Both the position numbers and the translations under genes were made by a program. A stretch of DNA of 64,000 nt from Rhodopseudomonas pentothenatexigens. Its GTDB lineage: Bacteria > Pseudomonadota > Alphaproteobacteria > Rhizobiales > Xanthobacteraceae. Shown one piece after another: positions 1 through 64,000 of the stretch; position 1 is the stretch's first letter; the number at the start of each line of letters is the position of its first letter. A model generated the notes under the pieces. It was not told where the DNA came from. It did not search any database and saw only the letters and a program-made list of their open reading frames with translations. The stretch lies in assembly GCF_900218015.1 (NCBI RefSeq), contig NZ_UFQQ01000005.1, positions 124,001 through 188,000 of the forward strand. The letters run 5' to 3'.

Positions 1-1
1 G

Positions 2-163
2 CTCGCGATGGTGTTGGACAGCCGGTCCCCGTCGTTCAGGCGTATCTTGCAAACTTACGCGATACGCAATCATTGCGCTCATGGCGGAACCACCAACGCC
101 GTCGGCTCCATCGATGCGCTCGAAGCAGAGCTCTATCGCTGGTATTCCGAGCTGCGGAGTTGA
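2..163 (+). CDS. C-terminal fragment of a HEPN-like protein (5' end outside window)
   Basis: An open frame enters from the left edge and stops at TGA 161-163, giving the last 53 residues of a protein. It contains AIRNHCAHGG, which fits the Rx4-6H motif of HEPN domains (R followed by a polar N and H four residues on) with the typical following Gly pair. It ends in a charged helix (SIDALEAELYRWYSELRS). HEPN proteins are often RNases of toxin-antitoxin, abortive-infection or restriction systems, but some are non-catalytic, and the N-terminal part is not visible. Base composition matches the lower-GC patch that follows. The assignment rests on one short motif. Confidence 0.45.
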   Translation, partial: LAMVLDSRSPSFRRILQTYAIRNHCAHGGTTNAVGSIDALEAELYRWYSELRS

Positions 164-625
164 GGCCAGCAAGTGTGGGTCGGGTGAGTGAGGCGACGCC
201 GGGGAGTCGATTGAGCGAGCTTCAGCCGTCTCGGATATCGCGCTCATCTGGGCGATTGCTTGCTCAAAATCGCGTCGCGGAATGTCATTAGTGACACCGA
301 GATACAGCGTAACATGCTTGCCGCTCGCCATCAGATAGGCGTATTACGCCAACGCCGCACAAGGAGTATGGAGTCCGGCTCACTCGCCGCTAGTGCGGGG
401 CGCGTCCCGGAATGGCGAACGATTGGGTCGTAAGCCGGGTTCTACAAGTCCAATATCGAGGAGCGGCCTGTGGGTAGATTCGCGGAGCGCAGTCCGGGCG
501 CCGTGCTCAGGCCCATCTAAGCGGGCGGATTCATTTTATAGCTGATTATCTTCGAGATCGCATGTCGAAATGCTGTCGGCTTATTGATAGTATATCCCTT
601 TTCAACCGTTCAGCGGGAGGTAACA
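164..625. other. Gene-poor accessory stretch
   Basis: About 460 bases between the HEPN-like fragment and the next plausible start. The only recognisable content is a GIY-YIG relic on the minus strand (272-343). Plus-strand frames here have no convincing codon pattern or ribosome site. The composition is lower in GC than most of the window, consistent with transferred or decaying DNA. Confidence 0.5.
272..343 (-). pseudogene. GIY-YIG endonuclease N-terminal relic
   Basis: Read on the minus strand, 24 codons give YAYLMASGKHVTLYLGVTND followed by IPRR. This matches the start of small GIY-YIG proteins of the YhbQ/UPF0213 type (usual form: Y-x-Y-x-L-A-S followed by T-L-Y-x-G-V-T-N-D and R-R). A TAA stop lies directly upstream (344-346), and downstream of IPRR the reading frame no longer resembles the family (no E-H-K helix). 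It is therefore a decayed remnant rather than a working nuclease. Confidence 0.55.
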
Positions 626-1216
626 TTGGGCGGTCTCGAGGACGCAGCCAGTATCTTGTTTAGTCATCCGACCGGAATTAGCGCATTGGTCGCTGCCTTG
701 ATCGGGGCGATGACGTCCTCGATAATTGCAATTTTGCACCAGAGAGCCGTATTGCGTCGCGTGACCATGCAGGAAATCATTGATGACTTTCTCAGGCCGG
801 AATTCCTCGTGCATAGGGCTGTCGTCAGTTCATTGAGTCGGAAAGTACGTAGACGAGACGTGGAGATCAGTGAGATAGCGCGGGGCTATTGGTACCCAGG
901 GCCAAAGGACGGCAAGAGGTCTTATCAGGGCGACAAGATCGACAGTCTGAACGAGCATCAACATCTGGAGATATTCATCGGCTACATCAGTCGGCTCGCG
1001 CACCGCATTCGGACCGAGAAAGTTGATCGGCTTCAGCTCCGTCAGCGACTAAGGAGCGCGTATCGCTATCACGGGCCATTCATGAACAGCCTAGCAAAGG
1101 AAGTGCGAAGGCAGATGATGCTCGATGGAGAGACGGAGATTCCCAGTTGGGTTTGCGATGTGGAGCAGGTGAGGGGAGTCCTGGGCGTCGAGGACTTTAT
1201 CGAGGCACACATTTGA
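626..1216 (+). CDS. Hypothetical membrane-anchored protein
   Basis: A 196-residue protein if it starts at TTG 626, chosen because GGGAGG (615-620) sits five bases upstream; an in-frame TTG at 584 would add 14 residues but has no ribosome site. One hydrophobic segment (about residues 17-37, GISALVAALIGAMTSSIIAI) is followed by a long, charged, helical cytosolic part, an architecture like DUF4760-type proteins, although I cannot assign the family. It lies 18 bases upstream of the next gene and probably shares a transcript with it. Both genes use less GC-biased codons than the rest of the window, suggesting recent acquisition. Function unknown. Confidence 0.6.
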   Translation: MGGLEDAASILFSHPTGISALVAALIGAMTSSIIAILHQRAVLRRVTMQEIIDDFLRPEFLVHRAVVSSLSRKVRRRDVEISEIARGYWYPGPKDGKRSYQGDKIDSLNEHQHLEIFIGYISRLAHRIRTEKVDRLQLRQRLRSAYRYHGPFMNSLAKEVRRQMMLDGETEIPSWVCDVEQVRGVLGVEDFIEAHI

Positions 1217-1234
1217 GGTCGAAAGAGAAGCTTC

Positions 1235-1885
1235 ATGCCGTTGCTTGTCGATGAGGCCGCGAGGCAGATCGCCATAACCCGCTGGGGGTTACCCGAGTGT
1301 ATTCATGTTCCCATTGCGGCTGCTGACGAAACAGCGATCCGGGCGTATATCGGGGAGGCTCAACCGATTGGCGGGCCGCCCTATAGGGCGTTCCTCGTGA
1401 TCATTCCGCACTCCACCGTGATCGATCCTCTGCTCCCGATCAGCTGTCATCCAAACGTAGGCGTTCTATTCGCGCGACGACAGCTATGGGTAAACATCTC
1501 TTACGATGGATACCGATCGGCGTATCGAAAGGCGTTCTCGGGCGAAAATATCGACGGGCGGATCTTGAGTCACGCAATGAATCGTCGGACGGCAGCGCTC
1601 AAGGGATTCGATTTCGTGCGAGTCACGCTGGCGTCGAGGGCCAACAATTCAAGTAGCAGTTTCTCCGAAAAATGGGGCGTAGAACTTCATTCGTCGGAGC
1701 GGGCCAAGGCAATCCGGGGTGTTCGCCCACCATACATCCAATACGCCGACTTGTCGGACCTGATGCTGATGCTGGACATGAGAATCGGCGGAGGAATCAT
1801 GGATGCAGTGAACGAAGGACAGAAGCTGGTAGAGCCAAGGACCAACGCCGTAGGGTGCAACAACGCAGTCCGTAGTGCGGATTAG
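1235..1885 (+). CDS. Hypothetical protein
   Basis: A 216-residue soluble-looking protein starting at ATG 1235, preceded by AAAGAGAAG (1222-1230). No family is recognised and no signal peptide or membrane segment is visible. It has an aromatic-rich centre (about residues 88-100, LWVNISYDGYRSAYR) and a Gly/Met-rich helix near the end. The last codons (about 1877-1885) run into the left copy of the 83-bp repeat, so the natural C terminus may have been replaced by repeat sequence. It likely forms a two-gene unit with the membrane protein upstream. Confidence 0.55.
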   Translation: MPLLVDEAARQIAITRWGLPECIHVPIAAADETAIRAYIGEAQPIGGPPYRAFLVIIPHSTVIDPLLPISCHPNVGVLFARRQLWVNISYDGYRSAYRKAFSGENIDGRILSHAMNRRTAALKGFDFVRVTLASRANNSSSSFSEKWGVELHSSERAKAIRGVRPPYIQYADLSDLMLMLDMRIGGGIMDAVNEGQKLVEPRTNAVGCNNAVRSAD

Positions 1886-1959
1886 CGCAGCGTAATCCGC
1901 CATTGCGTCGAGGCAAGCCCTCCGGCTACTCGGCGGGTTACGCCTTCGGCTAACCCGCC
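1877..1959. repeat. 83-bp palindromic repeat, copy 1
   Basis: Two hairpins in one element: a stem GCGGATTA / TAATCCGC around GCGCAGCG, then a second stem GGCGGGTTA / TAACCCGCC (loop CGCCTTCGGC). The same 83 bases recur in the same orientation at 3800-3882 with a few substitutions. Copy 1 abuts the stop codon of the tetR gene (1960-1962) and covers the end of the preceding hypothetical gene. Such elements are numerous in Bradyrhizobium/Rhodopseudomonas genomes. Confidence 0.85.
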
Positions 1960-2622
1960 CTACGGGCTACGGGCTGTCGTCTTCAATGTCTCGTCACCGC
2001 CCCCATCCAGCTCAACGCCGGCTTGGAACGCGGCGCAAAGCGCGCGCACGACGTTGCGCGCTAGCCGCTCGCTCGGCAGGCCCGCCGCAACGGCGGCCGC
2101 GACATGGGCTGGGTGAACGAATACGGTCACGGCATCGCGCACCACGCCGGCTGCGGCCTCGACATTGTCGATGCGCATCTCACCACGCCGGACACCGTCG
2201 GCGAGGATGCGAGCGATCAGACCGGTCATCGCCGCCGCGTAGGCTGCGATGATCTCCGGCCGCTCGTCCATGATGCGGCGGTACAGCCCGTAGACTTCAG
2301 GATCGGTCGCAAACCGCTCACGCTTGCGGGCATGCAAGGCCAGCACCATGCCTTCCAGGCGTTCGGTCACCGGCCCGTCGGTCTCGACGAAGCGGCTGGC
2401 CATTTCCTGCTCGTCCTGCATCGCCGCGACGGCGAGCGCGTCGAAGATGTCGGCCTTGGTCCGGAAGTGCCGGTAGATGGTGGTGTGCGAGGTGCCCAGC
2501 GCGCGGGCGATGTCGACCACGTTGGTCTTCGCCTCGCCGAAGCGGCGCACCTGTGTCCGTGCAGCCTCCAGGATCCGCGCGCGGAAAGCGTGTTCGTCGG
2601 GAGCAGACGGGGGATTGGACAT
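1960..2622 (-). CDS. TetR/AcrR-family transcriptional repressor
   Basis: A 220-residue regulator. The N-terminal helix-turn-helix is clear (about residues 35-60: VVDIARALGTSHTTIYRHF followed by RTKADIFDAL). The C-terminal half is an all-helical ligand/dimer domain of unknown specificity. I start it at ATG 2622 (MSNPPSAP); an upstream in-frame start at 2682 would place coding sequence over the operator. It is divergent from the SDR gene at 2754, and the 131-bp intergenic region holds an inverted repeat overlapping the SDR promoter. The likely role is repression of that gene and of itself, relieved by an unknown small ligand. Confidence 0.9.
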   Translation of the reverse strand: MSNPPSAPDEHAFRARILEAARTQVRRFGEAKTNVVDIARALGTSHTTIYRHFRTKADIFDALAVAAMQDEQEMASRFVETDGPVTERLEGMVLALHARKRERFATDPEVYGLYRRIMDERPEIIAAYAAAMTGLIARILADGVRRGEMRIDNVEAAAGVVRDAVTVFVHPAHVAAAVAAGLPSERLARNVVRALCAAFQAGVELDGGGDETLKTTARSP

Positions 2623-2666
2623 GGCGGCCTTCGTTAACCCCAAGAAATACCGGAACGTCCTCGATC

Positions 2667-2705
2667 GTTCAACGACGAACAAAATATGAAATATGTTCGT
2701 TGAAC
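2667..2705. promoter_or_regulatory. Candidate TetR operator (inverted repeat)
   Basis: GTTCAACGACGAACA (2667-2681) faces TGTTCGTTGAAC (2694-2705), an imperfect inverted repeat with an AT-rich centre. A further palindrome GAAC-TAT-GTTC lies at 2702-2712. The right arm contains the -35 hexamer of the SDR promoter, so a bound repressor would block transcription. Confidence 0.6.
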
Positions 2706-2728
2706 TATGTTCATGCTGGTGCTATGTT
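2700..2728 (+). promoter_or_regulatory. Sigma-70-type promoter of the SDR gene
   Basis: TTGAAC (2700-2705), a 17-bp spacer, then TATGTT (2723-2728). The -35 box overlaps the palindromic operator. An AAGGAGG ribosome site (2742-2748) follows before ATG 2754. Confidence 0.6.
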
Positions 2729-2753
2729 GCCTCAACTGCAGAAGGAGGATGCG

Positions 2754-3785
2754 ATGCACCCGCTGAACAGCCCGTCCGCTCGACCCCGCCTTGCGTTTGT
2801 GACCGGCGGCTCCGGCTTTGTCGGCGGCCGATTGATTGGACAGTTGCTGGACCACGGTTGGACTGTCCGCGCGCTGGCCCGCAGCGCACCGAGCGAAGCG
2901 CGGGTCCGGGCGCTCGGCGCCGCGCCGGTGAAAGGCGACCTGAATGACGAGCAGGCGCTGCGCGAGGCCATGGCGGGCTGCGAGGTCGTGTTCCACGTTG
3001 CCGCGCACTTCAAGCTCTGGGGCAAAAAGGCGTTGTTCGATCGGGCGAACATCGACGGAACGCGCAATGTCGTGAACGCGGCTGCGGCGACCGCCAGCGT
3101 CCGACGGGTGGTGGCGGTCAGCGCGGCCGCCGTGGTGATGGGCGATCCCGAGCCGATGGTCGATGTCGACGAGACGCTGCCGCTGCAGCGCCGGGCGTTT
3201 GCGCCCTACAGCTCGTCGAAGGGCGAAGCCGAGCGCGTGCTGCTCGGCGCCAACCAGGTCCGCCCCGATTTCGAGACGATCGCGCTTCGGCCGCCCTTCA
3301 TCTGGGGGGATGGCATGCCGACCCTCGATGAGATGGTCGAGACCGTGCACGCCGGTCGCTGGCAATGGGTGGACGGCGGCCGGCAGGCGATGTCGAGCTG
3401 CCACGTCGACAATCTGTGCGAGGCACTGATCCTCGCCGCCGACCATGGCCGCGGCGGTGAGGCGTACTTCGTGGCCGATGCCGAAAACACCACCCTGAAA
3501 GGTTTCATCTCGGCCCTGCTCGCGACGCGCGGCGTCAGCGTGTCCGACAAAGCGGTCCCGTTCGGGCTTGCCTGGACAATGGCCGGTCTGATGGGAGCAG
3601 CGTGGCGTCTGCTGCGGCTCGAGGGCCAGCCGCCGATCACACGCCAGATGCTGCGACTGATCGGCAAGCCTTTCACCATTGCCACCGGCAAGGCCACGAC
3701 CGATCTCGGCTTCGTGCCGCGCACCACGATGAGCATGGGGCTCGCCGCCATGCGGCGCGCATCCCAGCCCGCCACCAGCCCGTAG
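2754..3785 (+). CDS. NAD(P)-dependent epimerase/dehydratase (extended SDR)
   Basis: A 343-residue oxidoreductase of the extended short-chain dehydrogenase superfamily. The nucleotide-binding loop GGSGFVG is at residues 18-24 and the catalytic pair YxxxK at Y152/K156, with S123 in AVSAAAVV as the probable third residue. The pattern resembles dihydroflavonol reductase / 3-beta-hydroxysteroid dehydrogenase-like SDRs; the substrate is unknown. Start ATG 2754 has a near-perfect AAGGAGG site; longer in-frame starts would cross the operator and promoter. Controlled by the divergent TetR repressor, it may act in detoxification or reduction of a small carbonyl compound that is also the inducer (inference). 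Confidence 0.85.
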   Translation: MHPLNSPSARPRLAFVTGGSGFVGGRLIGQLLDHGWTVRALARSAPSEARVRALGAAPVKGDLNDEQALREAMAGCEVVFHVAAHFKLWGKKALFDRANIDGTRNVVNAAAATASVRRVVAVSAAAVVMGDPEPMVDVDETLPLQRRAFAPYSSSKGEAERVLLGANQVRPDFETIALRPPFIWGDGMPTLDEMVETVHAGRWQWVDGGRQAMSSCHVDNLCEALILAADHGRGGEAYFVADAENTTLKGFISALLATRGVSVSDKAVPFGLAWTMAGLMGAAWRLLRLEGQPPITRQMLRLIGKPFTIATGKATTDLGFVPRTTMSMGLAAMRRASQPATSP

Positions 3786-3799
3786 GATTGGTCCGCCGA

Positions 3800-3882
3800 G
3801 CGGATCAGCGCAGCGTCATCCGCCATTGCGTCGAGGCAAGCCCTGCTGCTGTGCGGCGGGTTACGCCTTCGGCTGACCCGCC
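3800..3882. repeat. 83-bp palindromic repeat, copy 2
   Basis: Same element and orientation as 1877-1959, aligning over 83 bases without gaps. Differences cluster in the unpaired linker and at one position of each stem. It begins 15 bases after the SDR stop codon, so the two copies bracket the tetR-SDR pair almost exactly. Confidence 0.85.
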
Positions 3883-3956
3883 CGCCGACTGAACGGATCG
3901 ATCACCGTGCTGCCGCAACCGGCGAAGTCCGCGACGTTCCGCGTCGCCATCTGGAC
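3861..3956 (-). pseudogene. VapC (PIN-domain toxin) C-terminal relic
   Basis: On the minus strand this reads MATRNVADFAGCGSTVIDPF, matching the last strand-helix-strand of PIN-domain VapC toxins (typically A-T-R-N-V-x-D-F ... V-x-x-P-W/F). A TGA stop lies three codons upstream (3957-3959), and the frame ends inside repeat copy 2 (TAA at 3861-3863). Only about 20 residues of the toxin survive and no antitoxin is visible, so it is a dead fragment. Confidence 0.55.
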
Positions 3957-4023
3957 TCACGCGTTGCCTCATCCTTCGAGGCCGCCGCTTTGCGACGGCG
4001 CCGGCGGTCCGGCTGACGCGAAG

Positions 4024-4488
4024 CTACGACCTGAGAAACTGCGCGAACGCCTTCAGCGTGGTTTCCGAGCAGTGGTGCTCCATGCCCTCGGCGTCGGCTT
4101 CCGCGGCTTCAGGCGGGACGCCGACGGCGCGCAAGAGATCGACCACCAGCCGATGGCGGGCGTGCGATCGTTCCGCCAGCGCCTGGCCCTGCTCGGTGAG
4201 AAACACGCCGCGATAGGGGCGCGAGGTCGCCAGCCCGGCCTTCTTCAACCGCGAAATGGTCTTGATGGCGGTGGCGTGCGAGACGCCGAGGCGGCGCGCA
4301 ATGTCGGTCGGCCGTGCTTCGCCGGTGCCGGCCAACAGGTCGGCGATCAGTTCGACATAGTCCTCGAGAATCGCGGTCGACTGCGCCGAGCGGGCCTTGC
4401 CGAAGCGGCGGGCCTGCACCAGCTCGGTCGGCAGATCGGCCGGGGGAGCGTCGTTGCGCTGGGCTTTCCGCGGGACGGCAGGGCTCAT
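4024..4488 (-). CDS. mntR: Manganese-responsive transcriptional regulator MntR (DtxR family)
   Basis: A 154-residue DtxR/MntR protein, the usual length for the proteobacterial form. A winged helix is visible at about residues 47-95 (ARPTDIARRLGVSHATAIKT, then ISRLKKAGL) and the C-terminal metal-binding/dimer part carries the ARHR and EGMEHHCSE segments of the family. With Mn(II) bound it represses manganese uptake. ATG 4488 is preferred because an upstream in-frame start would read into the operator region. It is divergent from the barrel-sitABCD genes, and two near-identical palindromes lie between them. MntR rather than Mur/Fur or Zur is supported by the sequence and by the adjacent Mn-type transporter. 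Confidence 0.9.
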   Translation of the reverse strand: MSPAVPRKAQRNDAPPADLPTELVQARRFGKARSAQSTAILEDYVELIADLLAGTGEARPTDIARRLGVSHATAIKTISRLKKAGLATSRPYRGVFLTEQGQALAERSHARHRLVVDLLRAVGVPPEAAEADAEGMEHHCSETTLKAFAQFLRS

Positions 4489-4546
4489 TGATTCACGCTC
4501 GCGATTGCTGCGATCCGGAAAGCACGAATTCTCGCCGGCGTCAAAA

Positions 4547-4562
4547 TGTAGCCGAGGCAACA
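4547..4562. promoter_or_regulatory. MntR box 1
   Basis: TGTAGCCGAGGCAACA, an imperfect copy of the perfect palindrome 36 bp downstream. It is close to the start of mntR and may mediate autoregulation. Confidence 0.65.
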
Positions 4563-4570
4563 ATCCGGCA

Positions 4571-4598
4571 TTGACAGTTGCGACCCATTCTCTACGAT
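4571..4598 (+). promoter_or_regulatory. Promoter of the manganese uptake operon
   Basis: A consensus TTGACA (4571-4576), 16-bp spacer, then TACGAT (4593-4598). The -10 region abuts and overlaps MntR box 2, so Mn-loaded MntR would exclude RNA polymerase. Confidence 0.6.
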
Positions 4599-4613
4599 GT
4601 AGCCAAGGCTACA
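4598..4613. promoter_or_regulatory. MntR box 2 (perfect palindrome)
   Basis: TGTAGCCAAGGCTACA, a perfect 16-bp palindrome overlapping the promoter's -10 element and start region. Its match to box 1 (14 of 16 bases) and the adjoining mntR gene make it the likely main operator. Confidence 0.75.
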
Positions 4614-4705
4614 ATATCGGGGCCGTGCACCACCGCCGCAAGGCCGGCCGGTGCAGGATGAAACTGCGCGCCGTTTCGGCCGCGCTCGGAAGTAAAGGAA
4701 CGCAG

Positions 4706-5710
4706 GTGAGTACTCGGATCGACGCGGCGAAGCGGTCGCCGGCTCGGACATCGTCATGGGGGCGGATGGTCGTGGCGACCGCATTCGCGGCCGGTGCCGC
4801 AGCGGAGATCTCACCGGCCGCGGCGGAGGACGCGCCGTCCTGGCTGTCGCTGCCCGCGTCGTCGCTGTCGAGCTTCGCGATGCAGCGCCCCGCGACGGTG
4901 CCGGGCACGCATCACGCCGAAGGCGTCGACACCGAGCACATCTTCGGCTTCTCGATGGGCTCCGATATCGGCCAGAAGGGCGAGATCGAGGTCGAGATGG
5001 AGAACGTCGGCGGTTTCGGCAAGCGCGATGGCCGCTACGCCACGCTGGGGACGCTGGCCCAGGTCAAGTACACGCTCACCGATCGGATTCGCATCGCACC
5101 GGGGCTGTCGTTCGGCGGCCAGCGGATCGACGGCGTATTCGGCCACGACGACCGCCATCACCTGACCTTCAACGGCGCTGCGCTCGAGTTCCGCTACAAG
5201 CTGATCGATCGCAAGGCGGCGCCGTTCGGCTTGACGCTGCACGCGCAGCCGAACTGGTCCCGCGTCGACGAGGCGACGGGCGGCCGGATCGAGCAGTACG
5301 GCGGCGAGTTCGCGGCGCTGTTCGACCGCGAGCTGATCGCCGAGCGGTTGTTCGCCGTCTTCAACGTTTGGTACGGCACCGGCGCCACCCGCGAGCGCGC
5401 GACCAATCTGTGGGGCCACGACTCCGAACTGCAGCTGCACGGCGGCCTGTCCTACGCGTTCGCGCCCGGGTTCCTCGCCGGTCTCAATGTTCGCTACCTG
5501 CGCGCCTATGACGGCGGCGGGCTCGACCGTTTCGCCGGCGACGCCGTCTATGTCGGGCCGACCTTCTCCTACAACGTCTCGCCGGCATTCGGCCTGTCGG
5601 GCACCTGGCAGTTCCAGGTCGCGGGCGGCGCCCTGGGCGACCGGCGGCCGCTCAATCTCGACCGGTTCGAGCGCCAGCAGGCGATGCTCCGGCTCAACTG
5701 GCACTTCTAG
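4706..5710 (+). CDS. Outer-membrane beta-barrel protein of the manganese locus
   Basis: About 334 residues from GTG 4706, preferred because AAGGAA (4695-4700) precedes it; an in-frame ATG at 4658 would add 16 residues. A signal peptide is visible (hydrophobic MVVATAFAAGAAA, cleavage likely after SPAAA). The mature part alternates polar and hydrophobic residues with many Tyr/Gly/Phe turns and ends in LRLNWHF, an aromatic C terminus typical of outer-membrane barrels. It also has several His/Asp/Glu-rich loops (FGHDDRHH). It is the first gene behind the MntR-controlled promoter and is followed 60 bases later by the Mn-binding protein gene. The likely role is Mn(II) passage or sensing at the outer membrane, analogous to MnoP of Bradyrhizobium, although I cannot show homology. 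Confidence 0.75.
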   Translation: MSTRIDAAKRSPARTSSWGRMVVATAFAAGAAAEISPAAAEDAPSWLSLPASSLSSFAMQRPATVPGTHHAEGVDTEHIFGFSMGSDIGQKGEIEVEMENVGGFGKRDGRYATLGTLAQVKYTLTDRIRIAPGLSFGGQRIDGVFGHDDRHHLTFNGAALEFRYKLIDRKAAPFGLTLHAQPNWSRVDEATGGRIEQYGGEFAALFDRELIAERLFAVFNVWYGTGATRERATNLWGHDSELQLHGGLSYAFAPGFLAGLNVRYLRAYDGGGLDRFAGDAVYVGPTFSYNVSPAFGLSGTWQFQVAGGALGDRRPLNLDRFERQQAMLRLNWHF

Positions 5711-5770
5711 CGACGGGCGCCGCGACGAACACCCGAGCCACGGCGCGCGACTGCATCAGGATGGATACGG

Positions 5771-6688
5771 ATGAAGCTGAATCGGATTGGCGCCGGCCGG
5801 GTGAGCGGGTTTGTCGCGGCTATCGTTGCGGGCGTGCTGCTCGCCGGCTCGTGCCAGGCGCAGGCCCGCAAGCCGTTCCGCGTGGTGACGACCTTCACGG
5901 TGATCCAGGACATCGCCCAGAATGTCGCCGGCGACAAGGCGATCGTGGAATCGATCACCAAGCCCGGCGCCGAGATCCACGACTACCAGCCGACCCCGCT
6001 CGACATCGTGCGGGCGCAGGCGGCCGATCTCGTGCTGTGGAACGGCTTCAATCTCGAACGCTGGTTCGAGCGGTTCTTCGAGAACGTGAAGGATGTTCCG
6101 AGCGTCGTGGTCACCGAAGGCATCGCGCCGATGGGAATCGCGCAGGGGCCGTACAGCGGCAAGCCCAATCCGCACGCCTGGATGTCGCCGTCCAACGCGC
6201 TGATCTATGTCGAGAACATCCGCAAGGCGCTGGTCAAATACGATCCCGCCAACGCGGCCGCCTACGATCAGAACGCCGCCGACTACGCGGCCAGGATCAA
6301 GGCGCTCGACGAGCCGCTGCGCCGCCGGCTCGCCGCGATCCCCGAAAGCCAGCGCTGGCTGGTGTCGAGCGAAGGCGCGTTCAGCTATCTGACGCGCGAC
6401 TACCAGATGAAGGAGGCGTTCCTCTGGCCGATCAACGCCGACGAGCAGGGCACGCCGCAGCAGGTGCGCAAGGTGATCGACCTCGTGCGCAAGAACAACA
6501 TCCCGGTGGTGTTCAGCGAGAGCACGATCTCGGATCGCGCCGCCAAGCAGGTCGCGCGTGAGAGCGGCGCGCGCTACGGCGGCGTGCTCTATGTCGATTC
6601 GCTCAGCGCCGCGGGCGGTCCGGTGCCGACCTATCTGGACCTGCTCGAGGTGACGGTCGAAACCATCGCCAAGGGGTTCGGGACATGA
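5771..6688 (+). CDS. sitA: Manganese ABC transporter, periplasmic binding protein
   Basis: A 305-residue cluster A-I metal-binding lipoprotein/periplasmic protein of the SitA/MntA/PsaA family. A signal sequence with GSCQA (about residues 26-30) is present. The four expected ligands are all there: H70, H135 (in NPHAWMSP), E201 and D276, the H-H-E-D set of manganese/iron binders. The His-rich loop of zinc-type ZnuA is absent. It binds Mn(II) and delivers it to SitCD. It overlaps sitB by four bases (ATGA), so translation is coupled. Zn or Fe(II) transport cannot be excluded, but the MntR operator argues for Mn. Confidence 0.9.
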
Positions 6689-7581
6689 TCCGGTTCGACC
6701 CCGCCGAGGCGCGGGGCGCAGGCGACACGGTCCCCGGCATCGCGGTGCGCGGTCTCGACGTGACCTATCCGAACGGCTACACGGCGGTGCGCGACGCCTC
6801 GTTCGCGCTCGGCGCCGGGACGATCTGCGCGCTGGTCGGCGTCAACGGCAGCGGCAAGTCGACGATCTTCAAGGCGATCATGGGGTTCGTGCGGCCGTCG
6901 GCCGGCAGCGTGGAGCTGTGCGGGATGCCGGTCGCGCGAGCGCTGAAGCGCAACATCGTCGCCTACGTCCCGCAGAGCGAGGACATCGACTGGAATTTTC
7001 CGGTGCTGGTCGAGACCGTGGTGATGATGGGCCGCTACGGCCACATGAACTTCCTGCGGATTCCGTCGCAGGCCGACCGCCGCGCGGTCGACGAAGCCCT
7101 GGAACGCGTCGGCATGACGGCCTACCGCGACCGCCAGATCGGCGAGCTCAGCGGCGGCCAGAAGAAGCGAGTGTTTCTCGCCCGCGCGCTGGCGCAGGGC
7201 GGGCGGATCGTGCTGCTCGACGAACCGTTCACCGGCGTCGACGTCAAGACCGAAACCGCGATCATCGATCTGCTGCGCGAGCTGCGCGACGCCGGCCAGC
7301 TGATCCTGGTCTCGACCCACGATCTCGGCAGCGTTCCGCAGTTCTGCGACCAGGTCGTGCTCGTCAACCGCACCGTGCTGGCGGCCGGGCCGACCGCAGA
7401 GACCTTCACCCAGCGCAATCTCGAACTCGCCTTCGGCGGCGTGCTGCGCAACTTCCAGCTCGGCGGCGCCGACCTGCACAGCGACGACGATCAGCGCCGG
7501 CTGACGGTGATCACCGACGACGAACGGCCGCTGGTGTTCTACGACGCCCGGCCCGACCAGCGGCAGGATCAGGAGAGCTGA
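6685..7581 (+). CDS. sitB: Manganese ABC transporter, ATP-binding protein
   Basis: A 298-residue ABC ATPase: Walker [10 protein letters not shown] at 52-60, signature LSGGQ at 155-159, Walker B IVLLDE at 175-180 and the H-loop in STHDL. The C-terminal tail of about 30 residues beyond the ATPase core is acidic. It energises the SitC/SitD membrane pair. Its start overlaps the sitA stop, and sitC begins one base after its own stop, giving a tight operon. Confidence 0.92.
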
Positions 7582-7582
7582 G

Positions 7583-8458
7583 ATGGCCGAGGGGTCGCTG
7601 CTCGCCGAACTGCTGGTGCCGTTCGCCTACGGCTACATGCTGAAGGCGATGTGGGTGAGCGCCCTGGTCGGCGGCGTGTGCGCCTTCCTGTCGGCCTATC
7701 TGATGCTGAAGGGCTGGTCGCTGATGGGCGACGCCCTCGGGCACGCGATCGTTCCGGGCGTCGCCGCCGCCTACATCCTCGGGGCGCCGTTCGCGCTCGG
7801 CGCGTTCTTCGCCGGTATCCTGGCGGCGGCCGGCATGCAGTTCGTCAAGCTGAAGTCGCGGTTGCGCGAGGACGCGGTGATCGGGCTGGTATTCACCACG
7901 TTGTTCGCGCTCGGGCTGCTGATGGCCTCGATCTGGCCGATGTCGGTGAGCGTGCAGACCATCGTGCTCGGCAACATCCTGGCGATCTCCGATGCCGACG
8001 TCGTCCAGGTCGCGATCATCTCCGCGGTGTCGCTGGCGATTCTGGCGCTGAAGTGGAAGGACCTGATGGTGACGTTCTTCGACGAGAGCCACGCCCGCAG
8101 CATCGGGCTCGATCCGCGGCGGCTCAAGATCGTGTTCTTCACCCTGCTCAGCGCCTGCACGGTCGCCGCGCTGCAGACGGTCGGCGCCTGCCTGGTGATC
8201 GCGCTGGTGGTGACGCCCGGCGCCACCGCCTATCTGCTCACCGACCGGTTCGGCCGGTTGATCCTGATCAGCGTCGCGCTCGGCGCCGTCACCAGCTTCG
8301 TCGGTGCTTATCTCAGCTATTTTCTCGACGGTGCCACCGGCGGCGTGATCGTCACGCTGCAGACCCTGCTGTTTCTGGTCGCGTTCTACTTCGCGCCGAA
8401 GCACGGCGTGATCGCGGCGCGCCGGCGGCGGCACGCGGCGGCGGGAGTGACGCCGTGA
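7583..8458 (+). CDS. sitC: Manganese ABC transporter, permease
   Basis: A 291-residue integral membrane protein of the ABC-3 family with seven to nine hydrophobic segments. It carries the family's LKGWSLMGDALGHAIVPG region near the N terminus and the conserved TPGATAYLLTDRF segment near residue 215. It pairs with the paralogous SitD to form the Mn(II) channel. Its TGA stop overlaps the GTG start of sitD (8455). Confidence 0.92.
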   Translation: MAEGSLLAELLVPFAYGYMLKAMWVSALVGGVCAFLSAYLMLKGWSLMGDALGHAIVPGVAAAYILGAPFALGAFFAGILAAAGMQFVKLKSRLREDAVIGLVFTTLFALGLLMASIWPMSVSVQTIVLGNILAISDADVVQVAIISAVSLAILALKWKDLMVTFFDESHARSIGLDPRRLKIVFFTLLSACTVAALQTVGACLVIALVVTPGATAYLLTDRFGRLILISVALGAVTSFVGAYLSYFLDGATGGVIVTLQTLLFLVAFYFAPKHGVIAARRRRHAAAGVTP

Positions 8459-9327
8459 GCGAGGTCGCCGACTGGATCACCGGACCGCTGGCCTATCCGT
8501 TCATGCAGCGGGCGCTGGTCGCGTCCGTGATGGTGGCGGCGGTCTGCGCGGTGCTGTCCTGCTATCTGGTGCTGAAGGGCTGGTCGCTGATGGGCGACGC
8601 TGTCTCGCACGCGGTGCTGCCCGGCATCGTGGTCGCCTATGTGCTGAACCTGCCGCTGGCGGCCGGGGCGTTCGTGGCCGGCCTGTCCTGCGCGGTGGTC
8701 ACCGGCTATCTGAAGGAGAACAGCCGGGTGAAGGAGGACACGGTGATGGGCATCGTGTTTTCCGGGATGTTCGGCTTCGGCCTGGTGCTGTTCACCAGGA
8801 TCGAGACCGACCAGCACCTCAACCACATCCTGTTCGGCAACGTGCTCGGCGTCACGCCGCGCGACCTGATCGAAATCGCGGTCGTCGCCGGTGGGACGCT
8901 GCTGGCGGTGCTGCTCAAACGCCGCGACCTCTTGCTGTATTGCTTCGACCCCCACCACGCCCGATCCATCGGCCTGCCGGTGACGGCGCTGCACTACGGA
9001 CTGCTGGTGCTGCTGGCGTTGACCATCGTCGCGTCGTTGAAAGCGGTCGGCATCATCCTGGTGGTCGCGATGCTGATCGCGCCCGGCGCCACCGCCTATC
9101 TGCTCACCGACAGCTTCGAGCGGATGCTGCTCGTCGCCGTGGCGGTCGCCGCCGGCTCGGCCGCGATCGGCACGCTCGTCAGCTTCCACATCGACGGCGC
9201 CACGGGCGCCTGCATCGTGCTGACCCAGGCGCTGGTGTTCTGCGCGGCGTTCCTGTTCGCGCCGAAGCGTGGATTGCTGCGCACCAACCGGGCCGCGGCA
9301 AGGGACCAGTCCGAGCCGGCGGGGTGA
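8455..9327 (+). CDS. sitD: Manganese ABC transporter, permease
   Basis: A 290-residue ABC-3 permease, clearly paralogous to SitC (LKGWSLMGDAVSHAVLPG and APGATAYLLTDSF align with its partner). The start is GTG 8455, which overlaps the sitC stop (GTGA) and gives the expected MQRALVASVMVAAV membrane segment. It is the last gene of the Mn operon; the next gene is convergent, ending 27 bases away. Confidence 0.92.
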   Translation: MSEVADWITGPLAYPFMQRALVASVMVAAVCAVLSCYLVLKGWSLMGDAVSHAVLPGIVVAYVLNLPLAAGAFVAGLSCAVVTGYLKENSRVKEDTVMGIVFSGMFGFGLVLFTRIETDQHLNHILFGNVLGVTPRDLIEIAVVAGGTLLAVLLKRRDLLLYCFDPHHARSIGLPVTALHYGLLVLLALTIVASLKAVGIILVVAMLIAPGATAYLLTDSFERMLLVAVAVAAGSAAIGTLVSFHIDGATGACIVLTQALVFCAAFLFAPKRGLLRTNRAAARDQSEPAG

Positions 9328-9353
9328 GGTGTGCGATCATCCGGCCGCCTGCG

Positions 9354-10136
9354 CTACAGCGCTTCGTATTGCTGATAGATCGCGCGGGCGATGCCGAGCA
9401 GGTGATCGCGGTCGGTCTGCGCCACCACGGCGTAGGACAGCTGGGCATCGATCCAGGAGAATGCCGCCAATTCGCCGGTGCGTTCGAACCGGAAGGCGCT
9501 CGGCTCGGCGTCGCCGCCCGGCCGCACATACACCGTGACGCGGCGGCCCTGCTGGTCCTCGTACATGAACTGCGCCGCCGGGCCGTTGGTGGCCGGCAGC
9601 AGCCGGCCGCCGATCAGCTTCAGCCCGAGCGCGTCGAGCTTCGGCGCTGTCAGTTTTCGGCCGAGCCGGCGCGACAGCCATTGCACCAGATGCGCTTCCT
9701 GGTCGGCCGCGACCTCGACCGGATGCGCGACCTCGACCGCATAGGTCCGCCACGCCACCATCGCGGCGTCGGCGACCGGGGCGGCCGCGACGACCGTGGG
9801 CGCGCGGTGCCAGCGCTCGGACGCCAGCCAGCCGCCGGCGCCGCCGATCACCAGGCACGCCAGCGCCGCCGCCACGGCGCCGAACCGCTGGCCGATCCAG
9901 GCGCGGCGCTCGCCGCGCAGATGCGCGATGCGGAGCCGTGCCGGGATCGGCTCGGAGGCCACCGCCGACAGCCGGGCGCGCAGATCGTCGCGATCGGCGA
10001 TCTGCCCCGCGATGCGGCGGGCGGCCTCGGCGTCGGACTCCAGATAGGTCTCGACCTCGGCGCGCCGCGCGGCATCGAGCCGGCCGTCGACATAGGCCTG
10101 CAGATCGTCCTCGCTGAGAGGGCGACGGACGGTCAT
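9354..10136 (-). CDS. Membrane-spanning anti-sigma factor
   Basis: A 260-residue protein with an N-terminal cytosolic helix bundle (LSEDDLQAYVDGRLDAARR, a pattern common in anti-sigma factors) lacking the HxxxCxxC zinc motif. One transmembrane segment at about residues 85-105 (VAAALACLVIGGAGG) precedes a periplasmic domain of about 150 residues. It begins at ATG 10136, overlapping the sigma gene stop by four bases, so the two products are made in a coupled ratio. It should hold the ECF sigma factor inactive at the membrane until a periplasmic signal arrives. The signal is unknown. Confidence 0.85.
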   Translation of the reverse strand: MTVRRPLSEDDLQAYVDGRLDAARRAEVETYLESDAEAARRIAGQIADRDDLRARLSAVASEPIPARLRIAHLRGERRAWIGQRFGAVAAALACLVIGGAGGWLASERWHRAPTVVAAAPVADAAMVAWRTYAVEVAHPVEVAADQEAHLVQWLSRRLGRKLTAPKLDALGLKLIGGRLLPATNGPAAQFMYEDQQGRRVTVYVRPGGDAEPSAFRFERTGELAAFSWIDAQLSYAVVAQTDRDHLLGIARAIYQQYEAL

Positions 10137-10642
10137 TTCACTCTCCTCAACACGGTGGTGCGGCCGGCCTCGACGCTGTGGCGCAGCGCCTCGCGGGCGC
10201 GGCTGAGCCGCGACATGATGGTGCCGACCGGTACGTCGAACACCCGCGCGGCCTGCTCGTAGCTCATTTCCTCGACGCCGATCAGCAGCAGCAGCGAGCG
10301 CTGATCTTCCGGCAGATCGTCGAGCCGCGCCAGCGCGTCGCGGGCGATCAGGCTGCGCTCCGGGCCGGCGGCGCTGTCGGGAATCGGGCCGCGCGAGTCG
10401 AGATCGACCGCGTGGCCGCGCCGAACCGCGCGGCGACGCTGATCGAGATACACATTGCGTTCGATCGCAAACAGCCAGGCGCGCAGGTCGCCGCCCGGCC
10501 GCCGCAGCCGCCAGCGCGTCAGCGCCCGCTCCAGCGTGCTCTGGACGAGATCGTCCGCAGCGTCGCGATCGTGCAGCAGCGCCCGCGCGTAGCGGCGCAG
10601 GCTTGGTATCAGCGGCTCGATCTCGGCGGCGATCTCGTCCAA
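10133..10642 (-). CDS. ECF-family RNA polymerase sigma factor
   Basis: A 169-residue sigma-70 protein reduced to regions 2 and 4, as in all ECF factors. Region 2 contains DRDAADDLVQSTLERAL (residues 25-41) and RAWLFAIERNVYLD; region 4 contains LPEDQRSLLLLIGVEEMSYE and the helix-turn-helix ARVFDVPVGTIMSRLSRARE. It directs transcription of a small regulon including, probably, its own operon, because an ECF-like promoter lies upstream of the first gene (11077-11103). Only 15 bases separate it from the upstream secreted-protein gene. Confidence 0.92.
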   Translation of the reverse strand: MDEIAAEIEPLIPSLRRYARALLHDRDAADDLVQSTLERALTRWRLRRPGGDLRAWLFAIERNVYLDQRRRAVRRGHAVDLDSRGPIPDSAAGPERSLIARDALARLDDLPEDQRSLLLLIGVEEMSYEQAARVFDVPVGTIMSRLSRAREALRHSVEAGRTTVLRRVK

Positions 10643-10657
10643 AGCGGTCTCGTCGGA

Positions 10658-11041
10658 TCAGGGCTTGGCGATGTGCCAGGCGCCGTTGAGGAAACCGTCG
10701 CCGGTGGTGTCGCCCGGCTTGGTGTCCTTGGTCCAGGCATACAGCGGCTTGCCCTTGTAGGCCCACTGCTTGGCGCCGTCGTCGCGGGTGATCACGGTCC
10801 AGTCGCCGGAGGCCTGCGCGCTCGCCGCGGCGATCAGCGGCGGCCAGTTGGTGGCGCAGGGGCCGTTGCAGGCCGACTTGCCGCCGGCGTCCTTGTCGAA
10901 GGTGTAGAGCGTCATGCCCTTGGCGTCGACCAGCGCCTTGCCTTTGGCGGTGTCGGCGACCTTGGCCGGGGCGGCGGCCTGGGCGAACGCCGCGGTGGCG
11001 GCGAGCACGAGAGCGGATGCGAGCGTGAGCGTGCGGATCAT
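10658..11041 (-). CDS. Small secreted protein of the COG4315 / Lipoprotein_15 family
   Basis: A 127-residue protein with a signal peptide ending AAFA-QA (about residue 21). The mature part has the two repeats of this family: VDAKGMTLYTFDKD with CNGPCATNWPPL, and AYKGKPLYAWTKD with the GDTTGDG loop. The biochemical role of the family is unknown, although members often lie beside ECF sigma factors or redox proteins. It is the first gene of the sigma/anti-sigma operon, after an AAGGAGG ribosome site (in 11046-11053), and could be the stress-exposed periplasmic component of the response. Confidence 0.85.
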   Translation of the reverse strand: MIRTLTLASALVLAATAAFAQAAAPAKVADTAKGKALVDAKGMTLYTFDKDAGGKSACNGPCATNWPPLIAAASAQASGDWTVITRDDGAKQWAYKGKPLYAWTKDTKPGDTTGDGFLNGAWHIAKP

Positions 11042-11076
11042 GTTTCCTCCTTCGGGGTGGGTGGATCCGCAACCAG

Positions 11077-11103
11077 AGACGCCACCGCGCGGCGGTTATT
11101 CCC
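11077..11103 (-). promoter_or_regulatory. Candidate autoregulated ECF promoter
   Basis: Read on the minus strand: GGGAATAA (11103-11096), a 14-base spacer, then CGTCT (11081-11077), 36 bases before the start codon at 11041. The GGAATA...CGTC pattern is typical of ECF sigma promoters and unlike a housekeeping promoter. Confidence 0.6.
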
Positions 11104-11152
11104 GAAGGCGCGGTCACGAGCGCGTGAGGACGGGGAGCCTGCTATCGTCGGC

Positions 11153-11539
11153 TCACCGCCAGCGGCCGACCAGCGCCAGCGCACCCCACGCCCCCAGCAG
11201 GGTGGCGGCCATGGTGCCGGCGACCGCGACCGCCATCACCGGACCGCCGGCCGCCGCCAGCGAGGTCGACCCCTCGGTGAACGGCCGCAGCAGCATCGCC
11301 ATCGCCATGCCGCCGAGCGGGGCGACCAGGAAAGCCCCGGCGAGCGCCACCACGATGCTGACGATCCAGCCCGGCACGCCGCGCTGCTTGGTCCTCGCCT
11401 CGTTAATGCCGACAGCCAGCGCGCCGATGAAGACCGCCAGCGCGATCGTCATCGGCCCGCCAACGCTGCTCTGCGGGATCGCGCCGGAGGCTTGCAGAAA
11501 CAGGATGCCGATCACGGCCATCAGGATGATAGTGGGCAT
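11153..11539 (-). CDS. Hypothetical integral membrane protein
   Basis: A 128-residue protein, mostly hydrophobic, with four likely transmembrane segments: the N terminus (IILMAVIGILFLQA), about residues 30-45, 58-85 and 100-123. The short polar loop NEARTKQRGVPGW is the only charged stretch. No family recognised. It lies upstream of the ECF operon in the same orientation, but the candidate ECF promoter in the 111-base gap suggests separate control. Confidence 0.7.
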   Translation of the reverse strand: MPTIILMAVIGILFLQASGAIPQSSVGGPMTIALAVFIGALAVGINEARTKQRGVPGWIVSIVVALAGAFLVAPLGGMAMAMLLRPFTEGSTSLAAAGGPVMAVAVAGTMAATLLGAWGALALVGRWR

Positions 11540-11735
11540 GCGGCGTTTCCCTGTTGCTGAGCGGCGCCGTCAAGCGCGCGGCGCAGCATTGGCATGATCA
11601 AGATGGCGGCACGGAGCCGCTTGCGGCGGCGCCCGTCACCTTCCCACTTTGTCCGGCAAAGGGGCTGGCAAGTTCAACGCGCTACGTCGGGATGGATCAA
11701 CCGCCCTACGGCTGTTTGTCCGGCCGGATCGGCGC

Positions 11736-12287
11736 TCAGGCCGCGCGCCCCGACCGCGCTGCGGGAAGGTGATCGACCCGGCTGCGGTGTTGCAGCCACA
11801 GCAGCGTCGCGCCGAACAACGGGATGATGATGTCGGTGTAGAACACCACGCCGGCGTTACCCGGGGCGAAGTTGTGGTGCGTCACCATCTGATTGATGTG
11901 GCCGACGGCGGCGCCGAGCGTGAACAGGCCGGGGCCGACGATCGCAGCGAGGCGAAGATCGAAGCTGCGGAAGGCGGCGAGGAAGCCGACGACGGAGAAC
12001 CCGAGACTGGCGGTGGCGACTTCGAACTGGAACGGGCTGTCGGCCCAGCCGATGAACGCCGCCGACATCTTGCCGAAGAAGCCGTGCATCACGAAGTTGT
12101 AGAAGTAGCAGACGCCGATCGACCAGAACAGGTGCCAGGCCAGCAACCTGTCGATCACGTCCGGGAATCGCAGCGGCTTCGGCGCGCGCGCGATCGCGAC
12201 CAGCGCGAACAGCAGGCCGATGACGAAGAAGCTCAGGGAAAAGTTCGACAGCACGAACACGATCGTCGCCTTGATCACTTCCGCCAT
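11736..12287 (-). CDS. DUF6790-family membrane protein
   Basis: A 183-residue protein with about five transmembrane helices. Its central region (MHGFFGKMSAAFIGWADSPF, then QFEVATASLGFSVVG) is the recognisable core of the DUF6790 family; a HINQMVTHHN motif follows a glycine-rich helix. Function is unknown for the family. The gene is divergent from the acyl-CoA dehydrogenase gene across a 339-base gap. Confidence 0.75.
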   Translation of the reverse strand: MAEVIKATIVFVLSNFSLSFFVIGLLFALVAIARAPKPLRFPDVIDRLLAWHLFWSIGVCYFYNFVMHGFFGKMSAAFIGWADSPFQFEVATASLGFSVVGFLAAFRSFDLRLAAIVGPGLFTLGAAVGHINQMVTHHNFAPGNAGVVFYTDIIIPLFGATLLWLQHRSRVDHLPAARSGRAA

Positions 12288-12626
12288 ACCTCGTGCTCCG
12301 TTCCGTGATGATCTCCGCAGCCATGGAGCTGCAGCGGCGGGATCGGGTCGATGGTAGCACTCATTCGGACCGCAGCAATCAAGCGCAACGCCGTTGGATG
12401 ATCACGGGGCGAGTGCGCGTTGCTACGCGGGGAACCGTTCGACGTGGAGTTCGGGGAAGACGATTTTTCGCAATGCGGGATTAGGTTCACACGCTGTTTT
12501 AAACGCAGTTCGATCAAGACAACCCGGCGGCTTCGTGTCTATAACCGGTGCGCGGCCGTCCGCCCCGGACGGCCGCCAACGACGCCAAGAAACGCAACCA
12601 AGAAAAGCCACGAGGAGCACGCCCGC
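12288..12626. other. Intergenic region between divergent genes
   Basis: 339 bases containing the promoters of the DUF6790 gene (minus) and the acyl-CoA dehydrogenase gene (plus). I see no RNA gene, repeat or confident promoter pair. GAGGAG at 12612-12617 is the ribosome site of the dehydrogenase. An open frame extends upstream of its ATG but has no plausible start signal. Confidence 0.5.
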
Positions 12627-13898
12627 ATGCAGACGGCCTACGTCCCCCGCCAGACCCCTTACACGCTCGCGCCCGAAGACGCGCTCAACGATCTGCGGAT
12701 GAGCGAAGCCGTCCGGCCGCTGTACGATCATGTGAAGAAGTTCATCGCCGAGACCGTCGAGCCGATGCAGCACGAGTTCGAGATCGCCGAGGCGAAGAAT
12801 CCGAACCGCTGGTCGTTCAGCCAGGAGCAGCTCGATCTGCTCGGCAAGGCCAAGGCGAAGGCCAAGGAAGTCGGGCTGTGGAACTTCTTCCTGCCCGACG
12901 CCGAGACTGGCGAGGGCCTCAAGAATCTCGACTACGCCTATATCGCCGCCGAACTCGGCAAGGCGCCGCTCGCTTCCGAAGTGATGAACTGCTCGGCGCC
13001 CGACACCGGCAACATGGAAGTGCTGGAGCGCGTCGGCACCCCCGAGCAGAAAGAGAAGTGGCTGAAGCCGCTGCTCAACGGCGAGATCCGTTCGGCCTAT
13101 GTGATGACCGAGCCGAACGTCGCTTCGTCCGACGCCAAGAACGTCTCGACCTCGGCGGTGCTCGACGGCAACGAGTGGGTGATCAACGGCGAGAAGTACT
13201 ACATTTCCGGTCTCGGCGATCCGCGCTGCAAGATCATGATCGTGATGGTCAAGACTGATCCGACCGCCGCGCCCAGCAAGCAGCAGTCGCAGATCCTGGT
13301 GCCCGTCGACACCCCCGGCGTCGAAGTGCTCGGCCCGATGCACGTGTTCGGCCACGACCATGCGCCGCGCGGTCACATGCATATGCGCTTCAACAATGTC
13401 CGGGTGCCGAAGGAGAACATCCTGCTCGGCGAGGGCCGCGGCTTCGAGATCTCACAGCTCCGGCTCGGCCCGGGCCGCATCCATCACTGCATGCGCACCA
13501 TCGGCAAGGCCGAGAAGGCGCTCGATCTGATGGTGGCGCGCGGCCTGACGCGCGAGGCGTTCGGCAAGAAGATCGCGCATCTCGGCGGCAATCTGCAGAT
13601 CATCGCGCAGGCGCGCTGCGAGATCGAAGCGATGCGGCTGATGGTGCTGAAGGCCGCCAAAGCGATGGACGTGCTCGGCAACAAGGAAGCGCGGGTCTGG
13701 GTCAGCATGGTCAAGGCGATGGTGCCGGAGCGCGCCTGCAAGATCATCGACCAGGCGATCCAGATGCACGGCGCCACCGGCATCTCGCAGTGGACCCCGC
13801 TCGCCGAAATGTACACCGACGTCCGTCACCTCCGCTTCGCCGACGGTCCGGACGAAGTGCACTGGATGGTGGTCGGCCGCCACGAGCTGACGCTGTAA
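12627..13898 (+). CDS. Acyl-CoA dehydrogenase (ACAD10/11-like)
   Basis: A 423-residue FAD flavoenzyme that introduces the alpha-beta double bond into acyl-CoA in beta-oxidation, passing electrons to ETF. The N-terminal helical domain, the middle flavin-binding strand region (AYVMTEPNVASSDAKN) and the C-terminal helical domain (GRIHHCMRTIGKAEKALDLM, then IQMHGATGISQWTPLAEMYT) are all present at normal length. ATG 12627 is preceded by GAGGAG. It is monocistronic, with a terminator-like hairpin 28 bases after the stop. Confidence 0.92.
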   Translation: MQTAYVPRQTPYTLAPEDALNDLRMSEAVRPLYDHVKKFIAETVEPMQHEFEIAEAKNPNRWSFSQEQLDLLGKAKAKAKEVGLWNFFLPDAETGEGLKNLDYAYIAAELGKAPLASEVMNCSAPDTGNMEVLERVGTPEQKEKWLKPLLNGEIRSAYVMTEPNVASSDAKNVSTSAVLDGNEWVINGEKYYISGLGDPRCKIMIVMVKTDPTAAPSKQQSQILVPVDTPGVEVLGPMHVFGHDHAPRGHMHMRFNNVRVPKENILLGEGRGFEISQLRLGPGRIHHCMRTIGKAEKALDLMVARGLTREAFGKKIAHLGGNLQIIAQARCEIEAMRLMVLKAAKAMDVLGNKEARVWVSMVKAMVPERACKIIDQAIQMHGATGISQWTPLAEMYTDVRHLRFADGPDEVHWMVVGRHELTL

Positions 13899-13925
13899 GC
13901 AATAAGTTCAGCGTGACGACATCAG

Positions 13926-13948
13926 GGCCGGGGGCGTCGCCTCCGGCC
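13926..13948 (+). terminator. Terminator-like hairpin after the acyl-CoA dehydrogenase gene
   Basis: GGCCGGGGGC-GTC-GCCTCCGGCC, a ten-base-pair stem with one G-U pair, followed by the weak T-rich run TTGTTACTT. It separates this gene from the convergent helicase gene. Confidence 0.5.
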
Positions 13949-13988
13949 TTGTTACTTGCGCGATGCCCGGCCGACGCCGGCATTCGGT

Positions 13989-16034
13989 TCAGCGAAACTT
14001 GTTCTTCGCCTTCTTCTTGAACGGCGGGTTCTTGGCCGACGGATCGGCGCGGCGGGCCTTGCTGACATAGGCCGGCTTGTCGTCGTGCGACTTGGACTTC
14101 TTTTTGAAGCCGTCCTTCTTGAAGCCGTCCTTCTTGAAACCGTCTTTCTTGAAGCTCTCGCTCTTGTGGCCGTTCTTGGCGGGAGGGAAGCCTGCCTCCT
14201 TGAGGCGCGCTTCCTTGCTTCGCGGCGGGCGCGGATCGTCGAGTGCCGCATCGACCATCGGCGACCACGAATCCGGCCGCTTGCTGCGGCGGGTCTCGCG
14301 CTGCGACTTGGTCCCCTCGCGTGGCTTGCCCGGGGGCCGGTCATCGCGCGGCAGGATCGGCTTGGCGCCGATCAGCGGCTCGATGCGGATGTTGTCGTCG
14401 TGATCGGGCCGCTTGATCTGCGCGGCGAATGCGTCCGCGGCGGCGGACGAGATCTCGAATTCGGTGGTGGTGTCGAGGATGCGGATCGCGCCGATGTCCT
14501 GCCTCGTGATGCCGCCGCGGCGACAGATCATCGGCAGCAGCCAGCGCGCCTCGGCGTTCTTGCGCTTGCCGATCGCGGCGCGAAACCACACGCCACCGGT
14601 GATCGCGTGTTTCTCGCCGGCCTTGGCCGAGCGTGGCCGCGGTGCCTTGTCGCGCGGCTCGTGCTCGCGCGGCGCGCGCGGGGATTTGCCGGGCCGCTCG
14701 TCGCGGCCGCGGGCCGGGCGCTCGCCGGGATCGAGAATGTCCTCCGGCGCCGGCATCCGGGCCCGCACCATCCTGGCCAGCGCCACCGCGATCTGCTCGG
14801 CCGAACGTTCGGCGAGCAGCGCCTGCGCCAGCACCTGGTCTTCCGGCGTCGGCTCCTCGGTGAACAGCGGGTCCTGCAGCATGCGCTGCTGATCCAGGCT
14901 GCGGATCTCGTCGGCCTGCGGCGCGGTGCCCCAGTTCGCCTCGATGCCGGCGAGCTGCAGCAGCAGCTCGGCGCGCCGCCGCCGCGCCGGCGGAACCAGC
15001 AACACGCTGATGCCCTTGTTGCCGGCCCGCCCGGTGCGCCCCGAGCGATGCTGCATCACTTCGGCGTCGTTCGGCAGTTCGGCGTGGATGACGAGGCCGA
15101 GATTGGGCAGATCGATGCCGCGCGCCGCGACGTCGGTGGCGACGCAGACCCGGGCGCGGCCGTCGCGCAGCGCGTTGAGCGCGCCGGTGCGTTCGTTCTG
15201 GGTTAGCTCGCCGGACAGCGCCACCACCGCGAAGCCGCGCTCGAGCAGCGCGGTCTGGAGATGATTGACCGCGCTGCGGGTGTTGCAGAACACGATCGCG
15301 GTCGGGGATTCGATGTAGCGCAGCACGTTGACGACGGCGTGCTCGACGTCGCTCGGCGCGATCCGGATGGCGCGATACTCGATGTCGGCGTGGCCGCCTT
15401 CGGCGCCTTCGACCTCGATCCGCATCGCGTCGTGCTGATAGGTCTTGGCCAGCGCGATGATGCCGCGCGGCAGCGTCGCCGAGAACAGCAGGGTGCGGCG
15501 GGTCTCGGGGGTGGTTTCGAGGATGAACTCCATGTCCTCGCGGAAGCCGAGATCGAGCATCTCGTCGGCCTCGTCCAGCACCACGGCCTTGAGCTGCGAG
15601 ACGTCGAGCCGGTTGCGGCGCAGATGGTCGCACAGCCGCCCCGGCGTGCCGACCACGATGTGGGCGCCCTCCGCCAGCTCGCGCTGCTCGCGCCGCGGGT
15701 CCATGCCGCCGACGCAGGAGACGATGCGGGCGCCGGCGTGGCGATACAGCCAGCTCAGCTCGCGGTGCACCTGCAGCGCCAGCTCACGGGTCGGCGCCAC
15801 GATCAGCGCCAGCGGCGCGGCGGCGGGGGCGAACTGCTCGGCATCGCCGAGAAGATCGCGCGCGATTGCGAGGCCGTAGGCCACGGTCTTGCCGGAGCCG
15901 GTCTGCGCCGACACCAAAAGGTCGCGGCCGATCGTGTCCGGCGCCAGCACCGCGCTCTGCACCGGCGTCGCCTGGAGATAATTACGCTCCGCCAAAGCTC
16001 GGGCGAGCGGCGGGGGACTGGTCGGAAATGTCAC
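13989..16034 (-). CDS. DEAD-box ATP-dependent RNA helicase with DbpA-type RNA-binding domain
   Basis: A 681-residue helicase. The core motifs are complete: Q-motif region near 21-26, AQTGSGKT 43-50, PTREL 81-85, DEAD 154-157, SAT 185-187, HRSGRTGRAG 329-338. After a low-complexity Arg/Pro/Glu linker comes a DbpA-like RNA-binding fold (about residues 480-550). The tail is very basic, with tandem FKKDG units. It probably remodels rRNA or mRNA during ribosome assembly or cold stress, as for DbpA/CsdA-type enzymes; the exact substrate is unknown. It begins at ATG 16034, divergent from the diguanylate cyclase gene. Confidence 0.92.
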   Translation of the reverse strand: MTFPTSPPPLARALAERNYLQATPVQSAVLAPDTIGRDLLVSAQTGSGKTVAYGLAIARDLLGDAEQFAPAAAPLALIVAPTRELALQVHRELSWLYRHAGARIVSCVGGMDPRREQRELAEGAHIVVGTPGRLCDHLRRNRLDVSQLKAVVLDEADEMLDLGFREDMEFILETTPETRRTLLFSATLPRGIIALAKTYQHDAMRIEVEGAEGGHADIEYRAIRIAPSDVEHAVVNVLRYIESPTAIVFCNTRSAVNHLQTALLERGFAVVALSGELTQNERTGALNALRDGRARVCVATDVAARGIDLPNLGLVIHAELPNDAEVMQHRSGRTGRAGNKGISVLLVPPARRRRAELLLQLAGIEANWGTAPQADEIRSLDQQRMLQDPLFTEEPTPEDQVLAQALLAERSAEQIAVALARMVRARMPAPEDILDPGERPARGRDERPGKSPRAPREHEPRDKAPRPRSAKAGEKHAITGGVWFRAAIGKRKNAEARWLLPMICRRGGITRQDIGAIRILDTTTEFEISSAAADAFAAQIKRPDHDDNIRIEPLIGAKPILPRDDRPPGKPREGTKSQRETRRSKRPDSWSPMVDAALDDPRPPRSKEARLKEAGFPPAKNGHKSESFKKDGFKKDGFKKDGFKKKSKSHDDKPAYVSKARRADPSAKNPPFKKKAKNKFR
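14105..14155. repeat. 15-bp tandem repeat encoding FKKDG units
   Basis: Nearly identical 15-base units (core CCGTCCTTCTTGAAG on the plus strand) encode successive FKKDG pentapeptides in the helicase tail. Third-position differences between units suggest the repeat is maintained for its protein product. Confidence 0.75.
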
Positions 16035-16329
16035 GAACGACGACCTTCTGGGCGATCACGCCGAATGGGAAAATCCCGACTGGCTCTTCTGTGCGAGCCT
16101 TCGAACGATGCGCCGCCGCGCGCGGCGGGCAATGACGGGAGACCGGCACGCTTTAAGCCATGCCGGGCCAAAGCGCCAATCTTTCGTGCGGGTGGAGCCA
16201 TACCGCTCCAATTGCGACGTTTACGGGGCGTTAACGACACCCCGTGATTGCCCTGGGGGCGTTCAGCAGTTGTTGCCTGTCGTCATGCAACCCATGGTGT
16301 AATTCAGTCGCTGGCGCGTCGCGGAGATC
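16035..16329. other. Divergent intergenic region with a GC-rich palindrome
   Basis: 295 bases between the helicase (minus) and the diguanylate cyclase (plus). It contains the hairpin ACGGGG-N11-CCCCGT at 16223-16245 with CGTTAACG in its loop. No RNA gene is evident. Promoters are expected here, but none has good matches at both boxes. Confidence 0.4.
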
Positions 16330-17376
16330 GTGACAATGCACAAGAGACGAACCGAGGAAACGGACCACAGCGCGGGATCGCCGGATCAACCGGCGGAGAT
16401 CGCACGGCTGCAGCGCGAGCTGACCGAAGCCAGGCAATCGCTGGACACGTTGTATGCGGCACTCGACAACGTCGACGCCGGGCTGCTGATCCTGAATGAA
16501 GAGCTGCGCGCCGTTTACAGCAATCCGGTGCTGCACGTGATGTTCAGGGCCAACAGCGCCGAGGAGATCCGGCAGAACCGGCCGCTCTATGCCGAGATGC
16601 TGGCGGCCTCCGCGCAGGCGGTCGCGGTCGATCTCGACGATTACGTGGCGCGGCGGCTGGCCTGGGTGCAGTCCGGCGATCCGAAGCCGATGGATCTGGC
16701 GATGACCGACGGCAAAGCGCTACGCTGCCATCTCGCGGTGCTGCCCGGCGGCGGCCGGATGCTGATCTACAGCGACGTCACCGACATCGTGCGCAACGCC
16801 GAGGAGCTGGAACGGCTGGCGACCACCGACGGCATGACCGGGGTGTATAACCGCCGTCACTTCCTGACGCTGGCCGACCGCGAATGGTCGCGCGCCCGCC
16901 GCTACGGGCGGCCGATGTCGTTCCTGATGATCGACATCGATTACTTCAAAGCGATCAACGACAGCTTCGGTCATCAGGTCGGCGACGAGATGATCGTGCA
17001 CCTTTCGAACCTGGCGCGCGACTGCAAGCGGGATTGCGACGTGCTGGCGCGGCTCGGCGGCGAGGAGTTCGCGCTGCTGTTGCCGGAGACCGACCTGGCG
17101 CAGGCGGAAATCGTCGCCGAACGGCTGCGCCGCGAGGTTGCCGCCAACGCCCTGGTGGTGGCGTCGCACGCGATTCCCGCCACGGTGAGCATCGGCGTCG
17201 CCACCGCACTGCCGGGGATGAAAGACGTCTCCGACCTGATGAAGGCCGCCGACCAGGCGCTGTACGACGCCAAACACGCCGGCCGCAACCGCGTGATCTG
17301 CCGCGCCTGCCACGATCCGGCGCCGAGTTTGGTACCGGGTCTCACGCCTCTGCCCACAGCGGTGGCGGTGGGGTGA
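16330..17376 (+). CDS. PAS-GGDEF diguanylate cyclase
   Basis: A 348-residue soluble protein making the second messenger cyclic di-GMP from two GTP. A coiled coil (about 20-42) leads to a PAS-like sensor domain (about 40-155), then a GGDEF domain (about 165-325). The active site is GGEEF at 243-247 and the product-inhibition site RxxD is intact (RDCD, 234-237), so the enzyme is probably active and feedback-controlled. There is no membrane segment, so it senses a cytosolic signal. The start is GTG 16330 or ATG 16336, two codons later. Confidence 0.92.
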   Translation: MTMHKRRTEETDHSAGSPDQPAEIARLQRELTEARQSLDTLYAALDNVDAGLLILNEELRAVYSNPVLHVMFRANSAEEIRQNRPLYAEMLAASAQAVAVDLDDYVARRLAWVQSGDPKPMDLAMTDGKALRCHLAVLPGGGRMLIYSDVTDIVRNAEELERLATTDGMTGVYNRRHFLTLADREWSRARRYGRPMSFLMIDIDYFKAINDSFGHQVGDEMIVHLSNLARDCKRDCDVLARLGGEEFALLLPETDLAQAEIVAERLRREVAANALVVASHAIPATVSIGVATALPGMKDVSDLMKAADQALYDAKHAGRNRVICRACHDPAPSLVPGLTPLPTAVAVG

Positions 17377-17426
17377 GGTGGCATTAGCCACGGTTTCCGG
17401 ACGAAGCCTCGGACAAACAGGTGGCG

Positions 17427-17555
17427 CTACTGATTGGCGGCGATCGCGATCTGGGGCTGGCTGCGCCAGCTCAGGCCGCCGGCAGTCTGGGCGCTCGCCA
17501 GAAACGCCACGGTCGCGAGGACGGCGAGAAGATATCTTCCGAATTCGGACATCAT
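17427..17555 (-). CDS. Small exported peptide (42 residues)
   Basis: A short frame on the minus strand starting ATGATG at 17555 and ending TAG at 17427-17429. It reads MMSEFGRYLLAVLATVAFLA, followed by SAQTAGGLSWRSQPQIAIAA and NQ. The first 22 residues form a textbook signal peptide with a likely cleavage at SAQ-TA, leaving a mature peptide of about 20 residues. GGGA lies about ten bases before the start. It is convergent with the diguanylate cyclase and upstream of the FAH gene's 3' end. No known family; the signal-peptide pattern is the main evidence that it is real. Confidence 0.45.
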   Translation of the reverse strand: MMSEFGRYLLAVLATVAFLASAQTAGGLSWRSQPQIAIAANQ

Positions 17556-17628
17556 CGCGGTTCCCGGTCGGTCCCGCCGCGATATTCCCGGTTTATGGTT
17601 AATGGCCGGCTAACGTCGGCGCGTCCGG

Positions 17629-18330
17629 TCAGGCCGGCTGACCGATCGTCACGTTCAGCGTTCCGATCCGGTCGACGCCGCAGGCGATGGTGTCCCCGGG
17701 CGACAGCGCCGCGACGCCGGCCGGGGTGCCGGTCATGATGATGTCGCCGGCGGCGAGTTCGACCTGCGCGGACAATTTGGCGATGATCTCCGGGACGTTC
17801 CAGATCATCTCCGACAGATCGCCGGCCTGCCGCTCGGTGCCGTTGACCGACAGCCAGATCCTGCCGGTGGCCGGATGGCCGATCTCGGAGGCCGGGCGCA
17901 GGGCGCCGCACGGCGCGGAGGCGTCGAACGACTTGCCGATCTCCCAGGGCTGCTCCTTTTTGCGCGAGGCGATCTGCAGGTCGCGGCGGGTGAGGTCGAC
18001 GCCGACCGCATAGCCCCAGACGTGATCCAGCGCCTTGTCCACCGGAATGTTCAGCCCGCCGCTGTTCAGCGCGACGATCAGCTCGACCTCGTGATGCAGA
18101 TCCTTGGTCAGCGGCGGATACGGGATGGTGGCCCCGTCGGCCGCGACCATGTCGGGGTGCTTGGCGAAGAAGAACGGCGGCTGGCGTTCGTCATTGCCCA
18201 TCTCGCGGACGTGCTCCAGATAGTTGCGGCCGACGCACCAGATCCGGCGCACCGGAAAGCGGTCGCTGGTCCCGGCGACGGCGAGGGCGGGCTGCGGCGG
18301 CGGGGCGATCACGAAACCAGCATTGCTCAT
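17629..18330 (-). CDS. Fumarylacetoacetate hydrolase (FAH) family protein
   Basis: A 233-residue enzyme of the FAH superfamily, which cleaves or isomerises beta-diketo acids using a divalent metal. Recognisable family segments are [13 protein letters not shown] (N-terminal part), [10 protein letters not shown] containing the metal-binding Glu pair, [15 protein letters not shown] and [14 protein letters not shown]. Its length matches the short FahA-C-only members (acylpyruvase / FAHD1 type). ATG 18330 (MSNAG) is chosen over a start five codons upstream. The substrate is not predictable; fumarylpyruvate or acylpyruvates are usual for this size. Confidence 0.9.
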
Positions 18331-18392
18331 GAATGTCTTTCGCAAGCTAAGGGGGCGATGAGAGAGGTGCGGTGGGATCAGGTCCGATCAGG

Positions 18393-20195
18393 CTAGGCGC
18401 TGGCGGCGGCCGGCGCCAGCGGTGCGGCGTGGCGCTGCTGCAGCCGGAAGAACGAGGCGTAGCGGCCGCCGCGGCGCAGCAGGTCGTCATGCCGGCCCTG
18501 TTCGACGATCTCTCCGGCCTCGACCACCAGGATGGAGTCGGCGTGCATGATGGTGTGCAGCCGGTGCGCGATCACGATGGTGGTGCGGCCGCGGGCGAGA
18601 TGATCGATCGCCTCCTGCACCAGCTTTTCCGATTCCGAATCGAGCGCCGCAGTGGCTTCATCGAGCAGCACGATCGGCGCGTCGCGCAGCAGCGCGCGGG
18701 CGACCGCGATGCGCTGGCGCTGACCGCCGGACAGTTGCGCGCCATGTTCGCCGACCGGGGTGTCGTAGCCGAGCGGGAAGCTCATGATGAAGTCGTGCGC
18801 GCAGGCGGCCTTCGCGGCGGCGATGATTTCGTCCTCGGTGGCGCCGAGCTTGCCGAACGCGATGTTGGCGCGGACGGTGTCACGGAACAGATAGACGTCC
18901 TGGCCGACATAGGCGGTCTGCTGCCGCAGCGACTCGCGCGAGACGTTCGCGGTCGACTGTCCGTCGATCCGGATTTCGCCGGATTGCACTTCGTACAGCC
19001 GCAGCAGCAGCGCCAGCACTGTCGACTTGCCGCCGCCGGACGGGCCGACCAGCGCGGTCATCTTGCCGGGCTCGGCGACGAAGCTCATGCGGTTGAGCAC
19101 CGGCTCGTCGGGCCGATAGGCGAACGAGACGTGATCGAATTCGACCCGCGCCTCGCTGAGCTGCAGCTCAGGTTTGTGGCCGTCGGCGGGCTCGCTCGGC
19201 GGGCTGTCGATCACCTCGAGCAGCATCCGCGCGCCGACCAGGCCGCTGTTGAGGTCGATGTTGAGCCGCGCCAGCCGCTTCGCCGGCTCGTAGGCGAGCA
19301 GGAATGCGGTCAGGAACGAGAAGAACTCGCCGGGCGTCGCGCCGGTCGCGACCACGCGATAGCCGCCATACATCAGCGACGCCGCCACCGCGAAGCCGCC
19401 GAGCGTCTCCATCAGCGGGCTGGCGCGGTTCGACACCCGCGCCATCTTGTCGGCATTGGCCTGCACCGCGGCGATGTTGGCGTCGATCCGGTCGCTCATG
19501 GTCTTTTCGAGCGAGAACGCCTTCACGGTGCGGATGCCCTGCAGCGATTCCTGCATCGTCTCGAGGATCTGGGCGTTGCCGGTGAACTGCGTCAGCGCCA
19601 GCCCCTTCACCCGCTTCACCAGCTTGCGCACCACGAACGCCGCGGGCGGTGCGATCAGGAGCCCGAACAGCGCCATGAACGGATCCTGGATCAGCATCAC
19701 GGTGACCAGGCCGATCAGCGACAACAGATCGCGGCCGATCGCGTTGATCAGCAGGTTCAGCACTTCGGTGACCGAATTGGCGCCGGCGGTGAGGCGGGCG
19801 AGGAATTCCGAGGAGTGCCGCTTGGCGAAGAAGCCGATGCTCTCGTTCATCAGCTTGTGGAACATCCGCCGCTGATTGTTGGCCAGAATCGCGTTCTTGA
19901 TCTGGGTGAGGATCACCGACTGGCCGTAGGTCGCCGCGCCCTTCAGGCTGAACACCACCAGGGTGACGATCGACCAGAACATGATGCCCTGCAGATCGCG
20001 ATCGACATAGGCTTGGTTGATCACCTTGCCGAGCAGATAGGCGGAGCCGGAAGTCGCGGCGGCGGCGATCGCCATCAGCCCGAACGCCAGCGCATAGCGC
20101 CGCCAATAGGCTGCGGCCTGTTCCATCACCAGGCGGCGGATGAGCTGCCACGCGCCATACGGGTCGTCAGTGATCTTGCGTGGGGCTTCAGTCAT
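18393..20195 (-). CDS. ABC exporter, fused membrane and ATPase domains (MsbA-like)
   Basis: A 600-residue half-transporter that works as a homodimer. Six transmembrane helices fill residues 30-310. The ATPase follows: Walker A GPSGGGKST (about 390), Q-loop YVGQDV, signature LSGGQRQR, Walker B IVLLDEATAALD and H-loop IAHRL. The sequence is of the lipid/polysaccharide exporter group (MsbA, NdvA, HlyB-like). Lying just before galE and the LPS-core genes, it may flip lipid A-core; beta-glucan or drug export are alternatives. Alphaproteobacteria often have several paralogues, so I do not assign msbA. Confidence 0.88.
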   Translation of the reverse strand: MTEAPRKITDDPYGAWQLIRRLVMEQAAAYWRRYALAFGLMAIAAAATSGSAYLLGKVINQAYVDRDLQGIMFWSIVTLVVFSLKGAATYGQSVILTQIKNAILANNQRRMFHKLMNESIGFFAKRHSSEFLARLTAGANSVTEVLNLLINAIGRDLLSLIGLVTVMLIQDPFMALFGLLIAPPAAFVVRKLVKRVKGLALTQFTGNAQILETMQESLQGIRTVKAFSLEKTMSDRIDANIAAVQANADKMARVSNRASPLMETLGGFAVAASLMYGGYRVVATGATPGEFFSFLTAFLLAYEPAKRLARLNIDLNSGLVGARMLLEVIDSPPSEPADGHKPELQLSEARVEFDHVSFAYRPDEPVLNRMSFVAEPGKMTALVGPSGGGKSTVLALLLRLYEVQSGEIRIDGQSTANVSRESLRQQTAYVGQDVYLFRDTVRANIAFGKLGATEDEIIAAAKAACAHDFIMSFPLGYDTPVGEHGAQLSGGQRQRIAVARALLRDAPIVLLDEATAALDSESEKLVQEAIDHLARGRTTIVIAHRLHTIMHADSILVVEAGEIVEQGRHDDLLRRGGRYASFFRLQQRHAAPLAPAAASA

Positions 20196-20316
20196 TCCCG
20201 CGTTCCATCGACGGCGTCGAACCAGGGTCGCGCGCGAGGAAGGCGTGCGTCTCGGCGGAGTCCTTGCCCCCGCTGGACCGGATTTTCAAGCCAAAACGGT
20301 GGAACCAGCGCCGCAA

Positions 20317-21330
20317 TCAGGCCGGAATGGCTTGCAATTCAAACGCTTGGCGCTGGCGCAACAGCTTTTCCTCCCACGCCAAAGCGTGCGCCGCGATGCT
20401 GTCGAGGTTGTCGTAACGCGGCGTCCAGTCCAGCGTGCGGCGGATCCGGCCGGTGTCGGCTACCATCGTCATGATGTCGCCCGGCCGGCGCGGCGCCGCG
20501 GCGACCGCGAAATTGCGGCCCGCGACGCGCTTCACCGCATCGATGGTTTCGAACACCGAATAGCCGTGGCCGTAGCCGCAGTTCAGCGTCACCGGCCCGC
20601 CGCCGGCGCGCAAGTAACCGAGCGCGGCGCCATGGGCCTCGGCGAGGTCGGCGACGTGAATGAAATCGCGGATGCAACTGCCGTCCGGCGTCGGATAGTC
20701 GGTGCCGTAGACGTCGATCCGGCTGCGCTGCCCGGTCGCGGCTTCGACCGCGATCTTGAGCAGATGCGTGGCGCCGACGGTGGCGAGCCCGAGCCGGCCC
20801 TGCGGATCGGCGCCGGCGACGTTGAAGTAGCGCAGCGCCACGTAGTTGAGGCCGTAAGCTTCCGCCGCGTCGTGCAGCATGATCTCGGTCATCAGCTTGG
20901 AGCGGCCGTAAGGAGACAGCGGCCGCGTCGGCGCGTCTTCGTCGACCGGAATGCGGTCGGGGTTGCCGTACACCGCCGCGGTCGAGGAGAAGATGAAATT
21001 CTTCACGCCGCGCCGCACGGCGGCGCTGAGCAGATTGCGCGAGGTCGAGGTGTTGTTGCGATAATAGCCGAGCGGGTCGCGCATGGAATCCGACACGACC
21101 ACCGAGCCGGCGAAATGGATGATGGCGTCGACATGATGCGAGGCGATCACGCCGTCGACCAGGTTTTCGTCGCCGGCATCGCCGATGAACAGCGGCACGC
21201 CCTCGGGCACGAACTGCGAAAAGCCGGTGGAGAGATTGTCGATCACCACCACGCTTTCGCCGGCCTCGACCAGGGCCAGAACCGTGTGGCTTCCGATGTA
21301 ACCGGCGCCGCCGGTGACGAGTACGGTCAT
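20317..21330 (-). CDS. galE: UDP-glucose 4-epimerase
   Basis: A 337-residue extended SDR that interconverts UDP-glucose and UDP-galactose using bound NAD. GGAGYIG is at residues 7-13, SST at 115-117, and the catalytic Y141/K145 lie in SPYGRSK. The GalE-specific regions (ALRYFNVAGADPQGRLG, HLLKIAVEA, and YGTDYPTPDGSCIRDFIHV) are present. The start is ATG 21330, because the longer frame upstream reads through the divergent promoter region. It supplies UDP-galactose for LPS or exopolysaccharide. Confidence 0.95.
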   Translation of the reverse strand: MTVLVTGGAGYIGSHTVLALVEAGESVVVIDNLSTGFSQFVPEGVPLFIGDAGDENLVDGVIASHHVDAIIHFAGSVVVSDSMRDPLGYYRNNTSTSRNLLSAAVRRGVKNFIFSSTAAVYGNPDRIPVDEDAPTRPLSPYGRSKLMTEIMLHDAAEAYGLNYVALRYFNVAGADPQGRLGLATVGATHLLKIAVEAATGQRSRIDVYGTDYPTPDGSCIRDFIHVADLAEAHGAALGYLRAGGGPVTLNCGYGHGYSVFETIDAVKRVAGRNFAVAAAPRRPGDIMTMVADTGRIRRTLDWTPRYDNLDSIAAHALAWEEKLLRQRQAFELQAIPA

Positions 21331-21512
21331 CGTGATTTCCGTCCAAGCTGCTGGTTCGTCTCGCGCATTTGCGCCAGCCTGTCGACAAACAATGGAATTG
21401 CGGTATAGCGGGGCCGCTTCAGGGACGAATTGCCAGCGTTTTTGCCGGGGATTCGACTCTATGGTTGTCAATCCTGTAACGAGGACCGCGCAATTGCGGG
21501 CCTTTTGCGTCA

Positions 21513-22457
21513 ATGTCGGACATCCTCATCATCAAGACGTCTTCGCTCGGCGACGTGGTGCACCAGATGCCCGCGATCGCCGACGCCGCGCACGCGCTGC
21601 CGGGCCTGCGCATCAGCTGGGTGGTGGAGGAGGCGTTCGCGCCGCTCGCACGGCTGCATCCGTCCGTCGCCGAGGTGATCCCGGTGGCGACGCGGCGCTG
21701 GCGGTCGCATCTGGCGAGCCGCGCCACCTGGCGTGAGATCGGCGATTTCAACACGCGATTGCGTGAGCCCGAATTCGACAAGGTGATCGACACCCAGGGC
21801 TTGATCCGTTCGGCGGTGATCGCCCGGCTCGCGCAGGGCGAGCGCCACGGTTACGACGCGCAGAGCATTCGCGAGCCCTTCGCGTCGCGGTTCTACCAGT
21901 TCCGCCACAGCGTCAGCCGCTCGCTGCACGCGGTCACGCGCAATCGAACGCTCACCGGCCTGTCGCTCGGCTATCAGCCGGCGGACGAGATCGACTACGG
22001 GCTGATCAAGCCGGCGCGCAGCGACGATGCGGCTTACGCGCTGCTGCTGCACGGCACTTCGCGGGTGTCGAAGGAATGGCGCGCCGAAGACTGGATCGAA
22101 GCCGGGCGCTGGCTGCAGGGCCGCGGGTTGCAACCGGTGCTGCCGTGGGGCACCGACACCGAGCGGCTGACGGCCGAGCGGCTGTCGAATGCGATCCCCG
22201 GCAGCCGCGTGTTGCCGCGTCAGCCGCTCGATCTGACCGCGGGCGTGATCGCCGGCGCCGCGGTGGTGATCGGCGTCGATACCGGCCTGCTGCATCTGGC
22301 CGCCGCCTATCGGGTGCCGCTGGTCGGGATCTATGTGGCGACCGATCCGGGACTGACCGGCCCGGTCGGCAGCGGTCCGCTGCGGGTGCTCGGCGGAAAG
22401 AGCGGCGGCCCGTCGGCGCAGCAGGCGATCGAGGCGGCGGAGCAACTACTCGGTTAG
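21513..22457 (+). CDS. waaC: LPS heptosyltransferase I
   Basis: A 314-residue GT9-family enzyme adding the first L-glycero-D-manno-heptose to Kdo2-lipid A on the inner face of the cytoplasmic membrane. Family marks include the N-terminal ILIIKTSSLGDVVHQMPA and the C-terminal VIGVDTGLLHLAAAYRVP with GIYVATDPGLTGP. The order of segments and the length match WaaC rather than WaaF. Its stop codon overlaps the stop of the convergent gmhB gene (22454-22457). Confidence 0.92.
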   Translation: MSDILIIKTSSLGDVVHQMPAIADAAHALPGLRISWVVEEAFAPLARLHPSVAEVIPVATRRWRSHLASRATWREIGDFNTRLREPEFDKVIDTQGLIRSAVIARLAQGERHGYDAQSIREPFASRFYQFRHSVSRSLHAVTRNRTLTGLSLGYQPADEIDYGLIKPARSDDAAYALLLHGTSRVSKEWRAEDWIEAGRWLQGRGLQPVLPWGTDTERLTAERLSNAIPGSRVLPRQPLDLTAGVIAGAAVVIGVDTGLLHLAAAYRVPLVGIYVATDPGLTGPVGSGPLRVLGGKSGGPSAQQAIEAAEQLLG

Positions 22458-22996
22458 TTGGATGCCGCGGCGCGCTGCATCTCGATCAGCACCTGCTTGA
22501 CGAAGCCGTCGATGTCTTCGCCTTCGAAACGAAAACCGGGAATGCCGGCAGCCTGCGCGGCCTCGATATCGCTTGCGCTGTCGCCGATCACGAAGCTGCG
22601 TGTCATGTCCACCGGCCAGGCCTTGGCCAGATCCAGGATCATGCCGGGCCCCGGCTTGCGGTGCTCGCAGGCCAGCCGATAGGCGTCGATCGTTCCGTCG
22701 ACATGATGCGGGCAGAACCGGACGTCGTCGATCCGCGCACCCTGCGCATTCAGCTCTTCCAGCATCCAGCGATGCAGAGCGCGGACGTCGTCCTCGCCGA
22801 ACATGCCGCGGGCGACGCCGGACTGGTTGGTGATGATGAAGACGTAGTAGCCGGCCGCATTGAGCTGCCGGATCGCCGCGGCGATCCCCGGCATCCAGCG
22901 CAGGCGGTCGCGCGTGCCGACATAGTGATCGTTGTAGTTGATGACGCCGTCGCGATCGAGAAAGGCGGCGGGACGGCGCGGCCCCGGCGCTGTCAT
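22454..22996 (-). CDS. gmhB: D-glycero-beta-D-manno-heptose 1,7-bisphosphate 7-phosphatase
   Basis: A 180-residue HAD phosphatase removing the 7-phosphate in ADP-heptose synthesis. The DxD nucleophile pair is D14/D16 in FLDRDGVIN; TNQSGVARG and the Cys/His zinc-loop region (FCPHH, CEHRKPGPGM) fit GmhB, as does the final IGDSASDIEAAQAAG. The start is ATG 22996, overlapping the gmhA stop by four bases, so gmhA-gmhB are translationally coupled. Confidence 0.93.
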   Translation of the reverse strand: MTAPGPRRPAAFLDRDGVINYNDHYVGTRDRLRWMPGIAAAIRQLNAAGYYVFIITNQSGVARGMFGEDDVRALHRWMLEELNAQGARIDDVRFCPHHVDGTIDAYRLACEHRKPGPGMILDLAKAWPVDMTRSFVIGDSASDIEAAQAAGIPGFRFEGEDIDGFVKQVLIEMQRAAASN

Positions 22997-23580
22997 GGCG
23001 ACGGCGCACCGAGCGCGACCTCGATCTCGTCGCAGATCGCATGCGCGGCCATCAGATGGATCTGCTGAACCAGCGCGGTTTCGGGCCCCGGCGCGATCAG
23101 GAGATGATCGCACAGCGCGCTCATAGAGCCGCCGCTCGGGCCGGTCATGCCGACGGTAACGAGGCCGCGTTGACGCGCCACCTCGAGCGCCGCGAGGATA
23201 TTCGGCGAGCGGCCGGAGGTGGTGATGCCGATGAAGACATCGCCGGGCTGGCCCAGCCCTTCGACCTGCCGGGCGAACACCCGCTCGAAGCCGTAGTCGT
23301 TGGCGATCGCAGTGAGCGCCGAGGTGTCGGTGGTCAGCGCAACCGCTGGCCAGGCCGCGCGCTCGCGCTTGTAGCGGCCGATGATCTCGGCGGCGATGTG
23401 CTGGGCGTCGGCAGCACTGCCGCCATTGCCGGCGAGCAGAATCTTGCGGCCCTGGCGCAGCGCCGTGATCGAAGCTGCGGCGATCGCACGCGATGCTTCC
23501 AGCAGCGCTGCGTCGCTGGCCGCAGCCGTCATGGCCGCAAGCGAATGCTGGAAATGGGCGGCGATCTTGTCCTGGCTCAC
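22993..23580 (-). CDS. gmhA: Phosphoheptose (sedoheptulose 7-phosphate) isomerase
   Basis: A 195-residue SIS-domain enzyme converting sedoheptulose 7-phosphate to D-glycero-D-manno-heptose 7-phosphate, the entry step of the heptose pathway. GNGGSAADAQHIAAEIIGRY and the later ALTTDTSALTAIANDYGFE, GITTSGRSPNI and MTGPSGGSM are canonical. It overlaps gmhB (GmhB acts two steps later). Confidence 0.95.
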   Translation of the reverse strand: MSQDKIAAHFQHSLAAMTAAASDAALLEASRAIAAASITALRQGRKILLAGNGGSAADAQHIAAEIIGRYKRERAAWPAVALTTDTSALTAIANDYGFERVFARQVEGLGQPGDVFIGITTSGRSPNILAALEVARQRGLVTVGMTGPSGGSMSALCDHLLIAPGPETALVQQIHLMAAHAICDEIEVALGAPSP

Positions 23581-23651
23581 GTCACACCTGAAGGCTGAAA
23601 CTCACGGTCCTGGTAAAGCGCAGGGCCGAAGCCGGCGCAAGCCGCGCCTGT

Positions 23652-24728
23652 TCAGATCGCCGGGGCGATGCCCGCGGCCTGCAGCGCGCGCAACGCCGCG
23701 GTGGTGACGTCCTCGACGGCGATGTCGCGCATGCAGCGGTGGTGCTGCATCCGGCAGATCGGCTTGTGGCAGGGCCGGCAGGGGATATCCCCGGGCGCCT
23801 GGATCACGGTCTCGATCGGATTGAGCGGAGCGTAGTGCCAAGGGCTGGTCGGCCCGAAAATCCCGATGGTCCGGCTGCCGATCGCCGCCGAGACGTGGAG
23901 CAGGCCGGAATCGTTGGAAATCACCAGATCGGCCGCCGCCAGCGCCAGGATGCCGTTGCGAAGGTCGGTGCCGGTGAGGTCGCGGACCTGCGCGCCGCCG
24001 GCCGCGACGATCTCCTGCGCCTTGGCGGTTTCACCGGGACCGCCGACCACCCAGACCTCGAAGCCGCGCTCGGCCAGCGCCTTGCCGGCCTCGACATAGT
24101 AGCTCCAGCGTTTCGCCGGCCCGACGGCGCCGGGCGCGAGCGCCACCACGGTCCGGCCGTGCAGGCCGTTGGCCTGCCGCCACGCCGCAATCTCGGTCTG
24201 CGGCACCTGAAGCTGCGGCTCCGGCCAGTCCAGCGGCAGCTCGGGCAGCGGCGGCAGCGCCAGCGCGGCGCAGCGGTCGATCATCCGCGGCAGCGCCTTC
24301 TCGCCGCGCCGCCAGTCATTGAGCAGGCCGAACCGGACTTCGCCGATGAAGCCGGTGCGTTTCGGGATGCCGGCAAGCCAGGGTGCGATGGTCGATTTGA
24401 AGGTGCGCGGCATCACCACCGATGCGCCGTAGCCCTCCTGCCGCAGCCTGGCCGCCAGCGCGCGTTCCTGGGACAGCGAGATCTTGCTGCGCGGCAGATC
24501 CCAGACGATGCCCTGGCGCACCCCGGGCATATAGTCGACCAGCGGCGCGCACAGCGTCGTGGTGAGGACGTCGACCGGCCGGTTCGGCCAGCGATCCTTC
24601 AACACCCGCACCACGGTGTGGCAGCGCACGAAATCGCCGATCCACATATACGGGACCAGCAGCACCGGGCTGGTCTCTTCGCGGTCGGGCGCCGTCGTCA
24701 GGCTGACTTTGAGTGATTCGTAATTCAT
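23652..24728 (-). CDS. waaF: LPS heptosyltransferase II
   Basis: A 358-residue GT9 enzyme adding the second heptose. LVPYMWIGDFVRCHTVVRVL at the N terminus, LAPGAVGPAKRW in the middle and VISNDSGLLHVSAAIG with GIFGPTSPWHYAPL in the C-terminal domain fit WaaF. A Cys-rich stretch near the end (CRPCHKPICRMQHHRCM) is seen in many WaaF proteins. ATG 24728 is chosen over an upstream start at 24770. It reads in the same direction as gmhA, 71 bases upstream of it. Confidence 0.92.
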   Translation of the reverse strand: MNYESLKVSLTTAPDREETSPVLLVPYMWIGDFVRCHTVVRVLKDRWPNRPVDVLTTTLCAPLVDYMPGVRQGIVWDLPRSKISLSQERALAARLRQEGYGASVVMPRTFKSTIAPWLAGIPKRTGFIGEVRFGLLNDWRRGEKALPRMIDRCAALALPPLPELPLDWPEPQLQVPQTEIAAWRQANGLHGRTVVALAPGAVGPAKRWSYYVEAGKALAERGFEVWVVGGPGETAKAQEIVAAGGAQVRDLTGTDLRNGILALAAADLVISNDSGLLHVSAAIGSRTIGIFGPTSPWHYAPLNPIETVIQAPGDIPCRPCHKPICRMQHHRCMRDIAVEDVTTAALRALQAAGIAPAI

Positions 24729-24912
24729 CGCTTGTTCTGACCTGCCGTGCCGGGCAGGGGTAATCGGCACAGCCGGTTAGCGCCTGTCGCGGTCCGCGTC
24801 CAGCCGACATTTCGCGTCTCAGAGGCGCTCCATGCACAGCGATCCCGGGTTGAAGTTGCCTGCCAGGGCGGAGTGGGGCAAAGGTGGCGGCGCAAATCGA
24901 GGCGGAGAAGTC

Positions 24913-25893
24913 ATGCTGCTGGTCACCGGGGGCGCCGGGTTCATCGGATCGAATCTGGTCGCGGCGCTGAACGACGCCGGCCGGGCCGACGTGGCGGTGT
25001 CCGACTTTCTCGGCCATGACGGCAAATGGAAGAACCTCGCCAAGCGGCAGCTCGCCGATTTCGTGCCGCCCGCGGAACTCGCCGACTGGCTGAAAGGCCG
25101 CAAGCTCGACGCCGTGTTCCACATGGGTGCGATCTCCGCCACGACCGCCACCGACGGCGATCTGGTGATGGAAAACAACTTCCGGCTGTCGCTGCGGCTG
25201 CTCGACTGGTGCACCGAGACCGGCACGCCGCTGATCTACGCCTCGTCGGCGGCGACCTATGGCGACGGCGAACACGGCTTCGACGACGACTTCTCGCTGC
25301 CCGCGCTGAAGCAACTGCGGCCGATGAACCTGTACGGCTGGAGCAAGCATCTGTTCGACCTGGTGGTCGCCGAACGCCTCGCCAAGGGCGACAGGCTGCC
25401 GCCGCAATGGGCGGGGCTGAAGTTCTTCAACGTGTTCGGCCCGAACGAGTACCACAAGGACACGATGGCCAGCGTGCTGGCGCGGCGGTTCGACGACATC
25501 AAGTCCGGCCGGGTGGTGCAATTGTTCAAGTCGCATCGCGACGGCATCGCCGACGGCGACCAGCGCCGTGACTTCATCTATGTCGACGACGTGGTGCGGG
25601 TGATGATGTGGCTGTTCGCTTCGCCCAGCGTCAGTGGCATCTTCAATGTCGGCACCAGCCATGCCCGCAGCTTCCGCGACCTGATCCTGGCGGCTTATGC
25701 CGCGCTCGGCACGCCGGCGCAGATCGAGTACATCGATATGCCGGAGCAGATTCGCGGCAGCTATCAGTACTTCACTCAGAGCGAAGGCGACCGGCTGCGC
25801 GCGGCGGGCTATAACGGCGGCTTCACGCCGCTGGAAGAAGCGGTCGCGTCTTACGTCACTGGTTACCTCGACCGGAGCGATCGTTTCCGCTGA
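24913..25893 (+). CDS. hldD: ADP-L-glycero-D-manno-heptose 6-epimerase
   Basis: A 326-residue extended SDR carrying out the last step of heptose activation (D,D to L,D). GGAGFIGS is at residues 6-13, YASSAATYG near 109-117, catalytic Y141/K145 in NLYGWSKH, and the HldD-specific FFNVFGPNEYHKDTMASV. ATG 24913 is preceded by GGCGGAG (24901-24907). hldE follows 24 bases later on the same strand, and waaF is divergent. Confidence 0.94.
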   Translation: MLLVTGGAGFIGSNLVAALNDAGRADVAVSDFLGHDGKWKNLAKRQLADFVPPAELADWLKGRKLDAVFHMGAISATTATDGDLVMENNFRLSLRLLDWCTETGTPLIYASSAATYGDGEHGFDDDFSLPALKQLRPMNLYGWSKHLFDLVVAERLAKGDRLPPQWAGLKFFNVFGPNEYHKDTMASVLARRFDDIKSGRVVQLFKSHRDGIADGDQRRDFIYVDDVVRVMMWLFASPSVSGIFNVGTSHARSFRDLILAAYAALGTPAQIEYIDMPEQIRGSYQYFTQSEGDRLRAAGYNGGFTPLEEAVASYVTGYLDRSDRFR

Positions 25894-25917
25894 TCGCGCG
25901 CAACCATTTGGATTTGG

Positions 25918-27390
25918 ATGTTGAGCTTCGACGCCCTGCTGCAAGCCATCGCCCGCCAGACCGTGCTGTGCATCGGCGATCTGATGCTCGACGAATTCGT
26001 CTACGGCGAGGTGTCGCGGATCTCGCCGGAGGCGCCGGCACCGGTGATCGCGGTTCAGCGCAGCGAAACCAATATCGGCGGCGCCGGCAACGTGGCCCGC
26101 AACATCGCGGCGATCGGCGCGCGCTGCATCTTCGTCGGCCTGGTCGGTGACGATGCTACCGGTAGAATGCTTGCCGCCGAACTCGGAAGCGAGCCGAAGA
26201 TCGAGCCGGTGCTGGTGCGCGATCCCTCGCGGCCGACGACCCGCAAGGTGCGGTTCGTGTCCGAGCATTTCTCCACTCACATGCTGCGCGCCGATTGGGA
26301 GATCGCAGCGGCCGCGACCGGCGAGGTCGAACAGCGGCTGCTCGATGCGATCCTGCCGCAGCTCGCACGCGCCGATATCGTGCTGCTGTCGGACTACGCC
26401 AAAGGCGTGCTGACCGCGCGAGTCATTCGCGAAACCATCGATGCCGCCAACAAACTCGGCAAGCGGGTGATCGTCGATCCGAAAAGCGCCAACTTCGCGA
26501 TCTATCGCGGCGCCACGCTGCTGACGCCGAACCGCAAGGAATTCGCCGCGGCGACGCGGAGCGCCGCAGCGACCGATGACGAGATCGCCGCGGCGGCCCA
26601 GGACGCGATGACACTGGCGGAATGCGAGGCGATGCTGGTCACCAAGAGCGAGCACGGAATGACGCTGGTGCCGCGCGGGGGCGAGCCGATCCACGTCCCG
26701 GCGCTGCCGGTGAAGGTGCGCGACGTCTCCGGCGCGGGCGATACCGTCGCCGCGGTACTGGCGGTGGTGCTGGCGTCGGGCGCGGATTGGGCCGCGGCGA
26801 TGCGGGCGGCCAGTGCCGCCGCGGCGGTGGCGGTCAGCAAGAGCGGCACCGCGGTGGTGACGCCGAGCGAATTGCGCCGGCGCATCCTGCCGCATGCCGA
26901 GCTTGCCGCCGAAGACAAGATCATCGCCAGCGACGCCGATCTGGATGCACGGCTCAAGGAATGGCGGCGGGAGGGCCTGCGGGTCGGCTTCACCAACGGC
27001 TGCTTCGACATCCTGCACCCCGGCCACGTCAAGGTGCTGACCGCGGCGCGCGGCGCCTGCGACCGGCTGATCGTGGGACTCAACAGCGACGCGTCGGTGC
27101 GGCGGCTGAAGGGCGAGAGCCGGCCGGTGCAGAACGAACGAGCCCGCGCCGAGGTGCTGGCCGCGCTGGAGGCGGTCGACCTGGTGGCGATCTTTGAAGA
27201 AGATACCCCGATCCGGCTGATCACCCGGATCGAGCCGAGCGTCCTGGTCAAGGGCGGCGACTACACCCGCGAGCAGGTGGTCGGCCACGAGATCGTCGCG
27301 GCGAAGGGCGGCGAAGTGCTGCTGGTTGATGTTCTGCCTGGTTTCAGTACCACCTCGCTGGTGGCGCGAGCGCGCGAGGGGCAGTCCTGA
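25918..27390 (+). CDS. hldE: Bifunctional heptose 7-phosphate kinase / heptose 1-phosphate adenylyltransferase
   Basis: 490 residues with two domains. Residues 1-330 are a ribokinase-like kinase making heptose 1,7-bisphosphate: the [11 protein letters not shown] loop and the [12 protein letters not shown] anion hole/catalytic base motif are present. Residues 345-490 are a nucleotidyltransferase making ADP-heptose: [17 protein letters not shown] carries HxGH, and [13 protein letters not shown] follows. It acts both before and after GmhB. With gmhA, gmhB and hldD nearby, the whole pathway is encoded here. Confidence 0.95.
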
Positions 27391-27430
27391 TCATGCGCGG
27401 GATTGGCGACCACCGCGGGCGGGGGCAATC

Positions 27431-29380
27431 TTGACGCCGATCTCGTCATTCACCTACCGCAACTGGCTGATCGCGGTTCACGATCTGCTGGCCACCACGA
27501 TCGCGGTGCTGCTCAGCTTCTATCTGCGGTTCGACGGCGACAATCTGCTGGACCGGCTGCCGCTGCTGCTGAAGATCCTGCCCTACTTCGTCGTCTTCAG
27601 CTTCTTCGTCTGCTACCTGTTTCAGCTCACCACCACCAAGTGGCGGTTCATTTCGGTCCCGGACCTGCTCAACATCCTGCGCGCCGCCAGCGTCCTGACG
27701 ATCGCACTGCTGGTGTTGGACTACGTCTTTCTGGCGCCGAACATGTACGGGACGTTCTTCCTCGGCAAGATGACGATCGTCCTGTATTGGTTCCTGGAAG
27801 TGTTCTTTCTCGCCGGCTCGCGGCTCGCCTACCGATACTTCCGCTACACCCGCACCCGCAACAAGGCGCGCCGGATGGATGCGGCGCCGACCCTGCTGAT
27901 CGGTCGTGCCGCCGACGCCGAAGTGTTTCTGCGCGGTGTCGAGAGCGGCGCGGTACAGCGGCTGTGGCCGGTGGGCATCCTGTCGCCGGCGCAGTCGGAT
28001 CGCGGCCAAACCATCCGCGGCATCCCGGTGCTCGGCAGCACCGACGACCTGCACAACGTCGTCGCCGACTTCGCGCATCGAAACAGACCGATCGAACGGG
28101 CGGTGATGACGCCGTCGGCGTTCGAGGCCGATGCCCAGCCGGAAGCGGTGCTGATGCGCGCCCGCAAGCTCGGCCTGACGGTGAGCCGGCTGCCGTCGCT
28201 CGAGGAGAGCCGCGATACGCCGCGTCTGGCGCCGGTGGCGGTGGAAGACCTGCTGCTGCGGCCGAGCGTGAAGATCGACTATGGCAGGCTCGAAGGGCTG
28301 CTGACGGGCAAGTCGATCGTCGTGACCGGGGGAGGCGGTTCGATCGGCTTCGAGATGTGCGACCGGGTCTCGACCTTCGGCGCGGCACGACTGCTGGTAA
28401 TCGAGAACTCGGAGCCGGCATTGTACGCGGCGATCGAGAAGCTGTCGGCCAAGGTCAGCAAGACCAGGATCGAAGGGCGGATCGCGGACATCCGCGATCG
28501 CGAGCGGATCTTCGAACTGGTCTGCGCATTCAAGCCGGACCTGGTGTTCCACGCCGCCGCGCTGAAGCATGTGCCGATCCTCGAACGTGACTGGGGCGAG
28601 GGCGTCAAGACCAATATCTTCGGCTCGGTCAACGTCGCCGACGCGGCGAAGGCCGCCGGGGCCGAGGCGATGGTGATGATCTCGACCGACAAGGCGATCG
28701 AGCCGGTGTCGATGCTCGGTCTCACCAAGCGGTTCGCCGAACTGTATTGCCAGGCGCTCGACCGCGAACTCGCCGTGTCCGCCAGCGACAAACCGCCGAT
28801 GCGGCTGATCTCGGTGCGGTTCGGCAACGTGCTGGCGTCGAACGGTTCGGTGGTGCCGAAGTTCAAGGCGCAGATCGAGGCCGGGGGACCGGTGACGGTG
28901 ACGCACCCGGATATGGTGCGCTACTTCATGACGATCCGCGAAGCCTGCGATCTGGTGATTACCGCCGCGACCCATGCGCTGAGTTCGCAGCATACGGACG
29001 CCTCGGTGTTCGTGCTGAGCATGGGGCAGCCGGTGCGGATCGTCGACCTCGCCGAACGGATGATCCGACTGTCCGGGCTGCAGCCGGGCTACGACATCGA
29101 AATCGTGTTCACCGGCGTCCGTCCTGGGGAGCGGCTGCACGAGATCCTGTTCGCCGAGCACGAACCGTCGAGCGAGATCGGCATTCCCGGCATCGTGGCC
29201 GCGCGCCCGCACGAGCTGCCGTTGCCGACGCTGCGGCAAGGCCTCGCCGCGCTCGATGCGGCGATCGCGGCAGGACACCATGATGAGGTGGTGGCGATCC
29301 TGAAAAGCGCCGTCCCGGAATTCCGGATCGAAGCTGCGGCTCCGGCCCCGGCGCCAGCTGCGCAGCGCAGCCTGCAATAG
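27431..29380 (+). CDS. FlaA1/CapD-type nucleotide-sugar epimerase/dehydratase, membrane-anchored
   Basis: 649 residues starting at TTG 27431 after a GGCGGGGG run; earlier starts would overlap hldE. Four transmembrane helices (about residues 15-140) precede a CoA-binding-like domain and a C-terminal SDR domain from about 295. That domain has VTGGGGSIG and STDKAIEPVSMLGLTKR, where Met replaces the usual catalytic Tyr, as in the PglF/CapD 4,6-dehydratases with their TDK motif. It likely converts UDP-GlcNAc or a related sugar to a 4-keto-6-deoxy intermediate for polysaccharide synthesis. Product stereochemistry is unknown. Confidence 0.88.
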   Translation: MTPISSFTYRNWLIAVHDLLATTIAVLLSFYLRFDGDNLLDRLPLLLKILPYFVVFSFFVCYLFQLTTTKWRFISVPDLLNILRAASVLTIALLVLDYVFLAPNMYGTFFLGKMTIVLYWFLEVFFLAGSRLAYRYFRYTRTRNKARRMDAAPTLLIGRAADAEVFLRGVESGAVQRLWPVGILSPAQSDRGQTIRGIPVLGSTDDLHNVVADFAHRNRPIERAVMTPSAFEADAQPEAVLMRARKLGLTVSRLPSLEESRDTPRLAPVAVEDLLLRPSVKIDYGRLEGLLTGKSIVVTGGGGSIGFEMCDRVSTFGAARLLVIENSEPALYAAIEKLSAKVSKTRIEGRIADIRDRERIFELVCAFKPDLVFHAAALKHVPILERDWGEGVKTNIFGSVNVADAAKAAGAEAMVMISTDKAIEPVSMLGLTKRFAELYCQALDRELAVSASDKPPMRLISVRFGNVLASNGSVVPKFKAQIEAGGPVTVTHPDMVRYFMTIREACDLVITAATHALSSQHTDASVFVLSMGQPVRIVDLAERMIRLSGLQPGYDIEIVFTGVRPGERLHEILFAEHEPSSEIGIPGIVAARPHELPLPTLRQGLAALDAAIAAGHHDEVVAILKSAVPEFRIEAAAPAPAPAAQRSLQ

Positions 29381-29384
29381 CCGT

Positions 29385-30398
29385 TCAGATACGCGGCCGG
29401 GCGAATCGTCTCAGGACGACGGCGACCAGCACGCTGCCGATACCGAGCAGCAGGATGTCGACCACCGTCGACCGCAGCGCGATCGACGCGCCCGCCAGCG
29501 CCGCGAGCGCAAGATTGAGAAGGCACACCTGTCCGACCACCTCGCGCACCGGGAAGCCGTTATCGGTCGCCCGCTGATAGAAGTGCGAGCGATGCGCCAT
29601 CCAGAACCGCTCCCGCCGCAGCATTCGCCGCAGCAGCGTCAGGGTGCTGTCGGCGAGATAGTACAACGGCAGCAGCAGCGCGGCGGCGGAATGCCCTTGC
29701 AGCGCGAGCTGCAGCAGACACCAGCCGAGCAGCAGCCCGATCGGCAGGCTGCCGACATCGCCGAGAAACACCTTCGCGGCGCCCGGCCGGTTGAACGGCG
29801 CGAAACCAAGCATCGCTCCGCCGAGCGCCGCCGCAAGCAGCGCCGGTGATTCCGACAGCGCGCCGATCAGTCCGAACACCACCAGCGCGAGCGTCACCGG
29901 CAACGTCTCGGCGACCGTCATCCAATCGAGCCCGTCCATGAAATTGACGAGGTTGACGAACCAGAGCCCGCCGATCAGCAGCGCTGCGCGCTCCAGCCAA
30001 AGCGGCAGAGCCGGGATGATCTGCTGGTCCGAAGGCAGCGTCAGCACCACGGCGCCGACACACAGCGCCTGCAGAGCGAAGCGGGGCAGCACCGGGATCG
30101 GCCGGATGTCGTCGACCGCGCCGACGATCCCGATCACGATCGTTGCGGCGAACAACGGCAGCAGAGCCTGCAGCGCGGGGGCGGTCGGGCCGAGCGCACA
30201 GGTGGCGACGACCAGCGTTGCGCCGATCACGGCGATGCCGGCGCCCTGCGGGGTCGGCACCTTGTGCGACGAGCGCGCATTGGGACGGGCCAGCGCGTAT
30301 CGCCGCAGCAGCGGCATCAGCGCCCAGGTCAGGAAGGCGCCGAGAATGACGGCGCTCAGCGCCGCGATCATCGATGCGAAGCCGATGGCCGGATTCAT
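29385..30398 (-). CDS. WecA/TagO-like undecaprenyl-phosphate sugar-1-phosphate transferase
   Basis: A 337-residue polytopic protein (about ten helices) of glycosyltransferase family 4 (MraY/WecA/WbpL). Cytosolic motifs are visible: NARSSHKVPTPQGAG (N-terminal loop), DDIRP (catalytic Asp pair), NFMDGLDWM, FLGDVGSLP and HRSHFYQR. It transfers a HexNAc-type 1-phosphate to undecaprenyl phosphate, beginning O-antigen or capsule assembly. The specificity is probably closer to WbpL, for amino sugars, but this is inference. It is convergent with the FlaA1-like gene, four bases apart. Confidence 0.9.
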   Translation of the reverse strand: MNPAIGFASMIAALSAVILGAFLTWALMPLLRRYALARPNARSSHKVPTPQGAGIAVIGATLVVATCALGPTAPALQALLPLFAATIVIGIVGAVDDIRPIPVLPRFALQALCVGAVVLTLPSDQQIIPALPLWLERAALLIGGLWFVNLVNFMDGLDWMTVAETLPVTLALVVFGLIGALSESPALLAAALGGAMLGFAPFNRPGAAKVFLGDVGSLPIGLLLGWCLLQLALQGHSAAALLLPLYYLADSTLTLLRRMLRRERFWMAHRSHFYQRATDNGFPVREVVGQVCLLNLALAALAGASIALRSTVVDILLLGIGSVLVAVVLRRFARPRI

Positions 30399-30452
30399 CC
30401 GCGCCAGCCCGACCGGACGGTCGCGACATCGACCATGGCTGAATTCATCAGG

Positions 30453-31412
30453 CTACTCCGGCACCGTGATCTCTGCGTCTCCCTTGGCCGCCTTCTCGGC
30501 GCTGAAGATCCAGACCAGGCCGCCGAACCCGCCCAAAAGGAAGTACACTGCTCCGAACAGCAACGAGACGGCGACGCCGTCACCGGCGTCGAGGCCGGCA
30601 TAGCCGAACGCCAACCCCATGCTGGCCTCCCGAACGCCCCAGCCCGCGATCGAAATCGGGATCATCGTGATCAGCATGGTCGGGGGAACGAGAAACAGCA
30701 GCTGCGTGAAATCGGTCGGCGACGCGATCGCGCGCGCGACGCACCAGGCGACCACGACTGCCAGGACGTGAATCGACAGCGAGATCAGCGCCAGCCATGG
30801 ACCGCTCCGGCTGCGAAACAGCAAGTCGCTGGCGATCTGCGAGCAGGTGTGGAAATGGCGGGTCGCCCAGATCCGGGTCAGCAGGTCGAACGGCAGCAGA
30901 TGCAGCGCCAGAAATACCACGCCCGCGCCGAGCGCGACGGCATCGATCAGCACCAGCCCGAGCCGTCCCTCTGGATTGCCGATCAGCGTCAACGACCAAG
31001 GAAGGGTGCACATGATCAGCACCGCCAGCGCGATGAGACCGATCGCGCGGTCGACGAAGACCGAATAGGCGGCGGTCCGCCATCCGGCTCCGGCGCGGGC
31101 CACCAGCCACAGCCGCATCGCATCGCCGCCGATGGCCGATGGCAGGGTCTGGTTGAAGAACGCGCCGATCATATTGTAGCGGAACGCCTGCGGCAGACCG
31201 AGCGGTGCGCCGCTGCCCGCACTGATCGTCCGCCAACGCAACGTGCCGACGAAAACCTGAAACAGGGCAACCGCCAGGGCCAGCGCCAGCCATCCGATGC
31301 TGGCGGCGTCGATCCGGGCGGCGAGCGCGGCGAAGTCGGCTTTGCGGAGCGCGAAATACAACAGCGCCGCCGACACCAGAATTTTGGCCGCTGAGAATAC
31401 AATCCGGCGCAT
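30453..31412 (-). CDS. LPG-synthase-type membrane protein (UPF0104 / YbhN-like)
   Basis: A 319-residue polytopic protein with about eight helices belonging to the flippase-like domain family related to the membrane half of lysylphosphatidylglycerol synthase. Characteristic segments include FQVFVGTLRWRTI, NMIGAFFNQTLPSAIGGDAM and the C-terminal PISIAGWGVREASMG. The soluble aminoacyl-transfer domain is missing, so it probably moves or flips a lipid-linked substrate rather than aminoacylating one. It sits in the same orientation 54 bases upstream of the WecA-like gene. Confidence 0.85.
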   Translation of the reverse strand: MRRIVFSAAKILVSAALLYFALRKADFAALAARIDAASIGWLALALAVALFQVFVGTLRWRTISAGSGAPLGLPQAFRYNMIGAFFNQTLPSAIGGDAMRLWLVARAGAGWRTAAYSVFVDRAIGLIALAVLIMCTLPWSLTLIGNPEGRLGLVLIDAVALGAGVVFLALHLLPFDLLTRIWATRHFHTCSQIASDLLFRSRSGPWLALISLSIHVLAVVVAWCVARAIASPTDFTQLLFLVPPTMLITMIPISIAGWGVREASMGLAFGYAGLDAGDGVAVSLLFGAVYFLLGGFGGLVWIFSAEKAAKGDAEITVPE

Positions 31413-31598
31413 GGGGGTCGCAGAACAGAGGTTAACAGATCGTCAAGAACGAGCGACGCGCCCGACCATCGCGAAAGCCGCCGCCTTGGTAGGGACTTGC
31501 TCTCGATCTGGCAAGAGCGTGGCGGTTCCGCTTGCCGCTGGTGTCGGGGGCTGGCTAAACAGGCGCGCGGCGGTTCGCGAAGGGTGGGCGGGAACGAC

Positions 31599-32591
31599 AT
31601 GTCAGAACAAGCGATCCTGGTCACGGGAGCGGCCGGCTTTATCGGCTATCACGTCGCCCGTGAACTGCTGGAGGCTGGCCGCTCCGTCGTCGGTCTCGAC
31701 AGCCTCAACCCCTATTACGATCCCGCGTTGAAGCAGGCCCGGCTCGATCTGCTGACGCCCCGTTCTCGCTTCAGCTTCGTGCACGGCGACCTCGCCGACC
31801 GGTCGGCGACGGCGGAGCTGTTCGCGACACACCGTTTTCCAGTCGTCATTCATCTGGCCGCCCAGGCCGGGGTGCGGCATTCGCTCAGTCACCCCCACGA
31901 CTATGCCGACTGCAACCTCGAGGGTTTCCTCAACGTGCTGGAAGGGTGCCGGCACCATGGCTGCGAGCACCTGATCTACGCGTCGTCGTCGTCGGTGTAT
32001 GGCGCCAACACCAAGCTGCCGTTCGCGGTGGACGATCCGACCGACCATCCGATCAGCCTGTATGCGGCGACCAAGAAGGCCAACGAACTGATGGCGCACT
32101 GCTACAGCCATCTGTACCGGCTGCCGACCACCGGTCTGCGGTTCTTCACCATCTATGGACCATGGTACCGGCCGGACATGGCGCTGTATCTGTTCGCCAA
32201 GGCGATCACCGAAGGGCGCCCGATCAAGCTGTTCAACCACGGCCAGATGCGGCGGGACTTCACCTATATCGACGACGTCACCCAGGTTGTGACCCGGCTG
32301 ATCGACCTGATTCCGGCCGGCCGCGCCGGCGAGGCGGGCGGGGCGCCGGCTCGGATCTACAATGTCGGCAATCACAGTCCGGAAGAGCTGATGCATGTGG
32401 TGGCGCTGCTCGAAAGCGAGCTCGGGCGCGCGGCGATCAAGGAGATGCTGCCGATGCAGCCCGGCGACGTGCCGGCGACCTTTGCGGATGTCGAGGGGCT
32501 GATGCGGGACGTCGGGTTCCGGCCCTCGACGCCGATCGCCGACGGCATCCATGCGTTTGCCGACTGGTTTCGCCGCTACCACGGGGTGTAG
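31599..32591 (+). CDS. UDP-glucuronate 4-epimerase-like SDR
   Basis: A 330-residue extended SDR: VTGAAGFIGYHVA (8-20), YASSSSVYGAN (127-137), catalytic Y155/K159 in SLYAATKKA. The segments HLAAQAGVRHSLSHPHDYAD, LRFFTIYGPWYRPDMALYLF and MRRDFTYIDD are typical of LpsL/CapI-type UDP-glucuronic acid to UDP-galacturonic acid epimerases. ATG 31599 is preceded by GGCGGG; the longer frame upstream is not convincing. It supplies a uronic acid to LPS or capsule, consistent with its neighbours. Confidence 0.88.
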   Translation: MSEQAILVTGAAGFIGYHVARELLEAGRSVVGLDSLNPYYDPALKQARLDLLTPRSRFSFVHGDLADRSATAELFATHRFPVVIHLAAQAGVRHSLSHPHDYADCNLEGFLNVLEGCRHHGCEHLIYASSSSVYGANTKLPFAVDDPTDHPISLYAATKKANELMAHCYSHLYRLPTTGLRFFTIYGPWYRPDMALYLFAKAITEGRPIKLFNHGQMRRDFTYIDDVTQVVTRLIDLIPAGRAGEAGGAPARIYNVGNHSPEELMHVVALLESELGRAAIKEMLPMQPGDVPATFADVEGLMRDVGFRPSTPIADGIHAFADWFRRYHGV

Positions 32592-32652
32592 CTTGCTGCG
32601 TCTAACTCGCAACTCCGCGGGTTGGTGTAATCAATTGAATCAAAACGTGTTT

Positions 32653-32665
32653 GGGAAAGTTTCCC
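32653..32665. promoter_or_regulatory. Palindrome upstream of the wbpB-like gene
   Basis: GGGAAAGTTTCCC, a perfect 13-base palindrome about 68 bases upstream of the start codon at 32733, in an AT-richer stretch. It is a possible operator, with no matching regulator identified. Confidence 0.3.
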
Positions 32666-32732
32666 GAAAGTTCGCCACATCTGTGGCCGCATGGTAGGAA
32701 GCCGCACCTTCAATTTCCCAAGGCGCGATGCC

Positions 32733-33731
32733 ATGACGTCCAGCACTGAACCGGCCAAAACCCCCTCGCTCAGGATCGGCGTGATCGGCGCCGGGGTGAT
32801 GGGCACGAACCATGGTCGTGTGCTTGCTGGGCTGCCGGGCGTGACGCTGGTCGGCATCGTCGATCCGCTGCCGGAGCACCGCGACCGTGCGATCGAGCTG
32901 ATCGGCTGCAAGACCTTCGCAACGCTGGATGAATTGCTGCTCGCCGGGGTCGACGCGGTGACCATCGCGGCGCCCACCCATCTGCATCACGAGGTGGCGC
33001 TGACCTGCATCGGTCGCGGTATCCATGTGCTGGTCGAGAAGCCGATCGCCTCGACGGTGGCCGAGGGCCGCGAGATCGTCGCCGCCGCCAAGAAGGCCGG
33101 CGTCACCCTGATGGTCGGCCATGTCGAACGCTTCAATCCGGCGGTCGCGGCGATCAAGCAGGCGATTCGCGACGAGGACATCCTGTCGATCGGCATCACC
33201 CGGGTCGGCCCGTTCCCGCCGCGGATGTCGAACGTCGGCGTGGTGATCGACCTCGCGGTGCACGATATCGACCTGATCCGCTGGTTCACCGATTCCGAAA
33301 TCACCGAGGTGCAGCCGCAGCTCTCCAGCGCGATCGCCGAGCGCGAGGACATCGCGCTGCTGCAGTTCCGCACCGCCTCGGGTGTGCTCGCCCACATCAA
33401 CACCAACTGGCTGACGCCGTTCAAGGCGCGCACCGTGACGGTCGCGACCCGCGGCAAATATGTGATGGGCGACCTGCTCACCCGCCAGGTCACCGAGTGC
33501 TTCGGCTTCAAGGCCGACGGCAGCTATTCGATGCGGCACCTGCCGGTCGGCCACGACGAGCCGCTGCGTGCCGAGCTGATCGCCTTCGTCAATGCGGTGC
33601 GCAGCAACGGCACCCCCGCCGTCAGCGGCGAGGAGGGCGTCGCCAGCCTGGAAATCGCGATCCAGTGCCTCGAACAACCCGCCCGTCCCGCAGCGAGCGC
33701 CGCCGCCGCGCCGCGTCGCGCCGCCGGCTAG
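32733..33731 (+). CDS. Gfo/Idh/MocA-family sugar dehydrogenase (WbpB-like)
   Basis: A 332-residue NAD(P) oxidoreductase. The N-terminal Rossmann fold is seen in RIGVIGAGVMGTNHGRVLAG and the conserved EKP of the family in VLVEKPIAS; the C-terminal sheet domain follows with VVIDLAVHDIDLIRWF. ATG 32733 (MTSST) is preferred to 32691. It is followed 57 bases later by a WbpE-like aminotransferase. In that pairing this enzyme oxidises C3 of UDP-N-acetylglucosaminuronate (or a similar sugar) before amination; the pairing, not the sequence alone, supports that role. Confidence 0.82.
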   Translation: MTSSTEPAKTPSLRIGVIGAGVMGTNHGRVLAGLPGVTLVGIVDPLPEHRDRAIELIGCKTFATLDELLLAGVDAVTIAAPTHLHHEVALTCIGRGIHVLVEKPIASTVAEGREIVAAAKKAGVTLMVGHVERFNPAVAAIKQAIRDEDILSIGITRVGPFPPRMSNVGVVIDLAVHDIDLIRWFTDSEITEVQPQLSSAIAEREDIALLQFRTASGVLAHINTNWLTPFKARTVTVATRGKYVMGDLLTRQVTECFGFKADGSYSMRHLPVGHDEPLRAELIAFVNAVRSNGTPAVSGEEGVASLEIAIQCLEQPARPAASAAAAPRRAAG

Positions 33732-33788
33732 GCCGCAGCAGTCCCGCTCCGCCGTCGCACAGATCTTCCATCGAACCCCGTCAGGCCC

Positions 33789-34940
33789 ATGAACCAGCAT
33801 CTTCGCAACGACCCTGTGCCCTTCATCGACGTCGGCGCGCAACGTCGCAGGTTGGGAGCCGGCATCGATGAAGCGGTCGGCAAGGTGCTGAACCACTGCC
33901 AGTTCCTCAACGGTCCGGAAGTGATCGAACTGGAGGCGAAGCTTGCCGCCTTCGCCGGCGCCCGCCACGTCGTGACCTGCTCCAGCGGCACCGACGCGCT
34001 GCTGATGGTGCTGATGGCCAAGGGCATCGGTCCCGGCGACGCCGTGCTGTGCCCCTCTTTCACCTTCTGCGCGACCGGCGAAGCGGTGGCGCTGACCGGC
34101 GCGACGCCGCTGTTCGTCGACGTCGACGAGGTTACCTTCAACATCGATATCGCGTCGCTGAAGCGGGGCATCGGCACCGCCAAGAAGCTCGGGCTGAAGC
34201 CGCGCGCGATCATTCCGGTCGACCTGTTCGGCCAGGCCGCCGACCACACTGCGGTCGGTGCCGTCGCGGCGGATGAAGGGCTGTTTGTGCTCGACGATGC
34301 GGCGCAGGGCTTCGGCGCCAGCCATCGCGGTAAGAAGCTCGGCAGCTTCGGCCTCGCCACCGCCACCAGCTTCTTCCCGGCCAAGCCGCTCGGCTGCTTC
34401 GGCGATGGCGGCGCGATCTTCACCGACGATTCCGAGTTCGCCGAGGCGCTGAAGAGCGTCCGCGTCCACGGCCAGGGCAGCGACAAATACGACAACGTCC
34501 GGCTCGGTCTCACCGGCCGGCTCGACACCATCCAGGCGGCGATCCTGCTGCAGAAGCTGACGATCTTCGAAGACGAGATCGCGGCGCGCAACGTCGTCGC
34601 CGCGCGCTATTCGGCAGCGCTCGCCGATGTCGTCACCGTTCCGCGGCTTGCCGAGGATTGCACCTCGGTGTGGGCGCAGTACACCATCCGGTTGCCGCAC
34701 GGCGTCGATCGCGACGGTTTTGCGGCGGCGCTGAAGGCGCAGGGCATTCCGACCGCGATCTACTATCCGAAGTCGATGCATCAGCAGACCGCGTATCGCG
34801 GCTTCCCGGTCGCCGACGGCGGCCTGCCGGTGTGCGAGCGGCTGTCGCGCGACGTCATCAGCCTGCCAATGCACGCCTATCTCGACGCGCCGACCCAGGA
34901 CCGTGTGATCCAGGCGGTACGCGGCGCGGTGGGGCGGTAA
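33789..34940 (+). CDS. DegT/DnrJ/EryC1 aminotransferase (WbpE-like)
   Basis: A 383-residue PLP enzyme aminating a keto-sugar nucleotide. The PLP lysine is K199 in SFFPAKPLGCFGDGG, very close to the WbpE form. Also seen are TCSSGTDALLMVLMA near 63, LDDAAQGFGA near 168 and VHGQGSDKYDNVRLGLTGRL (substrate loop). It would give a 3-amino-3-deoxy uronic acid from the WbpB-like product. An N-acetyltransferase (WbpD) is not seen nearby. A 101-bp palindromic element follows the gene. Confidence 0.88.
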   Translation: MNQHLRNDPVPFIDVGAQRRRLGAGIDEAVGKVLNHCQFLNGPEVIELEAKLAAFAGARHVVTCSSGTDALLMVLMAKGIGPGDAVLCPSFTFCATGEAVALTGATPLFVDVDEVTFNIDIASLKRGIGTAKKLGLKPRAIIPVDLFGQAADHTAVGAVAADEGLFVLDDAAQGFGASHRGKKLGSFGLATATSFFPAKPLGCFGDGGAIFTDDSEFAEALKSVRVHGQGSDKYDNVRLGLTGRLDTIQAAILLQKLTIFEDEIAARNVVAARYSAALADVVTVPRLAEDCTSVWAQYTIRLPHGVDRDGFAAALKAQGIPTAIYYPKSMHQQTAYRGFPVADGGLPVCERLSRDVISLPMHAYLDAPTQDRVIQAVRGAVGR

Positions 34941-34978
34941 CCACCGCCGTTCGTGTCGTCGGGCCACTGAGCCTCCTC

Positions 34979-35079
34979 GTCATTCCGGGGCGCTCGCGAC
35001 AGCGAGCGAACCCGGAATCTCTGCCTTCGCCACATCGGGATTCCGGGTTCGCGCCCTGACAGGCGCGCCTCGGAATGAC
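34979..35079. repeat. 101-bp cloverleaf-like palindromic repeat
   Basis: The outer arms GTCATTCCG (34979-34987) and CGGAATGAC (35071-35079) are perfect complements. Inside are hairpin CGCTCGC-GACA-GCGAGCG (34991-35008), stem GAACCCGGAATC / GATTCCGGGTTC (35008-35019 / 35039-35050) and hairpin GCGCC-CTGACA-GGCGC (35051-35066). It lies between the aminotransferase and murJ genes and resembles dispersed intergenic elements of Bradyrhizobium-group genomes. It could also stop or stabilise the upstream transcript. Confidence 0.75.
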
Positions 35080-35148
35080 TCCCGTGTGAGAGGACCGCAG
35101 CCAGCCATTCCTGTTTTGCGGTGTCGCGACTTCCTGTAGAAGCGCCCC

Positions 35149-36678
35149 ATGCTCAAGCGCATCTTCACCGTCGGCGGCTTCACTTTGCTGTCGCGTTTGA
35201 CCGGTTTCGCTCGCGACATCATCCTGGCGGCGATCCTCGGCGCCGGTCCGATGGCGGATGCGTTCTTCGTCGCGCTGCGGCTGCCCAATCATTTCCGGGC
35301 GATCTTCGCCGAGGGCGCGTTCAACGCCGCCTTCGTGCCGGCCTATGCGCACGTCCACGGCGAGAAGGGCGAGGCCTCGGCGAAGCTGTTCGCCGACCGC
35401 ATCTTCACGCTGCTGTTCGTTTCGCAACTGGTGCTGCTCGCCGTCGCGCTCGCCTTCATGCCGCAGATGATGAGCATCCTGGCGCCGGGCTTCACCGACG
35501 ATCCGGCGCAGCGCGCGCTGGCGATCGAGCTGACGCGGATCACCTTTCCGTATCTCTTGCTGATCACGCTGGTGACGCTGTATGGCGGCATCCTCAACGT
35601 GATGCAGCGCTTCGCCTCCGCGGCAGCCGCCTCGATCTTCCTCAACATCTCGATGATGGCGACGCTGGCGCTCGCCGCGTTGTTCCCGAGCGCCGGCCAT
35701 GCCGCCGCCTGGGGCGTACTGATTTCCGGTGTGCTGCAGTACTTCCTGCTTGCCGGCGACCTGTCGCTGCACGGCGGCCTGCCGCGGTTCGCCAGGCCGA
35801 AGCTCGACGAGGACGTTCGCGGGTTCTTCCGCGCGCTCGGCCCGGCGACGGTCGGCTCGATGGGCACCCAGATCGCGATGTTCGCCGATACCATCATCGC
35901 CACGTTCCTGCCGGTCGGAGCGCTGTCGGCGCTGTACTACGCCGACCGGCTGTACCAGTTGCCGATCGGCGTGATCGGCATCGCAATCGGCACCGTGCTG
36001 CTGCCGGAGATGTCGCGGCAGCTCACCGCCGGCGACGATGCTGGGGCGAGGGCGTCGCAGCGCCGCGCCTTCGAATTCGCGCTGCTGTTCTCGGTGCCGT
36101 TCGTCGCGGCGTTCCTGACGGTACCGGACGTGATCATGCGGGCGCTGTTCGCCCGCGGCGCATTCTCCAGCGCCGATGCGCTGGCGGCCGGCGCGACGCT
36201 GGCGGCCTATGCGGCGGCGCTGGTCCCCGCGGTGATGATCCGCAGCGCGGTGGCGCCGTTCTACGCCCGCAAGGACACCGCGACGCCGGTCAAGGCGGCG
36301 CTGATCGGCATCGGCGTCAACGTGGTGCTGAAATTCCTGCTGATGGGCCCGCTCGCTCAGGTCGGCCTCGCGCTCGCCACCGCCGCCGGCACCTGGATCA
36401 ATCTGCTGCTGGTGCTCGGCTTCTCGGTCCGCGCCGGCTATTTCGCGTTCGATCGCGAGCTGGTCCGCGCCGTGGTCAAATTCGCCGTCACCGGCCTCGT
36501 GCTCGCCGCCGGGCTGTGGCTGGCCGCGTGGTTCTCCGCCCCCTATCTGGCGCAGCTCCCGGCGCTGCGCAGCGAGGCGGCGCTGGGGCTGCTGATCGGT
36601 GTCGGCGCCGTCTCCTACGGCGCCGCATTGCTGGTCCTGTTCGGGCCGCGAGCGATCAAGCGGCTGCTGCGCGGCTGA
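35149..36678 (+). CDS. murJ: Lipid II flippase MurJ (MviN)
   Basis: A 509-residue protein with about 14 transmembrane helices, the full length for MurJ. The N terminus (FTVGGFTLLSRLTGFARDII) and GAGPMADAFFVALRLPNHFR with AEGAFNAAFVPAY are diagnostic. It moves undecaprenyl-linked peptidoglycan precursor across the inner membrane. It is convergent with the carbamoyltransferase gene, with adjoining stops. Confidence 0.95.
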   Translation: MLKRIFTVGGFTLLSRLTGFARDIILAAILGAGPMADAFFVALRLPNHFRAIFAEGAFNAAFVPAYAHVHGEKGEASAKLFADRIFTLLFVSQLVLLAVALAFMPQMMSILAPGFTDDPAQRALAIELTRITFPYLLLITLVTLYGGILNVMQRFASAAAASIFLNISMMATLALAALFPSAGHAAAWGVLISGVLQYFLLAGDLSLHGGLPRFARPKLDEDVRGFFRALGPATVGSMGTQIAMFADTIIATFLPVGALSALYYADRLYQLPIGVIGIAIGTVLLPEMSRQLTAGDDAGARASQRRAFEFALLFSVPFVAAFLTVPDVIMRALFARGAFSSADALAAGATLAAYAAALVPAVMIRSAVAPFYARKDTATPVKAALIGIGVNVVLKFLLMGPLAQVGLALATAAGTWINLLLVLGFSVRAGYFAFDRELVRAVVKFAVTGLVLAAGLWLAAWFSAPYLAQLPALRSEAALGLLIGVGAVSYGAALLVLFGPRAIKRLLRG

Positions 36679-38484
36679 TCACGCCGCGGTGGTCGATCGC
36701 ACCAGATTGGTGACGTCGGAATACACCTGCAGCACCGGATTGATGAAGCGGTGCGCCTTGTTCTTCGACACGATGGTGTCGTGCATCACCAGATGGTCGA
36801 TCCCCGTCGTGAGGAAGCAGGCCATCGCGTCGCGCGGCGTCTCGACGATCGGCTCGCCCTTGATGTTGAACGAGGTGTTGACCAGCACCGGCACGCCGGT
36901 CAGCGCTTCGAACTCCTTCAGGATGTAGTACAAGTCGGGCGCGGTCTCCTCGTCCACCGTCTGCACCCGCGCCGAGCCGTCGACGTGGACCACCGCCGGA
37001 ATCTTGTCGCGCCACGCCGGCGCCACTGGTTTAGCCATCAGCATGAACGGCGAGTCGCCCTTGCCCTCGAAGATCTCGTCGGCGCGCTCCTTCAGCACGA
37101 TCGGCGCGAACGGGCGGAACGGCTGGCGGTGCTTCACCCGGCTGTTGAGGATGTCCTTCATCTCGGCTTTGCGCGGGTCGGCGAGCAGGCTGCGGTGGCC
37201 GAGCGCGCGCGGGCCGAATTCGGAGCGGCTCTGGAACCAGCCGATCACCTTCTGGTCGGCGAGCAGCCGTGCAGTCTGCTTGTAGACCTCGCTGCTCCGT
37301 ACGACGTTGACCTGCGGCTTGACGAAGAACCGCTTGGTGGCGTCCTCGACCTCGGCGTCCGAATACGGCCGGCCGATGTAAGCGTGCTTCATCTCGAAGC
37401 CGCGCGGCTTCTGCTGGATCACCAGATGGCCGTAATAGGCACAGCCGATCGCGATGCCGTCGTCACCGGCGGCCGGCTGGATCCAGACGTTGTCGAAGCC
37501 GGCTTCGCGTGCGATCCGGCCGTTGGCGACGCAGTTCAGCGCCACGCCGCCGGCGATGCACAGGTTCTTGGCGCCGGTGGTCTCGCGCAGCCAGCGGGCG
37601 CGCTCCAGCAGCACGCGCTCGGTATCGTCCTGCACCCGCCAGGCGAGGTCTTCCCAATGCCGCATCGAGGGGTTGTCTTCCCACTTGCCGGCGCTGTCCA
37701 TGATGTAGGGCTGGTTCAGCTCGGGCGTCCAGCGCGGCACGGTGAGCTTGTTGTTCTCGAATTGCAGCATCGGCGGCATCGCGCCGGGGCGGCCGTATGG
37801 TGCCAGTCCCATCAGCTCGCCGCATTTGTTCCAGTCGCCGAACACGTAGGTCGAGGCGCGGCTGTAATACGCGCCCAGGCCCGGCATGTTGTAGAACTCG
37901 TCGCTGAGGAAGCCGCGCTCCGGCTCCATCCAGACCTTCTTCAGGCATTCCAGCTTGGTGCCGCTGAACTTGTAGTAGCTCTCGGATTCACGCGCGAGCG
38001 GCGAGCCCTGGTCGCCGGGGAACTGTTCGTCGACATCGGCCCGATAGCTGCCGACGCCGTCGACGATCATCACCACGCCTTCCTCGAACGGACACGGCGC
38101 GAACGCGCTGTAGGCGTGCGCGAGGTGGTGCGAGATCGTCGCGACCTTGTTGGTGTGGTTGCGGAACAGCGGATGTTTGGTGGCTTCGCCGCGTTCGTAC
38201 TCCGGCAGGAACCCAGGCATGTCCTGGAAGATCAGTCGATCCTCCATCTCCGGCACCGGCAGGATGTAGCAATTGCGCACCACCAGATCGACGTCGGCCA
38301 TGGTGATGCCTTCGGCGTTCAGGCAGTAGTCGACCACTTCCTTGTAGAAGCCCGACGCGTGCTTCTCGCGGGTGATGCGCTCTTTGGCGATGCCGAAGGC
38401 GATCTCGCCGTCACGGAGCAGACAGGCGCTGACGTCGTGATCATAGGTGTTGAGGCCGAGGATGTAGGTGTGCTGACGGGGCAT
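36679..38484 (-). CDS. O-carbamoyltransferase (NodU/CmcH family)
   Basis: A 601-residue enzyme using carbamoyl phosphate and ATP to carbamoylate a hydroxyl group. The N-terminal Kae1-like domain has LGLNTYDHDVSACLL and the metal-binding HHLAHAYSAF (119-128). The C-terminal YrdC-like domain includes EFGPRALGHRSLLADPR, FRPFAPIV and VPVLVNTSFNIKGEPIV. ATG 38484 is chosen; a longer frame upstream is non-coding in character. No nod genes are visible, so the acceptor is probably an LPS or capsule sugar made by the adjacent cluster (inference). Confidence 0.9.
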   Translation of the reverse strand: MPRQHTYILGLNTYDHDVSACLLRDGEIAFGIAKERITREKHASGFYKEVVDYCLNAEGITMADVDLVVRNCYILPVPEMEDRLIFQDMPGFLPEYERGEATKHPLFRNHTNKVATISHHLAHAYSAFAPCPFEEGVVMIVDGVGSYRADVDEQFPGDQGSPLARESESYYKFSGTKLECLKKVWMEPERGFLSDEFYNMPGLGAYYSRASTYVFGDWNKCGELMGLAPYGRPGAMPPMLQFENNKLTVPRWTPELNQPYIMDSAGKWEDNPSMRHWEDLAWRVQDDTERVLLERARWLRETTGAKNLCIAGGVALNCVANGRIAREAGFDNVWIQPAAGDDGIAIGCAYYGHLVIQQKPRGFEMKHAYIGRPYSDAEVEDATKRFFVKPQVNVVRSSEVYKQTARLLADQKVIGWFQSRSEFGPRALGHRSLLADPRKAEMKDILNSRVKHRQPFRPFAPIVLKERADEIFEGKGDSPFMLMAKPVAPAWRDKIPAVVHVDGSARVQTVDEETAPDLYYILKEFEALTGVPVLVNTSFNIKGEPIVETPRDAMACFLTTGIDHLVMHDTIVSKNKAHRFINPVLQVYSDVTNLVRSTTAA

Positions 38485-38908
38485 GGGCTGCTTTTCTGAA
38501 CGCGCGGCGGAGCCGCGGACAAGGCGAGGGCGTCTCATCTGACAGTCGGTCCGCATCGGGATGCGGTTCATCTGAATCCAGTATAGCCTGCGCGTCGAAG
38601 TTGGACATTGCCGAGGCACTCCCGCGCGACATTGCGCAGCATCTGCAAGAATCGGCTCGTGCCGCACTGCACTCTGCCGGGAGTGCACCGTTCGGCCATG
38701 GGAGGAACAACTTTCACTCCTACTGGTTGGCTCGGTCGAGCCGCATCCGATCTGCTCGCGGCTTGACCAAAACCGCTGCCTGATCATAAGCTTGGCAGTG
38801 CAATCCACTCACTCGGCACAATCTGCCCTGAGCATTTGAACCGTCAGCGCGACGTGGGGCACCAACAACCGGGCATGACGGTAAGTGCCAACGACTGGGA
38901 GAAACTCA
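38485..38908. other. Intergenic region upstream of the RG-repeat gene
   Basis: 424 bases. A 60-codon frame at 38601-38783 has no ribosome site or recognisable product and I do not call it. TTGACC (38763-38768) with ATAA about 17 bases downstream (38786-38789) is a possible promoter for the RG-repeat gene, which would leave a leader of roughly 110 bases. No structured RNA is evident. Confidence 0.4.
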
Positions 38909-39193
38909 ATGGCTCAGACTGCTTCCAAGCCACGCAAGGGACTGACGCGCGTTCTCGCCGCTGCGACGTTGATGGCCATCTACGGCTTCAGCCTCGTCGG
39001 CACCTCGGCGTTGTTCCTCACCGCCAGCACCAGCAAGGCCGAGGCCCAACGCGGGCGTGGCCGCGGCCGCGGCCGTGGGCGCGGCTACTATCGGGGCCGC
39101 GGTCGTGGTCGTGGCTACTATCGTGGCCGTGGGCGCGGCTTCTACGGCGGCTGCGTGTTCAATCCGGTCTATGGCCGGGTGATCTGCTACTGA
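38909..39193 (+). CDS. Small exported arginine-glycine-repeat protein
   Basis: 94 residues from ATG 38909, with GGGAGAA (38897-38903) upstream. A basic start (MAQTASKPRKGLTR) and hydrophobic core (about 16-38) end at SKAEA, a good signal-peptidase site. The mature part begins QRGRGRGRGRG and contains three RG blocks separated by YY or FY (RGRGRGRGYYRGRGRG type). It closes with GGCVFNPVYGRVICY, two Cys able to form a disulfide. The mature protein is extremely basic. No enzymatic domain. Possible roles are binding of polyanions (LPS, nucleic acid) or envelope structure; unknown. A strong terminator follows. Confidence 0.75.
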   Translation: MAQTASKPRKGLTRVLAAATLMAIYGFSLVGTSALFLTASTSKAEAQRGRGRGRGRGRGYYRGRGRGRGYYRGRGRGFYGGCVFNPVYGRVICY

Positions 39194-39490
39194 GCTCGAT
39201 TTGGTCGGGCGGCAACGCCTGACGCAGTTCGGCAAGTGGCGGCACGTGCAATTCGACAGGCGCATCGGGTGACCGATGCGCCTGTTTTTTTGGCGGCTTT
39301 TTGTTGGCGGCCTCGCTCCGGCTGCCCGCCTTGGTCGCGCGGCGAGCCGGATGGCGCTGTCCGGCAGATGAGTAGGGCGGCTCCGACCGCGTCATATTCC
39401 GGTGTTTCAACGCGATCCGCCCGCCGGCGCGTTGCTCCCGTCACCGATCCACTGCAAGATGGCGTCCGATCGCATCGGAGGTGACGACCC
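39194..39490. other. Intergenic region after the RG-repeat gene
   Basis: 297 bases holding the terminator at 39258-39291. Next is a stretch without a recognised feature, then a strong GGAGGTG ribosome site (39477-39483) just before ATG 39491. Confidence 0.5.
39258..39291 (+). terminator. Strong rho-independent terminator
   Basis: AGGCGCATCGG (39258-39268), GTGA tetraloop (GNRA type), CCGATGCGCCT (39273-39283), then G and seven T. An 11-bp perfect stem; it ends the RG-repeat transcript. Confidence 0.9.
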
Positions 39491-41812
39491 ATGGTTCCAA
39501 CCAAGTTGGCTCCCACCAAGTTCGGCGTCGGCCAGAGCGTGCTGCGCAAGGAAGACGATCCCTTGATCCGCGGCAAAGGCCGTTACACCGACGACTACGC
39601 ACCGCAGTCCTCGGTGCACGCTCTGGTGCTGCGCTCGCCGCACGCCCATGCCACCTTCAAGTTGGATGTCACCGCGGCAAGCGCGCTCCCCGGCGTGCTG
39701 ACGATCCTGACGGCGGACGACGTCGCCGATCTCGGCGGCCTGCCGTGCCTGTTCAATCTGCCCGACAAGCCGTTCAAGGGGCCGGACTATCCGATCCTGG
39801 CGCGCGACGAGGTTCGTCATGTCGGCGACGCGGTTGCGTTCGTGGTCGCCGACACGATCGCCCATGCCCGCGATGCGCTGGAGGCGATCGCGGTGGAGTG
39901 GTCGCCGCTGCCGGCGGCGATCGGGGCCGCGCGGGCCGTCGAGCCCGGTGCGCCGCAGGTGTGGCCCGATCACGCCGGCAATGTGCTGTTCGACGCCGGC
40001 ATCGGCGACAAGAAAGCGACCGACGAGGCGTTCGCGAAAGCGCATGCGGTCGCCGAGATCCGGATCGTCAATCCGCGCATCGTCACCAACTACATGGAGA
40101 CCCGCGCGGCGGTCTGCGAATACGATGCCAAGCGCGATCACTTCACGCTGACGGTCGGCAGCCAGGGCAGTCACCGGCTGCGCGACATCCTGTGCCAGAC
40201 CGTGCTGAAGATTCCGGTCGAGAACATGCGGGTGGTCTGTCCGGATGTCGGCGGCGGCTTCGGCACCAAACTGTTTCCGTATCGCGAATACGCGCTGCTC
40301 GCGGTGGCGGCGAAGAAACTGCGCAGGACCGTGAGGTGGACCGCCGATCGCGGCGATCACTTCATCGGCGACTCGCAAGGCCGCGACAACGTCACCACCG
40401 CGCGGATGGCGCTGGCCGAGGATGGCAGGTTTCTCGGCATGGACGTCGATCTGATCGGCGACGTCGGCGCCTATCTGTCGACCTTCGGCCCGTACATCCC
40501 TTACGGCGGCGCCGGCATGCTGCCGGGGCTGTACGACATCCAGGCGTTCCACTGCCGTATCCGGACCGTGTTCACCCACACCGTCCCGGTCGATGCCTAT
40601 CGCGGCGCGGGTCGGCCTGAGGCGGCTTACGTGGTCGAACGTCTGGTCGATGCCTGCGCGCGCAAACTGTCGATGTCGCCGGATGCGATCCGGCGCAAGA
40701 ATTTCATCCCGCCGCGCAAGCTCCCCTACAAGACCGCGACCGGCAAGGTGTACGATTCCGGTGACTTCGCCGCGCATCTGAAGCGCGCGATGGAGATCGG
40801 CGACTGGAAGGAGTTCGGCAAGCGCGCCAAGGCCGCCAAGAAGCAGGGGCTGGTTCGCGGCATCGGGCTCGCATCCTATGTCGAGGTCTGCGGCACCATG
40901 GGCGAGGAAACCGCCAAGGTGGTGCTCGATCCGGACGGCGACATCACCGTGCTGATCGGCACGCAGTCGAGCGGGCAGGGCCATCAGACCGCCTACGCGC
41001 AGATCGTCGCCGAGCAGTTCGGCGTGCCGCAGGAGCGGGTGCGCGTGGTGCAGGGCGACACCGACCGGATCGCGACCGGGCTCGGCACCGGCGGTTCGGC
41101 CTCGATCCCGTCCGGCGGCGTCAGCGTGCAGCGCGCCACCCATCGGCTCGGTGAGCAGCTTCGCGAGATCGCGGCCGATGCGCTCGAGACCAGCGCCGGC
41201 GATCTCGAAATCAGCGACGGCACGATACGCATCGCCGGTACCGATCGCGCGATCAGCTTCGCCGATCTCGCCAAGCGGCCCGACGTCGATCCGGCCAAGC
41301 TCAACGCCAGCGCTGCGTTCGCCAGCGCCGACGGCACCTATCCGAACGGCACGCATCTGGTCGAGATCGAGCTCGATCCGGCGACCGGCAAGATCAGGAT
41401 CGTCAACTACGTGATCGTCGACGATTTCGGCGTGACGCTCAACCCTCTGCTGCTCGCCGGCCAGGTCCACGGCGGCACCATCCAGGGCATCGGCCAGGCC
41501 CTGATGGAGCAGGCGGTGTACAATGCCGAAGACGGCCAGCTCGTCACCGGCTCGTTCATGGACTACGCACTGCCGCGCGCCGCCGACGCCACGCCGATCA
41601 CGTTCGAGACCCACAACGTGCCGTGCGCCACCAATCCGATGGGCGTGAAGGGAGCCGGCGAGGCCGGCGCGATCGGCTCCTGCCCGGCGGTGATGAACGC
41701 GATCCTCGACGCGCTGTGGCGGGAGTACCGGATCGACCACATCGACATGCCGGCAACGCCGGAGCGGGTGTGGATGGCGATCCGCGAACACGAGCGCCGG
41801 CACCGGCTGTGA
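39491..41812 (+). CDS. Molybdopterin-binding hydroxylase large subunit (form II CoxL / aldehyde dehydrogenase-like)
   Basis: A 773-residue subunit of the xanthine oxidase family. It has the N-terminal substrate domain (RGKGRYTDDYA ... HALVLRSPHAHA), the PDVGGGFGTK cofactor loop and AYRGAGRPE (from about residue 368), which is the form II signature, not the CO-oxidising AYxCSFR. GVKGAGEAGAIGS carries the catalytic Glu (E724). No FAD (CoxM) or 2Fe-2S (CoxS) subunit gene is adjacent; two cytochrome c genes follow instead. It likely oxidises an aldehyde or N-heterocycle, with cytochrome c as a possible acceptor. True CO dehydrogenase activity is unlikely. Confidence 0.88.
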   Translation: MVPTKLAPTKFGVGQSVLRKEDDPLIRGKGRYTDDYAPQSSVHALVLRSPHAHATFKLDVTAASALPGVLTILTADDVADLGGLPCLFNLPDKPFKGPDYPILARDEVRHVGDAVAFVVADTIAHARDALEAIAVEWSPLPAAIGAARAVEPGAPQVWPDHAGNVLFDAGIGDKKATDEAFAKAHAVAEIRIVNPRIVTNYMETRAAVCEYDAKRDHFTLTVGSQGSHRLRDILCQTVLKIPVENMRVVCPDVGGGFGTKLFPYREYALLAVAAKKLRRTVRWTADRGDHFIGDSQGRDNVTTARMALAEDGRFLGMDVDLIGDVGAYLSTFGPYIPYGGAGMLPGLYDIQAFHCRIRTVFTHTVPVDAYRGAGRPEAAYVVERLVDACARKLSMSPDAIRRKNFIPPRKLPYKTATGKVYDSGDFAAHLKRAMEIGDWKEFGKRAKAAKKQGLVRGIGLASYVEVCGTMGEETAKVVLDPDGDITVLIGTQSSGQGHQTAYAQIVAEQFGVPQERVRVVQGDTDRIATGLGTGGSASIPSGGVSVQRATHRLGEQLREIAADALETSAGDLEISDGTIRIAGTDRAISFADLAKRPDVDPAKLNASAAFASADGTYPNGTHLVEIELDPATGKIRIVNYVIVDDFGVTLNPLLLAGQVHGGTIQGIGQALMEQAVYNAEDGQLVTGSFMDYALPRAADATPITFETHNVPCATNPMGVKGAGEAGAIGSCPAVMNAILDALWREYRIDHIDMPATPERVWMAIREHERRHRL

Positions 41813-41924
41813 GCCGGTCGGAACTCCAATCCAATCGACAAGAGCGGCGTCAAGCCGCCGAAGCAACGGGACGCTGAACCGGCGGCCCGTCACCGAGTTG
41901 ACAACCAAGCGGGAGGATATCGTG

Positions 41925-42374
41925 ATGTTGCGAACTGTGATCGTGGCCGGAGCGCTGGTGCTGACGGCGAGCGCCGTGATGGCGCAGCAGGATCTGGTCG
42001 ACAAGACCCAGAAACTGATGAAGGACAACGGCCGGAACATGATGGTCCTCGGCGCCATGGCCAAGGGCGACAAGCCCTACGACCAGGCCGCGGTCGACGC
42101 CGCGCTGAAGCAGTTCGACGAGACTGCGAAGGAACTTCCCAAGCTGTTTCCGGACAGCGCCAAGGGCCTGAAGCCGTTCGACAGCAAGTACAGCTCGTCG
42201 CCGAAGATCTGGACCGAGCGCGCCAAGTTCGACGCCGAGATCGCCGACTTCGCCAAGGCGGTCGACGGCGCCAAGGCCAAGATCAAGGACGTCGACACGC
42301 TGAAGGCGGCGATGCAGCCGATCGGCAAGGCGTGCGGAAGCTGTCACGAGAACTTCCGCGAGAAGGAAGGCTAA
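41925..42374 (+). CDS. Class II cytochrome c (c'/c556 type)
   Basis: A 149-residue periplasmic protein with a signal peptide (MLRTVIVAGALVLTASAVMA-QQ). The single haem site CGSCH lies near the C terminus (GKACGSCHENFRE), the class II arrangement in a four-helix bundle, with Met or an open site as sixth ligand. GGGAGGAT (41911-41918) sits upstream; ATG 41925 or the GTG one codon earlier could be used. It lies 112 bases after the Mo-hydroxylase gene and may accept its electrons. Confidence 0.92.
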   Translation: MLRTVIVAGALVLTASAVMAQQDLVDKTQKLMKDNGRNMMVLGAMAKGDKPYDQAAVDAALKQFDETAKELPKLFPDSAKGLKPFDSKYSSSPKIWTERAKFDAEIADFAKAVDGAKAKIKDVDTLKAAMQPIGKACGSCHENFREKEG

Positions 42375-42413
42375 TCGCGCGGCGCTCGAGCGCCGCCGGC
42401 AGCGGAGATCGCC

Positions 42414-43343
42414 GTGGCCAGGACAATCGGAGCCGTGATTCTGATCGCGGCGATCATTGGCGTTGCCGCCTTCTGGCTGCTGACGATGCCGAGCACGATA
42501 TCGGCCGACCGGCTGCCGCAGCGCACCGCCAATCTGGAGAACGGCCGCACCGTGTTCTACGCCGGCGGCTGCGCCGAATGCCACGCCACGCCGAAGCAGG
42601 ATGATCGCACCCGGCTCGGCGGGGGCCTGGCACTGACCTCCGAGTTCGGCACGTTCCACGTGCCGAACATCTCGCCCGATCCGAACGACGGCATCGGCGC
42701 ATGGAGCGAGGCCGAATTCGTCAGCGCGGTGCTGCGCGGCACCGCGCCCGGCGGCGTGCATCTCTATCCGGCCTTTCCGTATCCGTCCTATGCGCATGCG
42801 CGGCTCGACGACGTCCGCGACCTGTTCGCCTTCATCAAGACGCTGCCCGCGGTGGCCGGCCGGGCGCCGCCGAACGAGCTGGCGTTTCCGTTCAACATTC
42901 GCCGAGCAGTCGGGCTGTGGAAGCTGCTGTTCTTCGACGACGCGACGTTCACGCCGGACCCGGCGCAATCGGCGCAGTGGAATCGCGGGGCGTATCTGGT
43001 GAACAGCTTCGGCCATTGTGCGGAGTGCCACAGCCCGCGGAATGTGCTCGGCGGCATCGTGGCGTCGCAGCGCTTCGCCGGCGGCCCCAATCCGGAAGGC
43101 AAGGGCTGGGTGCCGAACATCACCCAGAAGGGCCTTTCCGACTGGAGCGAGAGCGATCTGGCCTACTTCCTCGAGACCGGCCTGACACCCGAAGGCGACA
43201 GCGCCGGCGGCTCGATGGCGCAGGTGATCCGCAACACCTCGCAGCTCGGCAAGGCGGATCGCGAGGCGATCGCGGTCTATATCAAGTCGCTGCCTGCCGT
43301 GCAGGGACCGGCGCGACCGCCGCGCAAGGCGAAGGCCGAGTGA
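42414..43343 (+). CDS. Membrane-anchored dihaem cytochrome c
   Basis: 309 residues from GTG 42414. An N-terminal hydrophobic helix (AVILIAAIIGVAAFWLLTM) acts as signal anchor. Two class I haem domains follow, each with CAECH (about residues 53-57 and 202-206). The pattern (GRTVFYAGGCAECHATP, VPNISPD, GGVHLYPAFPYPSYA; then FGHCAECHSPRN and WVPNIT) matches the cytochrome subunits of membrane aldehyde/alcohol dehydrogenases. It likely relays electrons from the Mo-enzyme to the respiratory chain. Confidence 0.92.
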   Translation: MARTIGAVILIAAIIGVAAFWLLTMPSTISADRLPQRTANLENGRTVFYAGGCAECHATPKQDDRTRLGGGLALTSEFGTFHVPNISPDPNDGIGAWSEAEFVSAVLRGTAPGGVHLYPAFPYPSYAHARLDDVRDLFAFIKTLPAVAGRAPPNELAFPFNIRRAVGLWKLLFFDDATFTPDPAQSAQWNRGAYLVNSFGHCAECHSPRNVLGGIVASQRFAGGPNPEGKGWVPNITQKGLSDWSESDLAYFLETGLTPEGDSAGGSMAQVIRNTSQLGKADREAIAVYIKSLPAVQGPARPPRKAKAE

Positions 43344-43350
43344 CCCGCGA

Positions 43351-43596
43351 TCACTTCGGGCCGAACGCCTTGAAGGTGATGATGGTGTGGGTGTCCTTGA
43401 TGCCGGGGATCACCTGGACCTTGTCGGCGACGAAATGGCCGATGTCGGTGGAACGGTCGACGTAGAATTTCACCAGCAGGTCGTAGTCGCCGGCCGTGGA
43501 ATAGATTTCCGACGCGATCTCGGCTTCGGCGATCGCGTTGGCGACGGCATAGGACTGGCCGAGCTGGCATTTGATCTGGACGAAAAACGGCACCAT
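43351..43596 (-). CDS. Stand-alone Lrp/AsnC ligand-binding (RAM) domain protein
   Basis: An 81-residue protein consisting only of the effector-binding RAM domain of Lrp/AsnC regulators: VPFFVQIKCQLGQSYAVANA ... GDYDLLVKFYVD ... VQVIPGIKDTHTIITFKAF. There is no helix-turn-helix. Start ATG 43596 has GGAGAG about eight bases upstream; a start at 43629 is possible. Such proteins assemble into rings and bind amino acids or related ligands; the role here is unknown. Convergent with the dihaem cytochrome gene. Confidence 0.85.
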   Translation of the reverse strand: MVPFFVQIKCQLGQSYAVANAIAEAEIASEIYSTAGDYDLLVKFYVDRSTDIGHFVADKVQVIPGIKDTHTIITFKAFGPK

Positions 43597-43734
43597 CGCG
43601 AGTCTCTCCGGCAGCTTGCTTTGCGCCATCAAGCCCAAAACACCCTGTCGGCGCAAGCTCTTGCCGCTGCGGTGCGGGCGCGCTACGACCGCACCAGGGC
43701 TGCCGGGCCGCCCACAATCAAATCGAGCACGTTG

Positions 43735-44535
43735 ATGGCCATTCCGATCGCACTCACCATCGCCGGCTCCGACTCGGGAGGCGGCGCCGGCATTCAGGCC
43801 GATCTCAAATCGTTCTCGGCGAACCGGGTCTACGGCGCCTCGGTGATCACTGCGCTGACCGCGCAGAACACCCGCGGCGTCACCGCCATCCATGACGTGC
43901 CGGCCGATTTCGTCACCGCGCAGATCGACGCGGTGTTCAGCGATCTCGCTGTGGCCGCCACCAAGATCGGCATGGTGGCGCAGCGCGGCGTGATCGCGGC
44001 GATCGCCGAGGGGCTCGACCGCTGGCACGCCGCCAATGTGGTGCTCGATCCGGTGATGGTCGCGACCTCGGGCGACCGCCTGATCGCCGACGACTGCGTC
44101 GAGGCACTGCGCACCGCGCTGATCCCGCGCGCGCGGATCATCACGCCGAACCTGCCCGAAGCCGCCGCGCTGCTCGACGAACCGGTCGCCGCCGAGCCTG
44201 CGGCGATCGAACACCAGGGCCGGCGCCTGCTCGCGCTCGGCTGCGAAGCGGTGCTGATTAAAGGGGGGCATGGGACCGGGCCGACCAGCACCGATTACCT
44301 GTTTGTTGGAACCGAGGTGCAGGCGCTCGCCGCCCCGCGGATCTCGACCAACAACACGCATGGTACCGGCTGCTCGCTGTCCTCAGCGATCGCCGCCAAT
44401 CTCGCCAAAGGCCAGTCATTGCAGGCCGCTGTGGCCGATGCCAAGCAATGGGTCAGCGCCGCGATCGCCGCGGCCGATCGGCTGTCGGTCGGGCACGGTC
44501 ACGGCCCGATCCATCATTTCCACGGCTTCGACTAA
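43735..44535 (+). CDS. thiD: Hydroxymethylpyrimidine/phosphomethylpyrimidine kinase
   Basis: A 266-residue ribokinase-fold enzyme phosphorylating HMP twice for thiamine synthesis. TIAGSDSGGGAGIQADLKSF (N terminus), KIGMVAQ, DPVMVATSGD, TPNLPEAAALL, KGGHG and NTHGTGCSLSSAIAANLA (anion hole and catalytic residue) are all canonical. ATG 43735 is the only good start. I found no TPP riboswitch upstream. Confidence 0.94.
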   Translation: MAIPIALTIAGSDSGGGAGIQADLKSFSANRVYGASVITALTAQNTRGVTAIHDVPADFVTAQIDAVFSDLAVAATKIGMVAQRGVIAAIAEGLDRWHAANVVLDPVMVATSGDRLIADDCVEALRTALIPRARIITPNLPEAAALLDEPVAAEPAAIEHQGRRLLALGCEAVLIKGGHGTGPTSTDYLFVGTEVQALAAPRISTNNTHGTGCSLSSAIAANLAKGQSLQAAVADAKQWVSAAIAAADRLSVGHGHGPIHHFHGFD

Positions 44536-44592
44536 GGCCCTAACCGGCCCGGCGTGCGCTGTCGTCCAGTCGTCGTACTCGGCTGATAATCC

Positions 44593-44616
44593 GAATTCGT
44601 AAGTAATTTACGATTC
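44593..44616. promoter_or_regulatory. Inverted repeat upstream of pmtA
   Basis: GAATTCGTAA / TTACGATTC around a short AT-rich centre (inner palindrome TCGTAA-N5-TTACGA at 44597-44613), 12 bases before the start codon. A protein bound here would overlap the translation or transcription start; possible operator. Confidence 0.4.
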
Positions 44617-44627
44617 GAACGGAACCG

Positions 44628-45284
44628 ATGACGCCCGATCTCGACAAGTCCCTGATTGAAACCGCCTACGCCCGCTGGGCTCCGATCTACGACGCAGTGT
44701 GCGGACCGGTGATGGTAAAGGGACGGCGCGCTGCGGCTGCAGAAGCGCGTGCGCTCGGCGGAAAAATTCTCGAAGTCGGTGTCGGCACCGGATTGTCGTT
44801 CGACGATTACGACGCCTCGACCGAGATCACCGGTATCGATTTGTGCGAACCGATGCTTGAGAAGGCGCGCGCCAAGATGGCGTCCGGTCGCTATCCGTGG
44901 GTCAAGGACGTGCGCCAGATGGATGCGCACGCGATGGAATTCGACGACGCGACGTTCGACTGCGTCGTGGCGCAGTTCGTCATCACGCTGGTCGCCAATC
45001 CCGAGCGGGTGCTGTCGGAGTGCCATCGCGTGGTGAAGCCGGGCGGGCGCATCATCCTGGTCAATCATTTGTACTCTGAAGTCGGCGTTGCGGCTGCGGT
45101 CGAGCGCTGGGCGGCGCAGAAGACCCGCGCGCTGGGTCTGCGTCCGGAGTTTCCGTTCGCGCGGCTGCAGGCCTGGGCACAGGCCACCTCCGACGCGATC
45201 CTGGTCGAGCGGCGCAAGCTGAAGCCGTTCGGCATCTACACGCTGGTGTGTTTCGAGCGGACTGGCACGCCGATGGCGGCCTGA
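44628..45284 (+). CDS. pmtA: Phosphatidylethanolamine N-methyltransferase (Rhodobacter-type PmtA)
   Basis: A 218-residue soluble SAM-dependent methyltransferase that makes phosphatidylcholine from phosphatidylethanolamine in three methylations. The N terminus AYARWAPIYDAVCGPVMVKG is typical of the family. The SAM-binding motif ILEVGVGTGLSF is at about 47-58, then TGIDLCEPMLEKA and GGRIILVNH. Phosphatidylcholine is a normal envelope lipid in Rhizobiales. Confidence 0.85.
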   Translation: MTPDLDKSLIETAYARWAPIYDAVCGPVMVKGRRAAAAEARALGGKILEVGVGTGLSFDDYDASTEITGIDLCEPMLEKARAKMASGRYPWVKDVRQMDAHAMEFDDATFDCVVAQFVITLVANPERVLSECHRVVKPGGRIILVNHLYSEVGVAAAVERWAAQKTRALGLRPEFPFARLQAWAQATSDAILVERRKLKPFGIYTLVCFERTGTPMAA

Positions 45285-45338
45285 AGACCGGACTCGAGAC
45301 GTTGCCGCTCGCGGGCGGCCTTGGATGGGACACGACCG

Positions 45339-46136
45339 ATGAGCGATGACGGTCCGGAACGGCGCTTTCGCACTCTGTTCATTTCCGACGTCCATCTCGG
45401 GGCGAGAGGATCGCAGACCAACCTGCTGCTCGACTTCCTTCGCGTTCACGATGCCGATACCATCTACCTGGTCGGCGACATCGTCGACGGTTGGGCGCTG
45501 AAATCGAGCTGGTACTGGCCGCAGTCGCACAACGATTTCGTGCAGAAACTGCTGCGCAAGGTCCGCAAGGGCGCGCGGGTGATCTACGTACCGGGTAACC
45601 ACGACGAGTTCCTGCGGAATTATTACGGCACGCATTTCGGCGGCATCGAGGTCGTCGAGAACGCGATCCATACCGGTGCCGACGGCCGCCGCTACTTGGT
45701 GATCCACGGCGACATTTTCGATCTCGTGGTGCAGAACGCCAAGTGGCTCGCCCATGTCGGCGACAAGGCCTACGACCTCGCGATCCGGCTCAACCGCATC
45801 GTCAACGCGTTCCGCCGCTGGTTCGGCGTGCCGTATTGGTCGCTGTCGCAATGGGCCAAGCACAAGGTCAAGAACGCGGTGAACTACATCGGCGCGTTCG
45901 AAGAGACGCTGGCGCAGGAGGCCCGCCGCCACGGCACCGATGGGGTGATCTGCGGCCACATCCACACCGCCGCGATCCGCGACTTCCACGGCATCAACTA
46001 CATGAACTGCGGCGACTGGGTCGAAAGCTGCACGGCGCTCGCCGAGCACGAGGACGGCCGGTTCGAGATCATCACCTGGACCGATCTGCTGAAGCGCAAT
46101 CTGCCGGTCCCGACGGTCGCGGCGCGGGCCGCCTGA
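45339..46136 (+). CDS. LpxH-like metallophosphoesterase
   Basis: A 265-residue calcineurin-like phosphoesterase of the COG2908 (LpxH) group. The five metal-binding blocks are present: DVHLGARG, GDIVDGW, GNHDEF, HGDIFD and GHIHTA. The closest role would be removal of a nucleotide from UDP-2,3-diacylglucosamine in lipid A synthesis, but many alphaproteobacteria use LpxI and keep these proteins for other envelope substrates. It is translationally coupled to the next glycosyltransferase (TGATG at 46134). ATG 45339 is chosen over the upstream TTG. Confidence 0.85.
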   Translation: MSDDGPERRFRTLFISDVHLGARGSQTNLLLDFLRVHDADTIYLVGDIVDGWALKSSWYWPQSHNDFVQKLLRKVRKGARVIYVPGNHDEFLRNYYGTHFGGIEVVENAIHTGADGRRYLVIHGDIFDLVVQNAKWLAHVGDKAYDLAIRLNRIVNAFRRWFGVPYWSLSQWAKHKVKNAVNYIGAFEETLAQEARRHGTDGVICGHIHTAAIRDFHGINYMNCGDWVESCTALAEHEDGRFEIITWTDLLKRNLPVPTVAARAA

Positions 46137-47191
46137 TGCGGATCCTGATCGCGACCGACGCTTGGCATCCACAGGTCAACGGCGTGGTGCGGACGCTGAC
46201 GATGATGGCCGAAGCGGCGAAGTCGCTCGGCGTCGATGTCGTGTTTCTCACGCCCGAGACCTTTCCGACCGTGGCGCTGCCGAGCTATCCGGATCTGCGG
46301 ATCGCGATCCCGAACCCGATCAAGGTCGCGCAGCTGATCGGCGCGGCGCATGCCGATTGCATCCATATCGCCACCGAAGGCCCGATCGGGCTCGCGGCGC
46401 GGCGTTATTGCCGCAAGCGCGGGCTGCGTTTCACCACCAGCTTTCACACGCGTTTTCCGGAATACGTATCGGCGCGGGCGCCGATCCCGGAGTCCTGGGT
46501 GTGGTCGCTGCTGCGCCGGTTTCACGGCGCCAGCCATGCCGTGATGGCGGCGACGCCGGCGCTGGCCGACGAGCTGCGCGGCCGCGGCTTCCGCAACGTG
46601 GTGCTGTGGCCGCGCGGCGTCGACGGCCATCTGTTTCATCCGCGTGAAGGCGCCGATCTCGGGCTGCCGCGGCCGGTGTTTCTGTCGGTCGGCCGGGTCG
46701 CGGTCGAGAAGAACCTCGAGGCGTTCCTGTCGCTCGATCTGCCCGGCACCAAGGTGGTGGTCGGCGACGGCCCGGCGCGCGCGACGCTGGAACGCGACTT
46801 CCCGAATGCGGTGTTTCTCGGCGCCAAGCAGGGCGAGGCGCTGGCGCAGGTCTATGCCGCCGCCGACGTGTTCGTGTTCCCCAGCAAGACCGACACCTAC
46901 GGCCTGGTGCTGCTCGAGGCGCTCGCCAGCGGCGTACCGGTCGCCGCCTACCCGGTGACCGGGCCACGCGATGTGATCGGCGACTCGCCGGCCGGCGTGC
47001 TCGACGACGATCTGCGCGCGGCGTGCCTCGGCGCCTTGGAAGTCTCACGCGACGCCTGCCTGGCGTTTGCCGCCGATCACACCTGGGAAGCCTCGGCGCA
47101 GGCTTTCATCCACAACGTCCGCAGCGTGTCGATGCTGGATGCGACCCGTGCCGATCCGCAAGGCGTCAAACCGCACCGTCTGGTCGCCTGA
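46136..47191 (+). CDS. GT4-family glycosyltransferase
   Basis: A 351-residue retaining glycosyltransferase with two Rossmann domains. N-terminal TDAWHPQVNGVVRTL and TSFHTRFPEY bind the acceptor. The C-terminal donor site has FLSVGRVAVEKNLEAFL and the EX7E motif region PSKTDTYGLVLLEALASGVP. It is similar to MgtA/SqdX-like enzymes that glycosylate lipids. Stop-start overlap with the phosphoesterase gene suggests the two act on the same lipid pathway. Confidence 0.88.
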   Translation: MRILIATDAWHPQVNGVVRTLTMMAEAAKSLGVDVVFLTPETFPTVALPSYPDLRIAIPNPIKVAQLIGAAHADCIHIATEGPIGLAARRYCRKRGLRFTTSFHTRFPEYVSARAPIPESWVWSLLRRFHGASHAVMAATPALADELRGRGFRNVVLWPRGVDGHLFHPREGADLGLPRPVFLSVGRVAVEKNLEAFLSLDLPGTKVVVGDGPARATLERDFPNAVFLGAKQGEALAQVYAAADVFVFPSKTDTYGLVLLEALASGVPVAAYPVTGPRDVIGDSPAGVLDDDLRAACLGALEVSRDACLAFAADHTWEASAQAFIHNVRSVSMLDATRADPQGVKPHRLVA

Positions 47192-47238
47192 GCCGAAAGT
47201 CGCATCGCACCTTGTCGACGCGCGCCGCGGCGCGTTAG

Positions 47239-48234
47239 ATGGCCGGCATGACCGACTCCCCTGTGTTGCCCGTTTCCGTCGCCGATATCGATGCGGCCGC
47301 CGAGGTGCTCGCGCCGGTCGCGGTGCGCACGCCGCTGCTCAGTTCGCCGGCGCTCGACGCCGCCACCGGCGGCCGGATCTTCCTCAAGCCGGAAGTCCTG
47401 CAGCGCACCGGCTCGTTCAAGTTTCGCGGCGCCTACAACAAGCTGGCGTCACTTTCGCCGGAGCTCCGGCGCGCCGGCGTGGTCGGGTTCAGCTCCGGCA
47501 ACCACGCCCAAGGCGTTGCGGCGGCGGCGCAGCTGCTCGGCGTTCGCGCCACCATTGTGATGCCGTCGGACGCACCGGCTTCGAAGCGGGAGCGCACCGC
47601 GGGCTACGGCGCCGAGGTGGTGCTGTACGATCGCGACCGCGAAGACCGCGAGGCGATCGCCCGCGATATCGCCGGGCGCAGCGGCGCGACGCTGGTGCGG
47701 CCGTTCGACGATCCGATGGTGATCGCCGGGCAGGGGACGGTCGGCCGCGAGATTGCCGAGGATCTTGCCGCGCTGGGCATTGCGCCGGATCTGGTGGTCG
47801 CGCCGGCCTCGGGCGGCGGGCTGGTCGCCGGCACCGCGCTGGCCGTCAAGGCACGGTTTCCGCAGGCGCTGGCGATGTCGGCCGAGCCGGAAGGCTTCGA
47901 CGATCATGCCCGCTCGCTGGTGGCGGGCCGGCGCGAATCGAATCCGGCCGGCGGCCGCACCATCTGCGATGCGCTGATGATGGCGATCCCGGGCGAGGTC
48001 ACCTTCGCGATCAACCGGCTGCTGCTCGCCGGCGGCGTCGCGGTGTCCGACGCCGAGGTCGGTCGTGCGGTCGGGTTCGCGTTCCGTGAATTGAAGCTGG
48101 TGGTGGAGCCGGGCGGCGCGGTGGCGCTGGCGGCGCTGCTGGCCGGCAAGCTCGAGGTGCGCGGCAAGACCGTGGCGATCGTGCTGTCGGGCGGCAATGT
48201 CGATGCCGATCTGTTCGCCCGGCTGATCGCCTGA
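47239..48234 (+). CDS. PLP-dependent threonine/serine dehydratase (or serine racemase)
   Basis: A 331-residue fold-type II PLP enzyme. The PLP lysine is K61 in SFKFRGAYNKL; the phosphate-binding glycine loop is SGGGLVAG, and SSGNHAQGVA and VLSGGNVD are typical. It lacks the C-terminal ACT regulatory domain of biosynthetic IlvA, so it is a catabolic dehydratase or a serine racemase. ATG 47239 or the ATG three codons later may be used. Confidence 0.88.
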   Translation: MAGMTDSPVLPVSVADIDAAAEVLAPVAVRTPLLSSPALDAATGGRIFLKPEVLQRTGSFKFRGAYNKLASLSPELRRAGVVGFSSGNHAQGVAAAAQLLGVRATIVMPSDAPASKRERTAGYGAEVVLYDRDREDREAIARDIAGRSGATLVRPFDDPMVIAGQGTVGREIAEDLAALGIAPDLVVAPASGGGLVAGTALAVKARFPQALAMSAEPEGFDDHARSLVAGRRESNPAGGRTICDALMMAIPGEVTFAINRLLLAGGVAVSDAEVGRAVGFAFRELKLVVEPGGAVALAALLAGKLEVRGKTVAIVLSGGNVDADLFARLIA

Positions 48235-48269
48235 TCGTTTCGCGTCCGGGGGCGCTGCGAGAGCGCCTG

Positions 48270-49793
48270 TTACGAGAAGAACGCGATCTTCTCGGCCTGG
48301 CTCATCCGCCGGATCGGCACCAGCGCGTCGCTGCGGATCGGCGGCGGAGCCGCTACCGCGCCGCTGGCGATCGCCGCGGCGCCGAGCGAAGTCGGTGCAA
48401 TCTCCTCGGCGACGGCCGCAGTGGCGATCGCCACCGGCGCAGCCGCCGCATGGATGGCGATCGGCTCGGCCATCGCCACCGCGGGCGCGGCTTCACCAAT
48501 CCCGCCGACCGCGTCGAACACCGGTTCAGGCTCCGGCGCAGCGCCGAACGCTTCGGCGGCGGACGCCGGCGCATCGTCGATCGCCATCGGCTCCGGTGAG
48601 ACCGCGATCTCTTCGCTCAGCGCCTGTTGCAGCGCTGCGATGTCGGATTCGATTTCCTCGGCAGTGCTCGCCGCCGCCGCCGCGTAGGCGTCGTCCTCGG
48701 GCCGATACGGCGCCGAGACGTCGGGCGCCGACATCTCACGGGCGACCAGATCGAGCACCGCATCGTCCTGCGAATCTTCGGCGTCCAGCGCCACCACCTC
48801 GTCGAGCAGGTTCTCGGCGTCGCTGTGCCCGGCGATCCGGCCGATGGCCGCCGCTGTCTCGACGTCCTGGTCGTCGACCGCCGGAAGAGCTGCCGCTGCG
48901 TCCTCGGCCGATTCGACGAATTCGAGTTCGTCCGCCGCAACGCCGGTCACCGTCGTAAACGCGGCTTCGGCCGGGGCCGACGCGACGGGATCGGCAGCCT
49001 GTTGTTCGGCGAACGGCGGAGGCGAGGCGGGTGGCTGTGCAAGAGGCGGCTGTGCGGCAGTGGCCTCCGGGGCCGGCTGCTGCTCCTCGGCGGCCGGGGC
49101 CATCATGGTGGTTGCGGGGGGAGCAGCCGTTTCGGTGGTTGGCGTTTCGGTGGTTACCGTTTCAGTGGGCGCCCTATCGGTTGTCGCCGTATCGGTGGGC
49201 GCCGTATCGCTGGCCGTCGTACCGGTAGCCGCCGCAGCCGTCGCCGGCGCTTCGGCCGTTGCCCCGGAGATTGCCGCGACGTGCTGTAGCATCCGGTCGA
49301 ACGCCGTCTCGATCGTCGCGCGATCGATCGCGGCGACCAGACGGTGACCTCCGTCGATCGCTGTGACCTGCTGGTCGAGTAGATCACAGATCCGGGGATC
49401 GGCGCCGCATTCCCGCAACGTGGCGGCGACCTCGCTGATCGCCCGGCTGCCGCGATGCGCCGCCGCCAGGGTGGCCGTATCGTCCAGCGCCGCGATCGCC
49501 CGGGCGACGTTGGCGCGCGCCTCGCCGATCACTGCGCGCAGCGCCGCCAGCGTTTCCACCGCGGAGTCGGCCTGCGCCTGCCTCTGTGCGGCCAGGGTCT
49601 GTTCGATCCGCGCCACCGCGTCGAGCACCATGCGGGTGTCGGCGTTGCGGTTGCGCTTGGCGTATTCGGTGAGAAACCAGCGCCCGCGCGAAGTCTCCAT
49701 GAAGGCTTCGCGGATCGCGTCATAGTCCGCATCACTCGGCATCGCCGGTCGGGCGGAGATCGGCGAAAGGGCGAATGCTTCGTCGGCCATCAT
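48270..49793 (-). CDS. Hypothetical Ala/Thr-rich protein
   Basis: 507 residues from the ATGATG at 49793. A conserved-looking N-terminal part (about 1-170) is helical and charged (DADYDAIREAFMETSRGRWF, then LTEYAKRNRNADT). A low-complexity Thr/Pro/Ala region follows with T-x-T repeats (about 49126-49225), then an acidic, Ala-rich region, and a short C-terminal motif RRMSQAEKIAFFS. No signal peptide or membrane helix. This looks like a cytosolic scaffold or regulator with a disordered middle; the function is unknown. Divergent from the MFS gene. Confidence 0.7.
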   Translation of the reverse strand: MMADEAFALSPISARPAMPSDADYDAIREAFMETSRGRWFLTEYAKRNRNADTRMVLDAVARIEQTLAAQRQAQADSAVETLAALRAVIGEARANVARAIAALDDTATLAAAHRGSRAISEVAATLRECGADPRICDLLDQQVTAIDGGHRLVAAIDRATIETAFDRMLQHVAAISGATAEAPATAAAATGTTASDTAPTDTATTDRAPTETVTTETPTTETAAPPATTMMAPAAEEQQPAPEATAAQPPLAQPPASPPPFAEQQAADPVASAPAEAAFTTVTGVAADELEFVESAEDAAAALPAVDDQDVETAAAIGRIAGHSDAENLLDEVVALDAEDSQDDAVLDLVAREMSAPDVSAPYRPEDDAYAAAAASTAEEIESDIAALQQALSEEIAVSPEPMAIDDAPASAAEAFGAAPEPEPVFDAVGGIGEAAPAVAMAEPIAIHAAAAPVAIATAAVAEEIAPTSLGAAAIASGAVAAPPPIRSDALVPIRRMSQAEKIAFFS

Positions 49794-49865
49794 GGACTCG
49801 TTGCACAAATCACTGCGCGTCAAGATAACGATCACCACGATCCGCGTCGAATCGCAATTGAATTG

Positions 49866-51074
49866 ATGTCTTTCGAATCACAAATCCCCACCCCATCGTC
49901 GGTTGCGACGCGATTCGCGTCTCGGCTGGCCGTGTTCTACGCGACGACCTTCGCGGTGACCGGCACATATCTGCCGTTCTTCACGGTGTGGCTGAAAGCC
50001 GTTGGAATCGAGGCTTCCTGGATCGGCGTGATCGTCGCCGCGCCGGCGGTGACGCGTTTCACGCTATTGCCGTTCATCACCATGGCGGCCGAGCGGCGCA
50101 ATGCGATCCGCGCCGCAATGATCACTACCGCACTGATCACCGCACTCGGATTCACCCTCCTCGGGATCTTACGTGGGCCGTTGCTGATCTTCGTGGTGTT
50201 CGTGCTGACCGCCTGCGCCTGGACTCCGATTGTCCCGCTGACCGACGGCTACGCGCTGAAGGCGGTGGCGCGCTACGGGCTGAACTACGGGCCGCTGCGG
50301 CTGTGGGGCTCCGCCGCCTTCATCGCGGGCGCGCTGATGGGCGGCGTGCTCGCCGATCTGGTGGCAGCGGAGCATCTGATCTGGCTGATCGCCGCTGCCG
50401 CCTGGCTCGGCGCGGTGGCGGGTTTCGGCCTGCGGCCGCTCGATGCGCCGGCCAAACCGTCGACGCAGCCGCGCGGCGCGGCGCTGCTGCGCAATCCGAC
50501 ATTTCTGGCGATCATCATTGCGGCGGCGCTGATCCAGGGCAGCCACGCCGCGTACTACACCTTCGCCTCGATCGTCTGGCAGCAGGCCGGTTTCGCCGGC
50601 GCGACGATCGCGGTGCTGTGGGTGCTCGGCGTTCTCGCCGAGATCGTGGTGTTCGCGCTGTCGCCGCGGTTCACCTGGTCGCCGATGTGGTTGATGCTGG
50701 GCGGGGCGCTGAGCGCGGTGCTGCGTTGGCTGATCACCGCGCAGGATCCGTCACTGGCGCTGCTCACCGTGGTGCAGTTGCTTCACGGCCTGACCTTCGG
50801 CCTCACCCAGGTCGGCACCATGGGGCTGCTGGTGCGTCACGTACCCGGCCATGTGATCGCGCGCGGGCAGGGCTACTACACCGCCGCGGCCGGGCTGGCG
50901 ATGAGTACCGCCTCGATCGCCTCCGGCGCGGTGTTCGCCCGCTACGGCGTCGCGGTCTACGACATGATGGCGGCGATGGGCTTCGCCGGTGCCGTCGTGC
51001 TGCTGCTGATGCGCCGCCGGCTGCTGGCGCCGACGGGCGCCGATCAGCCCCACAGCGCCGGTTCGGGCGGATAG
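49866..51074 (+). CDS. MFS transporter (HcaT/MFS_1-like)
   Basis: 402 residues with about 12 transmembrane helices. The N-terminal FYATTFAVTGTYLPFFTVWL and the mid-protein YGPLRLWGSAAFIAGALMGG are typical of the HcaT/NupG-related MFS_1-like group, which take up aromatic acids or nucleosides. ATG 49866 is chosen. Its last 31 bases overlap the 3' end of the convergent dipeptide epimerase gene, so the two may have related substrates or be regulated by interference. Confidence 0.88.
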   Translation: MSFESQIPTPSSVATRFASRLAVFYATTFAVTGTYLPFFTVWLKAVGIEASWIGVIVAAPAVTRFTLLPFITMAAERRNAIRAAMITTALITALGFTLLGILRGPLLIFVVFVLTACAWTPIVPLTDGYALKAVARYGLNYGPLRLWGSAAFIAGALMGGVLADLVAAEHLIWLIAAAAWLGAVAGFGLRPLDAPAKPSTQPRGAALLRNPTFLAIIIAAALIQGSHAAYYTFASIVWQQAGFAGATIAVLWVLGVLAEIVVFALSPRFTWSPMWLMLGGALSAVLRWLITAQDPSLALLTVVQLLHGLTFGLTQVGTMGLLVRHVPGHVIARGQGYYTAAAGLAMSTASIASGAVFARYGVAVYDMMAAMGFAGAVVLLLMRRRLLAPTGADQPHSAGSGG

Positions 51075-52039
51075 ACCGTGCTGCCGTCGTAGCGCAGGCC
51101 GTCGTCGCGATCGCGCGCCAGCAGCAGCGGGCCGTCGAGATCGACGAAGCGGGCGAACGGCGTCAGCAGCATCGCCGGCGCCATCGCCAGCGAGGTCGCC
51201 ACCATGCAGCCGACCATGATCTGCAGGCCGAGCGCCTGCGCGTCCTGCGCCATCGCCAGCGCCTCGGTGAGGCCGCCGGTCTTGTCGAGCTTGATGTTGA
51301 CCGCATCGTAGCGGCCGCGCAGCGCGGCGAGCGAGGCGCGGTCGTGCACGCTCTCGTCGGCGCACACCGCGATCGGGCGCGTGATGGCGGCCAGCGCTTC
51401 ATCACGGCCGGCCGGCAGCGGCTGCTCGACCAGCGTCACCCCGGCGCCTGCGCAGGCGCTGAGGTTGCGGGCGAGATTGTCCGGCGTCCAGGACTCGTTG
51501 GCGTCGACGATCAGTTCGGCATTCGGCGCGGCGCGGCGGACCGCCGCGATCCGGGCCTCGTCGCCGTCGCCGCCGAGCTTGATCTTGAGCAGCGGCCGCG
51601 ACGCCGCCCTGGCGGTCGCTTCCGCCATCGCCTCAGGCGTGCCGAGCGAGATGGTGTAGGCGGTGAGGGCGGGGCCCGGCGACGAACTGCCGAGCACCTC
51701 CCAGGCGCGCCGTCCGCTCGCCTTGGCTTGAAGATCGACGAACGCACAGTCGAGCGCATTGCGGGCGGCGCCGGGCGGCATCGTGGCCTGTAGAGCGGTG
51801 CGGTCCAGGCCGGCGGCGAGCGGAGCGCGCATTGCTTCCAGCGCGGCGAGCGCCCCGTCCGGCGTCTCGCCGTAGCGCGCATAGGGCACGCATTCGCCGC
51901 GGCCGACATGGACGCCGGAGCGCAGCTCGGCGGTGACGACGATCGCCTCGGTCTTGGCGCCGCGACTGATGGTGAAGGTGCCGGCGATCGGCCACCGTTC
52001 GATGCGGGCCGTAAGGTCGGGCGCTGTCGGGGAGGTCAT
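51044..52039 (-). CDS. Dipeptide epimerase (L-Ala-D/L-Glu epimerase type)
   Basis: A 331-residue enolase-superfamily enzyme. The catalytic lysines are K154 (KxK, LKIKL) and K250 (NIKLDKTGG); the metal ligands D179 (IVDANESW), E205 (LVEQPLP) and D228 (CADESVHD) are all present, the set of muropeptide Ala-Glu epimerases (YcjG/YkfB). It recycles L-Ala-D-Glu from peptidoglycan turnover or epimerises other dipeptides. Confidence 0.9.
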   Translation of the reverse strand: MTSPTAPDLTARIERWPIAGTFTISRGAKTEAIVVTAELRSGVHVGRGECVPYARYGETPDGALAALEAMRAPLAAGLDRTALQATMPPGAARNALDCAFVDLQAKASGRRAWEVLGSSSPGPALTAYTISLGTPEAMAEATARAASRPLLKIKLGGDGDEARIAAVRRAAPNAELIVDANESWTPDNLARNLSACAGAGVTLVEQPLPAGRDEALAAITRPIAVCADESVHDRASLAALRGRYDAVNIKLDKTGGLTEALAMAQDAQALGLQIMVGCMVATSLAMAPAMLLTPFARFVDLDGPLLLARDRDDGLRYDGSTVYPPEPALWG

Positions 52040-52143
52040 TTGCAGGCCTTGTCAGCTCAATCCGAGGGTTGCCCGGAGCTGACAAGTATGGCTGGTAAAG
52101 CAGTTGTCCCGCAAGGCGACGATCGAAACCGGATTGGCTCAAA

Positions 52144-53295
52144 ATGACACAGCAGATGGCGTTGGAGGGCGGCCCGTCGCTCGAACGGATCGCGCGTGGC
52201 GAAGGGCTGGCGCTGTGCGCGTCGGGATCGTGGACGGCACGGTTCGCGCCGGCGCTGGAGCGGCTGGTCAACGAGGCCGAGAAGATCGGCGAGACCAAGC
52301 CGAACGTCTTCATCGACGTCTCCGGGATTTCGCGGCTCGACACTTTCGGCGCCTGGCTGATCGAGCGGCTGCGGCGCAATCTCGGCCAGGACGGCGCCGA
52401 GGCGCGGATCGCCGGGCTGTCGACGGACTATGCCAGCCTGGTCGACGAAGTCCGGCAGGTCGGTGACGACGGCCCGGCGCCGCGACGCCGCGGCTCGCTG
52501 CGTGCGCCGATCGAGCGGCTCGGCCGCACCATGTACGCGTTCGTCGACGACATCGTGGCGCTGATCAGCATGATGGGCGCGGTGCTGGCCGGGCTCGGCC
52601 GGATCGTGATCCGGCCGACCTCGTTCCGGCTGACCTCGACGGTGCACCACCTCGAGCAGGTGTGCTGGAACGCGGTGCCGATCATCCTGCTGATCACTTT
52701 CCTGATCGGCTGCATCGTGGCGCAGCAGGGCATCTTCCATTTCCGCAAATTCGGCGCCGACGTGTTCGTGGTCGACATGCTCGGCGTCTTGGTGCTGCGC
52801 GAGCTCGGCGTGCTGCTGGTGGCGATCATGGTGGCCGGCCGGTCGGGGAGCGCCTATACGGCCGAACTCGGCTCGATGAAGATGCGCGAGGAGATCGACG
52901 CGCTGCGCACCATGGGGTTCGATCCGATCGACGTGCTGATCGTACCGCGGCTGATCGCGCTGGTGCTCGCAGTGCCGATCCTCACCTTCCTCGGCGCGAT
53001 GGCGGCGCTGTACGGCGGCGGCCTGGTCGCCTGGCTGTACGGGGGCGTCGATCCGGAAGCGTTCCTGCTGCGGCTGCGCGACGCGATCTCGATCGACCAC
53101 TTCACGGTCGGGATGATCAAGGCGCCGGTGATGGCGGCGGTGATCGGCATCGTCGCCTGCGTCGAGGGGCTGGCGGTGCAGGGCAGCGCCGAGTCGCTCG
53201 GCCGCCACACCACCGCGTCGGTCGTGAAAAGCATCTTCTTCGTGATCGTGATGGACGGCGTGTTCGCGATCTTCTTTGCGGGAATTGGAATCTGA
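52144..53295 (+). CDS. mlaE: MlaE-type lipid ABC permease with N-terminal STAS domain
   Basis: 383 residues: a STAS domain (about 10-105, VFIDVSGISRLDTFGAWLIE) fused to an MlaE permease (about 150-383) with five or six helices. Conserved permease segments are LRELGVLLVAIMVAGRSGSA, YTAELGSMKMREEIDALRTM and VEGLAVQGSAESLG. In E. coli the STAS protein MlaB is separate, so here MlaB and MlaE are fused. It moves phospholipids between inner and outer membrane with MlaF and MlaD, encoded next. Confidence 0.9.
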   Translation: MTQQMALEGGPSLERIARGEGLALCASGSWTARFAPALERLVNEAEKIGETKPNVFIDVSGISRLDTFGAWLIERLRRNLGQDGAEARIAGLSTDYASLVDEVRQVGDDGPAPRRRGSLRAPIERLGRTMYAFVDDIVALISMMGAVLAGLGRIVIRPTSFRLTSTVHHLEQVCWNAVPIILLITFLIGCIVAQQGIFHFRKFGADVFVVDMLGVLVLRELGVLLVAIMVAGRSGSAYTAELGSMKMREEIDALRTMGFDPIDVLIVPRLIALVLAVPILTFLGAMAALYGGGLVAWLYGGVDPEAFLLRLRDAISIDHFTVGMIKAPVMAAVIGIVACVEGLAVQGSAESLGRHTTASVVKSIFFVIVMDGVFAIFFAGIGI

Positions 53296-53297
53296 CG

Positions 53298-54071
53298 ATG
53301 ACGGGAGCGGCCGATCCGATCATCCGGGTGCGCGACGTCACGGTGCAGTTCGGCGCCACCAAGGTGCTGAACGGGCTCGACCTCGACGTCCGCCGCGGCG
53401 AGATCCTCGGCTTCGTCGGCCCGTCCGGCGCCGGCAAGTCGGTGCTGACCCGGACCATCATCGGCCTGGTGCCGAAGCTGAGCGGCAGCATCGAGGTGTT
53501 CGGCATCGATCTCGACAGGGCCGGCAAGGCGGAACGCCGCGGCGTCGAGCGGCGCTGGGGCATCCTGTTCCAGCAGGGCGCGCTGTTCTCGTCGCTGACG
53601 GTGCGGCAGAATATTCAGTTCCCGGTGCGGGAATATCTCAAGCTGTCGCAGCGGCTGCTCGACGAGATCACCATCGCCAAGCTGGTGATGGTCGGGCTGA
53701 AGCCCGAAGTGATCGACCGCTACCCGTCGGAACTATCCGGCGGCATGATCAAGCGGGTGGCGCTGGCCCGCGCGCTGGCGCTCGACCCCGAACTGGTGTT
53801 CCTCGACGAGCCGACCTCCGGCCTCGACCCGATCGGCGCCGGCGATTTCGACGAGCTGGTGCGGACGCTGCAGCGCACTTTGGGCCTGACGGTTTTCATG
53901 GTAACCCACGACCTCGACAGCCTGCACACCGCCTGCGACCGCATCGCGGTGCTGGGTGACGGCAAGGTGATCGCGGCCGGAACCATCGCCGACATGCAGG
54001 CCTCGCAGCATCCGTGGCTGCGCTCGTATTTTCACGGCAAGCGCGCCCGCGCAGTGGTCGGTTCGCCATGA
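53298..54071 (+). CDS. mlaF: MlaF-type lipid transport ATPase
   Basis: A 257-residue ABC ATPase: Walker A GPSGAGKS, FQQGALFSSLTV (Q-loop), signature LSGGMIKRVALARA, Walker B LVFLDEPTSGLDP and H-loop VTHDL. LSGGM rather than LSGGQ is typical of MlaF. It starts two bases after the mlaE stop. Confidence 0.93.
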   Translation: MTGAADPIIRVRDVTVQFGATKVLNGLDLDVRRGEILGFVGPSGAGKSVLTRTIIGLVPKLSGSIEVFGIDLDRAGKAERRGVERRWGILFQQGALFSSLTVRQNIQFPVREYLKLSQRLLDEITIAKLVMVGLKPEVIDRYPSELSGGMIKRVALARALALDPELVFLDEPTSGLDPIGAGDFDELVRTLQRTLGLTVFMVTHDLDSLHTACDRIAVLGDGKVIAAGTIADMQASQHPWLRSYFHGKRARAVVGSP

Positions 54072-54208
54072 TCGGGATGCGCCTGAAAATTTCGATCGGC
54101 GCACCGCAGGTGCGTCGTTTTGCTTCCGCAATCTGCGCTCAAAGCCGGCCGCATGGCGCAGCGGCCTGTGAACCGGCGGCGCCGCAAGTTGGTTTGGAGT
54201 AGAGGCGA

Positions 54209-55087
54209 ATGGAAACGCGTGCGAATTACTTCCTGATCGGGACGTTCACCCTCGCGGTGATCGCCGCGGCGCTCGGGTTCGTGCTGTGGTTTCAGAGCCT
54301 GCACTCCACCAAGGCGCGCAGCCCGCTGCGGGTGATCTTCGAAGGCGCGGCGTCGGGCCTGCGCAACGGCGGCAGCGTCAATTTCAACGGCGTCCGGGTC
54401 GGCGAGGTGGTGTCGGTCAAGCTCGACAATCCGCGCCGCGTGGTGGCGCTGGCGATGGTCGAGAACACCGCCCCGATCCGCAAGGACACCCAGGTCGGCC
54501 TGGAATTCCAGGGCCTGACCGGCGTCGCCGCGATCTCGCTGAAGGGCGGCTCGGAGACTGCGCCCCCGGTGCCGCTCGACGACGACGGCACACCGGTGCT
54601 GACCGCCGATCCCGAGCTGCTGCAGGACATTTCCGAGTCGATCAAGGCGACGCTGCGCAACGTCAACCGCCTGGTCTCCGAGAACCAGGAGTCGGTGAAG
54701 ACTTCGCTGGAGAATCTGCAGACCTTCACCTCGAGCCTGGCGCGCAGCTCCGACAAGATCGACAGCATCATGTCGCGGGTCGACGGCGTGATCGCCAAGA
54801 CCGACAGCGTGATGCAGGGCATCGACGCGCTGGCCGGCGGCAAGGACGGCGGCGAGCTGTTCCAGGCGGTGAAGTCGTTCCGTGAACTCGCCGACAACCT
54901 CGACAAGCGCTCGGCCACGCTGATCCTCGACGGCCGCCGCACGCTGGGCGACATCAGCCGCGCGGTGAACAATTTCGACCGCAACCCGACCCGGGTGCTG
55001 TTCGGCCCGAGCAACACAGCGCAGCAGGCCCCGCCGGACGCCGCGCGCGCCGAGCAGCCCCGCCCGCCGCGACGGCGGGCGCAGTAG
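54209..55087 (+). CDS. mlaD: MlaD-type MCE-domain lipid-binding protein
   Basis: 292 residues with one N-terminal membrane anchor (YFLIGTFTLAVIAAALGFVLW), then the MCE domain (about 38-115; LRVIFEGAASGLRNGGSVNF with NGVRVGEV) and a long helical, Ser/Thr-rich C-terminal extension ending in Pro/Arg. MCE proteins form hexameric rings that bridge the periplasm. It is 137 bases after mlaF on the same strand. No MlaC or MlaA gene follows, so those partners must lie elsewhere. Confidence 0.9.
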   Translation: METRANYFLIGTFTLAVIAAALGFVLWFQSLHSTKARSPLRVIFEGAASGLRNGGSVNFNGVRVGEVVSVKLDNPRRVVALAMVENTAPIRKDTQVGLEFQGLTGVAAISLKGGSETAPPVPLDDDGTPVLTADPELLQDISESIKATLRNVNRLVSENQESVKTSLENLQTFTSSLARSSDKIDSIMSRVDGVIAKTDSVMQGIDALAGGKDGGELFQAVKSFRELADNLDKRSATLILDGRRTLGDISRAVNNFDRNPTRVLFGPSNTAQQAPPDAARAEQPRPPRRRAQ

Positions 55088-55343
55088 GGCGCGGCTTCGC
55101 GTCGAACAGACGGTTCTCAGCGAGGATTATCGTCATCCAGAGGCGCCCGCGCAGCGAGCGTCGAAGGATGGCCGCCGCACGCTTGGTTGATCGTTTCGCT
55201 TGCGCCCGGCCAACCAACGCGATCACACCGGTTTCGCGAATCTGCTTTGAATCGTTTCAACCAATCGGCAGACGGTGGAAATCGCAATCTCTGACGTCTA
55301 AGACAGCCCCTCCCTGGACAACGCTCCGACGCGCGAGGGCCGC

Positions 55344-57035
55344 ATGACCAACGACAGTTCTGGTCCCAGCCCTGCCGTGGCGATATTGCGCAGCCATGCG
55401 CGAGAGGATTGGCGGTCGCTTTCGGTCGTCGTGGTCGTCGTCCTGATCTCCAGCGCAGCGAGCGTCGCGGCGCCGTATCTGTTTTCCCGGGCGATCGACC
55501 AACTGCCGAAGGACAACGCGTCCGGCGAACTGCTGTACGCGCTGTTCTCCTATGCGGCGCTGATCGGGATCGCGTCGGTGTTGAGCCGGGTGGTCCAGTA
55601 TCTCTCGGTTATCATCTCCGAGAACCTCGGATATTTCGTCTCCACCGAGCTGTTCGCGCGAATCTTGCGGAAGCGCTCCGAATTCTTCATCGAGCACAAT
55701 CCTGCCGAGATCCAGAATGCGGTCGGCCAGGGACGAGGCGCTCTAACGACCATCGCGAACATCGCTCTGATCGTCTGGCTTCCGAGCGCGACGCAAGTCG
55801 GGCTGACGCTGGTCACGCTCGGCTATCTGCTCGATCTGCAGATCGTGCTCGCGGTTGCGGTCTACGGCGCGGTCGTCGTTGTCGTCACACTAGGCTCGAC
55901 GCGAGGGTCACAGCAACTTCTGGACGCCGCGATGGCCGCCAGCCAGGACAACGCCCGGTTCGCCGGCAACGCGATGAACGCGATGGAAACCCTGCGCCAG
56001 CTTGGTGGCTCGACCTGGATGAGCCGGCGCTTCGCCGATCGCGCAGCTGCCGTCAGGGACGGGTGGCGAGCCTACATGCTCAGGCGGTCAGGAACTTCGG
56101 CTCTGCTCGGCCTGGGTCTCGCAGCCCAATTCGCGATCAATTTCGCGCTTCTGCTACCGAAATATCAGGCTGGGGCAGTGAGCATCGGGGACATCGTGCT
56201 GTTCAACGCTCTCCTGCTGCAGCTCAACACCCCGTTCGAGATGATTGCGCAGACCATGGACAGTTTCGCCCGATCGCGCGCGCAACTGGTGCCGCTGACG
56301 CGCTTCTGGAATGCTCCGGAAGAACACGACGATCGGTCGTCGGCCTCCTTCAGCATCTCCGATGGCACGATCATGTTCGAAGAGGTCGGCTACGACTACG
56401 GGAATGGGCGAGGCGTATCAGGTATCGGTTTTTCCGCCGGGCGCGGCACCATCACGTTCATCGTCGGCGAGACCGGCGCGGGAAAGTCGACCGTCTTCAA
56501 GCTCGCCCTGAAGTCCATTGAGCCGCAGCAAGGCCGGATCACGGTGGACGGCACCGACATCCGGCAGATCGCGCGCGCCGATTGGTTCAAGATGATCGCG
56601 GTCGTTCCGCAGGAGGTGATCCTGCTCAACGAGAGTCTGGCGGACAACATCTTGCTCGGCCGGGAGCGGGACGAAGCGCGGTTGCGCGACGTGGCCAGCA
56701 AGGCCGCGATCCTTGAGCTGATCGAAGCCCTGCCGGAGGGGTTCGATACGGCGGTGGGCGAACGCGGTCTCAAACTGTCCGGCGGGGAGCGCCAGAGGAT
56801 TGCGGTCGCGCGCGCTCTGTACGGCGCCCCGGCGATCTTGTTTCTCGACGAAGTCAGCTCAGCCCTGGATGAAGACACCGAACGGGACATCATGGACCAC
56901 ATCCGGGCGATTGCTTGCAACGTCACGGTGCTGGCGATCACCCATCGCCGATCGTTGCTGACGCCGGTGGACACCGTGGTTGAACTCAGCGCGAGCCGGG
57001 TGGCCGGTGAGGAGCAGACGGTCGGCAGCCGCTGA
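55344..57035 (+). CDS. ABC exporter, fused membrane and ATPase domains
   Basis: A 563-residue half-transporter. Six transmembrane helices occupy about residues 25-290. The ATPase has Walker A GETGAGKST (about 379), Q-loop VVPQEV, signature LSGGERQR, Walker B ILFLDEVSSALD and H-loop ITHRR. It belongs to the ABCB/Atm1-like class, but its substrate is not indicated. Codon choice is less strongly GC-biased than in neighbouring genes, and it is isolated from any operon, hinting at acquisition. ATG 55344 has GAGGG upstream. Confidence 0.85.
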   Translation: MTNDSSGPSPAVAILRSHAREDWRSLSVVVVVVLISSAASVAAPYLFSRAIDQLPKDNASGELLYALFSYAALIGIASVLSRVVQYLSVIISENLGYFVSTELFARILRKRSEFFIEHNPAEIQNAVGQGRGALTTIANIALIVWLPSATQVGLTLVTLGYLLDLQIVLAVAVYGAVVVVVTLGSTRGSQQLLDAAMAASQDNARFAGNAMNAMETLRQLGGSTWMSRRFADRAAAVRDGWRAYMLRRSGTSALLGLGLAAQFAINFALLLPKYQAGAVSIGDIVLFNALLLQLNTPFEMIAQTMDSFARSRAQLVPLTRFWNAPEEHDDRSSASFSISDGTIMFEEVGYDYGNGRGVSGIGFSAGRGTITFIVGETGAGKSTVFKLALKSIEPQQGRITVDGTDIRQIARADWFKMIAVVPQEVILLNESLADNILLGRERDEARLRDVASKAAILELIEALPEGFDTAVGERGLKLSGGERQRIAVARALYGAPAILFLDEVSSALDEDTERDIMDHIRAIACNVTVLAITHRRSLLTPVDTVVELSASRVAGEEQTVGSR

Positions 57036-57134
57036 ACGCGGTCGCCGCGTCATCTCGGTGCAGCGGGTGGCACGATCTATCCGATTGCCGGCACAGATGC
57101 CCGCGTCGAGCTGGCGCGCGGTCGCGCCGGCCGG

Positions 57135-57935
57135 TCAGGACTCGGCGCCGCCCGTGGGCGGGTTCGGTCTTGCGGAGCGCCTCCGCTGGGACGTCGCCTT
57201 GGCGGCCGGTGCGCCGGTCGGTTTCAGCCGAATCCGCATCGAGTGGCCGTTCTGCTGCTCCAGCTCGAACGCATTGGTCTTGCGCACCAGGTCGCTCAGC
57301 TTGCGGAAGCCGAAGGTCCTGGGGTCGAAGTCGGACGCCAGATTGGACAGGTGCTTGCCGACCTCGCCGAGCGATACCCAGCCGTCTTCGTTTTCCATCT
57401 GCTTGATCACCCGTTCGATGATCGGCGTGGCGGCGCTCGGCGGCTGCAGCGGTTTCGCAGCCGACGCGGTGCCCTTGCTGTCGGCCGCTCCGGCGATCAG
57501 GTTCTCGGTGTAAACGAAGCGTCGGCACGCCTGCCGGAAACTCTCCGGGGTCTTCTGTTCGCCGAAGCCGAACACGTCGACGCCTTGCTCGCGAATCCGG
57601 GAGGCGAGGCGGGTGAAGTCGCTGTCGGACGATACCAGGCAGAAGCCCTCGAAACGGCCGCTGTGGAGCAGGTCCATCGCATCGATCACCAGGGTGATGT
57701 CGGACGCGTTCTTCCCAGTGGTGTAGGCGAACTGCTGCTGCGGGATGATGGCGTGCTTCGCCAGGATATCGGCCCAGCCCTTCGACCGCGGGGTGGAGAA
57801 GTCGCCGTAGATCCGGCGAACGCTGGCTTCGCCGATCTTCGCGATCTCCTCGAACAGTCCGTCCGCGATCTTGGCGGATGCGTTGTCGGCATCGATCAGA
57901 ACGGCAAGGCGAGGCGAGCGGGGTTCGGAAGGCAT
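57135..57935 (-). CDS. NYN (PIN-like) nuclease domain protein with LOTUS/OST-HTH domain
   Basis: 266 residues in two parts. The NYN domain (about 8-145) has the acidic cluster of PIN-like nucleases: D15 and D17 in LIDADNAS, D79 and D85, and D104/D106 in SSDSDF. A LOTUS (OST-HTH) winged helix covers about 170-238 (ERVIKQMENEDGWVSLGEVG ... FGFRKLSDLVRK). The combination is found in LabA-like proteins and is thought to cut or bind RNA; LOTUS domains are reported to bind structured G-rich RNA. The basic tail could add RNA affinity. Confidence 0.9.
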   Translation of the reverse strand: MPSEPRSPRLAVLIDADNASAKIADGLFEEIAKIGEASVRRIYGDFSTPRSKGWADILAKHAIIPQQQFAYTTGKNASDITLVIDAMDLLHSGRFEGFCLVSSDSDFTRLASRIREQGVDVFGFGEQKTPESFRQACRRFVYTENLIAGAADSKGTASAAKPLQPPSAATPIIERVIKQMENEDGWVSLGEVGKHLSNLASDFDPRTFGFRKLSDLVRKTNAFELEQQNGHSMRIRLKPTGAPAAKATSQRRRSARPNPPTGGAES

Positions 57936-58024
57936 CGTGAGTCCTCGGCCTGATGCGGGGCGGAAATCGAAAAGCGTTTCGACGTGAGATAGCGATGCAG
58001 CCGGGCTTCGACAACGCCAAACGA

Positions 58025-58051
58025 AAAGCGGGAGCCGACGGCCCCCGCTTT
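58025..58051 (-). terminator. Terminator of the giant coiled-coil gene
   Basis: On the minus strand: AAAGCGGGGGCC-GTC-GGCTCCCGCTTT, a 12-bp stem with one G-U pair, followed by TCGTTT. It is about 45 bases after the stop codon at 58097. Confidence 0.65.
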
Positions 58052-58096
58052 GGATCGATTACTTGAGCTGCTGCCCGGGCCGGGCAGAGTGCAGTG

Positions 58097-61000
58097 TTAC
58101 CCCAGCCGCCCCGCTGCGTGCGCCAGCAGCGTGTAGACCAGCCCGGTTTCCGAGGCGAGGTGGCCGCGCAGCGCCTGCGGGGCGTTGTCGTCGCGGGCGA
58201 CCTCGTCGAGCAGGCGCTCGAACTCGGCGATGTAGCGGTCGACGGTCTGCTTGAAGCTGCGGTCGCTGCGATACTTGCGGGCGACCTCGTCGAACGCCTT
58301 CTGGCCGGCCGGGGTGTACAGCCGCTTGGTGAAGGACTTCGCCTCACCGCGCTGATAGCGCTCCCACATCTCCAGCGCGAGGTTGCGGTCCATCAGCCGG
58401 CCGATGTCGAGCGACAGCGATTCCAGCGGATTGCCGCTCATTGCGGTCTGGGCCTGGGCGGCGCGGCCGCGCGGCGGCTCGCGCTCGGCGCTGGTATCGG
58501 CGCGGTTGAGCAGCTCCGACAGCCAGCCGTCGCGGCCCTGGTCGGCGGTGCTCGGCGCGACCGGCGGCGCTTCGGTGCGGCGCGGGCCGACCGGCATGCC
58601 GAGGTCGGGCGGCGGCAGCGTCGCGGCGCTGGACTCCCGGCTCCGCGGCGCGGGACGGGCGGCGACGGTTTCGGCGCGTCCGCCGCTGGCGGCAGCGAGC
58701 ACCGGCTCCTCCTCGCGGGTGACCGCGGTGGCGCGTGACGGCGTCACCACGTCCATGCCGCGACCGTGACGGGCGACGATGCGGTTGAGTTCGGCCAGCG
58801 CTTCGATCTGGTCGACGATCACCTTGCGCATCTGCGCAGTGCTCTCGGCGGCCTCCTGCGGGATCTCGAGCACGCCGCGGCGCAGTTCCTCGCGGGTGGA
58901 TTCGAGCTCGTGGTGCATCTCGGCGGCCATCTGCTTGATGCCCTGGACGATCGAAGTGAACCGATCGGCCGATTGCTTGAACAGCGCGTCGGCTTCCTGG
59001 GTGCCCTGCTGATACACCTGGTGCATCGCCTCGACGGTGAGGCGGCGCTCCTGTTCGGCGGCGCTACGCACCGCCTCGAACTGCTGGCTGATGCTGGCGG
59101 AGCCGGCACCGGCGGTTTCGGCGACGATCCGCGCGATGTCGCGGGCGCGCTCTTCGGCGGCGGCGAGCGATTCGTCCAGCAGGCCGGTGAACCGGCCGAG
59201 CCGCTGGTCGAGATCGGCGGTGCGCAGGTCGATGGTGGTGACCAGCGATTCCAGCGCCTCCTTGCGATCGTTCACCGAGGTCGATGCGGCGCGGTTGCTG
59301 TGCTCGAGCAGGTCGGCCGCCTCGGCCAGCGCGTGACCGTGGGCTTCGAACTGCGCCGACAGCGCGCCGAGATCTTCCAGCGCCTTGGCGGTCTTGCCGT
59401 GGAAGCCGGTGAGCTGATCTTCCAACGTCTGGGTCGCGGCGCCGCTGCGGGCGTTGACCTCGTTCATGGTGGTGACGAAGTCGGCGACGCGGGTGACCAG
59501 CGCGCGCTCCAGTGAGTTGAGGTTCTCGTGGGCGCCGGTCAGCACCTCCTGCAACAGGATGTTGCCTTCGCGCAGCCGCTCGAACAGCGCCACCGTGTCG
59601 GTGCGCAGGATCTTGCTGGTCTCCTGCATCTCGGTGACGGCGGTGACCGAGACCTGACGCGACTGTTCGATCGCCGACCGCGACGCCAGGTCGAGGTCCT
59701 TGAGCGATTTGTTGATCGCGTTGGTGGCCAGATCGCCGGCGCCGGTGATCGAGCGCGCGACCTCGGTGCCGTTGGTCAGGATCGAGTTCGAGAAGGTCTT
59801 GCCGCGGGATTCGATCGCGTTCAGCGCATCGGTGGTGACGCGGTCGATCTCGACGGTGAGCTGGTTGGTCTTGCCGGTGATCGCTTCGACCAGCACGCCG
59901 CGCTTGCCGTCGATGATCTGCGACAGCCGCTCGGCCTGCTGCTGGACATAGCCGACGATCTCTTCGCTCTTGGCCGAGATCGTCGAGCCGAAGCTGCCGC
60001 TGGCGGCGAACACCGAGCGCTCGACGTCGGCCGAGGTCGACTTGATCTTGGCGCTGACCTCGCTGGACATCGCCACCAGGGTCGACTGCGCCGCCGAGGC
60101 GCTGGCCTGGATATGGTCGGTCGTATTGGTGGTGACGGTCGACAGCGTGTGCTCGATCTCGGCGGAGATCGCCTTGATCTGGCTGGCGGCGCTGGCCGAG
60201 CTCGTGGTGAGCGTCGATTGCACCTCCCGGGCGCTGTCGAGGATCGTCGAGGCGGTGGCGGCACCGACGCTGGTCAGGGTGCGTTCGACGTCGACCGCCA
60301 GCGACTTGACGTGGTTGGCGGCTTCGGTCGAGGCGGCCGCCAGGGCAGACTGTGCTTCGCGGGCGCCTTCCACGATCGACTCCGCGGTGGTGCGGCCGGC
60401 GGCGACGAGGGCGCGCTCGACCTCGGCCGCGACCGAGCGGACCTGGCCCGCCGACTCGGAGGAGGTCGACACCAGCGCGCTCTGGACTTCGCGGGCGCTG
60501 GCGAGCAGGGCGCCGGCGGTGGCGCTGCCGGCGGCGGTGAGGGTGCGTTCGACGTCGCCCGCCAGCGATTTGACCTGGTTGGCGGCATCGGTCGAGGTCG
60601 CGACCAGCGTGCTCTGCGCTTCACGCGCACCCGCCACGATCGCCTCGATGGTGCTGGCGCCGGCCGCCGACAGGCGGCGTTCGATGTCGGCGCTGAGCGT
60701 TTCGACCTGTCCGGACACCTCGGACGAGGCGGCGACCAGCGTGGTCTGTGCTTCGCGGGCGCCGGCCACGATGGCGCCGGCGGTCGACGATGCGGTCTCC
60801 GACAGCGTGCGCTCGATCTCCGACTTCAGCGACCGGACCTTTTCGGCCGTGTCTTCCGACGCCGCGACCAGGGTCGACTGCGCCGTGCGGGCGCCGGTCA
60901 GCACGGCTTCGGCGGTGGCGTTGCCTGCCGCGTACAGCGTGCGCTCGATGTCGGTCGACAGCGAACGGATCTGGCCGGTGACCTCCGAGGAGGCCGACAC

Positions 61001-64000
61001 CAGCGTGGCGTGGGCTTCCCGCGCGCTCGCCAGCACCGAGGCCGAGGTAGTGTCGCCGGCGCCGGTCAGCGTCCGCTCGATATCGCCGGCCAGCGACTTC
61101 ACCTGATTGGCAACGTCGGTGGAGGTCACGGTCAGGACGTTCTGAGCCTCGCGCGCACTGCCGAGCACCGAAGCGGCGGTTGTACCGCCGGCGTCGGTCA
61201 GCGTGCGCTCGATCTCAGCCGACAGCAATTTGATCCGGTCGGTGACGTCGGACGAGGTGCCGATCAGGGTGGTCTGGGCGTCGCGGGCGCTGCCCAGCAC
61301 CGCGGTCGCGGTGGAGCTGCCGATGGTGGTGAGCGTGCGTTCGATCTCGGAGGCCAGCGATCTCACCTGGCCGGCAACCTCGGTCGAGGTCGCGACCAGG
61401 GTCGTCTGGGCATCTCGGGCGCCGGCCAGCACCGTGGCGGCGGTCGCCGTGCCGGCGGCCGACAATGTACGTTCGATGTCGTCGGACAGCGAGCGGAACT
61501 GCACAGCAGCCTCGCTGGACACCGACGCCAGCTTGGCCTGGGCCTCGGTGGCGCTCGACACTACGGTGGCGGCGGCGGTGGTGCCGACCGCGGTGAGGGC
61601 GCGTTCGATCTCGGCCGAGGTGACCTGCAGCTGGGCGCCGACGTCGTGCGACACCGACAGCATCGAGTCCCGTGCCGACTGGGTGCTGCTGCGGATGGTG
61701 TCGGTGGTGTTGACCACCAGGCTGGTGATCGCGCGCTCGGCGTCCGCCACGTTCGACTTGATGCCGACCGAGAGTTCCTCGGCGCGTGCCATCAGCAGAT
61801 CGCTGGCTTCGCGGCCGCTGCTTTCGAACCGGCCGGCGACCGCCTCGATCCGCGAGCCGAGCAGATCCTCGAACTGCGACACCCGGAGGTCGACGTCGTT
61901 GATCACCGCGGTGACGCGGCCCTCGAGACCGTCGTGGATCTCCTGGAAGCGGGCGCTGACGGTGGCGCTGAGATCGGCGGTGCGGCCGTCGATCGTTTCG
62001 GTAACCGCACCGATGCGGCGGTCGATCGCGTCGATCGCCTGCGCGGTGCCGTCGGTGAGCGAATGGGTGAGATGGGTCAGGCGCGAATCGATCGCCTCGA
62101 TCGCCTGCACCGCACCGGTCGACAGCGTGGTGGTCAGGGTGGTGATCCGTTCGTCGATCACTCCGGCCGCGTTGGCGGTGCCGCTCGACAGCGTGGTGCT
62201 GAGCTGGACGATCCGGGTATCGATCGCTTCGACCGCATGGGCGGCGCCGGTCGACAGCGCCGAGGCGAGCTTCTCGATCCGGCCGTCGATGTTGCCGGTG
62301 ACCGCGTCGGTGCGGGTGTCGAGAATGCGTTCCAGCGAATTCAGATGGTTGCCGACGGTGTCGTCGAGCGCCTTCAGACGGTTGTCGATCGCGCCGTCGA
62401 GGCTGCCGGTGCGGGTTTCGAACATGGTCTCGAACTGGTGCAGACGATCGTCGAGCCGCGCGGTGATCTCGCCCGAGCTGGTCGCGACCCGCTGGTCGAA
62501 GCCGTCGACATAGGTCTTCAGCGTCTCGTTGATGTCCTGGGTGCGCTGGCCCATCCGTTCGACGATCTCGCCGCCGAAGGTCTTCACGGTGCGGTCGAAC
62601 TCGGAGATGTGGCGAGTGATCAGCGCGCCGAGCGTGCCGCTGTCGCGCGCGAACTTCTCGGCGAGCTCGCTGCCCTGCTGCTTCACCAGATCGTCGAACG
62701 CGCTCATCTGGATGGCGAGCGTGTCGTGGGTGGCCTCGGTCTGGCTGACCACCTTGGCGACCAGCGCGTTGACGGTGACGTCGAGCGCTTCGCTGGCCTT
62801 GTCGCCGCTGGTCAGGATCTGATCGGCGAGGCGATGGCCGGCGTCGTCGATCTTGGTGACCAGGTCGCCGCTGCGCAGCTCGAGTTCGAGCAGCAGCGAG
62901 TCGCCGGAGTTCTTCAGCGAATCCTGCACCTGCTCGGTGCGCTCCGAAATGCCGTCGATGATGGTCGACGACCGCTGTTCGAAATCGGTGGTGATGCGGT
63001 CGAGCCGCTCGTTCATCATGTCGTGGACGCGATCGGCCAGTTCGACGAACTCGGCGTGGACGTGGCCGGTCTTGAAATTCAGGCTGGTGGTCAGCCGCTC
63101 GCTGGCGTCGAGCACCGCGCGGGTGGTCTCGGAGCTGGCCTCTTCGAGGCGGTCGAGCAGTTCGCCGCCGCGCTCGCCGAGCGCCAGAATCATGTTGTCG
63201 CCGGCGTGGCTGAGCGCGCTGGTGATGTGGGCGCCGCGCTCTTCCAGCGCGCTGGTGATGCTCTTGGCGACCTCGTCGACGCGGCTGGCGATCGCGTCCG
63301 AGATCAGCGCGATGTCGTGGCGGAGGTCGATCTGCACGCCGGAAATCGCGCTGCGGACCTGCTCGGCCTGGCCGACCAGATTGTCACGCTGATGCGCGAT
63401 GTCCTGCAGCAGCGCGCGGATTCGCACTTCGTTGTCCGAATAGGCGCGCTCCAGCGCCGACACTTCGTTGGCGACCAGGGCTTCGAGTTCGCTGGCGCGC
63501 GCGATCGCGCGCTCGACGCCGTCGCCCATCGCGGCGACCTCGCGGCGGATCGCCTGACCGACCGTCACCACCGAATCGCTGGCGGCGATTTCGGGCTCGG
63601 AGAAGCGGATCGCGACCTGCGCCATCGATTGCGCGATCATCCGCAGCTCCTGGCCGCGCCACGCCAGGCTGGCGAGGAAGTAGAACAGCATCACCGGCGC
63701 GAAGAACAGCGCGGCGAGGCCGGCCAGCGCCAGCGTTCCGCCGCTGCCCTGGCCGACCAGCGCCTGCAGGGCGGGCAGGAAGCTGATGGTCAGAATGATG
63801 CCGCCGAACACCCAGACGCCGGCGAAAATCGTCGCGAGAGTGTAGACGTTGCGGGTGGTGCGGCCCTTCTGAAGCGACTGCAGCAACTGGCCGATGGTTT
63901 CGCGGTCGTCGTTGGCGGGGCGACTGGCGAAGCCACGCTCGGCGGCCGGCTCGAAATTCGGCGACGGCGGCGCGATCCGCGGCTCGGCCGTCAGTTCCGG
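58097..64000 (-). CDS. Giant membrane-anchored coiled-coil repeat protein, GPR/RgsE-like (5' end outside window)
   Basis: The frame is open to the window edge, so the gene is truncated at its 5' end: at least 1967 residues are visible. A soluble Pro/Glu-rich N-terminal part leads to two transmembrane helices (coding about 63840-63650), then some 1500 residues of almost pure helix rich in Ser/Thr/Ala/Glu. Within it are four 22-residue repeats (61988-62251) and twelve 44-residue repeats (60026-61609). A Pro-rich linker and a compact C-terminal domain (SGNPLESLSLDIGRLMDRNL ... LALEMWERYQRGEAKSF) close the protein. Size, topology and apolipoprotein-like repeats match GPR of Agrobacterium and RgsE of Sinorhizobium, which organise the growing pole. 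Orthology is inferred from architecture, not alignment. Confidence 0.8.
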   Translation of the reverse strand, partial: PELTAEPRIAPPSPNFEPAAERGFASRPANDDRETIGQLLQSLQKGRTTRNVYTLATIFAGVWVFGGIILTISFLPALQALVGQGSGGTLALAGLAALFFAPVMLFYFLASLAWRGQELRMIAQSMAQVAIRFSEPEIAASDSVVTVGQAIRREVAAMGDGVERAIARASELEALVANEVSALERAYSDNEVRIRALLQDIAHQRDNLVGQAEQVRSAISGVQIDLRHDIALISDAIASRVDEVAKSITSALEERGAHITSALSHAGDNMILALGERGGELLDRLEEASSETTRAVLDASERLTTSLNFKTGHVHAEFVELADRVHDMMNERLDRITTDFEQRSSTIIDGISERTEQVQDSLKNSGDSLLLELELRSGDLVTKIDDAGHRLADQILTSGDKASEALDVTVNALVAKVVSQTEATHDTLAIQMSAFDDLVKQQGSELAEKFARDSGTLGALITRHISEFDRTVKTFGGEIVERMGQRTQDINETLKTYVDGFDQRVATSSGEITARLDDRLHQFETMFETRTGSLDGAIDNRLKALDDTVGNHLNSLERILDTRTDAVTGNIDGRIEKLASALSTGAAHAVEAIDTRIVQLSTTLSSGTANAAGVIDERITTLTTTLSTGAVQAIEAIDSRLTHLTHSLTDGTAQAIDAIDRRIGAVTETIDGRTADLSATVSARFQEIHDGLEGRVTAVINDVDLRVSQFEDLLGSRIEAVAGRFESSGREASDLLMARAEELSVGIKSNVADAERAITSLVVNTTDTIRSSTQSARDSMLSVSHDVGAQLQVTSAEIERALTAVGTTAAATVVSSATEAQAKLASVSSEAAVQFRSLSDDIERTLSAAGTATAATVLAGARDAQTTLVATSTEVAGQVRSLASEIERTLTTIGSSTATAVLGSARDAQTTLIGTSSDVTDRIKLLSAEIERTLTDAGGTTAASVLGSAREAQNVLTVTSTDVANQVKSLAGDIERTLTGAGDTTSASVLASAREAHATLVSASSEVTGQIRSLSTDIERTLYAAGNATAEAVLTGARTAQSTLVAASEDTAEKVRSLKSEIERTLSETASSTAGAIVAGAREAQTTLVAASSEVSGQVETLSADIERRLSAAGASTIEAIVAGAREAQSTLVATSTDAANQVKSLAGDVERTLTAAGSATAGALLASAREVQSALVSTSSESAGQVRSVAAEVERALVAAGRTTAESIVEGAREAQSALAAASTEAANHVKSLAVDVERTLTSVGAATASTILDSAREVQSTLTTSSASAASQIKAISAEIEHTLSTVTTNTTDHIQASASAAQSTLVAMSSEVSAKIKSTSADVERSVFAASGSFGSTISAKSEEIVGYVQQQAERLSQIIDGKRGVLVEAITGKTNQLTVEIDRVTTDALNAIESRGKTFSNSILTNGTEVARSITGAGDLATNAINKSLKDLDLASRSAIEQSRQVSVTAVTEMQETSKILRTDTVALFERLREGNILLQEVLTGAHENLNSLERALVTRVADFVTTMNEVNARSGAATQTLEDQLTGFHGKTAKALEDLGALSAQFEAHGHALAEAADLLEHSNRAASTSVNDRKEALESLVTTIDLRTADLDQRLGRFTGLLDESLAAAEERARDIARIVAETAGAGSASISQQFEAVRSAAEQERRLTVEAMHQVYQQGTQEADALFKQSADRFTSIVQGIKQMAAEMHHELESTREELRRGVLEIPQEAAESTAQMRKVIVDQIEALAELNRIVARHGRGMDVVTPSRATAVTREEEPVLAAASGGRAETVAARPAPRSRESSAATLPPPDLGMPVGPRRTEAPPVAPSTADQGRDGWLSELLNRADTSAEREPPRGRAAQAQTAMSGNPLESLSLDIGRLMDRNLALEMWERYQRGEAKSFTKRLYTPAGQKAFDEVARKYRSDRSFKQTVDRYIAEFERLLDEVARDDNAPQALRGHLASETGLVYTLLAHAAGRLG
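60026..61609 (-). repeat. Twelve tandem 132-bp (44-residue) repeats
   Basis: From the codon for I in IERALTAVG (61609) to the codon before VERSVFAAS (60025), 12 units of exactly 132 bases lie in phase without insertions. Each reads roughly (I/V)ERTL-x-x-A-G-x-x-T-A, then A-R-E-A-Q-x-T-L, then S-x-E-V-x-x-Q-(V/I)-x-S-L-x-x-(D/E). Forty-four is four hendecads, the period of right-handed or straight coiled coils. Confidence 0.85.
61988..62251 (-). repeat. Four tandem 66-bp (22-residue) repeats
   Basis: Units read TGAAHAVEAIDTRIVQLSTT, SGTANAAGVIDERITTLTTT, TGAVQAIEAIDSRLTHLTHS and DGTAQAIDAIDRRIGAVTET, each followed by two more residues. The 22-residue period is half the 44-residue unit further along and equals the apolipoprotein A/E repeat length. 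Confidence 0.8.

Follow-up and report, generated by a model that had tools for sequence, protein, structure and literature searches.

Here we propose that the product of the gene directly upstream of sitABCD in Rhodopseudomonas pentothenatexigens is probably an outer-membrane beta-barrel which serves as a dedicated manganese entry channel, is repressed by MntR and is made together with the SitABCD importer. The gene lies in a 64,000-nucleotide stretch of contig NZ_UFQQ01000005.1 (positions 124,001 to 188,000), which is referred to below as the window. According to the mechanism that we suggest, Mn-bound MntR would occupy both of its predicted boxes at 4547-4613 and block the promoter when manganese is plentiful, and scarcity of manganese would free the boxes and allow the barrel and SitABCD to be made together, presumably from one transcript. 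Manganese, as Mn2+ or as a small Mn complex, would then cross the outer membrane via the barrel and be caught by SitA. Small ions are commonly held to cross the outer membrane through general porins, and MnoP is, to our knowledge, the one dedicated and apparently plug-free manganese channel known. If our proposal is correct, a second, unrelated family, in which all 28 members of one clade have a predicted manganese-type box of one of two kinds, would suggest that scarce divalent metals face a genuine barrier at the outer membrane and that selective channels for such ions have more than one origin.

The barrel gene occupies 4706-5710 on the forward strand, within an open frame of 4397-5710, and encodes a precursor of 334 aa with a mature part of about 294 aa. 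Its best start is the GTG at 4706, which is preceded by AAAGGA ending six bases upstream; an ATG at 4766 represents a possible later start. A signal peptide was recognized by eye at 4706-4825 (+) with cleavage placed after residue 40, and the precursor is apparently secreted. The nearest named relative of the protein is found in R. palustris XCP (94% identical). Divergently oriented is mntR (4024-4488, reverse strand), encoding a DtxR-family manganese regulator of 154 aa, the product of which scores 205.9 bits against the NCBIfam MntR equivalog PRK11050 (cut-off 153) and exceeds the cut-offs of both Pfam iron-dependent-repressor domain models, PF01325 and PF02742. Downstream, on the same strand as the barrel gene, follow sitA (5771-6688) for the metal-binding protein of an ABC importer, with 294 bits to the Pfam ZnuA family and every NCBIfam model under cut-off; sitB (6685-7581) for an ATPase that reaches 408.5 bits with the NCBIfam manganese/iron ABC ATPase model PRK15056 (cut-off 393); and the permease genes sitC (7583-8458) and sitD (8455-9327), both of which match metal ABC permease models under cut-off. 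These coordinates and scores confirm what the initial annotation had read from the locus, namely that a gene for a Phe-ending product is the first behind the mntR-divergent promoter and directly precedes sitABCD, and they support its assignment of mntR. An Rfam scan of positions 3500-10000 of the window gave no match. Further downstream, a frame at 10133-11041 (reverse strand), which we take to resemble an ECF sigma factor gene, lies beside a gene for a small secreted protein resembling COG4315 lipoproteins.

Two MntR-type boxes lie 51 bases apart in the divergent region between mntR and the barrel gene. The upstream box, TGTAGCCGAGGCAACA (4547-4562), has one mismatch and the downstream box, TGTAGCCAAGGCTACA (4598-4613), is a perfect 7-2-7 inverted repeat. 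Because a sigma-70-like promoter, TTGACA-16-TACGAT, is found at 4571-4598 (+; one found, 0.1 expected), the perfect box overlaps the -10 hexamer by one base, starting at its final base. The two palindromes noted at the outset, one of them perfect and overlapping the -10 box, are thus borne out, with an overlap of a single base. Counted within the window alone, MntR-type boxes are not striking: with up to 3 mismatches allowed, the pattern has 3 matches against 1.07 expected, and at least 3 were obtained in 10 of 100 shuffles. Genome-wide, TGTAGCNNNNGCTACA with zero mismatches occurs once, in the barrel promoter; when up to 2 mismatches are allowed, 84 sites match, fewer than the 833 of the backwards control. 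Two further sites that match the MntR pattern with one mismatch (L128 and L129) are inside long open frames and were discarded. Both boxes precede the barrel gene in all five other loci with the same gene order (L049, L050, L051, L053 and L054), and the upstream box differs from TGTAGCNNNNGCTACA by at most one base in every one of these mntR-linked loci. Such conservation of predicted boxes across loci is stronger evidence than the counts within the window. The core of the perfect box in the window, TAGCCAAGGCTA, differs by one base, over a 12-base core, from TAGCAAAGGCTA before mntH of E. coli (NC_000913), which we take to be the MntR box of that gene; a second, poorer core match within the 6-kb E. 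coli stretch lies inside mntH itself.

An outer-membrane beta-barrel fold is likely for the mature protein, although unproven. The C-terminal Phe is invariant in the 64 aligned members of the family. With Pfam, the window protein passes the cut-off of PF13557 (Phenol_MetA_deg; 24.4-24.8 bits, cut-off 22) in one short match of about 70 residues, its match to PF13505 is under cut-off, and the paralogue from the same genome scores 17.3 bits with PF13557. At E 0.01, 23 of the 64 aligned members match PF13557 and 20 match PF20367 (DUF6662), and OMP_b-brl, FadL/TodX and MipA are each matched by one member. In a profile comparison of the family with three PF13557 members from one Bradyrhizobium genome, a weak test on a small alignment, no similarity was found (probability 0.3%). 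An AlphaFold2 model built from 7 sequences was of low confidence (pLDDT 43.1, pTM 0.41) and contained 14 strands of at least 3 residues, one short helix and an unstructured region at residues 1-54. When this poor model was used for a Foldseek search, the 50 best of 621 rows were outer-membrane barrels or complexes containing one, among them V. cholerae OmpT, chitoporin, DcaP, CymA and PorB. TM-scores in these 50 of 621 rows did not exceed 0.41 and rmsd values were 8-21 Å, and we read the modelled structure as barrel-like, no further. Sequence and profile searches for a relative of solved structure found none.

The family is widespread close to the source organism and rare further afield. In a protein search that scored at most the best 5 candidates per genome, 195 of 391 genomes of the taxonomic family had a match; at the level of the class, 7 of 289 genomes matched, including the source genome and three marginal cases, and a profile search at E 1e-15 matched 6 of 385. 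In a tree of 98 rows, the window protein falls into a clade of 28 rows with support 100/100, which comprises 16 rows from 14 of the 16 Rhodopseudomonas genomes and 12 rows from g248, the genus of Bradyrhizobium; genomes G413 and G487 contribute two clade copies each. The rows come mostly from the top of a ranked list of the family and therefore represent no random sample of it. Together with 16 barrels added later, 4 of them distant, these 98 make up the 114 barrels examined below. Downstream of the barrel gene in ten loci (L052 and L055-L063) is a gene for a conserved membrane protein, c17 (DUF6057 under cut-off), and in 9 of these ten another protein, c21, for which Pfam gave no match, is also encoded 3' of the barrel. 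The source genome encodes a paralogue on another contig (C40; L003:7366-8373, reverse strand) that is 54% identical to the window barrel and is divergent from a ferritin-like (Dps-type) gene, cluster c15.

MnoP of Bradyrhizobium is controlled by Mur, and we derived a pattern for a second kind of box from a genome of that genus (G655; 9,105,828 bases), in which mntH is preceded by TTGCAAATGAGTTGCAA and a gene at 87,667-89,694 by TTGCGAATTAATCGCAA. From its position and its box, we take the latter gene to be mnoP (blr0095); the box before both genes is named Mur-type here, and Mur would be the regulator that binds it. The pattern was first drawn from these two promoters as TTGCRAN5TYGCAA and was widened once, to WTGCRAN5TYGCAW, after mntH of the source genome had been seen. 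Ten perfect Mur-type sites occur in the 5.38 Mb of the source genome, one of them before its mntH, and the backwards control gave none; the same genome encodes four Fur-family proteins. The perfect Mur-type site of L192 lies before a frame resembling a small multidrug-resistance protein, and sites such as this one may be further targets or chance occurrences. Of 8 mnoP orthologues scanned, 7 are preceded by a Mur-type box, i.e. 6 of 7 besides the gene from which the motif was taken, which is a weak check because the others are 93-97% identical to this source.

With both patterns applied, a manganese-type box is predicted in all 28 promoters of the clade. Six rows have two MntR-type boxes each and lie beside MntR and SitA, and the 22 remaining rows, which are without mntR or sit neighbours, all have a Mur-type box at no more than 1 mismatch. 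With the first form of the Mur-type pattern and up to 2 mismatches allowed, this box is found in 17 of the 22, and one of the MntR-type rows, L051, has a one-mismatch Mur-type match as well. Among the other 86 barrels, the Mur-type box occurs in 14 and the MntR-type box in none, so that 72 of 114 barrels are without a box of either kind; random windows from the same loci contained a Mur-type box in 17 of 1120 cases and an MntR-type box in 1 of 1120. In the clade of the paralogue, 13 of 15 rows are without both boxes and two have a one-mismatch Mur-type match (L089:4590 and L090:4130). The promoters of this clade contain other conserved blocks, common to the 13 aligned, and GGTAACTAACTACC is found exactly in 5 of them. 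Placed on the tree, the box kinds need two changes at best fit, and a single origin for the MntR state is compatible with the data (p-AU 0.22). Since each of the 28 clade promoters carries a predicted box of one type or the other, the same barrel gene appears to have been passed between two manganese regulators.

The expectation that homologues would always neighbour manganese genes did not hold for the family as a whole. Within 1 kb, an uptake-type neighbour is present for 20 of 114 barrels and none for 94, of which 22 are clade members with a Mur-type box; the neighbour link is therefore a trait of certain branches and not of the whole family. MntR and SitA adjoin 6 barrels, the only ones of the 114 that lie beside MntR. 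For 3 further barrels the neighbour is sitC or sitD, the barrel gene standing behind the operon in an order unlike that of the window. An MnoP-like porin adjoins 6 barrels, mntH one (upstream, on the same strand), and a SitA/ZnuA-type protein 4, three of which also have a cation-diffusion (CDF) exporter; the one CDF exporter that was scanned has MntE as its best model (431 bits, cut-off 500). In L094, L096 and L102 the barrel gene and a gene for an MnoP-like protein (64, 63 and 51% identity, respectively, with the presumed MnoP) diverge from a region with two perfect Mur-type boxes, spaced 25 bases apart, and the start of one of these boxes in L096 coincides with that of the longest open frame. 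RND exporters are found near 6 of 114 barrels, and no uptake-type gene lies within 1 kb of the four distant relatives from other families (L167-L170). Two barrels from separate branches lie on either side of a czcBA-like pair, recognized by eye, in L089 and L090, and L089 also contains a DUF3240 protein. Four barrels have very His-rich N-termini (L141:7188-8201, L147:4926-5975, L146:536-1603 and L144:7472-8494); those of L141 and L147 adjoin a CDF exporter and a SitA-like protein, that of L146 adjoins a TonB-dependent receptor, and a Zur-like palindrome is present in L144. Possibly, these His-rich barrels constitute a zinc branch.

Such uneven linkage would also fit a manganese-regulated outer-membrane protein that is not itself the path of manganese, and instead serves as an envelope or stress protein or admits some other solute that the cell requires under manganese shortage. 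Regulation tells when a protein is made and not what its cargo is, and the paralogue beside the Dps-type gene is under a different promoter. In several lineages, however, the neighbours are uptake genes of the manganese kind, and the precedent, the presumed MnoP, has the same kind of box, and we consider this explanation unlikely, although it is the strongest competitor of a manganese channel.

Conserved residues of the barrel bear on its selectivity. The DTEH motif at mature residues 35-38 (4928-4939, +) is invariant in an alignment of 15 clade rows, which also contains the alternating glutamates of EIEVEMEN at mature residues 53-60 (4982-5005, +). E55, E57 and E59 are kept in 28 of 28 clade rows and alternate with hydrophobic residues, like one face of a strand, and the glutamate side would be predicted to face the barrel lumen. 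Ten acidic or His residues (D35, E37, H38, D47, E55, E57, E59, D148, D167 and E169) each show at least 96% conservation across the 28 rows. Their conservation is just as high in the 15 rows of the paralogue clade, 13 promoters of which are without boxes, and they therefore would suit cations in general; residues specific to the clade are few (Q141, R174, T185, T188, Y249, Q262 and H293).

A broad divalent-cation channel for Mn, Zn, Fe and Co, not selective for manganese, would fit acidic residues that are common to branches without a manganese-type box. It would also fit the RND exporters near six barrels, a SitA-type protein that is nearest to the AztC and MntC models (under cut-off), the hint at zinc given in some branches by His-rich N-termini, and three relatives with a Zur-like palindrome that departs by no more than 2 mismatches from a pattern that we presume to be that of Zur. 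In the clade of the window protein, by contrast, a Zur-like match is present in 0 of 28 rows and a manganese-type box in all, which makes a broad channel somewhat less probable still than a manganese-regulated protein with another cargo. Very improbable is the reading that an unrelated membrane-protein gene came to lie between mntR and sitABCD by chance, since gene order and box pair are kept in 6 loci, window included, and the Mur-type box in all 22 other clade members, even though most of the wider family is without a metal-uptake neighbour.

We return to the dedicated manganese channel as the preferred reading. In its widest form, for which we see about even chances, this reading would make the barrels a second, non-homologous family of dedicated manganese channels that has switched between Mur and MntR, is elsewhere arranged back-to-back with MnoP-like genes across shared boxes, and maybe includes branches that have turned to zinc.

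An open-access literature search found no report of this barrel, an earlier mention being possible, and the closest comparison is with MnoP of Bradyrhizobium, identified as blr0095 (PMC6011978) and described as importing Mn in proteoliposomes and in vivo (PMC9334652). Like MnoP, the window protein is of predicted outer-membrane type, has a manganese-type box before its gene and is one in which no TonB plug was found, and it would thus be a functional analogue. The two differ in control, which is by Mur for MnoP and is predicted to be by MntR for the window barrel, and in domain content: the presumed MnoP has 675 aa and matches OprB (232 bits) and OMP_b-brl (64 bits), whereas the window protein matches PF13557 only. 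By hhalign, no homology between the window family and the presumed MnoP was found (probability 0.6%, E 0.1, 23 columns), which supports, against this presumed MnoP, the earlier suggestion of a distinct family. Judged by sequence, the barrel resembles MnoP in its setting and is no member of the MnoP family. At least 10 of the 16 genomes in the genus, with 3 candidates scored in each, contain a match to MnoP at E <1e-290, and the barrel therefore does not simply replace MnoP, an explanation that we rejected; three genomes (G458, G377 and G487) have a close MnoP match and an MntR-type barrel together. In the source genome, the best MnoP-like protein among 14 candidates scored is 41% identical, and a scan before its gene found no box of either kind.

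Among known protein families, PF13557 is one whose cut-off the window protein passes, although profile similarity to the three members compared was not found, and PF20367 (DUF6662), a family of unknown function whose name was not found in the open-access literature searched, matches 20 of 64 aligned members and not the window protein at E 0.01. MnoT and OmpU are further outer-membrane proteins linked to manganese uptake (PMC9334652); they are set beside the window barrel by their description there, MnoT as TonB-dependent and OmpU as a Vibrio porin (PMC9334652). Finally, the MntR/mntH operator of E. coli shares with the window the same regulator equivalog and a near-equal box core and differs in the outer bases, and the window has two boxes, with a predicted outer-membrane protein encoded by the first target gene.
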